Source of the DNA: a bacterium
Lineage (GTDB): Bacteria > Patescibacteriota > Minisyncoccia > UBA6257 > 2-01-FULL-56-20
Reading direction: 5' to 3'
DNA: 38,122 nucleotides
Assembly (NCBI GenBank): GCA_021780195.1
Contig: JAJXZE010000014.1
Coordinates: forward strand, 1-38,122
Below are positions 1-38,122 of this stretch, piece by piece. Below the pieces are notes generated by a model. It was not told where the DNA came from and did no database searches. It saw only the letters and a list, made by a program, of their open reading frames with translations. A program made the position numbers and the translations under genes. Position 1 is the first letter of the stretch, and the number at the start of each line of letters is the position of its first letter.

Positions 1-75
1 GACTCCTTCCTCCTTGATCCGACGCAGGATCTGCTCCTTCACTTCCGGAGCGACCCGATGATATTTCTTCATGTA
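1..75 (-). CDS. Transposase-like HTH protein N-terminus (IS3 OrfA-like), truncated by window edge
   Basis: Minus strand reads MKKYHRVAPEVKEQILRRIKEEGV..., similar to HTH transposase N-termini; runs off position 1. Confidence 0.5.
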
Positions 76-227
76 TTTATCTTTGGACAATCCGACCTTT
101 CTGTCCAATATATGGGGTCAAGGCCACGAGAATCCGCAACGACAAAGGTTTATGCGCCCACGTCGAAGGCGAGGATATTGTCTACTCAAGGGCCGCTGGC
201 GCAACTTTTTCTCACATCAAGGAGGCT

Positions 228-551
228 ATGGATTGGAAGTTCGACCTATCGAACTTGCAACCGCCACCTCCGGGTCTTGGTTTGCTTGTACGGCTACGCG
301 AGGTCAGCGGTGACGCTTTTCCCGACAAGGGGCGACTGATTCATGCTATCGCTGATACCGCCGTTCTCATCGAGGCTCTTGAGAATAATGGCAAGCTCAA
401 CCTCGATGACGGAACGCTCGTCCGCGTGCAGGCATTCTATACGGACATGCTGGAGATGCTCAACCGCATCCCCGGGCCGGACATCGTGTCGTGCTTCGGC
501 AGGCACGAATCGATCTTGGGCGTTGCGTCTCGCGGCGGCGGGCGGCGCTGA
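228..551 (+). CDS. Hypothetical protein, 107 aa
   Basis: ORF preceded by AAGGAGGCT-ATG (Shine-Dalgarno); followed by a strong intrinsic terminator. Confidence 0.6.
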   Translation: MDWKFDLSNLQPPPPGLGLLVRLREVSGDAFPDKGRLIHAIADTAVLIEALENNGKLNLDDGTLVRVQAFYTDMLEMLNRIPGPDIVSCFGRHESILGVASRGGGRR

Positions 552-564
552 TGTCATTTTTATT

Positions 565-595
565 ACCGCGTTGATCGAAATCGGCGCGGTTTTTC
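565..595 (+). terminator. Intrinsic terminator
   Basis: ACCGCGTTGAT-CGAA-ATCGGCGCGGT (11 bp stem with G-U pairs) then TTTTTC. Confidence 0.75.
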
Positions 596-714
596 TTTGG
601 TCGGGACAGTGTTTGCCGTGCCGTGGCCACGCGTGCTATAATACTCCCATGATCAAGCGTCTCCAGCCGGTCCTTTTCTATGCGCCAGCGGAGAAGTAGT
701 TTTATAGCGGCTAC

Positions 715-2034
715 ATGGAGAAGATTTTCATAAACAATAGGGCGGGGAAGAAAATTGCCGTTCTTATCGAAGTTGCCCCAAAAGCACGGGGGTTGGCTTT
801 CGTCATGCACGGACAGGGTTCCGTCAAGGAACAGCCGCAGATCGAAACTTTCGCCGCCGCTTTTAGGGATAACGATTTTACGGTGATACGGTTCGACGCG
901 CGCAATTCGATGGGGGAGAGTGAGGGCAAAATGGAAGACGCAAGTATCACCAGCTATTATGAAGATCTTGAGGATGTGATTGATTGGTCGCGGACGCAGC
1001 ATTGGTATCGGGAGCCATTCGTCCTTGCGGGACACAGCCTAGGAGGAATCTGTATCGCTCTCTACGCGGAACGGCATCCGGAAAAGGTAAGGGCGTGTGC
1101 GCCGACCTCGACGGTGGTGTCCGGCACATTGAGCTACGAGGCCCACATGGCCGCCGACCCAAAGGGTCTCGAGGAGTGGCGGCGTACCGGTTGGCAGGTC
1201 AGCGAGAGCAGGTCGCATCCCGGCGTGATCAAGCGGATCAAATGGGCCAATATGGAGGACCGTCTGAAATACGACCTTCTTGAGGGCGCGCAAAGATTGA
1301 CCATGCCGGTTCTGATGATGGTCGGTGAAAAAGATACGGGCACTCCACTGGAGCATCAAAAGATTCTTTATGATCGGCTACCGGGAAGGAAAGAACTCCA
1401 CCTCATCAAGGGCGCGGAACATACTTTCAGGGATGAAAAGCATTTGCAGGAAATAAGCGCCATCTTTGACCAGTGGATCAAGAGCTTTACGATGAGACTC
1501 GTGGCCACTATTCGGGATGCCGATGTGGGTAGCGATTTTCCCAACCCAATTGTGTACAAGGAACGTCGGGCAAGCCGGGCGATCGTCTTTGACGAGGACC
1601 GCAACGTGGCGCTCCTTCATGCCAGAAAGAAGCATTATCACAAACTGCCCGGAGGCGGCATAGAGAAAGGGGAGAGTGTAATGTCGGCATTGCACCGGGA
1701 GCTTTCGGAAGAAATTGGTTGCTCCGCGAGAAATATCCGCGAACTTGGCATAGTAGAAGAATACCGTAATAAATACTCGTTAAGGCAGATTTCCTATTGC
1801 TTTTTGGCGGATGTGGACGGAGAAAAAGGTACGCCGCATCTTGAAGCAGACGAGATAGCGGATGGCTTTGAAACGATTTGGATCGGTATCGGGAGTGCAA
1901 TTGTGATGCTTGAGGGAGAAGCGTCCGTGGAAGATTATGAAGGCAAATTCATACGGATGAGGGACCTTGCCCTGCTCAAAGAAGCGGTCCAGTCTATTCA
2001 TCGAACTAGCATTGAAGATGAAAAAGATCACTAG
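715..2034 (+). CDS. Alpha/beta hydrolase - Nudix hydrolase fusion, 439 aa
   Basis: N-terminal GHSLGG nucleophile elbow; C-terminal Nudix box GGGIEKGESVMSALHRELSEEIGC. Confidence 0.85.
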   Translation: MEKIFINNRAGKKIAVLIEVAPKARGLAFVMHGQGSVKEQPQIETFAAAFRDNDFTVIRFDARNSMGESEGKMEDASITSYYEDLEDVIDWSRTQHWYREPFVLAGHSLGGICIALYAERHPEKVRACAPTSTVVSGTLSYEAHMAADPKGLEEWRRTGWQVSESRSHPGVIKRIKWANMEDRLKYDLLEGAQRLTMPVLMMVGEKDTGTPLEHQKILYDRLPGRKELHLIKGAEHTFRDEKHLQEISAIFDQWIKSFTMRLVATIRDADVGSDFPNPIVYKERRASRAIVFDEDRNVALLHARKKHYHKLPGGGIEKGESVMSALHRELSEEIGCSARNIRELGIVEEYRNKYSLRQISYCFLADVDGEKGTPHLEADEIADGFETIWIGIGSAIVMLEGEASVEDYEGKFIRMRDLALLKEAVQSIHRTSIEDEKDH

Positions 2035-2428
2035 AAAAATCATCCTTGCCTCATCGTCTCCGCGCAGAAGAGAACTGCTTGCGAAAACCGGCTTGAAATT
2101 CAGGGTTGATCCGAGCGACTACGAGGAGGATATGACCCTCAAGTCGAAGCCGGCCGAGGTCGCAAGGATTCTATCGCGCGGGAAAGCTGAGACGACGCAA
2201 AGAATTCCTTGATGACCGCCGCGATCGGGCGGAAGTTCACGAGCCGTTGAGAGCCGGGTGTATTTCAAGAAAATGACCTCGTCCGAAATCGCCGCATACG
2301 TGAAAACCGGTGAGCCGCTTGAGCGCGGAGGCGGCTATGCCATTCAGGAAATCGGTTCGATCTTCATCAGAAAGATCGAGGGCGACTTCTTCGGGATCAT
2401 GGGATTGCCGGTTTATGAGCTGGTGTGA
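2018..2428 (+). pseudogene. maf: Maf-like nucleotide pyrophosphatase pseudogene (internal deletion plus stops)
   Basis: N-terminus MKKITRKIILASSSPRRRELLAKTGLKF... stops at 2212; the C-terminal half SRAVESRVYFKKMTSSEIAAYVKTGEPLERGGGYAIQEIGSIFIRKIEGDFFGIMGLPVYELV resumes from about 2237 to the stop at 2428. The central part of the domain is missing. Confidence 0.8.
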
Positions 2429-2490
2429 GAACTGAAGCATTTTGGGATCGAAGTATGGTAATCCGGGCTCAGTGCCATGCGTGAATCCGC

Positions 2491-2521
2491 AAGAGGTCCG
2501 AGCAATCGGGCCTCTTGTTTT
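2491..2521 (+). terminator. Intrinsic terminator (GCAA loop)
   Basis: AAGAGGTCCGA-GCAA-TCGGGCCTCTT then GTTTT. Confidence 0.75.
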
Positions 2522-2538
2522 GATGCTATAATATTCCA

Positions 2539-2700
2539 ATGAAAGAATCCCATCCACACAAATGTTCAGTGGAGAAAATCGCCCACTTCCGGTGCGGCAA
2601 GTGCGGTAAATGGTGGTCGGTCGCCGACGCGCCCAGGGAACGGCGGTATTGGTTCTGTCCCTGGTGCGGTGAAAAGAAGAGCGCCCGACCGCAGTCATGA
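2539..2700 (+). CDS. Small zinc-ribbon protein, 53 aa
   Basis: MKESHPHKCSVEKIAHFRCGKCGKWWSVADAPRERRYWFCPWCGEKKSARPQS; two CxxC pairs; TATAAT 12 nt upstream of ATG; ATGA overlap with the next gene. Not in the supplied ORF track. Confidence 0.75.
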   Translation: MKESHPHKCSVEKIAHFRCGKCGKWWSVADAPRERRYWFCPWCGEKKSARPQS

Positions 2701-3239
2701 CCGTCTTCAGCGTCATCATTCTTCTCTCCTGGCTCTTTCTCGTCGCCTACTGGATCATTTCCGCGCGCGGCGCGAAGAAGATGGTTCACCGCGTGGGGCC
2801 GCGACGGTATCTGGGTATTCTTCTCATAGCGGCATGTGCCATTATCTTCCACTCATACGACGGGCACGTTTTTCCGCGCGTTCCATGGGTTGGGGCGCTC
2901 GGCGCAGGGCTTGCCGTGTCCGGCATCGCCTTTGCCGTTTGGGCAAGGCGGTGCCTCGGGAAGAACTGGAGTCCGGTGCCGTCCATCCAGGAGAACCATG
3001 AACTGGTGACGTCGGGACCGTACCGTTTCGTGCGCCACCCGATTTATACGGGCGTCATCGTTGCGCTCATCGGGTCCGCACTCGTGAGCAATCTTCTGTG
3101 GCTCATTATCTGCGCGGCCTTCGCCCTGACCTTTGCGTGGCGGGTGCACGTGGAGGATTCCCTTATGGCGAAACTTTTCCCGCAGGCGTACCCCGCGTAT
3201 CGCGCGAGAACGAAGGCGCTCATCCCGTTTGTCTGGTGA
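2697..3239 (+). CDS. Isoprenylcysteine carboxyl methyltransferase (ICMT)-like membrane protein
   Basis: Multi-TM protein with SGPYRFVRHPIYTGVI motif. Confidence 0.8.
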   Translation: MTVFSVIILLSWLFLVAYWIISARGAKKMVHRVGPRRYLGILLIAACAIIFHSYDGHVFPRVPWVGALGAGLAVSGIAFAVWARRCLGKNWSPVPSIQENHELVTSGPYRFVRHPIYTGVIVALIGSALVSNLLWLIICAAFALTFAWRVHVEDSLMAKLFPQAYPAYRARTKALIPFVW

Positions 3240-3272
3240 GGGATTGGATGCATTCTGCGGTTATCCTGCGGA

Positions 3273-3343
3273 CGGTGGACGTACGGGGAGTCGGACCCCG
3301 CGGACCCCAATTATCAGGTCGGGGCCGGCACCGTGCTACGCCC
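3273..3343 (-). tRNA. tRNA-Ile(GAT)-like element / probable tRNA pseudogene
   Basis: Minus strand: acceptor GGGCGTA/TACGTCC, anticodon stem CCCGA/TTGGG with loop CCTGATAA (8 nt, GAT), 5-nt variable loop, T-arm CGGGG-TCCGACT-CCCCG, then A-CCG; D-arm truncated. Confidence 0.45.
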
Positions 3344-3394
3344 ACCGCTATGACATAATAGGGGATTGCGCATTAAATCTTGATGAAGACGGGG

Positions 3395-3497
3395 TTGACG
3401 AAGCGGATGAGGACGGGTATACTCCGGGTATTATCAGGTCGGGGCGACATCGTGTCCGAATCCCGCAAAAGGTCCGAGCAATCGGGCCTTTTGTTTA
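3395..3497 (+). ncRNA. Candidate short RNA transcription unit
   Basis: TTGACG-N17-TATACT promoter at 3395-3423; terminator AAAAGGTCCGA-GCAA-TCGGGCCTTTT-GTTT at 3467-3496; no ORF between. Confidence 0.45.
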
Positions 3498-3564
3498 GGT
3501 TTCGACGGAAAATCGTGGGCGCCCCTCTCGCGGGAATCAGAAAAGTATCTTATAGTGTCTGAAT

Positions 3565-3885
3565 ATGAATGACCTCGTAAAGATTGTGGTGTCGGTGCCG
3601 CCGGAGCACGGCGCGAAACTCCGCGAAGTGATAGGCCATGCCGGCGGCGGCAGGATTGGCGACTACTCATTCTGCAGTTTCACCGTGAAGGGCGTCGGCC
3701 GTTTTAAGCCGGACGAGGGCGCGCATCCGTTCGTCGGCGAGGTTGGGAAGTTGGATGAGGTTGAAGAGGAGCGAATCGAGATTACGTGCGAGAGGAGCAT
3801 GGCGACAAGGGTTGTCAAAGTCATCCGCGACAATCATCCGTATGAGGAGCCGGTGATCGATGCGTATCCGCTGTTATCCATATGA
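3565..3885 (+). CDS. Stand-alone NIF3/YqfO C-terminal-like (PII/CutA-like fold) protein, 106 aa
   Basis: VVSVPPEHGAKLREVIGHAGGGRIGDYSFCSFTVKGVGRFKPDEGAHPFVGEVGKLDEVEEERIE...NHPYEEPVIDAYPL matches the NIF3 insert/YqfO-like domain pattern. Confidence 0.75.
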   Translation: MNDLVKIVVSVPPEHGAKLREVIGHAGGGRIGDYSFCSFTVKGVGRFKPDEGAHPFVGEVGKLDEVEEERIEITCERSMATRVVKVIRDNHPYEEPVIDAYPLLSI

Positions 3886-4610
3886 AAGACAAAGTCATAA
3901 AAATCAAAGCTCCCGACGGGAAATGGGTTGCCGCAACCCAGCGCGGCTCGTTCGATAATCCCATCATCGTCATCGTGCACGGCCTCGCGGGCAATATGAA
4001 CGAGGCGATGCATTACAACGCCGCGCGGTATTTCGAAAAACACGGATTTTCCTCGCTTCGCATCAATTTATACCACTGGCAAAAAGGATATCGCAAGCTG
4101 CACGAGTGCACGTTCAGCACGCATGGTAGGGACATCGATGCGGTGCTCAAATACCTCGCCCGGCATAGAGCTAAGAAAGTGTTCGTCGTCGGCCACAGCT
4201 TCGGCTGGCCGTCCATTTTACACACCAAAGAGCGGAGTTACCTTGCAGTTGCCGGATGGGACGGTTCCAAGCTGCCGTATAGCAAGAAGGAATTTGCAAG
4301 GCGAAGCGAGGAGCCCAAGGGGAGGGTTCTGGACGAAGGGTATCTGGTCATCATGGGCGACCGGATGGCCGAAGATTCCCGTGTATTCAATTCGCTTGAT
4401 GCCGTGAGGAAGTTCGACAGGCCGATCAGCTTTATCACGGTGGATAACAACGTGGTGGGCAATTGGAATAACAATAAGAAGATGCATGCCGTTGCGAAGG
4501 TCAAGAAAGAGTTGGTGGTTATCAGAGGAGCGACACACACCTACGTAGAGGACGGAAAAGAGGAAGAGCTCTATGCGGCAACGGTAAAGTGGTTCAAGAA
4601 ATTCATATGA
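3882..4610 (+). CDS. Alpha/beta hydrolase
   Basis: HGLAGNMNEA and GHSFGWPS motifs, terminal GATHTY His region. Confidence 0.75.
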   Translation: MKDKVIKIKAPDGKWVAATQRGSFDNPIIVIVHGLAGNMNEAMHYNAARYFEKHGFSSLRINLYHWQKGYRKLHECTFSTHGRDIDAVLKYLARHRAKKVFVVGHSFGWPSILHTKERSYLAVAGWDGSKLPYSKKEFARRSEEPKGRVLDEGYLVIMGDRMAEDSRVFNSLDAVRKFDRPISFITVDNNVVGNWNNNKKMHAVAKVKKELVVIRGATHTYVEDGKEEELYAATVKWFKKFI

Positions 4611-5050
4611 CAGACAAAGACGCCTATTTCGTCGCGGTAAAAGTCTTCCTCATGAAGGACGGCAAGCTTCTGATCATGAAAGACAACTTTGGGGATTGGG
4701 ACTTACCGGGAGGGCGCTTGAGGCCGGACGAGTTCGAGACACCTCTTGAGGATGTCATTAAGAGAAAAATGAAGGAAGAGTTAGGTGGCGGCATCCAATA
4801 CACGATCGGCAAACCGGTCGTCTTTATGCGTCATGAGCGGCAGGAAGCGTCGCCGGGCAATCCTACGGTTCGCATCTTTGCGGTCGGCTATGAAGGGACG
4901 CTCACGACCGGGGAGATCAAAACGTCCGAACGCCATCCCGAATTTCTCTGGGTCGATCCAAAGAACTTCCGCCCGGAGGAATACCTCAAGGGAGGATGGC
5001 TGAAGGGGGTGCAGGAATACTTGGCGATCACCAATAAAAGTTCAGTATGA
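4607..5050 (+). CDS. Nudix hydrolase (degenerate Nudix box)
   Basis: MTDKDAYFVAVKVFLMKDGKLLIMKDNFGDWDLPGGRLRPDE...KRKMKEELGG. Confidence 0.75.
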   Translation: MTDKDAYFVAVKVFLMKDGKLLIMKDNFGDWDLPGGRLRPDEFETPLEDVIKRKMKEELGGGIQYTIGKPVVFMRHERQEASPGNPTVRIFAVGYEGTLTTGEIKTSERHPEFLWVDPKNFRPEEYLKGGWLKGVQEYLAITNKSSV

Positions 5051-5132
5051 CGCTCATTTGGGTGATCCGCGCGCCGCGCCGCGCCCACCTCGGCTTTTGA
5101 CCGCGCCGCCGCTTTACGCTACACTGAAACGC

Positions 5133-5699
5133 ATGATTGCCACCGGGACGATTGCCGCATTGCTTCAGATGACCGCCACACTTCTTATGGGGGTCCAGCA
5201 CGACGTTCAGACGCCCGTGGCGGTGAAGGCCCAACTTGTCCTCACGGGGGAGCACGTGGTACAGATCGCGGCCCAGGCCGCGGCACCGGTTCCGTTTGTG
5301 GTGACCCCGAATGACGGCGCGTGGCCGAACGTGAAGGATCTTTTGAATGCGCCGTATCGGAATGCATCGGGGGTGTGGGTGCGCGAAGGCCAGGGCGTCG
5401 CACTCGACCAGTCCTCGGTCTCCTTCGGCGACCTGAATGCCGACGGCATGGATGATGCGGCGGTCGTCGTAAAGCGCACCGGGCCGAATGGCACCGTCGA
5501 ATACGCGCTTGCCGCGTTGCTGAATCAGGGAGGCATCATGTTCAATATTGCCGACCTGCCGCTCACGAGCGGCACGGCCCCGACCGTATACAACCACCGC
5601 ATCGTGAACGGCGCGATCGTGCTCGACTGGCAGAAGGCGGGAGGCGCTCGCGCCACTTCGACCTACGTTCTCTTCGGCGACGAACTCCAGGCGAAATAG
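5133..5699 (+). CDS. Secreted/membrane-anchored hypothetical protein with FG-GAP-like motif
   Basis: Hydrophobic N-terminus and SFGDLNADGMDDAAVVV. Confidence 0.6.
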   Translation: MIATGTIAALLQMTATLLMGVQHDVQTPVAVKAQLVLTGEHVVQIAAQAAAPVPFVVTPNDGAWPNVKDLLNAPYRNASGVWVREGQGVALDQSSVSFGDLNADGMDDAAVVVKRTGPNGTVEYALAALLNQGGIMFNIADLPLTSGTAPTVYNHRIVNGAIVLDWQKAGGARATSTYVLFGDELQAK

Positions 5700-5738
5700 G
5701 ACGAGGGGTCAGGGGCGAGGGGGCACGCAAAGAGACCG

Positions 5739-5768
5739 AAAAACTCCCCGGCGCGCCGGGGAGTTTTT
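5739..5768. terminator. Bidirectional intrinsic terminator
   Basis: AAAAACTCCCCGGCGCGCCGGGGAGTTTTT between convergent genes. Confidence 0.85.
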
Positions 5769-5799
5769 GATTGCGGGCCGCCGCCGGGCGCGCGCGCTC

Positions 5800-8142
5800 C
5801 TACGCTTTCGCTTCCGTCGGGACGTCTTCGATCTCGCACACGCCGCTCACGCACGCGAGCTCCTGCTTCACGTCCGTCACGTCCTCCTTTTCATAGAGCA
5901 GAATCTGGGAGAAGTCGATCTCCGGCATCCTGGCCAGAAGTTCCGCATAGCGCTCTTTCGTGATCTCCTCATAGGGAGCGAGGAGATAGGCGTGATCCTC
6001 GCGGGGGAGGAAGGAAAGGCCGCCGATCATGTCCCAGTTCTTGTACGTCCAGTCGGCCACCGCAAGCCATTCGTCGTCGCCCACGGAGATCGTGACCGAC
6101 GGGTTGTGTTCGGTGTAGTTCGTCTTGACCTTCTTCCAGTACTCGAGCTGGTCGAGCGCGGTGAGGTCGTTCTTCACGACGGCGCCTTCGGGCGCCTTTA
6201 CCGGGAATTCGACGACGTAGGTGTTCGCCGAGGAAAGCGACTGGCCCACTTCGGGGAAGTAGGGGACCTTCTGGTCTTTCAGCATCTGGAAGAGCGAATC
6301 CGTGGCGGCGATGCGCACGCGGCGGAGGTAGTACTTGGCATGGCGCGGGTGGAGTCCCGAGGACGAGTCCACGGTCTGCGAAAGGTTCCCGGAGGGCTTC
6401 ACGCATGTGACCGCCATCGACGCCGAAATGCCGAAGCGTTTGGCGTACTCCTGGTTCACTTCGATGGCGCGGTCGCGGAGTTTGCGGAGCATCGCCTCGT
6501 CGCGGACCGCGGCGCAGTCCCACTGGCCGGTGATCGAAACGCCGAGGAGCCGTTCCGCGTCGCAGTTCTTCTTCCACTCCTTCGAGAGATAGGGGAAGTT
6601 GGTGAGAGTCGACTGATAGGTGCCGAGGATCGCCGCGAGGCGCACCTTGCGCATGAGCGATTCCTCGGTGTCGTCGGCACGCGCCACGATCTCCGAAAGA
6701 TTGCAGAATTCCTTGGGCTGGAGCAGAATCTCGCCGCACGGGTTCGTGCCGATCTTCCCGATCTCCTCGCCGAGGAACGAAACACGCCGCGCGGGAAGCT
6801 GGAGGGGAAGACTGCCGCGGTTGAAGATGCCGCGTTCGCCGGTGCGGCTCTTGACGAGCGAAAGCCATTCTTCGAGGAAGACCTCGGAATTCGGTTTTTC
6901 CGTGTAGACCGCGGAATTATTGGCCATCGCGCGCTGGGGCTCCGTCATCCAGAACTGGCCCATTTTCGCTTCGCGCATTTCCTGGTCATCGAGGTCGGAG
7001 AGCGAGATCATCGCGCTCCGGCGCACGCCGCCGGAAACCACGATCTCGCCGATCTTACAGCAGAGGTCGTGCACGTCGAGGTTCGAAAGGCGCTTGCCCT
7101 GGCGGGCGAAGATGCGCGCACGGGCGAAGGAGAGCAGGGCGCGGAGGGGTTCTGGGCCGGAGCTCTTGCCGCCCATCGTGGCGAGGCGCGCGCCCGCCGG
7201 ACGGAGGCCGGAATAATCAAAGTCGACGTCCTTCCCGTCGAACCATGTCTTGAGGCCGACGGTGAGTGCGTCGCACCACCCCTCCTTGCTGTCGGGAATC
7301 GCAAACGTCTCGAGTTTTTTTCCGGTCTGCTTTTTGATCTGCGGAAGCTGTTGGACGTACTGGCTCTCCACGGAGTAGCCGGCGCCCGTGCCGCACATCG
7401 AGATGTACATCATTTCCGCAAAGTCCTCGAGCTTGGTCGGCGCGGTGAATGAACAATTGAACGCGGCGACATTCGTCTTGCCCGCCGCCTTGCCCGCGAA
7501 CTGGAGGAGCCGCATCGACGGCATCGCTTCCTGCCGGAGGATCCCCTCGCGTACTTCCGCGTACTCGGCCTCGGTGAGTTTTCCGCCGAGGTTCTCCTTC
7601 ATGAAGTTCACGTAGCGGTCGACGGTCTCGATCCACGTCTCACGCCGTCCCTCTTCGGGGATCCACCGCGAGTAGGTGCGGTAGTAGACGAACTCGGCGA
7701 GCTGATTTTTGAAATACGATTTGCTCTCTTCGGCGAGCTTACGGACGTGTTCGGGGATCTCGCGCTTCTTTTCGCGGATCTGCGCGCGGTCGCTGCGGTA
7801 CAGGATGTATGCCTTGGCCGTTTTCGCATAATCCATAAGGATCAGCTGGGTTTCGACGGCATCCTGGATCTCCTCGATGGTCGGCACATGGTCCTTCTGA
7901 AGTTTTTTCGCGAGCATCGCAATCACCTGGTCGGAGACCTTCTCCGCGTCTTCGCGCGAGCGGATCTCGCCCGTCACCGTCATCGCCTTCGCAATGGCGT
8001 TCGTGATTTTATTCTGATCGAATGCCGCGATTCTTCCGTCCCTTTTCCTTACTTCTTTGAACTCGTGTCTGCCGAACATTTTTGGGGTGAGTGTTTTATT
8101 TTGTTTTCGACGTATGACCATTTTACCGCCTGGGGCGGGCAA
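5800..8142 (-). CDS. nrdJ: Adenosylcobalamin-dependent (class II) ribonucleoside reductase with N-terminal ATP-cone
   Basis: ATP-cone (VRKRDGRIAAFDQNKITNAIAKAM), NPCGEI active-site motif, C-terminal CVSGVC redox pair. Start uncertain (8142, 8121 or 8079). Confidence 0.88.
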   Translation of the reverse strand: MPAPGGKMVIRRKQNKTLTPKMFGRHEFKEVRKRDGRIAAFDQNKITNAIAKAMTVTGEIRSREDAEKVSDQVIAMLAKKLQKDHVPTIEEIQDAVETQLILMDYAKTAKAYILYRSDRAQIREKKREIPEHVRKLAEESKSYFKNQLAEFVYYRTYSRWIPEEGRRETWIETVDRYVNFMKENLGGKLTEAEYAEVREGILRQEAMPSMRLLQFAGKAAGKTNVAAFNCSFTAPTKLEDFAEMMYISMCGTGAGYSVESQYVQQLPQIKKQTGKKLETFAIPDSKEGWCDALTVGLKTWFDGKDVDFDYSGLRPAGARLATMGGKSSGPEPLRALLSFARARIFARQGKRLSNLDVHDLCCKIGEIVVSGGVRRSAMISLSDLDDQEMREAKMGQFWMTEPQRAMANNSAVYTEKPNSEVFLEEWLSLVKSRTGERGIFNRGSLPLQLPARRVSFLGEEIGKIGTNPCGEILLQPKEFCNLSEIVARADDTEESLMRKVRLAAILGTYQSTLTNFPYLSKEWKKNCDAERLLGVSITGQWDCAAVRDEAMLRKLRDRAIEVNQEYAKRFGISASMAVTCVKPSGNLSQTVDSSSGLHPRHAKYYLRRVRIAATDSLFQMLKDQKVPYFPEVGQSLSSANTYVVEFPVKAPEGAVVKNDLTALDQLEYWKKVKTNYTEHNPSVTISVGDDEWLAVADWTYKNWDMIGGLSFLPREDHAYLLAPYEEITKERYAELLARMPEIDFSQILLYEKEDVTDVKQELACVSGVCEIEDVPTEAKA

Positions 8143-8175
8143 GTGAAAGGGTGTGGATAGCGGACTACGACAACT

Positions 8176-9501
8176 TCAGCGGGGGAAGTCAAACCTTGCG
8201 AGTTTTCCGAGGGAATTTACGAGATAAAAAGTATTGTCGGAGGGGTTGTAAAGGGGGAGGGTCCCGGTCGCCACGGCCGTGAAGTTCCTGAGGCCGAAAT
8301 CCATGAGGTCGAGGAAGACGACGCGGTCCGGGTAGACCACGAAAAGGTGCGTGCGATCCCCGTACCAGAGAAGCCCCTGCGCTTCCGGGACGTCGGGGAT
8401 GTTGAAACGGCCGTAGGTCATGGCGTCCGTGAAGGGGAAAAGATCCAGACTTCGCGCGCCGAGCGCGCCGAGCGCCGAGCCGTCGTCCGCCACCGCGAAG
8501 GAGCGCACGCCGTCGTCGAGCTTCGTGAATGATTCTCCGTTCACGTCATAGCGCCAGAGCGTGCCGTCGTGCTGGAGCACCGCCACGGCGTCCGTGCCGA
8601 TCCACCGGACCTCCGCGGCCGTTCCGGGAATGGTCGAGGAGCTTCGGGTGACGGTCTGTGCCGCGCGGTCGTAGATGACGAGGGACAATGCGCCGGTTTT
8701 TTCCGCGTATCTCGTCCAGGCAATCGCGGATGGAGCGATCGCGAACGCGCTGCCGAAGACGACGCCCGCGGGCGCGGCGGCGATCACGGTCGTCGTCGCG
8801 CGCGACGCGTCAAAGAGGAAGGCGTGCGACGCATCGAGTGCGAAAATCTGCAAGGCGTTCGCAGGGTCGATCGCCGCGCGCGCGGCGAAGGGGATCGGTA
8901 CGCTGACCGCCGTCGGTGCGACGCCCGCGTTGTCCGCGGAGTTCTCAAAGCGGTAGAGTGTCGCGGCGCCCGTCGTCGCGTCGCGCACGAGCGCGTCCTC
9001 GAGATTTGCTCCGGCGTCGATCAGCGTGCCGTGCGCGATCGTCTTGCCTTGCCACCTGATCGCGTTCGCGGGCGTCTGGACGATCACCGCGCCCCCTCCC
9101 GCAAAATAATTCTTTACGGTGCCGGTCGAGACCGAAGCGGGCACCGCGGGGATGAGCACCGCGTTCTTGAGCGCGGTGACGAGCGCGGGCGTGACCGCCG
9201 CGTTTTCCCGCCAGGGGAGGTAGCCGTCCTTGCCGAGCGCGACTGAGTACGTTCTCGGGAAAAGATTCGAAATAAGCGTCCCCTTGGAAAGGAATCCCGA
9301 TTGATTCTGCACGGGTTTGCCGTCGAGCGTGATCGAGGCATCCGAGGGGAAGGAGCGGAGATAGATCGCGCCCACCTTCTCCGCGCGGAAGGTACCGAAA
9401 TCAAAGCGCCATCCTTCGGCGTAAAGCACGACGGTGGTCCCGATAAGGAGGAAAAGGGCCGTCAGGACGTAAAAAATGGCCCTTCGTGTCCGGCGCGTCA
9501 T
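8176..9501 (-). CDS. PEGA-domain membrane protein with probable beta-propeller
   Basis: MTRRTRRAIFYVLTALFLLIGTTVVLYAEGWRFDF; PEGA-like IYLRSFPSDASITLDGKPVQN; repeated blade-like segments. Start placed at 9501, not 9699. Confidence 0.7.
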   Translation of the reverse strand: MTRRTRRAIFYVLTALFLLIGTTVVLYAEGWRFDFGTFRAEKVGAIYLRSFPSDASITLDGKPVQNQSGFLSKGTLISNLFPRTYSVALGKDGYLPWRENAAVTPALVTALKNAVLIPAVPASVSTGTVKNYFAGGGAVIVQTPANAIRWQGKTIAHGTLIDAGANLEDALVRDATTGAATLYRFENSADNAGVAPTAVSVPIPFAARAAIDPANALQIFALDASHAFLFDASRATTTVIAAAPAGVVFGSAFAIAPSAIAWTRYAEKTGALSLVIYDRAAQTVTRSSSTIPGTAAEVRWIGTDAVAVLQHDGTLWRYDVNGESFTKLDDGVRSFAVADDGSALGALGARSLDLFPFTDAMTYGRFNIPDVPEAQGLLWYGDRTHLFVVYPDRVVFLDLMDFGLRNFTAVATGTLPLYNPSDNTFYLVNSLGKLARFDFPR

Positions 9502-9592
9502 ATGCCCTCGATTGTAGAGGATACATGCTTTTTCCTCAAGTGTCGGCGAGATTGCGCGCCCCGCATTGCCGCCGTGCCGCCGCCGACCATGG

Positions 9593-9752
9593 TATACTCT
9601 AAGTGTCCCGTTGCCAGATCTCGGATCAAGCAATTTAAAAGGGGCAGGCGATAGTACCACGGTCCGTGGATCGCGGTTGAGCCAACCCACATGGCGCAAT
9701 GCCAGAGATCGGACGGGATACCTAAGGCACCGAACTTCGCGTTCGGTGTTTT
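9593..9752 (+). ncRNA. Candidate structured small RNA with own promoter and terminator
   Basis: Extended -10 TGG-TATACT (9593-9598); closing stem GTGTCCCGT(9603-9611)/ACGGGATAC(9713-9721); inner GATCTC/GAGATC; internal hairpins; terminator CACCGAAC-TTCGC-GTTCGGTG-TTTT. Confidence 0.6.
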
Positions 9753-9780
9753 ATGTATCCGCCGCGCTCCGTTGCGCCGC

Positions 9781-10119
9781 CTACGCCATCGCGTCGATCT
9801 TCGCGGCGAGGATAAAGTCGTTCTCGGAAAGTCCGCCGACGGCGTGCGTGTTGAGCTCGAGACGGACCTTGTTATAGAAAACGTGAATGTCGGGGTGGTG
9901 GCCTTCCGCTTCCGCGATCGCGGCGATCTTGTTCACGAAGATCATTGCCGCCGCGAAGTCGGCGAAGGCGAACTCGCGTACGAGGTGCGCCCGATCGGGA
10001 GAGGTCCATCCGGGAACGTCAGCGAGATAATGGTCGACGTGCGCCGCGTCGAGCGGGGGCATGCCGCCTTCGCAGGGGACGCAGTGTTTTTCAAGAAATG
10101 ATTCCTGCGGCTGAGGCAT
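9781..10119 (-). CDS. 4a-hydroxytetrahydrobiopterin dehydratase (PCD/DCoH family)
   Basis: AEGHHPDIHVFYNKVRLELNTHAVGGLSENDFILAAKID. Confidence 0.85.
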   Translation of the reverse strand: MPQPQESFLEKHCVPCEGGMPPLDAAHVDHYLADVPGWTSPDRAHLVREFAFADFAAAMIFVNKIAAIAEAEGHHPDIHVFYNKVRLELNTHAVGGLSENDFILAAKIDAMA

Positions 10120-10158
10120 CGTGATGGTGGGACGGTTGAACGGGGAGACGACGGTTTT

Positions 10159-11046
10159 TCAGAAGCTTCCGCTACCGACGTGGAAGGCGGTGCCGACGAT
10201 CGTGCCGAGGATATAACTCGCGCCGGCGGTGCCGAGCATGAGGAGTACCGATTCCGTGATGTCGTGCCAGAAGGCGCGGTCGAACACCGTGGCGCTGAAG
10301 AACGTGAAGGCGGCGAGGAGGAAGATGCCGACCGTGGTCGACGCCGCGAACGCGGGGAGCATCGCGTGGAGCAGGAAGTAGGGGAGCGCGAGGAGAATGA
10401 CGGAAGCAAGATACGAGACGCCCGTCACGATCGCGGAGGCGAACGGCGTCTTTTGCGGATCTTGTTTCGCCTGGAGATACGCCGCGGACCCCATGGATAT
10501 CGCGGCGGAGAAGCCGACGATCACGCCGGAGATACCGGCGATGAGCGTTTCGTGGGTGACGCCGAGAAACCCGGCGTGCACGCCCGTGATTTCGACGATC
10601 GCGTCCGCAAGGCCGAGCGCGACGAAACCGAGGTAGGCGACGCGCCTTTCCTGGAGGGAACCGATGAGCGACTGCTCGTGTGTCTTTTCGTCTTCGATGA
10701 TCGCGAGAAGCGTGACGCGATGCTCTTCGGGGATCCGGGGGAGGATGCGCTCGTAATCCTCCACAGAGGCCTTTTCGTGCGTTTCGAGGAGCTTGCTCAC
10801 GAAAGTGACGCCGAAAAAGACGCGCATGAGCGGCATGACGCGGAGGGAGAACGCATACGGTCGCGGATCCTCGCCCGGGAGAAGCGATTTCCAGAATTCA
10901 TAGTGGCCCTTTTCCTGAAGGGAAAGCTTTTCGAGGAGCTCGCGGTTCGCGGGTTTCTTCTCGCGCAGGGCGAGTTTGTGATAGACCAGATGCTCGGTAA
11001 GCTCTTTTCGGGCGTTCGCGCGGTAGAGGTTCTCCATATATTCCAT
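10159..11046 (-). CDS. Ferritin-like domain fused to VIT1/CCC1-family transporter
   Basis: N-terminal ExxH-type ferritin-like helices (LQEKGHYEFW, IEDEKTHEQ), C-terminal VIT1 (GLADAIVEITGVHAGFLG...SMGSAAYLQAK). The upstream part of the 499-aa ORF is spurious. Confidence 0.8.
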   Translation of the reverse strand: MEYMENLYRANARKELTEHLVYHKLALREKKPANRELLEKLSLQEKGHYEFWKSLLPGEDPRPYAFSLRVMPLMRVFFGVTFVSKLLETHEKASVEDYERILPRIPEEHRVTLLAIIEDEKTHEQSLIGSLQERRVAYLGFVALGLADAIVEITGVHAGFLGVTHETLIAGISGVIVGFSAAISMGSAAYLQAKQDPQKTPFASAIVTGVSYLASVILLALPYFLLHAMLPAFAASTTVGIFLLAAFTFFSATVFDRAFWHDITESVLLMLGTAGASYILGTIVGTAFHVGSGSF

Positions 11047-11065
11047 TGTACCGTATACTATAGAT

Positions 11066-11887
11066 ATGAAAAGGATAGGACTCGCGCTCTCGGGCGGAGG
11101 CGCGCTCGGCATCGCGCATATCGGCGTACTCCGCGCGTTCGTGGACGAGGGCATACCGGTCGACTGCATTGCGGGCACGAGCGCGGGGGCGATCGTCGCC
11201 GCGGGGTACGCGTTCGAAGTCCCGCTCGAAACGCTCACGCGCAAGGCGGGCGAGATCAACTGGTATACCATGGCGAGCCTTCCCGACTCGAAGCTTGGCA
11301 TCGCGTCCAACCGGAAGATCGAGGAGATCATGCGGAGCATGGTGAAGGACGCGAACCTCAGGGACGCCGCGATCCCGCTTGCGGTCGTCGCGACGGACAT
11401 CGAGGGAGGGGATGAGGTGGTCTTCCGCGAAGGCGTCGCCGCGGTCGCGGTCCGCGCAAGCGCGTGCATTCCGGGACTCTTCGTGCCGGTTACGATCGGC
11501 GGGAGGAAGTTCGTGGACGGCGGCCTCACGGAGCATCTGCCGCTCTCGCCGCTCCGGAGCATGGGTGCGGAAGCGCGGATCGGCGTGAACGTGATGCCGT
11601 GGCACGCGCGCCGCGAAGTGCGCAACGTGATCGACGTGATGGTGAACTTCGTGAGCATCCTCGCGAGCCATCAGCGCCATCTCGTGCCGCTGAACGCGGA
11701 TCTTCTGATCGAGCCGGACCTCGCGGCCTACAGCGTATCGGATTTCGGGAAGGCGGACGCGCTGATCGATGAGGGCTACCGCGCGACGATGGCGAAGATG
11801 CCCGAGATCCGCCGGCTTGCGGGACTCGCCCCGCACGGGAAGAAGGAAAATATCCTCCGGCGTTTCATCCGCTGGCTCAGGAGCTAG
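11066..11887 (+). CDS. Patatin-like phospholipase family protein (RssA-like)
   Basis: GGGALGIAHIGVLRAF, GTSAGA, DGG motifs. Confidence 0.85.
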   Translation: MKRIGLALSGGGALGIAHIGVLRAFVDEGIPVDCIAGTSAGAIVAAGYAFEVPLETLTRKAGEINWYTMASLPDSKLGIASNRKIEEIMRSMVKDANLRDAAIPLAVVATDIEGGDEVVFREGVAAVAVRASACIPGLFVPVTIGGRKFVDGGLTEHLPLSPLRSMGAEARIGVNVMPWHARREVRNVIDVMVNFVSILASHQRHLVPLNADLLIEPDLAAYSVSDFGKADALIDEGYRATMAKMPEIRRLAGLAPHGKKENILRRFIRWLRS

Positions 11888-12533
11888 GCCGCTTCCGTGG
11901 TTGCTCTGCTGCGGCCTTGATCGCCTTCACGATTTCCGGGAAGGTCGCGACGCGGAAGTGGCCGCGTTTGCTCTTATATATGGTGATCTTCGCGTGTGGA
12001 AGCTTTGCACGGTATTTTTCAGCGTGAGCCGGGGGAACCACGGCGTCGTCGCGCGAGAAGAAAAGGTGGAGATTCTTGGCCTGTTTTTCAAAAAGGCGCA
12101 GGCTCCCTTTCAGCGGAAAGCCGCCGGCAAATTCATCGCCGCCCGCGTTACTGTCGAACGGGGGCGCGACAAGAAACGCGCCTGCGATATTCCTTGGAAA
12201 CGCGTGGCGGGAAAGATATTGCGCGAGGAATACGCCGCCGAGCGAGGAGCCGATAAGAATGACGCCGTCGCGGAGATGGGGGAGGTAGCGTTCAAAATGA
12301 ATCTCCCAGTCCCCATAGCGTGCATTGTCCTGGAGCGGCATCCGCGGCCGGATGATCTGGAATTTTCCGCCGAGCTTTTCATCGAGATACTCGCCGCTCC
12401 AACCGCGCCATTTTTCGACGGAGACCTTCCTATTTTTCAGGAAGCGCACATACTCCTTCCGCGTTTTGAACGCTTCGCCGCCGTGGATCAGGACGATCTG
12501 CGGTTTGCGTCTCTTCTTCCTCGTGTTCTTCAT
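11877..12533 (-). CDS. Alpha/beta hydrolase (RBBP9/YdeN-like)
   Basis: VLIHGGEAF, GSSLGGVFLAQYLS, RDDAVVP, GHF motifs. Confidence 0.75.
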   Translation of the reverse strand: MKNTRKKRRKPQIVLIHGGEAFKTRKEYVRFLKNRKVSVEKWRGWSGEYLDEKLGGKFQIIRPRMPLQDNARYGDWEIHFERYLPHLRDGVILIGSSLGGVFLAQYLSRHAFPRNIAGAFLVAPPFDSNAGGDEFAGGFPLKGSLRLFEKQAKNLHLFFSRDDAVVPPAHAEKYRAKLPHAKITIYKSKRGHFRVATFPEIVKAIKAAAEQPRKRPSS

Positions 12534-12606
12534 GGTCGGGCCGCCGGGAATCGGACCCGGTCTAAACGCACCCCATGCGCTCGTACTACCGGTATACTAC
12601 GGCCCG
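12533..12606 (-). tRNA. tRNA-Pro(GGG)
   Basis: CGGGCCG/CGGCCCG acceptor, AGCGC-ATGGGGT-GCGTT anticodon arm, T-arm CCGGG-TCCGATT-CCCGG, encoded ACCA; promoter TTGCGA-N18-TATAGT upstream on minus strand. Confidence 0.92.
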
Positions 12607-12670
12607 CAACGCCTATCACTATACGACCTTTGACTCGATTCTCGCAAGGGGTGTATATTAAAGAAAAACT

Positions 12671-13030
12671 ATGGCAACCGCTCCAAGGTTCGAGAGGCCG
12701 AATAATGAAGTGCCGAGATCCGGCAGTATGGGGAGTCAGTTCGGCAAATATGTCGGGGGCACGGAGATTAATCTGCCCCCCGACAAAAGGTGGATGAAGA
12801 CATTGGCGCACAACCTCATCCAAGTATTCCCCGACGCCAATTTTCAGGTCGTCCTCGACTTCATTACCTCGCTTCCCGAGGATCAGAGGGGTCTGGTGGC
12901 AAAGGAATTGTTGGAGACCATCGAAACGCATCCGCACGGAGTTTTGCGCGCGAAGGATCAGGAGGGCGCGCTTATGGATTGCATCGATGAGGTGAAAAGG
13001 AAGCATTTAAAAGCCGAGACCGTTCAATAA
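12671..13030 (+). CDS. Hypothetical protein, 119 aa
   Basis: ORF with promoter TTGACT-N18-TATATT (12630-12659) and terminator immediately downstream. Confidence 0.65.
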   Translation: MATAPRFERPNNEVPRSGSMGSQFGKYVGGTEINLPPDKRWMKTLAHNLIQVFPDANFQVVLDFITSLPEDQRGLVAKELLETIETHPHGVLRAKDQEGALMDCIDEVKRKHLKAETVQ

Positions 13031-13042
13031 CGAAGCGACAAT

Positions 13043-13073
13043 AAAAATCCCCGCACAAGTCGGGGATTTTTTT
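13043..13073. terminator. Bidirectional intrinsic terminator
   Basis: AAAAATCCCCGCACAAGTCGGGGATTTTTTT. Confidence 0.85.
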
Positions 13074-13293
13074 ACGCCGCGACGGCCGCAGGCGCTTTCT
13101 TCTTTCTGACGAGCGGCGCCTTGCTCTGTGTCCTCAAGCAACCGGTGCAGATAAGCTTCCGCGCGCCATCCACTTTGGCGTACTGGAGGTTGGGGTATTT
13201 GCGGCTCCAATTCACGGGATTGAACTTACCGCGAAGTTTCTTCCGCGCCCCGACCATCTTCGATCCTTTTCCGCAGAGTGCGCACTGTCTCAT
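13072..13293 (-). CDS. rpmB: 50S ribosomal protein bL28
   Basis: MRQCALCGKGSKMVGARKKLRGKFNPVNWSRKYPNLQYAKVDG. Confidence 0.9.
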   Translation of the reverse strand: MRQCALCGKGSKMVGARKKLRGKFNPVNWSRKYPNLQYAKVDGARKLICTGCLRTQSKAPLVRKKKAPAAVAA

Positions 13294-13359
13294 AGGAGAT
13301 GAGTATAAGGTAAACGGGTCATTTTTGCAAGCGCGGCGCGGGTCGGGATCAGTCAGCCG

Positions 13360-13866
13360 TTATTCGGCCTTCACTTCGAGCTTTTTGGTGCGCCGCTTGT
13401 TCGCTTTGGGGAGGCGGACGGTCAGGATGCCGTTTTTAAAGGTGACATTCGCGCCCTCGGGGTCGACTTCCTGGGGAAGGATGATGGAGCGGGCGAAGCG
13501 GCCCCAGTAGCACTCGCGGTAGAGGTAGTCCTCGTCCGCGGCCTGGGTTTCGCGCCGCCGCGCGCCCTTGATCGAAATGGAGTCCGAGGTCACATTGATG
13601 TCGATATCGTCCGGCTTCACGCCCGCGATCGCGGACTCGACGACGATCTCCGCGGGCGTCTGATAGACGTCCACGGTGAGCTGGCCTTCCGGCTCGTCCT
13701 CGGTCCAGCCTTTCATCTCCTCTTTCGGTTCCGCTTTTGTCCTCGCGCGCGACGCGACCGCGCCCATGTCGGCCTTCGCAAGCTCGACTTCGTACGCCGG
13801 CTCTTCCTCGACGGGCTTCATGCCCGCCGCGAGGGACTCGAAAAATTTTTCATCCTGTGGTTCCAT
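13360..13866 (-). CDS. Hsp20/alpha-crystallin family small heat shock protein
   Basis: LTVDVYQTPAEIVVESAIAGVKPDDIDINVTSDSISIKGARR...NGILTVRLPK. Confidence 0.9.
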   Translation of the reverse strand: MEPQDEKFFESLAAGMKPVEEEPAYEVELAKADMGAVASRARTKAEPKEEMKGWTEDEPEGQLTVDVYQTPAEIVVESAIAGVKPDDIDINVTSDSISIKGARRRETQAADEDYLYRECYWGRFARSIILPQEVDPEGANVTFKNGILTVRLPKANKRRTKKLEVKAE

Positions 13867-14554
13867 TGGGGTATCTGAGCTTTTCGAAATCGTTTAACAC
13901 GAAGAATCCCACGGCAAGGAGAAACACTGCCGTATAGGCGATCTCTCCGTAGTCCAGTATAAGGGAGTTGAATGCCGCGTGCAAGAATGTGGCGAGGGCG
14001 AGGCCCCAGAGTACGCTACGGACCACGGTGCCGCGCGCCACGCCTTTCGCCCAATGGTAGCCCACGATCGCCGAGGTGAGCGTGTGGAGGAGCGTGGCTC
14101 CCACGAAGCGGACGGAGCCCATCTGGAATGCCGCCGCCGCAAGCGCGAGGCCCGACGAGGCGAGGGGAAGATTCGCGATCGTGCCGATGTTCTCGAGCGT
14201 CGTGAATCCAAGCGCCGCGACGATGAGGTAGATCATGTGATCGACGGGATCCTTTCTGATAACGGAGCTTTTCCCGACGGCAAAATACGCCGCGGCGAAT
14301 TTAAGGACCTCCTCGATCGCCGCGAGGACGGCGAGCGAACCGAGCGAGAGCGCGGCGATCCCCGCGCCCTGCGCCGCGCGGGTCCACGCCTCTTCGACCA
14401 CGATCGCAAAGAACCCGAACGCGATCCCCGCAAAGAACGTGAGCGCGATCATGCGGCCCGGTTCGGGATGCGTCTCTTCGCTTAGATAGAAGATGAGCCA
14501 CGCAAATCCGGGCAGGAGACCGACCGTGAGCGCAATGACGATGAGGGTGAACAT
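13850..14554 (-). CDS. PrsW-family intramembrane metalloprotease-like protein
   Basis: Multi-TM, EEVLKFAAAYFAV, HTLTSAIVGYHWA, HAAFNS motifs. Confidence 0.75.
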   Translation of the reverse strand: MFTLIVIALTVGLLPGFAWLIFYLSEETHPEPGRMIALTFFAGIAFGFFAIVVEEAWTRAAQGAGIAALSLGSLAVLAAIEEVLKFAAAYFAVGKSSVIRKDPVDHMIYLIVAALGFTTLENIGTIANLPLASSGLALAAAAFQMGSVRFVGATLLHTLTSAIVGYHWAKGVARGTVVRSVLWGLALATFLHAAFNSLILDYGEIAYTAVFLLAVGFFVLNDFEKLRYPNGTTG

Positions 14555-16759
14555 TTACCAGGGTTCCACCATGAGCATCCGCCCGGGCCGGAAGATACCC
14601 CAGATTTCCTCCGTAATGAAGGGCATGAAAGGATGGAGCAGGGCAATCGCGTCGAGGAAGAGGTGCTCGAGGAGGGCGTAGCTCTCCGCCTTCTCTTCGG
14701 CCGTGCCTTCGCGGAGGTTTTTCTTTTCCGCCTCCACCACGACGTCCGCGAGCGTGTGCCAGAGGTAGTGGTAGAGTTTTTCTCCTGCGAGATGGAATTC
14801 GAACGCATCAAGATGCGCGTCCACTTCGCGCTTGAGCGCCGCGAGCGCCTTTGCCTCGTCGCGCGCCGCGATTTTTTCCGCGTCCGCGACCGCGGCGGCG
14901 CCCACAATGCCGTGAGTTCCATCTGCGCCGCCCGGGCGGTTCATTTCAAGAAAACGCGCGATGTTCCAGAGTTTCGTCGAGAAGTTGCGGTAGCCGCGGA
15001 TGCGGTCCTCGGAAAGTTTGAGGTCGTTGCCGGCCGAGGTTCCGATCACGAGCGAAAGGCGCGTGGCGTCCGCGCCGTACTTGTCGGCCATTTCGAGGGG
15101 ATCGATGCCGTTGCCTTTGGACTTCGACATTTTCTGTCCCTTCGCGTCGCGCACGAGGCCGTGGAGGTACACCGTGCGGAAGGGGACCTGCCCCGTGAGC
15201 GCCGAGGACATGAGGATCATGCGTGCCACCCAGAAGAAGAGGATGTCGTATCCCGTTTCAAGGATGGTGTTGGGGAAATAGGCGGCAAGGTCGCCCTTTT
15301 CCTTTTCGGTCTGCGGGGGCCATCCGAACACGGAGAACGGCCAGAGGCCGGATGAGAACCAGGTGTCCAGGGTGTCAGGGTCCTGCTTCCATCCTTCGCC
15401 CGCGGGCGCCGCGGCACCGACGAAGGTCTCCGCGCCACGGTACCACACGGGGATGCGGTGGCCGAACCATATCTGGCGCGAGATGCACCAGTCGTGAAGA
15501 TGGTCGATCCAGTTGAAATATATTTTTTCGAAGTGCGCGGGCACGATCTTTATGCCGCCGCCCCGGACCGCGTCGCGCATGTGCTCCTTGAGGGTCGCGG
15601 TCCTGCCGGCCGGGTCTGTGAACGCCTTGTCCACGGCGATGAACCACTGAAGCTTGGGCAGGGGTTCGATGATCGCGCCGGTGCGCTCGGCGGTCGCCAC
15701 ACTTTGCGGCACTTCCTCTTCTTTTTCGATGAGGCCCGCCGCGCGGAGTTCCTCCACGATCCGTTCGCGCGCTTCGGCGGTCTTCATGCCATTCAGCGGG
15801 CTTCCTGGCGCGGCGGCGATCGCCATCCGCGCGCGTTCGTCGATCACGGGGACGAGCGGGAGCCGGTGCCTCTGCGCCATCTCCCAGTCAATCGCACTGT
15901 GCGCCGGAGTGACGCCGAGGGCTCCCGTGCCGAAATCCTTCTCCACGGCCTCATCCGCGATCACCCTCAGATGGAGCGGCACGCCGCAAAAGACGACGTC
16001 ATACTCCTTGCCGACGAAGTCGCGGTAGCGTGCGTCCGAAGGATGGACGGCGACCGCCGTGTCGCCGACCTTCGTTTCGGGGCGCGTGGTCGAGATCGCG
16101 ATGGGGAACGGCGTGCCGTCCGCAAGGGTCCCGTAGCGGAACGTGTAGAGCATCGCCGTGCGCTCCTCATGGACCACTTCGTCGTCCGAGATCACAGTCT
16201 GCCCCTTCGGATCCCAGTTCACCACGCGGTCGCCGCGGTAGATGAGGCCGAGGTCGTGGAGCTTCTTGAACGCGGTGCGGACCGCGCGTTCGCGCGTGTC
16301 GTCGAGCGTGTATGCCTCGCGGCTCCAGTCAAGCGAGGCGCCCATGCGCTTCACCTGCGTCACGATGAAGTCATGACTCTTTCTCGCGTAGTCGTTCACG
16401 CGCCGGAGGAATTCCTCGCGGCCGAGATCGTGGCGGCTTTTCTTTTCCTCTTTCTGCAGGAGCTTCTCCACTTTCGACTGCGTCGCGATCGCGGCATGAT
16501 CGGCGCCCGGTACCCAGAGCGTGCGCTTGCCTTGCATGCGATTCCGCCGCGCCAAGATGTCCTCAATAACGAGCATCGCCGCATGGCCGATGTGGAGTTC
16601 GCCTGTCACGTTCGGAGGGGGGAGGATCATGGAAAACACCTCCGCGTCCTTTTTGGCGACGCCCTTTTCGACGCAGACATCGGGATTCGCGTAGCCGGCG
16701 TCATCCCATGCCTTCGCGATGCGGGTCTCAACCTCCTTGATATCGTAGCGTGATTCCAT
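14555..16759 (-). CDS. valS: Valyl-tRNA synthetase
   Basis: PPPNVTGELHIGHA, class I signature, KMSKSKGNGIDPLE. Confidence 0.95.
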   Translation of the reverse strand: MESRYDIKEVETRIAKAWDDAGYANPDVCVEKGVAKKDAEVFSMILPPPNVTGELHIGHAAMLVIEDILARRNRMQGKRTLWVPGADHAAIATQSKVEKLLQKEEKKSRHDLGREEFLRRVNDYARKSHDFIVTQVKRMGASLDWSREAYTLDDTRERAVRTAFKKLHDLGLIYRGDRVVNWDPKGQTVISDDEVVHEERTAMLYTFRYGTLADGTPFPIAISTTRPETKVGDTAVAVHPSDARYRDFVGKEYDVVFCGVPLHLRVIADEAVEKDFGTGALGVTPAHSAIDWEMAQRHRLPLVPVIDERARMAIAAAPGSPLNGMKTAEARERIVEELRAAGLIEKEEEVPQSVATAERTGAIIEPLPKLQWFIAVDKAFTDPAGRTATLKEHMRDAVRGGGIKIVPAHFEKIYFNWIDHLHDWCISRQIWFGHRIPVWYRGAETFVGAAAPAGEGWKQDPDTLDTWFSSGLWPFSVFGWPPQTEKEKGDLAAYFPNTILETGYDILFFWVARMILMSSALTGQVPFRTVYLHGLVRDAKGQKMSKSKGNGIDPLEMADKYGADATRLSLVIGTSAGNDLKLSEDRIRGYRNFSTKLWNIARFLEMNRPGGADGTHGIVGAAAVADAEKIAARDEAKALAALKREVDAHLDAFEFHLAGEKLYHYLWHTLADVVVEAEKKNLREGTAEEKAESYALLEHLFLDAIALLHPFMPFITEEIWGIFRPGRMLMVEPW

Positions 16760-16862
16760 GGCTAATGGCGTATAATACACCGATTATAACCGAAACCGGC
16801 CTTTCTGTCGTATAATAGATGAACCATAAAGGTCGCGGAAACAAACCTATTTATTCATTCAA

Positions 16863-17252
16863 ATGATGGAAGAGCAAAAAGGCGAAAAGGGGGAAGCGGC
16901 GAAGAAGGGCGGCGAGTGCCCGTGCTCCTGCGGCATGTGCGCGGCGGGCTCCTGCGGCGCCGGTTCCTGCATGGCCCACTGCCACGGGATGCACGGGTGC
17001 TGTATGGGCGGACCCTGCGGCATGTGCGCCGGACGCGGGCGCCGGATCATCCGGGTCGTGATCGGTCTCATTATCCTTGCGGTGGTCTTCTGCATCGGCG
17101 TAAGGATCGGCGAGATGAAGGATGCGGCGTACGGCTACGGTGCGGGCTACGGCTGGCATCCGGCCGCCGCGCGCATGATGGGCGGCTACTATGCCGGCTA
17201 TCAGGTGCGGACGCCCGGGACGACCTCGACCGCTCCCGTTCCTGCGCAATAG
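16863..17252 (+). CDS. Cys-rich single-TM protein, 129 aa
   Basis: 11 Cys within ECPCSCGMCAAGSCGAGSCMAHCHGMHGCCMGGPCGMC, TM helix, Gly/Tyr-rich tail. Confidence 0.65.
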   Translation: MMEEQKGEKGEAAKKGGECPCSCGMCAAGSCGAGSCMAHCHGMHGCCMGGPCGMCAGRGRRIIRVVIGLIILAVVFCIGVRIGEMKDAAYGYGAGYGWHPAAARMMGGYYAGYQVRTPGTTSTAPVPAQ

Positions 17253-17281
17253 CGCGGAACGGCGGAGGCCCGAAGGGGAAT

Positions 17282-17313
17282 AAAAAAAACCGGAGCGGAT
17301 GCTCCGGTTTTTT
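17282..17313. terminator. Bidirectional intrinsic terminator
   Basis: AAAAAAAACCGGAGC-GGAT-GCTCCGGTTTTTT. Confidence 0.85.
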
Positions 17314-17328
17314 GTCGCCGCGGCCGTC

Positions 17329-17505
17329 TTAGGCCTGGGGCGCCGCGGGTTGCTCCGGCGTCGCCGGCATGCTCGCCGGTGCGGCGGTCTGCGGGGCGGC
17401 GGTCTGCGGGGCGGTTGCCGCTCCCGTGCAGGTGCACGTCGCGTCGCTACACTTGCCGTCTGCATTGTGCGGGTGGCCGCACATCGGACACTTGTTGTCG
17501 TCCAT
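17329..17505 (-). CDS. Small Cys-rich protein, 58 aa (metallothionein/zinc-ribbon-like)
   Basis: Minus strand: MDDNKCPMCGHPHNADGKCSDATCTCTGAATAPQTAAPQTAAPASMPATPEQPAAPQA*. Below the ORF-track length cutoff. Confidence 0.6.
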   Translation of the reverse strand: MDDNKCPMCGHPHNADGKCSDATCTCTGAATAPQTAAPQTAAPASMPATPEQPAAPQA

Positions 17506-17681
17506 GATAGTTGTTGTCCTGCGGTTTATTGCTGCGACCTTTTGCCCTAAGAGTAGGACGCGCCCAAAGAAAAAAATAAGCTCCCGTGGACGTACGTTCA
17601 GTATCGCATATGAGGACGATACGTCAACTCGCGGCGCGCGTCGCGGTTGGCACGCGCGCGCATCCGCGGTAAGCTTTCCAT

Positions 17682-20600
17682 ATGACGCCGTTCGAAGCGC
17701 GCTACCGCGAGCTGAATCCGGAACAAAAAGAGGCCGTCGACACGCTTGAGGGGCCCGTGATGGTGATCGCGGGACCGGGCACGGGGAAGACCGAGGTGCT
17801 TACCATGCGCATCGCGAACCTCCTGCACAAGAAGAAGACCGTGCCGGAACGGATCCTCGCGCTTACGTTCACGGAGGCGGGCGCCATCACGATGCGCCGC
17901 CGCCTGTCGGAGCTCGCGGGACGGGAGGCCTACCGCACGGAGATCGCGACGTTCCACGGCTTCGCAAACCGCGTGATCCGCGATTACCCCGATTATTTCC
18001 CGCGCATCGTGGGCGCCGCGAGCATCACGGAGATAGACCAGGTGAGGATTCTCCGCGACCTTATCGACACTCTGCCGCTCGCGGAACTGCGTCCCTTTGG
18101 GGATCGTTATCTTCACCTGCGGACCGTGCTTCGCGCGATCGGCGAGGTCAAACAGCAGGGGGTGCCTCCGGACGAATTTGCGGTGATCGTGCGCGAAGAG
18201 AAAGAAGCGTTCTATGCGAATCCCGACCTCGTAAACGAATCGGGGAAGTACGAGGGGAAGATGAAAACAAAGTACGCGTCGCAGGCGAAAAAGATCGCGC
18301 GGAATCTCGAACTCGCGGAAATCTACGCCGCCTACCAGGCCGCACTCCAAAATGCACGGCAGTACGACTTCAGCGACATGATCATGGAGGTCGCGCGGGC
18401 CCTTCAGGAACGCGAGGAGATGCGCCGCGTGCTCCGGGATGCCTACGATTATTTCCGGGTGGATGAACATCAGGACACGAACGACGCGCAGAACCGCATC
18501 ATCGAGTTGCTTGCGGACAGAGAAGAAGATGACCGCGCGGGAAGCGCCGCCGCCGGCGCGGGGCCGAACCTTTTCGTGGTGGGGGACGAGCGTCAGGCCA
18601 TTTTCCGCTTCCAGGGAGCTTCCATAGAAAATTTCCATTATTTCAGCCGGAAATATCGCGGCGTGAAACTTATCTTCCTCCGCGCGAACTACCGTTCGAC
18701 GCAGGCGATCCTCGATGCCGCGCAGGGCGTCTCGCCGCGCGAGGCGTCGCTCGTCGCGAAGGCCGGGCATTTTGCGCCGCGCGAGGAGCCGCCCGCGCAT
18801 CTTGCCGCGCTTTCCTCGCCCGACGCGGAATATTTCTTCATCGCGCGGAAGATAAAGGAGTTGATCAGGGGCGCCGCCGGCCGTTCGACGCTACGCGCGC
18901 CCTCCGCCGTGCCGGAAGAGATCGCGGTGCTCTATCGCGACAACCGCGACGCCGCGCCTCTCGCGCGCATGCTTGAAAAGGAGGAGGTGCCGTACGTCAT
19001 CGAGTCGGACCAGGACGTGCTGGGCGATCCGGAGATCCGGAAGCTCGTCCGTATTCTCCGCGCCGTGGAACATTTCGGCAATGATGTCGCGCTCGCGGAG
19101 GCGCTCCATGCGGATTTCCTCGGCATTGCGCCGATCGACATCTACAAACTCGCTTCCTTCGCGGCGCGGAACCGGAAAAACCTCCATGACGCCATGCGCT
19201 CCGACACCGTGCTCGAGGCGGCGGGAATCGACGATCCCGCGGCGCGCGCGGCGCTCACCGCGCTCTTTGCCAAGTTTTCCTCGTGGAAGCGCGCGGCGGA
19301 GAATCAGGGCGCGGCGGACGCGTTCGAAACCATCGTGCGTGAGTCGGGATTTCTCGCCCACCTCCTACGCCATCCGTCGGCCACGGAGGAGCTCGCCAAG
19401 CTTCACGCGCTCTTCGATCTTCTGAAGTCGTTCGTGGAACGGAAGAGGGACTACACGCTCGCGGAGTTTTTCGCCCACCTTGATCTGATGGGGGAGCACG
19501 GCGTCGCGCTCAAGAATGCGGGGACCCTGCGCCTACCGGGCCGCGTGCGCCTCATGACCGCGCACCGCGCGAAGGGGCAGGAGTTTGATTACGTGTTTAT
19601 CATGAACGCGGTTGACCGCAAGTGGGGGTCGCGCTTTCACCGCGAGACGATCAAGATCCCTGATGCGGTGTACCGCGTGCTTGCGGCGGCTCCGGATGCC
19701 GCGGTCGCGGCTCCGGCCACGGAGGCGCGGGACGAGGCCGCGTCGGACGACGACGCCGACGAGCGGAATGTGTTCTACGTCGCGCTCACCCGCGCGCGCC
19801 GCGAGGTTTTCGTGACGCTCGCGCGCACCGATCGCGAAGGAAAAGAACAGCTTCCGTCCAAGTTTATCGCCGAGCTCCGCGACGACCTGCTCGCGCCGTA
19901 CGACGCCGCGCCGTACGAGCGTGAACTCGCGGCGCACGGCGAACTGGCATTCCGCGCGCCCGCCCCGCGCACGCCGGAACTGAAGGACAGAGAGTTCCTG
20001 AACGCGCTTTTCGCGGAGCAGGGGATCTCCGTCACCGCGCTCAATAATTATCTGGAATGCCCGTGGCAGTATTTTTACCGGAACCTGATCCGCATCCCCG
20101 AGGCGCCGAACAAGCATCTTTCGTTCGGGAACGCCGTGCACGCCGCGCTCAAGAGCTGGTTCGACGCGTTTGATGCGGGCGACGATCGCGGCGCCGCGCG
20201 GCTCATCGCGCGGTTCGAAGAGGCGCTTGCGCACGAGCCGATCCGCGAGGACGAATACGAGGAAGCGCTCGCGAAGGGGCGGGCGGCGCTTGCCGCGTTT
20301 TACCGCGAATACCGCGCGTCGTGGGATGGCGCGAGTCCCGCGCATACGGCCGAGAACGAAGCGCGGGTGGACGGCGCCTCGGTCGGCGACGGCACGCCGA
20401 TCAACGGCAAGCTCGACCGGATAGAATTTCCCGCGAGCGATCCGGGTGCGGGGGCGGGCGCGGGGAACCGCGCGGCGGCGCTCCCCGCGGCGGCGCTCCC
20501 TGTGGCGCGCGTGATCGATTACAAGACCGGCAAGCCGAAGACGCGCAACGTGATCGAGGGCAACACGAAGGATGCCGACGGCAATTACAAGCGCCAGATC

Positions 20601-20861
20601 GTATTCTACAAGCTCCTGCTCGACAAGGCAGGGAAGTGCGACATGAAGGAGGGCGTCATCCAGTTCGTGGAGCCGGACGAGCGCGGCACGTTCCACCGCG
20701 AACCGTTCTCGGTGGCGCCGGAAGAAACCGCGGCGCTCGAACGCGAGATCATCCGTGTGGCCAAGGAAATCCGCTCGCTCGCGTTCTGGGATACGACCTG
20801 CGGCGACCCCGAGTGCGAGTATTGTGAACTGCGGCGGGAGATGGGCGCGACGGTCGCGTGA
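17682..20861 (+). CDS. UvrD/Rep-family helicase with C-terminal PD-(D/E)XK nuclease and Cys cluster
   Basis: AGPGTGKTEVLTMRI, VDEHQDTN, VALTRARREVFV, C-terminal FGNAVHAALKSWF, VIDYKTGK, Cys pattern LEC...CGDPECEYC. Confidence 0.9.
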   Translation: MTPFEARYRELNPEQKEAVDTLEGPVMVIAGPGTGKTEVLTMRIANLLHKKKTVPERILALTFTEAGAITMRRRLSELAGREAYRTEIATFHGFANRVIRDYPDYFPRIVGAASITEIDQVRILRDLIDTLPLAELRPFGDRYLHLRTVLRAIGEVKQQGVPPDEFAVIVREEKEAFYANPDLVNESGKYEGKMKTKYASQAKKIARNLELAEIYAAYQAALQNARQYDFSDMIMEVARALQEREEMRRVLRDAYDYFRVDEHQDTNDAQNRIIELLADREEDDRAGSAAAGAGPNLFVVGDERQAIFRFQGASIENFHYFSRKYRGVKLIFLRANYRSTQAILDAAQGVSPREASLVAKAGHFAPREEPPAHLAALSSPDAEYFFIARKIKELIRGAAGRSTLRAPSAVPEEIAVLYRDNRDAAPLARMLEKEEVPYVIESDQDVLGDPEIRKLVRILRAVEHFGNDVALAEALHADFLGIAPIDIYKLASFAARNRKNLHDAMRSDTVLEAAGIDDPAARAALTALFAKFSSWKRAAENQGAADAFETIVRESGFLAHLLRHPSATEELAKLHALFDLLKSFVERKRDYTLAEFFAHLDLMGEHGVALKNAGTLRLPGRVRLMTAHRAKGQEFDYVFIMNAVDRKWGSRFHRETIKIPDAVYRVLAAAPDAAVAAPATEARDEAASDDDADERNVFYVALTRARREVFVTLARTDREGKEQLPSKFIAELRDDLLAPYDAAPYERELAAHGELAFRAPAPRTPELKDREFLNALFAEQGISVTALNNYLECPWQYFYRNLIRIPEAPNKHLSFGNAVHAALKSWFDAFDAGDDRGAARLIARFEEALAHEPIREDEYEEALAKGRAALAAFYREYRASWDGASPAHTAENEARVDGASVGDGTPINGKLDRIEFPASDPGAGAGAGNRAAALPAAALPVARVIDYKTGKPKTRNVIEGNTKDADGNYKRQIVFYKLLLDKAGKCDMKEGVIQFVEPDERGTFHREPFSVAPEETAALEREIIRVAKEIRSLAFWDTTCGDPECEYCELRREMGATVA

Positions 20862-20975
20862 CGGCGGCGACGGAGGTGCACGTGCGCCCGCAATTGACCT
20901 TCTGGCGAGCCTGCGGTATAACGATTTTGGCTCTTGCAAGATTTTAAGAGCGAATCTTTCTCCTAGGGGGAGAAA

Positions 20976-21320
20976 ATGAGTAATGTTGCAAGTATGAGTG
21001 GCGCCGCCACCACGTTGTTGCGCGACTTGTTCAACCGTCGCGCGAAAGAGTTTTTTGGAAAGCTGGCGGTTGAGGTCGACGAGGATCTCAAGAAGAAAAA
21101 AACGGCCATCCACGCACGGGTATGCGAGATTCAAACCCTTGCCGGCGCGGCCCGCCTTGATCCCGATCTCCTTTTCGGCATATGCGTCGGCGTTGAGAAG
21201 GATCTGAAGGCGCTTCTCGATCTGCACAATCAGCGCGAGAGTTTCCGTCGGGGAGGGACTCTCTCGCCAGGGGTGCAAGGAGAGCATCGAGGTGGCGTTG
21301 TAAGTCCGTGCCATCTCTAA
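20976..21320 (+). CDS. Hypothetical protein, 114 aa
   Basis: Promoter TTGACC-N17-TATAAC (20894-20922), SD AGGGGGAGAAA-ATG, downstream hairpin GGGCGGCA-CAACGA-TGCCGCCC. Confidence 0.65.
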   Translation: MSNVASMSGAATTLLRDLFNRRAKEFFGKLAVEVDEDLKKKKTAIHARVCEIQTLAGAARLDPDLLFGICVGVEKDLKALLDLHNQRESFRRGGTLSPGVQGEHRGGVVSPCHL

Positions 21321-21488
21321 TTTAACCGCGGCGTTTTGGGGATGGGGCGGCACAACGATGCCGCCCTTTACATATCTACCCGCTTCGCACTGCACGGGCG
21401 AGCGTCCTTGCGCGGCGACATAATCGAGGTTATGATACGGCCAGCCGATTAAGGCCGGAGTTCAATTCTTCCAAAGAAAGGAGAAGGT

Positions 21489-22025
21489 ATGCCGCGTTCA
21501 GCAATAAAGCGACGGTTGGAAGCCGCCATGGCGGAGGCGGAAAACATCCAGGCTCTCGCAAGAGGCGTACCGGGTTTTGTGCTCGCGCCGGGAACCTGGA
21601 ATTTGCTTGAGTTCGCATTCCGCGACCGGCGTGCCGCCGCCCGCGTGGAGAATGTTTGGGAGCGACAACTCGCGCTCGAAGAAGTTGTCGACGTCTATTA
21701 TGCGGCTGCCTGGGATTTGCGGCTCGCACTCGTAAATTTTTTCCGGGAAGGGGTCCCGGAATTCAGGAAGCAGCTCGGACGATTGCGGTTGGATGCTGAC
21801 CTTGCCATCCGCATCAGTGCTCGCCTCAGCGAGTTTGGGACACTGGCGTACGGCAATCGCGCACGGCATAATCTTCATCTCCTCCGGTGGCAGTACATTG
21901 CGGTCGGAGAGATGATGCGCGATCTTGCGATACAGCAGGAGGGGAGGAAGGCGCAACGCTATAGCGCCTCCTTTGACCTTCGGCGGCGCCTCGCGGCGCG
22001 AAGGATTGCCGCCAGCCCAAATTGA
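21489..22025 (+). CDS. Hypothetical protein, 178 aa
   Basis: Promoter TTGCGC-N17-TATGAT, SD AAAGGAGAAGGT-ATG, downstream terminator. Confidence 0.65.
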   Translation: MPRSAIKRRLEAAMAEAENIQALARGVPGFVLAPGTWNLLEFAFRDRRAAARVENVWERQLALEEVVDVYYAAAWDLRLALVNFFREGVPEFRKQLGRLRLDADLAIRISARLSEFGTLAYGNRARHNLHLLRWQYIAVGEMMRDLAIQQEGRKAQRYSASFDLRRRLAARRIAASPN

Positions 22026-22046
22026 TTTCCCGATGGATAAAATTAC

Positions 22047-22073
22047 GGGCAGCCGAGATGGCTGCCCCTTTTT
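22047..22073 (+). terminator. Intrinsic terminator
   Basis: GGGCAGCC-GAGAT-GGCTGCCC-CTTTTT. Confidence 0.8.
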
Positions 22074-22171
22074 GTTCCCACTTTTGTTTCCCCGCCTTTA
22101 TTTCACCGCGCCCCGCCGCGCCGCTCCGCGCTCGCCTTCGCCCGCCGCCGTTTTCCTGCTACGATAAAGGC

Positions 22172-22747
22172 ATGCTCTACAGTCCCCGCATCCGTGCCGC
22201 GCTCGCCTTCGCCCTCAAGGTCCACGAAACGGACCAGAAGCAGAAGCGCAGGGGGAAGGACGTGCCGTACATCGTGCACCCCGCCGCCGTGGGGATGATC
22301 CTCTCGCGCGCCGGGGCGGACGAGGACACGGTGATCGCGGGCCTCCTTCATGACACGATCGAGGACAGCGCGCCCGACTACCGCGTGACGCGCCCGATGA
22401 TCGAGGACCTTTTCGGCGCGCGCGTGGCGGACCTTGTGACGAGCGTGACGGAGGCACCGAAGAGTGTGCCCTGGGAGTCGCGCAAGGAGGAGGCCCTCGC
22501 GCACATCGCGGAGTATTCGCACGAATCCCTGCTCCTCAAGTCGGCGGACACGGTGAGTAACGCGGGCGATCTTGTGGACGACTGGAAGCGGGAAGGCGAC
22601 CGGACCTTCGCGCGGTTCGCCATCGGGAAAGAGCGTTTCGTCGGAAACTACCGGCGCGTGATCGCCGCCCTGCTCGCGGTATGGGACGGGAATCCGCTTG
22701 CGGAGGATCTGCGGGCGCTCGGAGAGGAGCTCGGGAAGATGGGATAG
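22172..22747 (+). CDS. HD-domain (SpoT-like) phosphohydrolase
   Basis: YIVHPAAVGMIL...VIAGLLHDTIEDS...LLLKSADTVSNAGD. Confidence 0.8.
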   Translation: MLYSPRIRAALAFALKVHETDQKQKRRGKDVPYIVHPAAVGMILSRAGADEDTVIAGLLHDTIEDSAPDYRVTRPMIEDLFGARVADLVTSVTEAPKSVPWESRKEEALAHIAEYSHESLLLKSADTVSNAGDLVDDWKREGDRTFARFAIGKERFVGNYRRVIAALLAVWDGNPLAEDLRALGEELGKMG

Positions 22748-22754
22748 AGACGGG

Positions 22755-23696
22755 CTAGCGGCGGCGCGGGCGACGGCGCTTTTCGAGCGCGAGCGCTATC
22801 TGCCGGTCGAGGAATCCGGGGAACGTCATGCCGATGCGGTCCACGATGCGCGGGAGGAGGCTGGTTTCCGTGAGGCCCGGAATGGTATTGATCTCGAGGA
22901 AATAGAGGCGGCCGCGGCGGTCGAGGATGAAATCGGCGCGGGTGAGGCCGTCGCAGCCGAGCGCGGCATGCGCCCTGACGGCATCGCGCGCGACGCGCTG
23001 CCGCACGGCGGCGTTCACGCGCGCGGGACAGATCTCCTTCGTACGCGCGTCGGCGTACTTCGCGCGATAGTCGAAGAAATCGCGCGCGGGAACGATCTCG
23101 ATCGGCGGCAGGACGGCGAGGGGCGTGCGGCCCGTATTGCCCATGACGCCGCAGGTGAGCTCCGTGCCACGGATGTATTCCTCGACGAGCACGGTGCGGT
23201 CTTCGCGGAAGGCGCGCCGGAGCGCCGGACCGAGGTCCTTTTTACGGTGCACGACGGCGACGCCGATGCTCGATCCGGAGGCGTTCGGCTTCACGACGCA
23301 GGGTATTTTGATTGCCGTGCGTTCCTTGGCCGTCGGCAGCTTCGTGAAGACGATCCGCTTCGGTGTGCGGATGCCCTGCGCGGCGGCGAGCGCCGAGGCC
23401 TTCGCCTTGTCCATCGCGAGGGCGCTCGCGAGGACGCCGGAACCGGTATAGGGGAGGCCCGTAGCTTCGAGGAGGGCCTGCACAGTGCCGTCCTCGCCGA
23501 ACCTGCCGTGCATGCCGATGAAGGCGACGTCGAATCCCTTTGGGATGCGCTCGGCGCCCGTTTTGAATATGAAGAGCTCCGTCCGGTATTTGTCTTTCGG
23601 CAGGGCCTTCGCCACCTGGGCGCCGGTGCGGAGGGAGACCTCGCGTTCGCTCGAGGGCCCGCCGGCAAGGACGAGGACGTTGATCTTTTTTGCCAT
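22755..23696 (-). CDS. ddl: D-alanine--D-alanine ligase
   Basis: GGPSSEREVSLRTG, GMHGRFGEDGTVQ, PYTGSGVLASALAMDK, EINTIPGLTETSL. Confidence 0.93.
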   Translation of the reverse strand: MAKKINVLVLAGGPSSEREVSLRTGAQVAKALPKDKYRTELFIFKTGAERIPKGFDVAFIGMHGRFGEDGTVQALLEATGLPYTGSGVLASALAMDKAKASALAAAQGIRTPKRIVFTKLPTAKERTAIKIPCVVKPNASGSSIGVAVVHRKKDLGPALRRAFREDRTVLVEEYIRGTELTCGVMGNTGRTPLAVLPPIEIVPARDFFDYRAKYADARTKEICPARVNAAVRQRVARDAVRAHAALGCDGLTRADFILDRRGRLYFLEINTIPGLTETSLLPRIVDRIGMTFPGFLDRQIALALEKRRRPRRR

Positions 23697-23820
23697 GACT
23701 GAAGTGTAGCGCGGCGGGGAGGGAGAGGGGAAGGTTTTGACATTCCCGGCCCGCGTGTGGCATAGTAGGCGAAGCTCGTAAGGGCGATTTTTTTGAATGA
23801 CCCTTTTCAGAGGAGGGAAT

Positions 23821-24168
23821 ATGAGGTATCTGATGGGCGTTTTGGTGTTGTGCGGACTCTACCTCACGGTGCTCCTGAGCTTGCTTACCAAAGATGCGCT
23901 CGTGGTTGTGTTGACTGCGGTGTGCGCGGGAGTGGTCTTGGGGACGGGGCATGAGAGGTGGAAATTCAACTTCTGGGTTACGTCGATGGGGCTGGTAGGC
24001 ATTTATATCATCAGCGCCATCATCGCATTGGGGTATCCCGCCCTTCAACGGCTTCCCGTGTGGGAGGCAACGAAATCGTTCCGCTTCATACTCGCCACGG
24101 TGCTATTCTTCGTATGCGCCGCTGCAAGTGGATTGAGGCCTACATGGAGGGATCATGACTCGAGGTAA
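23821..24168 (+). CDS. Small multi-TM membrane protein
   Basis: Promoter TTGACA-N18-CATAGT (23737-23766), SD GAGGAGGGAAT-ATG, hydrophobic ORF. Confidence 0.65.
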   Translation: MRYLMGVLVLCGLYLTVLLSLLTKDALVVVLTAVCAGVVLGTGHERWKFNFWVTSMGLVGIYIISAIIALGYPALQRLPVWEATKSFRFILATVLFFVCAAASGLRPTWRDHDSR

Positions 24169-24553
24169 TGACGCCAGCATTAGCTGGCGCAACGTGGCGG
24201 TGCTCCTCGGCGTGAGCATTATCTATCTCACGCTCGTCGGCCTCTTCTTCGACCATATCCTTTTCTTGCTGGCGTCCTTCGTGTGCGCGGTTTCGGCGAC
24301 TGTCGCGCGCAAGGGAGGATATTTCGGGAGGGAGGGGATTTTCACGTGGTGGATCCTTCTCGTCGCCGCTAGGATCATCTGGGGGATATGGGGTGCGTCG
24401 TGGACACTACCTCTGCCCTTCAGCCCGCCGCCGGGGTTTGCCGTGGGGACGCTCGGCGATACCGCACTCGGCGTCGCCATGTTCGCCTTCATGTACCTAT
24501 GGGAAAGGTACGCGGAGCGCCTCATTGAAAGGAGGCGCGGAAAGGCGGTGTAG
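24155..24553 (+). CDS. Small multi-TM membrane protein, overlaps previous ORF
   Basis: 14-bp overlap with upstream ORF; hydrophobic helices; followed by terminator. Confidence 0.65.
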   Translation: MTRGNDASISWRNVAVLLGVSIIYLTLVGLFFDHILFLLASFVCAVSATVARKGGYFGREGIFTWWILLVAARIIWGIWGASWTLPLPFSPPPGFAVGTLGDTALGVAMFAFMYLWERYAERLIERRRGKAV

Positions 24554-24570
24554 GTGTCGGTTCTTTCTTC

Positions 24571-24606
24571 AGGCCCCGGGGAATTTTCCGGGGCCTTTTG
24601 ATTTTT
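24571..24606 (+). terminator. Intrinsic terminator
   Basis: AGGCCCCGGGGAATTTTCCGGGGCCTTTTGATTTTT. Confidence 0.85.
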
Positions 24607-24657
24607 GGGGACGCCGTTTTAAGAAAGTTTCAATCTTTTGCGTGGTATAATATAGAC

Positions 24658-25809
24658 ATGCAGAAGCGGCAACTCGGACAGTTTTTTACCGTCAATTCTG
24701 ACTACATCCTGTCGGGGTTCTCGCCGCGCGTGAAGGGGAAGAAGATCGTCGATCCTTTTGCAGGGAGCGGCGACCTGTTGAAGTGGGCCCACAAGCATGG
24801 CGCGGCAAGCGTGAAGGGTTTTGATGTGGACAGACAATACGTGGATGGAAAAACGGTCTTTCTGCGCGACAGCCTGAAGGCGAACGAAGAGTATGATTTC
24901 GTACTCACCAATCCGCCGTATCTCAACGTGAACAAGGCCGCGCCCGCGATGAAGGAGAAATATTTCTCCTCTTCCCCGTACGAAGATCTTTATCAGATTT
25001 CCCTCGCCTCCATCCTGAAGAGCAGGGAGGGGATCGTGATCGTGCCGATCAATTTTCTCTCGGCGGAAAACTCGCGGAAAATCCGGGATCTCTTTTTGTC
25101 GACCCACAGAATAACGCGCATCAATTATTTCAAGCAGCGCGTTTTCCCCGATACGACCTATAACGTCATTGCGTTCCACTATCGCAAAGAAGGAAAAATT
25201 TTGGAAGCGCAAAATCCCAGGTTCGTGATCTATCCGGATGGAAAAGAATTCGACATAGAACTTCACCGGCGCGACGGCTGGTCCATCGGTGCCGAGGTTC
25301 TGCAACGGGCGCGGACGCCGAACTTCGCATCGATACAGAGATTGACCGAGGGGCACATTCGCGCGCAGCGCGGCTCGAGGAAGGTGGTGGGGGTGATCAA
25401 TCACATCGCCGATCCAAGGACTGAATTTCAGGTGTCCGATGAAATGTACCGGTTGCTCAAGGGAAATATCATCTTCCTCCGCGCCATCGACAGCGGGAGC
25501 GACACGGGCAAGATCGATTTACAGGATATCCGCGAGTACGGTATCGATTGCCTAGTGAGCAAGCCGACGTCCAGGCACATGATCCAGCTGATCTTCCCCC
25601 GGCCGCCGGACATCGAAGTGCAAAAGGAATTAATTTCTGCGTTCAATAAGGACCTTGCCCGTTGGAGGGAGAAATATGATTCGCTGTTTCTCACAAACTA
25701 CCGCGATAAAGATCGAAAGCGGATCGGTTTTGATTTCGTCTACGGCTACCTCAACTATCTTCTGCGGGAAAGAATTCAGGCGCCGCGCCGATTGTCGTTG
25801 CGGTCATGA
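24658..25809 (+). CDS. Type II N6-adenine DNA methyltransferase
   Basis: MQKRQLGQFFTVNSDYI, DPFAGSGDLL, LTNPPY motifs. Confidence 0.85.
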   Translation: MQKRQLGQFFTVNSDYILSGFSPRVKGKKIVDPFAGSGDLLKWAHKHGAASVKGFDVDRQYVDGKTVFLRDSLKANEEYDFVLTNPPYLNVNKAAPAMKEKYFSSSPYEDLYQISLASILKSREGIVIVPINFLSAENSRKIRDLFLSTHRITRINYFKQRVFPDTTYNVIAFHYRKEGKILEAQNPRFVIYPDGKEFDIELHRRDGWSIGAEVLQRARTPNFASIQRLTEGHIRAQRGSRKVVGVINHIADPRTEFQVSDEMYRLLKGNIIFLRAIDSGSDTGKIDLQDIREYGIDCLVSKPTSRHMIQLIFPRPPDIEVQKELISAFNKDLARWREKYDSLFLTNYRDKDRKRIGFDFVYGYLNYLLRERIQAPRRLSLRS

Positions 25810-26485
25810 ATATCTGGACCGCAAAGAGCATCAAGCTCGCGAAACGCCCGGGCTATCTCGACAAACTGCAGGCGATCTACTCTATCGGCGTCGATTCCGG
25901 TTCGCCGGTTTTTTACATCAGCATCCCATCGCACTGTGGCAGAATCCAAAGACCATTGAAAGGATTTGGAAGAGGCTTTCCCTTATGGGATCGGAGGAAG
26001 TAGTTCGGGGAATCGAGCGCCCTATGTCTCCGTCAAGAAGATTCGGTCAATCTTTTCACAAGTGGCTTCCCAGTGAGCTTCGCTCCTCGTCCATCGGTGA
26101 GCTCGATTCCGCAAAGAAACCGGTTTCCCTCTATGCGTCCGATTCGGCACTGGCAAAGTATGCGGCAAAAAATTTAGGGTATCGAAGAAGAAAGGGATTG
26201 GACCTCATCATCTTAGGGAAGAGCAGGGCGGTGTTCGGGGAGGCGAAGTTCATCAGCACGAGCGGAGGAACGCAGGACAAGAGCTTCCGGGAAGCAACGG
26301 AATTCGTGCGCAAATATTCTTCTTCCCGCGCCCGCGCCATTGCGGTCATCGACGGCGTGGTGTGGGCTCCCAGTATCATCGAGCGCAAGAATTCGCTTTA
26401 TGCCCGGGAGATCGCCGGACTCAAAAATGATCATGTGGTCCTTTCCTCCCTGCTCCTGCGGGAGTTTGTGAAGAGGGAATTATAA
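25806..26485 (+). pseudogene. Cognate restriction endonuclease, frameshifted at a T6 run
   Basis: N-terminus MNIWTAKSIKLAKRPGYLDKLQAIYSIGVDSGSPVF (frame of 25806) continues as LHQHPIALWQNPKTIERIWKRL... in the frame of the 25655-26485 ORF; GLDLIILGKSRAVFGEAKF resembles PD-(D/E)XK; ATGA overlap with the MTase. Confidence 0.75.
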
Positions 26486-26656
26486 GAGGAGCGGTCTTAC
26501 GAGCAGGTTTCTTCGGTATGTTTAAATATGGATGCGTCGCGGCCCGTGGGACGGGCCGCTCCTGCGACACCCTCGGTGCCGCACGGTCGCCGCAACGGCG
26601 ACCTTCCGACCCACCCTTTCCATCCATATCTCGGTGCGTTGGTGTATTGTGTGTAT

Positions 26657-27754
26657 ATGAGAATTATTGCGCACCTCGACATGGATGCTTTCTTTGCGGG
26701 GATTGAAGAACGGCGGCACCCGCGACTTGCGGGTGCGCCGATCGTCGTGGGGGCGGATCCTTTGAACGGACGGGGGCGCGGGGTGGTGTCCACGGCGAGC
26801 TATGCGGCGCGGGCGTACGGGATCCGGTCGGCGCTCCCGATCGGGCGGGCGTGGCGGCTTGCGGAGGCGGCGCGGGCGAAGGGTCTGCCTCCCGCGGCGT
26901 TCCTGGAGGTCGACATGCCGCACTATGCGGAGGTGTCGCGTCGCGTGATGGCGATCCTCAGGAGGCACGTGAAAGAGGTCGAGGAGGCGAGTGTGGACGA
27001 GGCGTTCCTCGATCTTTCCTCCGTGGCCGCTGATCCGTGGGCGCGCGCGGAGGGCGTCGCGCGAGAGATCAAGGCGGCGATCCTCCGCGAGGAGGGCCTC
27101 ACGGCGTCCGTGGGAATCGGGCCGAACAAGCTCGTGGCGAAAATCGCGTCGGATCGCGAAAAGCCGGACGGACTCACGCTCGTGCGCGGGGAGGAAGCGG
27201 CGGATTTTCTCGCGCCGCTTCCCGTGCGGGCGATCCCGGGCGTGGGACCGAAGACGGAGGCGCGCCTTGCGGCGCTCGGGGCGCGGGCGGTGGGCGACGC
27301 GCGGCGGTTCTCCGGCGACGAACTCCGGAAACTTTTCGGGAAAGGTGGCGCGGATTTGTATGAAAAGCTTCGGGGGCGCGACGAGGCGCCGCTCGTTCTC
27401 GCGTGGGAGGCGAAGTCGGTGGGGGAGCAGGAGACCTTCGCCCTGGACGCGCGCGACCCGAAGTTCCTGCGCGCACGGCTTGCCGCGATCGCGGACGGCG
27501 TTCTTGCGCGGGTGAAGGAGGGCGGCTTCCGCTCGTTCCGGGGCGTCGCGCTCACGGTGCGCTTCGCGGACTTCACGACGGTCTCGCGGGCCACGACCTT
27601 CGACCAGCCGATTCCGGCGGACGGAAGCCCCGCGGCGCGCGAGGCCATGCAGTTCGCCGTGCTCCGGCTCTTTATGCCATTCCTCGATCGGCGCATGAAC
27701 CCGGACCGCAAGGCGGTACGCCTCGTGGGCCTCCGCGCGGAGAAACTCGCGTAG
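26657..27754 (+). CDS. dinB: DNA polymerase IV (Y-family)
   Basis: MRIIAHLDMDAFFAGIEERRHP...EEASVDEAFLDLS. Confidence 0.92.
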   Translation: MRIIAHLDMDAFFAGIEERRHPRLAGAPIVVGADPLNGRGRGVVSTASYAARAYGIRSALPIGRAWRLAEAARAKGLPPAAFLEVDMPHYAEVSRRVMAILRRHVKEVEEASVDEAFLDLSSVAADPWARAEGVAREIKAAILREEGLTASVGIGPNKLVAKIASDREKPDGLTLVRGEEAADFLAPLPVRAIPGVGPKTEARLAALGARAVGDARRFSGDELRKLFGKGGADLYEKLRGRDEAPLVLAWEAKSVGEQETFALDARDPKFLRARLAAIADGVLARVKEGGFRSFRGVALTVRFADFTTVSRATTFDQPIPADGSPAAREAMQFAVLRLFMPFLDRRMNPDRKAVRLVGLRAEKLA

Positions 27755-27798
27755 GTTTTTTTAGGTTAATTTCATAGGGTGTTTGCTATGCTGGCTCC

Positions 27799-28161
27799 GT
27801 GGCCAAGGATTTCAAGACATGGGGCGTGGTGAAGACGTCGCTCGAATCAAGGGAGGTGTGGCATTGTCATCTCGGCGAGAACCTCGGCCATGAGGAGGGC
27901 GGCAAGGGATCCGCATTTCTTCGACCCGTGGTGGTGGTCAGGGTGTTCAGCCAAGATCTCTTTTGGGCGGTGCCGATCACAAGCACAGAAAAGGTTGGGG
28001 AATATTACCATTCGTTTCTACTTGCGGGCCGCAGGGAAACCGCCCTACTGACTCAGTCGCGGGTGCTTGATCGCAAGCGGCTTCTCCGAAAAGTCGGCCA
28101 TATTCCGCGGTCAGATTTCGAACTTCTCGTAGTGAAGATTACGGCTCTTCTGGGATCCTGA
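27799..28161 (+). CDS. PemK/MazF-family protein (GTG start)
   Basis: VAKDFKTWGVVKTSLESREVWHCHLGENLGHEEGGKGSAFLRPVVVVRVF.... Confidence 0.75.
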   Translation: MAKDFKTWGVVKTSLESREVWHCHLGENLGHEEGGKGSAFLRPVVVVRVFSQDLFWAVPITSTEKVGEYYHSFLLAGRRETALLTQSRVLDRKRLLRKVGHIPRSDFELLVVKITALLGS

Positions 28162-28184
28162 GGTGAAAACGAAGACCCCTCTTG

Positions 28185-28356
28185 GGAAGGGGTCTTCTCG
28201 GAGGCCGAAGCCATTGTGATTTCACAATACCATTTCCGTACCCGTAGTCAAACTTCTTTTAATAAAGATTTAATCTACTCGCGGAAGGGGTCTTCTCGGA
28301 AGCAGAAGTCACTCACGCTCTTATCGGAGCACGCGCCGGGGGATGGTCAAACTTCT
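28185..28356 (+). repeat. Two degenerate about 73-bp direct repeats
   Basis: GGAAGGGGTCTTCTCGGA(G/A)G...GAAG(C/T)CA...GTCAAACTTCT at 28185-28257 and 28283-28356. Confidence 0.6.
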
Positions 28357-28387
28357 GTTGCGTCCCGTTCCGCGCTACAATGAGCGG

Positions 28388-29554
28388 ATGGAAAAGCCGG
28401 ACTTCTTCCGCGACCGCGTTTTCACCGTCGGCGAATATATCGAGATTCTGAATGCGTTTTTCAAGACGCAGGAGGCGCGCATCACGGGCGAGATCTCCGA
28501 GCTCAAGCGCGCGGCGTCGGGCCACGTGTACTTCACGGTGAAGGATAAAGAGAGCGGCGGCGTGCTCGACGCCATTATCTGGAGCCGCAATTACGAGCTC
28601 TGCGGCATTCCGCTCGAAGTGGGGATGGAGGTCGTCCTTGCGGGGCGGCCGAACGTGTACGCGCCGTCGGGGCGGCTCTCCTTCGTGGCGGACACGGTGT
28701 CGCTCGTGGGCGAGGGCGCGCTCAAGAAGGCGTACGATGCGCTCCTCAAAAAACTCGAGGCGGAAGGCCTCTTTGCGCCGGAGCGCAAGCGGCCGCTTCC
28801 GGAGTACGCGGCGCGGATCGGCGTCGTGACGTCGATGAAGGGCGCGGTGATCCACGACTTTTTGAACAACCTGGGGAAGTTCGGTTTCCGGGTGCGGGCG
28901 GCGGACGCGCGCGTGGAAGGTCAGCAGGCGATCACGTCGCTCATGGCGGCGGTCGAGGCGATGCGCGCGGAAGCCGAAGCGGGACGGATCGAGGTACTCG
29001 CGATTCTTCGCGGCGGCGGATCACTTGAATCGCTCCAGGGGTTCAACAACGAAGCGCTCGTCCGGGCGATCGTCGATTTCCCCGTGCCCGTCATCGCGGG
29101 CATCGGCCACGACAAGGACGTGCCGCTCGCGGCGCTCGCGGCGGACTTCATGGTCTCGACGCCGACCGCGGCGGCGCATCTCGTCTCGCGCTCCTGGGAG
29201 GAGGCGTACGCGAAGGTGCGGGAGTTCGCGGGGCTCCTGAACCGCATCCCGCTCGAGATCGAGCGCGCGCGGAATGCGGCCGCGGCGCAGTGGGAAGCCC
29301 TCGCGTCGCGCTTCGCCCGCGCGCTCGCGGACGCCCGGGCGACGCTCGCGCTCGCGGCGCAGGCCGCGGCGCACAACGACCCGGCGCGCCAGCTCTCCCT
29401 CGGCTACTCGATCGCGCGCGCGAACGGGCGCGTGGTGCGGAGCGTGAAGGGGCGCGCGGAAGGTGATATACTGGAACTCCAGGTGAAGGACGGTTCACTG
29501 GATGCGGCGATAAAGAACATCCGTCACGATCATCACAACCATGGCGAAAACTAA
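28388..29554 (+). CDS. xseA: Exodeoxyribonuclease VII large subunit
   Basis: GEISELKRAASGHVYFTVKD; RIGVVTSMKGAVIHDFLN. Confidence 0.93.
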   Translation: MEKPDFFRDRVFTVGEYIEILNAFFKTQEARITGEISELKRAASGHVYFTVKDKESGGVLDAIIWSRNYELCGIPLEVGMEVVLAGRPNVYAPSGRLSFVADTVSLVGEGALKKAYDALLKKLEAEGLFAPERKRPLPEYAARIGVVTSMKGAVIHDFLNNLGKFGFRVRAADARVEGQQAITSLMAAVEAMRAEAEAGRIEVLAILRGGGSLESLQGFNNEALVRAIVDFPVPVIAGIGHDKDVPLAALAADFMVSTPTAAAHLVSRSWEEAYAKVREFAGLLNRIPLEIERARNAAAAQWEALASRFARALADARATLALAAQAAAHNDPARQLSLGYSIARANGRVVRSVKGRAEGDILELQVKDGSLDAAIKNIRHDHHNHGEN

Positions 29555-29768
29555 AACGGCGGGCGCCGGCGCGGGCAAGGAAGGACTGAAGGAATATCTG
29601 GAGAAGATCAGGACGATCTCCGACTGGTTCGAGGCGCAGGACGAGATCGACCTCGAGGAGGCGCTCGCGAAGATCCGCGAGGCCGGCGCGCTCATCAAGG
29701 CGAGCAAGGCGCGCCTCACGGAGGTAGAGAACGAATTCGAGGAGATCAAGAAGGGAGTGGAAGAATAG
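29541..29768 (+). CDS. xseB: Exodeoxyribonuclease VII small subunit
   Basis: Short helical ORF overlapping xseA end; LEEALAKIREAGALIKASKARL. Confidence 0.8.
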   Translation: MAKTKTAGAGAGKEGLKEYLEKIRTISDWFEAQDEIDLEEALAKIREAGALIKASKARLTEVENEFEEIKKGVEE

Positions 29769-29774
29769 CGCTCC

Positions 29775-30050
29775 ATGAGGATCACGGTGCGGGCGAAGCC
29801 CGGCGCGCGGAAAGAATTCGTGGAAAAAGAAACCGGCGTGCCCGCAGGGCTTTTTGAAAAACGTCCGTCGGGGAACGCCGGCGCGCTCCCGGCGCAGTTC
29901 ACCGTTGCCGTGAAGGAACCCGCCGTGGACGGACGCGCGAACCGCGCCATCGAACGCGCGCTTGCGGCATATTTCAAAGTGGCACCGTCCGCGGTGCGCA
30001 TCGTGGCGGGGCACTCGGCAAAACAGAAAATTTTCGAAGTTTCGAAATAG
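29775..30050 (+). CDS. DUF167/YggU-family protein
   Basis: MRITVRAKPGARKE...AVDGRANRAIERALAAYF. Confidence 0.8.
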   Translation: MRITVRAKPGARKEFVEKETGVPAGLFEKRPSGNAGALPAQFTVAVKEPAVDGRANRAIERALAAYFKVAPSAVRIVAGHSAKQKIFEVSK

Positions 30051-30075
30051 GATAAAGGTAAGGAAGATAAAAAAG

Positions 30076-30122
30076 CAGGCGTACTCCGTTGGTCACCGCA
30101 TTACTGCGACGGAGTACGCCTG
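30076..30122 (-). terminator. Intrinsic terminator for the minus-strand gene
   Basis: CAGGCGTACTCCGT/ACGGAGTACGCCTG 14-bp stem; minus strand continues CTTTTTTATC. Confidence 0.75.
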
Positions 30123-30144
30123 TTGGGGGAGAGTGAGGTTTTTA

Positions 30145-30540
30145 TTACCGAGGCGCCGCCCGCCGACGGACCGCCCGCGCGATCGTGCCCGCGCCTCCGG
30201 CAAGTCCGACCGCCGCGAGCGCTGCGGCCCCGGTCGCGAGGCCGAGCGCAAAGAAACAGGCAGCGACCGTGAGAGCCCGCGTGGCGAGAAACCGCGGGTC
30301 GGCTTTGGTTTCGGCCACTGCCGCAAGCGTTCCGATTGCGGCGAACGTCACCGCTGCGCTCACGGCACGCGGGTTGTTGATGACCCACAGCGCCGTGGCA
30401 AGCGGACCCGCGACGCAGAGGCCGGCGATGAAGCCAAAGAAGGCATAAATTATGCCTTCAAAAAAGGATTCCCGTAGCCGCTCGGCAAGCAGGCCGAGTA
30501 ACCGCGGTTCCTCTTCCGCTGATTCAATGGGGCGTCTCAT
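30145..30540 (-). CDS. Small multi-TM membrane protein
   Basis: Promoter TTGACA-N17-TATAAA (30591-30563 on minus), SD GGAGGCGCCC-ATG. Confidence 0.65.
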   Translation of the reverse strand: MRRPIESAEEEPRLLGLLAERLRESFFEGIIYAFFGFIAGLCVAGPLATALWVINNPRAVSAAVTFAAIGTLAAVAETKADPRFLATRALTVAACFFALGLATGAAALAAVGLAGGAGTIARAVRRRAAPR

Positions 30541-30589
30541 GGGCGCCTCCTTTCCGTTCCGATTTATATCATTTCTCCGCGCTTCTGTC

Positions 30590-30699
30590 AAAAAAAGCCC
30601 ACCCTCCATAGGCATGATGCCCCGCGGAGGAGGGTGGGCTTCCCGACAGAAACAAGTGTTGCTGATCTCAGCATACCAGGAGCGGGCAAGGAGATGCAA
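30590..30699 (-). ncRNA. Candidate small RNA unit
   Basis: Minus promoter TTGCAT-N18-TATGCT (30699-30670), then AGCCCACCCTCC/GGAGGGTGGGCT hairpin + T7 at 30640-30590; no ORF. Confidence 0.5.
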
Positions 30700-30742
30700 G
30701 GCGGCTGGTGCCGCGCGTGCCGCGGTATGCCACGGAATAAAA

Positions 30743-30770
30743 ACGGCCAGCAGGACGCGCGCCCTGCTGG
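30743..30770 (-). terminator. Intrinsic terminator downstream of tsaD
   Basis: GGCCAGCAGG-ACGCGCGC-CCTGCTGGCC, minus strand continues GTTTTTATT. Confidence 0.8.
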
Positions 30771-30821
30771 CCAACCGGAGGATGCATGTTGTTCAGCCTG
30801 CTTTCAGTATATCACCCGTCT

Positions 30822-31913
30822 TCAGATATCCAAATCCCCGCGCGCCTCGAGCTTGTAGCGCTTCTTCCGGAGGTGCGCCAGGTAGCCCGCCGCGCCGATC
30901 ATTGCGGCGTTGTCGAGATTATATCTGAGCGACGGAACGAAGAATGCAGAGCCGATCTTCCGCGCCTCGCGTCTGAGCCGGGCGCGGAGCGCCTTGTTCG
31001 CGGCGACGCCGCCCGAGAGTAGGACGGAGCGCGCGCCGTATTCACGCACGGCGCGGACGGTCTTTGCGGCCAGGACGTCGAGCGTGGCGGCCTGAAAGGA
31101 GGCCGCGATGTCGCGGCGATTGAGATGCGCGACGTCAGTTCCGGCACCGTGCGCGCCCGCCGTACCGTTTCCTTCCTCCGCGGCGCGCACGTGATAGAGG
31201 ACGGCGGTCTTGAGGCCGGAGAAACTGAAGTCGTAGCTTTTGTCGTGGAGCATCGGGCGGGGGAACGCGATCGTGCCGTCGGGATGCGCGGGGCGGCGCA
31301 GGCGTTCCTCGCGCGCGAGCTTTTCGATCTCGGGGCCGCCGGGATAGGGGAGGTCAAGGAGGCGCGCCACTTTGTCGAACGCTTCGCCCGCGGCGTCGTC
31401 GCGCGTTTCGCCGAGGCGCCGCCACTTCGTGAAGGATGCCATTTCGAGGAGGATCGTATGGCCGCCGCTCACGATGAGCGCGACCGCGGGAAAGCGGACG
31501 GGCGCGCCGCCGGAGAGGAGGAAGCTGTAGAGATGGCCTTCGAGATGGTTCGCGCCGACGAGCGGTTTCCCGTGTTCCGCGGCGAGTCGCTTTGCGAACT
31601 CGATGCCCGTCCAGAGCGCGGGCTCGAGGCCCGGTCCCACGGTCACCGTGACGAGGTCGATCGAGCGCCAGAGGCGCGCTTCGGCGGCGCTCCCCGGCGC
31701 GCCGAACATCTTCCGGTAAAGGATCGGAAGATTCTTCAGGTGCTCGCGCTTCGCGAGGTTCGGCACCACGCCGCCGAACGGGCGGTGGATTTTTATCTGC
31801 GAGGCGACGAGGCTTTTCCCGACGCGGAAGCGGGGCGCGCGCACGCCGCCCGACGCGTCGAGGAGCGCGAGGCCGCTCTCGTCGCAGGACGTTTCGATCG
31901 CGAGGACTTTCAT
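30822..31913 (-). CDS. tsaD: tRNA N6-adenosine threonylcarbamoyltransferase
   Basis: MKVLAIETSCDESGLALLD...GGHTIL...GGVAANKALR. Confidence 0.94.
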   Translation of the reverse strand: MKVLAIETSCDESGLALLDASGGVRAPRFRVGKSLVASQIKIHRPFGGVVPNLAKREHLKNLPILYRKMFGAPGSAAEARLWRSIDLVTVTVGPGLEPALWTGIEFAKRLAAEHGKPLVGANHLEGHLYSFLLSGGAPVRFPAVALIVSGGHTILLEMASFTKWRRLGETRDDAAGEAFDKVARLLDLPYPGGPEIEKLAREERLRRPAHPDGTIAFPRPMLHDKSYDFSFSGLKTAVLYHVRAAEEGNGTAGAHGAGTDVAHLNRRDIAASFQAATLDVLAAKTVRAVREYGARSVLLSGGVAANKALRARLRREARKIGSAFFVPSLRYNLDNAAMIGAAGYLAHLRKKRYKLEARGDLDI

Positions 31914-33514
31914 TGGACTGATGGTAGCACGACGGAGGCCTTGTCGCTATCTTCGAGCAGGCGATAGATCGCCGGCATGCCGAGCGCGATGCCGCTCTGC
32001 GTAGAGCCGTTGTCCGAGGCGAAGAATATTCCCACGAGGTAGCCGTTCCAGAACAGGGGCGACCCGGAGCGGCCTCCCTGAATGTCGTTCGCCACGAAGT
32101 GGAAGTCGAACGGCTGATCTTTGAAGTACTGGTCGCCGCCGTAATACGCGTCGATATATCCCACCGCGCCTTTCAGATAAAAGAGGTTGAAGTCCGTGCC
32201 GTACTCGTTGATGAGCTCGGCGGGGTAGCCGTAGTCGAGGACCTGCGCCGTGCGGGAGGGCGGCACGTCGCGTGCGAGCGCCGCGTCGTATGGGAACCGG
32301 CCGAAGTCGTTGCAGTCCTTGTGCCACATCGCGCAGTCGGGTGTCGTGGTCGTGATCTTAAGCACGGCGAAGTCCGCCTGGCGGTATTCGAGGTCGCTCA
32401 TCGATCCGCGCGACGGATCGAAATACGCGACGGCTTCGTATTGCATCGCGCCCTGAAGCTGGGTGGAGGGATTCACCGATTTGATCTCGTCGGCCGTGGG
32501 GAGCGTGTTCATTTCGGGGAGGCCGACTTCGCAGTGATCGAGCACGAGATTTCGATACGCCGCCGCGGTGGCGGCGGGGAGCGTCGAGGAGTACGCCCAC
32601 GCGGTCCATGCGGGATCCACGATATGCTTTGCGGTGAGGATGTAGCCCTGGGGGCTCACGATCACGCCGCTACCCTTGAAGAGCGTTTCGGTCCCCGCGC
32701 TCGAGGGATCGGTCGAACGGTAGTGGCAGAGGAGTCCCACGATGCTTTGCGGTGCGATGGTCGCGGGAGGGAGCGTGGTCGAGGTGGGCGTCGCGGCGGC
32801 GGTGGTTGCCGCGGGTAGCGGCGTTGATGTCGGCGCGATGGGCGTCGCAGACGGCGTGGCTGCGGGGGCTATGGGTACGGGCGCCGCCGCAATCGGCTTC
32901 GGCGCGACAAAGGCGGCGTTCATCGTGGTCGTCGCGGGCGCGGCGACGGTATTGCCGGTCGTGGTCGGTATGGCATTCTGCGCGCTACCCGCTACCGCCG
33001 GTGCGGGCACGGCAGGGAGGATCGGCGCGCCCGCGGGAGCGTTCAGCATCATGATGCCGAAGTTGAGATACGCCGCGAAGCTTGTCCAGAGGAGATAGGG
33101 GACGAGGAGCCACGCGGCGCGGCGCGATACGGCGAAGAACGCGACGAGCGTCCACGCGATCGCGCACCAGAGGACGATGATCTCGGCGAACGCGGCGAGC
33201 GGTAAGCGGAGACCGAAGAAGAGAAACGACCACAGAGCGTTCAGGACGAGCTGGGCCGCGAAGATAAGGAGCGCGCCGCGGACGGCCCGCGTTTCCCGTG
33301 CGCGGCGCCATACGAGGAATGCCGCAATGCCCATGAGGAGATAGAGCAGAGTCCAGACGAGGCCGAAGACCCATCCCGGCGGGGTGAGCGGCGGCTTCGC
33401 GAGCGTCGCGTACCAGTCGGGGATCGCGCGTACCGTGAAAATCGCACCGAGCGCGCCCGCAAGTTCCGAGATTGCGATTGCGCCGACAAGCACCGACGCC
33501 GCACGGAGGTTCAT
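31910..33514 (-). CDS. TspO/MBR domain fused to trypsin/HtrA-like serine protease
   Basis: N-terminal KPPLTPPGWVFGLVWTLLYLLMG, LNALWSFLFFGL; about 100-aa P/A/T linker; C-terminal GSGVIVSPQGYILTAKHIVDP (His), DFAVLKI (Asp), GGRSGSPLF (Ser). Confidence 0.85.
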   Translation of the reverse strand: MNLRAASVLVGAIAISELAGALGAIFTVRAIPDWYATLAKPPLTPPGWVFGLVWTLLYLLMGIAAFLVWRRARETRAVRGALLIFAAQLVLNALWSFLFFGLRLPLAAFAEIIVLWCAIAWTLVAFFAVSRRAAWLLVPYLLWTSFAAYLNFGIMMLNAPAGAPILPAVPAPAVAGSAQNAIPTTTGNTVAAPATTTMNAAFVAPKPIAAAPVPIAPAATPSATPIAPTSTPLPAATTAAATPTSTTLPPATIAPQSIVGLLCHYRSTDPSSAGTETLFKGSGVIVSPQGYILTAKHIVDPAWTAWAYSSTLPAATAAAYRNLVLDHCEVGLPEMNTLPTADEIKSVNPSTQLQGAMQYEAVAYFDPSRGSMSDLEYRQADFAVLKITTTTPDCAMWHKDCNDFGRFPYDAALARDVPPSRTAQVLDYGYPAELINEYGTDFNLFYLKGAVGYIDAYYGGDQYFKDQPFDFHFVANDIQGGRSGSPLFWNGYLVGIFFASDNGSTQSGIALGMPAIYRLLEDSDKASVVLPSVQ

Positions 33515-33596
33515 GGGTCCATTATAGCAGGGAGTGGCTTTCGCGTGCGGCTTAACAATAATTTCATGGAAGAATTATTATAATGAGAAGAATACG

Positions 33597-34095
33597 ATGC
33601 CCGAAAATACTCGGCGCGCCATCTATCTTTTTATCGACGCGTCTAATCTTTGGGAGGCGCAAAAAACAAAGGGCCGGCTTTTGGATTTCGAAAAAGCGAG
33701 ACCATCTACCTTAGGGAATATTTTTCCGGGACCGCGGTCAAAGCCTTTTACTATACGGCGTATCCGGCAGAAGGAACAAGGAACTATTCCCTCGATGGAA
33801 AACATAAATTTTACACCTATCTCAAAAAGGGCCTCGGTTTTGCGGTAATCAAGAAAGAACTGAAAAGGATTATGGTGGCGGGCGCCGCTGGAGAATCCGG
33901 CGAAGAGAAGGGGAATATGGACGTCGAAATGACCATTGACGCACTGCGCCATATGGATAAATACGAGGTGGCCGCGCTGTTTACGGGCGACTCCGACTTT
34001 TTGGCGTTAGTGATGGCTATCGGGACATTTTGGATATTGAGGAAATCTGGGGTAAGGATCTGCGACACCGCGCCGAACTGCGGAAGGGAGCGTAG
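33597..34095 (+). pseudogene. NYN-domain (LabA/DUF88-like) protein pseudogene
   Basis: AIYLFIDASNLWEAQKTKGRLLDFEK -> frame change near A5 run at 33691 -> YLREYFSGTAVKAFYYTAYPAEGTRNYSLDGKHKF...ALFTGDSDFLALV -> third frame DILDIEEIWGKDLRHRAELRKGA*. Confidence 0.8.
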
Positions 34096-34099
34096 ATAA

Positions 34100-34215
34100 A
34101 AAGCAACCCTCCGCGAGGAGGGTTGCCCTTGGATGTTATACCCCTCCGGTTTGGACAACCGGAAGACCTATTCAGCCTAGCTGAATATTGGAAAAAGTCA
34201 AGCGGCGACGTGAGA
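34100..34215 (-). ncRNA. Intergenic region with three consecutive hairpins, last one terminator-like
   Basis: Minus: ATTCAGC-TAG-GCTGAAT; CCGGTT-GTCCA-AACCGG; GCAACCCTCC-TCGC-GGAGGGTTGC-TTTTTATC. Confidence 0.35.
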
Positions 34216-34219
34216 AAAA

Positions 34220-34243
34220 AGGCCGCCGAATGATTCGGCGGCC
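34220..34243 (-). terminator. Intrinsic terminator downstream of yvcK-like gene
   Basis: GGCCGCCGAATCATTCGGCGGCCTTTTTTC on minus strand. Confidence 0.85.
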
Positions 34244-34266
34244 ACAACCAGAAATTGTGCATTACA

Positions 34267-35232
34267 TCAAAGCGCAAGGATTTTCCCGAGCGCCTCCGCG
34301 ACCGCCGCGGGATCATGATAGAGATATCCCTCCGGCGTGACCCTGAGGAGCGGCCACCGCATGAGACGCGGGTCGCGGCGCAGGGTTTTCGTCGCGAGTT
34401 CCACTTTCCGTTCGGCGCGGTAGCGGAGCATCGCCGCGCGCGGGATTGGCGCGCTGTTGTGGAGAATCACCGCGGCGCGCACGCCCATCCTTTTTTCTAT
34501 CTCGCGGACGAAATCCTCCGCGCAGTAGTCGTCCGTCTCGCCCTGCTTGGTCATGATGTTCAGCATGACGATCACGCGGGCTTTCGAGCGGCGGAACGCG
34601 TGCGTGATGCCGCGGGGAAGGAGCGCCGGGATGATGCTCGAATAAAGATCTCCCGGGCAGACGATGATCGTGTCGGCCCTGCGTATCGCATCCTGCGCTT
34701 CGCGTGAAGCGCGGACTGCGGGACGCAGGAACACGGAGGTGATCGCATGGGTGTCCGCCGACCAGAGGGGATTCTCGGCGAGGCGGTCGATGTGCGTTTC
34801 TTCGGCGATCTTCCCGCCGAATTTGAGCGTGGCGCAGAGCTCCGTTTCTTCCATCGAAGCGGGAACGACGCAATGGGGGAGGATGCCGCACATGCGGTGC
34901 GTGATTCCGAGCGCCTCGTGCGGCGTGATGCCCTCGGTTCCGACGAGGCCCGCGAGCAGAACGTTTTTGAGCGAATGGCCGTGAAGGCATCCTCCTTTGA
35001 ATCTCCGGACGAGCGCGGCGGCGAGCTTTTCGTCGGGACAGAGCGCGGCAACGCATCGCGTGAGGTCGCCCACGTAGCCGGGAGAGCCGTAGTCGTGCAT
35101 GAGAACACCGGTGGAACCGCCGGAGTCGGTGCCCGGGCAGATGCCCGTGATCCTGACGCCCTCGAGCCGCCTCAGGCCTTTCAGGATCTGTGCGTGTCCG
35201 CCGCCTCCGCCTATTGTGACGACATTTTTCAT
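34267..35232 (-). CDS. YvcK/CofD-family protein
   Basis: VTIGGGGGHAQILKGLRRL...CPGTDSGGSTGVLMHDYG; SD AAGGAGACCCC-ATG. Confidence 0.85.
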   Translation of the reverse strand: MKNVVTIGGGGGHAQILKGLRRLEGVRITGICPGTDSGGSTGVLMHDYGSPGYVGDLTRCVAALCPDEKLAAALVRRFKGGCLHGHSLKNVLLAGLVGTEGITPHEALGITHRMCGILPHCVVPASMEETELCATLKFGGKIAEETHIDRLAENPLWSADTHAITSVFLRPAVRASREAQDAIRRADTIIVCPGDLYSSIIPALLPRGITHAFRRSKARVIVMLNIMTKQGETDDYCAEDFVREIEKRMGVRAAVILHNSAPIPRAAMLRYRAERKVELATKTLRRDPRLMRWPLLRVTPEGYLYHDPAAVAEALGKILAL

Positions 35233-35290
35233 GGGGTCTCCTTTCGTGTTTCGCGCGGCTACCATGCCGCCTTCGATGACGACGTAGTGC

Positions 35291-35361
35291 TCCTTCCAGT
35301 ATGGCGCGGGCACCGTCGGCGGAAAGGGAACTGATGGCAAGGAGGTTGATGACAAAGAGAC
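35291..35361 (-). repeat. Upstream-region repeat copy 1
   Basis: CCAGTATGGCGCG..., GCGGAAAGGG..., GGCAAGGAGGTTGATGACAAAGAGACG shared with 35870-35937. Confidence 0.7.
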
Positions 35362-35362
35362 G

Positions 35363-35384
35363 GCTCGCTGGTTGGCGAGCCGCT
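35363..35384 (-). terminator. Intrinsic terminator downstream of GNAT gene
   Basis: CGGCTCGC-TGGTTG-GCGAGCCG, minus strand continues TCTTTGTC. Confidence 0.55.
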
Positions 35385-35411
35385 AGACAACTTTCGTCGG
35401 GGGAGGGCGCT

Positions 35412-35843
35412 TCACAGGAGCATCAGGTAGTGGTTCGTGGGCCGTTGCCTGAAACCGAGCTTCTGGTAGAGATGGTTCGCGGCAACTCTCGCAGAGTTGG
35501 AAGTGAGCTCGAGATGGTGCATGGACTGAAATTGCGCCAGGGTGACGAGTTGTTTCACGAACGCTTCGCCTATGCCTCTGCCGCGCCAGGATTCATCCAC
35601 GACAACGTTGGTGATGAATCCGGAATGTCCGGTGAGGGCGTCGATGGAACAGAGGGTGGCGGTGCCCTGGATGCGTCCGTGTTCGTCGCGGACCACGAGT
35701 GCCGCGGAGAGTTTTGCGACCTCGATGATGTGAGTCAGGTCGACTACCGCGGGAGAGGGAGTGAGCTGCGGCAGAAGGCGGTTGATATCGGCAACATCGT
35801 CTTCTGTGAGGTGGTGCGGATCGAGGAATTCATAGGTGGTCAT
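35412..35843 (-). CDS. GNAT-family N-acetyltransferase
   Basis: NVVVDESWRGRGIGEAFVKQLV...ANHLYQKLGF; SD AAGGAGAACACC-ATG. Confidence 0.85.
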   Translation of the reverse strand: MTTYEFLDPHHLTEDDVADINRLLPQLTPSPAVVDLTHIIEVAKLSAALVVRDEHGRIQGTATLCSIDALTGHSGFITNVVVDESWRGRGIGEAFVKQLVTLAQFQSMHHLELTSNSARVAANHLYQKLGFRQRPTNHYLMLL

Positions 35844-35869
35844 GGTGTTCTCCTTGTGATGGTACTGTT

Positions 35870-35937
35870 TCCAGTATGGCGCGCGCGGCGCCGGCGGAAA
35901 GGGGAGCGCTGGCAAGGAGGTTGATGACAAAAAGACG
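35870..35937 (-). repeat. Upstream-region repeat copy 2
   Basis: See copy 1 at 35291-35361. Confidence 0.7.
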
Positions 35938-35967
35938 CTGGCGGGAGTGGTTGGGTATAATAACCTC

Positions 35968-36708
35968 ATGGATTTACGCGGCATGCATGTATTGATCACG
36001 GGTGCATCGAAAGGCATCGGCCGGGCGACCGCCGTCGCCTGCGCGAAAGAGGGTTGCGCCGTGGCGATCGTCTATAAGCGCGACCTCCGCGCGGCGCGGG
36101 AGGTGTTTGCCGAGTGCGGTCGTTTTTCGGACGGGAACATCATCGTGAGGGCGGATATCGCGCGGGAGGCGGAAGTGCGGCGCATGCTGCGGGAAGTGAA
36201 AAAGAGTTTTCCGCGGATCGACATCCTAGTGAACAACGCGGGTATCTTCGACGAGGGCGACGCGCCGACCAACCTCGCCGCCTTCGAGAACACCTGCCGG
36301 AATAATTTCATGAGCCATGTGATGGTGACGAAATACATTCTGCCGCTCATGAAGAAGGGGAAGATCGTCAACGTCTCGTCAATCCATGGGCGTCTCGGAC
36401 AGGGAAGGCCGACCGCCATCGCATACTCCGCTTTCAAGGCGGCCATCGAAAGCTATACCAAGAATCTTGCCAAGGCCCTCGCGCCGCGGATTCTCGTGAA
36501 TGCGATCGCGCCGGGCGCGGTGCGGACCCCCATGTGGGGAAAACTGAGCGCGAAAGAAGAAAGGGATATTGCCGCGGGCCATCTGATCGGACGGATGATC
36601 GAGCCGGAGGAAATCGCCAAAGGGATCGTTTTTCTCCTGAAGAATGATGCCATGTGCGGCGAAGTGCTGACGATCGACGGGGGAGCGGGTTTGGCGGGGA
36701 GGGGATAA
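35968..36708 (+). CDS. Short-chain dehydrogenase/reductase (FabG-like)
   Basis: ITGASKGIGRATAVACA, NNAGIF, YSAFKAAIESYTK, LTIDGGAGL. Confidence 0.9.
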   Translation: MDLRGMHVLITGASKGIGRATAVACAKEGCAVAIVYKRDLRAAREVFAECGRFSDGNIIVRADIAREAEVRRMLREVKKSFPRIDILVNNAGIFDEGDAPTNLAAFENTCRNNFMSHVMVTKYILPLMKKGKIVNVSSIHGRLGQGRPTAIAYSAFKAAIESYTKNLAKALAPRILVNAIAPGAVRTPMWGKLSAKEERDIAAGHLIGRMIEPEEIAKGIVFLLKNDAMCGEVLTIDGGAGLAGRG

Positions 36709-36719
36709 AAAAATTTCCG

Positions 36720-36755
36720 CAAAAAAACGGCTGCCGATGCGGTAGCCGTTTGGAT
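36720..36755. terminator. Intrinsic terminator
   Basis: AAACGGCT-GCCGATGCGGT-AGCCGTTT between convergent genes. Confidence 0.7.
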
Positions 36756-36767
36756 GCAAAAAGATTT

Positions 36768-37184
36768 TTAGTCCGGAGGGAGCAGCGCCTCTGTCTCTCT
36801 CAGGATCTTTAGGGCGGCCCGGGATTGTTCGAGATCATTCTCGGCTTGTTTTAAGCCGAATTTTGCCGCCTCGAGCTTCTTCACGGCATCATCCGTAGCG
36901 CTCATCTGGGACGAAAGCGCATCCTCGAGATCCTCCGCGACCGTATTGTTCTGGCCGCACGCATCCGCGACCGCGAATGCGATACGGACGTTTTCGGGAG
37001 TCAGACCTCCTAAAGCTCGCCCCATATTGTCGAGAGCGAACAATGAGAAGCGTCGAAGTTCAAGCTGAGCTTCGATTCTCTCTCTGTACTCACTCTCGGC
37101 CTCGACGGCTTTCTTGTACGATTTTGCCATTCTTGCCAAGCCGATGATGGCAATAATCGCCCCGATCAACAAAGCAACTAGCAT
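36768..37184 (-). CDS. N-terminally membrane-anchored coiled-coil protein, 138 aa
   Basis: MLVALLIGAIIAIIGLARMAKSYKK TM segment; helical remainder; SD AGGAGGCTAT-ATG. Confidence 0.65.
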   Translation of the reverse strand: MLVALLIGAIIAIIGLARMAKSYKKAVEAESEYRERIEAQLELRRFSLFALDNMGRALGGLTPENVRIAFAVADACGQNNTVAEDLEDALSSQMSATDDAVKKLEAAKFGLKQAENDLEQSRAALKILRETEALLPPD

Positions 37185-37322
37185 ATAGCCTCCTAAGAAG
37201 CACTAAGGGTTGTTCAGCGACTCGAAGAATTCTGCTTGATTACCCTTGTGCGCTGGGGGTTTTATAACATCAGCCTTCCGATAAAGCAAGAAAATAGCTT
37301 GGCTCGGCGCTATAATCAAAGT

Positions 37323-38024
37323 ATGAGCATCAGATTCATTCAGGCTAATTGCACCGAGGGAAAGAAGATCGATCCACGGCAGGCAGCCGTGGTAAAGAGA
37401 CACAAGCCGGATCTCATTTTATTCGAGCTACCTTCTTTCGGCGGCAATCCCTCGTCTCCCTTTAACGGGTATCATGTCGGAGAAAAGCCCATGGTAAAAG
37501 TTGAACAAATAAAAAGCAGATTGCGCAGGGAAGCGAAAAGGATTCCTCACGCATCTTCAGATATTCTGGTGTGGGACAATATCGCGGCGCTCTGGCGCGC
37601 GGGGCATGACACTCTTTTATTTAACGTGGACGCTCCCAGGGATTTGCGGCGGGAGGGATTCGTGAATGACGGTATCGTGCCGCTCTTCCGCGCGCGACGT
37701 TCGCGGGAATTCTGGACGAAACAATATGTGCGCGAAACGATTATGGCCCGCCACATCGAGCGGATCATCGGGAAATATTCATATTCAAAGAGGAAACAGC
37801 TGACGGTCGCCGTTTTTCTGCAAAGTTTTCACTGGCGGCATGTGCGTTTCCTTTTGACCCACCCATCGAAGGAGAGGATCTGGCGATACTACTTCGGGAG
37901 ATTTCCAACACTCACACCGGATGAAGTGGCGAGGGAATTGAAAAGCGAGTATCCGATCCTGCGACGATACTGGAAGAAATACGCGGTCTTCGGCGCTATT
38001 GTCCCCAATCGACAAGTTCGGTGA
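37323..38024 (+). CDS. Hypothetical protein, 233 aa
   Basis: Long ORF starting 12 nt after TATAAT (37311-37316). Confidence 0.65.
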   Translation: MSIRFIQANCTEGKKIDPRQAAVVKRHKPDLILFELPSFGGNPSSPFNGYHVGEKPMVKVEQIKSRLRREAKRIPHASSDILVWDNIAALWRAGHDTLLFNVDAPRDLRREGFVNDGIVPLFRARRSREFWTKQYVRETIMARHIERIIGKYSYSKRKQLTVAVFLQSFHWRHVRFLLTHPSKERIWRYYFGRFPTLTPDEVARELKSEYPILRRYWKKYAVFGAIVPNRQVR

Positions 38025-38122
38025 ACCGCACATAGAAGCCAAATGGATCCACGACCCTGAAGTCTCTTTTCCCCCAATGTAAAGGATAAGTTTCTTTAGT
38101 CCCGCGCACATAAACCCCGACC
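37996..38122 (-). CDS. VOC/glyoxalase-family protein C-terminus, truncated by window edge
   Basis: Minus strand: VGVYVRGTKETYPLHWGKRDFRVVDPFGFYVRFTELVDWGQ*; DPFGFYVRF resembles the VOC C-terminal strand. Confidence 0.6.
   Translation of the reverse strand, partial: VGVYVRGTKETYPLHWGKRDFRVVDPFGFYVRFTELVDWGQ

Follow-up and report, generated by a model that had tools for sequence, protein, structure and literature searches.

The RNA gene and its surroundings

The window, i.e., the whole stretch of 38,122 nucleotides that was analysed, belongs to a genome of 701 kb which is 98% complete. Between two of its minus-strand genes, at positions 8176-9502 and 9781-10119, lies a gap that holds a gene for a structured RNA on the plus strand, antiparallel to both neighbours. 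The gene at 9781-10119 encodes pterin-4a-carbinolamine dehydratase, and the product of the gene at 8176-9502 has no match to a Pfam family at E 0.001, which leaves unconfirmed the proposal of an earlier note on this DNA that it is a PEGA protein. With its terminator, the RNA gene, which we assign below with high confidence to 6S RNA, spans 9603-9755 on the plus strand, as delimited by matches to three covariance models (R1, R2 and R3, at 9601-9722), by the promoter spacing and by the terminator.

An extended -10 promoter element, TGGTATACT, is present in the gap at 9590-9598 (plus strand), as the earlier note had it, and transcription would start at about 9603-9605. The element is shared by most homologues of the RNA: a perfect -10 hexamer (TATAAT or TATACT) stands just upstream in 64 of 88, and a TG lies ahead of it in 46 of the 80 homologues whose -10 sequence matches at least five of six positions. 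Downstream on the plus strand, fold and sequence indicate an intrinsic terminator, CACCGAAC-TTCGC-GTTCGGTG-TTTT, at 9728-9752, in which CACCGAAC and GTTCGGTG form the hairpin that had already been noted ahead of the TTTT. A terminator-like hairpin is found 3' of the RNA in 42 of 87 homologues, against 1.4 in shuffled sequences. With its own promoter, often its own terminator and usually a single copy, this is a free-standing gene, as are those of 6S RNA (SsrS, Rfam family RF00013).

ARAGORN, run on the window for tmRNA and tRNA genes, returned only a tRNA-Pro. RNase P RNA was rejected as well: RF00010 has no match at this place, and the genome has an RNase P RNA of its own at G000:C2:30822-31230 (L244), whose 70.1 bits are below the Rfam cut-off of 100.

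Conserved structure of the RNA

The region 9601-9757 folds with a predicted energy of -64.5 kcal/mol, which corresponds to a z-score of -4.9 against dinucleotide shuffles and to -3.5 when the terminator is left out; with or without the terminator, the fold is better than that of all 200 of 200 shuffles. A BLASTN seed of 13 homologous loci (L002-L014), found in relatives at E < 0.01 and aligning over much of the RNA, gave together with the window's own sequence a 14-sequence alignment in which 19 of the 31 predicted pairs show double-sided changes. The covariance model built from this alignment, R1, has matches in 135 of 199 related genomes, mostly of the window's order and nearly always in single copy. 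At some loci R1 also matches in antisense; such matches represent the opposite strand of a near-symmetric rod and were excluded from the model alignments. The earlier note had proposed a covariation test on homologues, and the covariation is strong: in an alignment of 88 sequences, which was itself fitted to R1, the score is 0.671, compared with 0.221 for shuffled alignments, and sliding the partners leaves 0.098 or less. Mutual information, which is blind to structure, recovers the same helices.

The outer closing stem of nine base pairs is formed by GTGTCCCGT (9603-9611, plus strand) and ACGGGATAC (9713-9721), with double-sided changes at all five modelled pairs. The inner closing stem joins GATCTCGG (9617-9624, plus strand) to 9702-9710 with one bulged purine, and within it GATCTC (9617-9622) pairs with GAGATC (9705-9710); the 3' strands of the two stems together occupy 9702-9721 on the plus strand, as both covariation and sequence indicate. 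Both stems had been drawn at these places from the sequence, and both covary. The closing stem opens into a central bubble, whose 5' strand, the A/U-rich ATCAAGCAATTTAAAAG (9625-9641, plus strand), is unpaired in the comparative structure, and in the homologues this strand aligns with the bubble gAaaauuuuuauaaua of RF00013. The 3' strand of the bubble, ACATGGCGCAATG (9689-9701, plus strand), corresponds to the 6S core CACCCACCUgg, the consensus of the present family being ACCUGG.

Between the two bubble strands, an apical stem-loop with an internal loop and an upper hairpin closed by a CGUG loop occupies 9642-9688 (plus strand; helices 5-7 of the comparative structure). According to the comparative data, GGG..GGC (9642-9649) pairs with GCC..CCC (9681-9688) and, farther up, ACC.CGGUC (9656-9664) with GAUCG.GGU (9669-9677); these apical helices have 93-99% of their cells paired and contain the strongest APC pairs. 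The conserved pairings differ from the interior hairpins suggested at first (GCGAT/AUCGC with CCACG/CGUGG, and UUG-A-GCCA/UGGC-G-CAA), and on this point the earlier note does not hold. Together with 9701-9704, the 3' bubble strand could fold into a small TGGC/GCCA hairpin, which competes with an extension of the closing stem; in the mutual-information test only the extension has covariation support and the hairpin has none. The 6S RNA of B. subtilis, too, could form such a hairpin in the 3' part of its bubble, and there the central bubble likewise lies between short arms; the native B. subtilis RNA is longer, however, and the competition with an extended closing stem, together with the absence of covariation support, sets the hairpin described here apart. 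The description of the locus as a self-contained structured RNA gene stands, with promoter, closing stem, bubble, apical stem and terminator in place and with homologues and covariation behind it.

Relationship to 6S RNA

When the window was scanned with Rfam, as had been suggested, no RNA match was returned at this place at any threshold, and RF00013 gave none even at E 10. In 31 close genomes there is likewise no RF00013 match over the curated cut-off of 46.4 bits. Against 381 genomes of the phylum, RF00013 gave 32 matches, five of them above the cut-off (48.2-60.2 bits); 29 of the 32, including all five, coincide with places found by R2, and one further match (in genome G513) coincides with R3. 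The agreement of R2 with RF00013 is independent because the training set of R2, the model built from the 88 aligned sequences, was confined to relatives of the window, mostly of its order; R3 was built from a broader set with some RF00013-positive loci included and is not independent evidence. The best match (L172, 60.2 bits) is aligned over the full RF00013 model. Closer to the window, a permissive scan of 20 RNAs of the present family, taken from its order, ranked RF00013 first for four of them, with the correct strand and place; L166, of the same order, scores 31.9 bits (E 5e-4, below the cut-off) and L153, of the same family, 22.7 bits (E 0.08). When 20 loci from across the phylum were scanned, seven further RF00013 matches of up to 42.5 bits appeared, again with the correct strand and place.

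The resemblance extends to the architecture. Like 6S RNA, the RNA has a closing stem, a large A/U-rich central bubble and an apical stem, and the core GGGa..CACCCACCUgg around the bubble is the 6S core; the stretch that corresponds to the Rfam 6S consensus GGGagccc...gggcaCCCACCUgg, bubble included, is the most conserved of the present family. The body, on the other hand, measures 106-147 nt with a median of 120, compared with 180-200 nt in well-studied 6S RNAs, its closing and apical stems are shorter, and the Rfam cut-off, which five members surpass, is not reached by most of the family or by the window's RNA. A length of 180-200 nt is typical of 6S RNA and does not define it: the short body is no obstacle to 6S identity because B. 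subtilis 6S-1 RNAs cut down to 78-82 nt, consisting of the central bubble and short arms, were found to go through the whole polymerase cycle in vitro (PMC8876501). Neither R2 nor R3 matches E. coli ssrS, since both are lineage-bound, and for this reason the Rfam model is the sole bridge to known 6S RNAs. The assignment of the window's RNA, which has no RF00013 match of its own, runs through its homologues.

We consider homology to RF00013 established at the level of sequence and structure, and the element is, with high confidence, the gene of a short, diverged 6S RNA (SsrS) of Patescibacteria for which holoenzyme binding and pRNA synthesis would be expected. It is not a new family: it went unrecognised as 6S RNA only because the Rfam model misses the window's order. 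The hint in the earlier note that a 6S-like RNA might be concerned was therefore right, and its label of an unrecognised family has to be given up, as more distant homologues pass the RF00013 cut-off. That the window has no Rfam match would also fit a new structured RNA with no relation to 6S, or a leader that regulates an adjacent gene in cis, but we regard either as highly improbable given the homology to RF00013; a leader would, moreover, hardly be oriented opposite to both flanking genes and have a promoter and a terminator of its own. In other lineages, the genes close to the RNA are different ones, namely those for RNase P RNA or tRNAs. A pairing of CGGAUCAA with the 5' end of 16S rRNA was dropped, since only 7-8 nt of it are conserved and the 6S match explains the stretch.

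Among 21 genomes (G000 and 20 relatives) we found no SRP RNA (RF00169 and RF01854), no Ffh M domain (0 of 21) and no convincing SRP54-type GTPase (Ffh or FtsY), with controls positive in 10-14 of 14, and the signal recognition particle seems to have been lost in the window's order. A conserved, mostly single-copy RNA might in such a lineage be taken for the missing SRP RNA, a reading to which we give almost no credence: with no Ffh and apparently no FtsY, an SRP RNA would have no protein partner, the apical hairpin has neither the GNRA-type loop nor the internal-loop motif of SRP RNA, and the match is to 6S and not to SRP.

Proposed function

Mimicry of an open promoter and release by pRNA synthesis are established for the 6S RNAs of E. 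coli and B. subtilis (PMC9130861, PMC8876501). By homology, the RNA described here probably mimics an open promoter, in this way binds RNA polymerase holoenzyme with the housekeeping sigma factor, and serves as a template for pRNA. As growth slows, it would keep the holoenzyme off genomic promoters, and synthesis of a pRNA by the polymerase, from the 5' bubble strand into the closing stem, would release it. Aligning the homologues' bubble with that of RF00013 places the putative pRNA start near the 5' edge of the bubble strand 9625-9641, and the strand 9617-9624 would be copied into the pRNA; the predicted product is approximately 5'-(UU)GAUCCGAGAUCUGGCAACGGGAC, with a start uncertain by about 3 nt.

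A 6S-shaped RNA can change its partner, as the precedent of Ms1 demonstrates (PMC9130861): this RNA has a 6S-like shape and binds RNA polymerase, but its partner is the core enzyme, free of sigma, and strictly speaking it does not count as a 6S RNA. The sequence of the present RNA has diverged far from other 6S RNAs, and a 6S derivative with a similarly altered role is conceivable. We nevertheless think it very unlikely, for the family members fit the 6S model itself, including the bubble and the core motif, Ms1 has been described from Actinobacteria only, and nothing ties the window's RNA to it. It is likewise unlikely that Patescibacteria have a short 6S subtype of their own whose mechanism has changed (for example core binding as in Ms1, or no release by pRNA) as an adaptation to host-dependent growth.

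Distribution of the RNA in the phylum

At its curated cut-off, Rfam flags 6S RNA in only five of the 381 sampled phylum genomes. R2 has matches in 146 of the 381 across the phylum and R3 in 165, the remaining 216 having no R3 match. 6S RNA, known as a global brake on transcription, thus occurs in many lineages of the ultra-small Patescibacteria, a phylum among the largest and most reduced in bacteria, and global control of RNA polymerase would thereby be placed in host-dependent bacteria. In the open-licence papers that our literature search covered, we found no report of 6S RNA in Patescibacteria. The covariance models and the short natural 6S RNAs can be used for testing the minimal RNA needed to mimic an open promoter.

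A search with the core pattern found 51 stretches in named genomes, nearly all confirmed by R2, and the bearers include Liptonbacteria, Wolfebacteria, Kaiserbacteria, Saccharibacteria, Woesebacteria and Peribacteraceae. Phage records gave no match to the RNA. The core pattern also occurs in records titled Chlamydiae (L195), Tidjanibacter (L224) and Crocinitomicaceae (L239), of which R2 confirms L195 and L239 and not L224; all three are possibly misbinned contigs of Patescibacteria. Tandem copies were seen in two genomes, G122 (L096:2548-2671 and 2890-3012, minus strand) and G117 (L119:2471-2610 and 2707-2848, plus strand), the second copy of G117 being weak and partial, and are reminiscent of B. 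subtilis, which has two 6S RNAs. Among the 20 phylum-level loci, tRNA genes are often near the 6S gene, and in five (L133, L138, L144, L145 and L150) the gene for RNase P RNA is found at a distance of about 1 kb.
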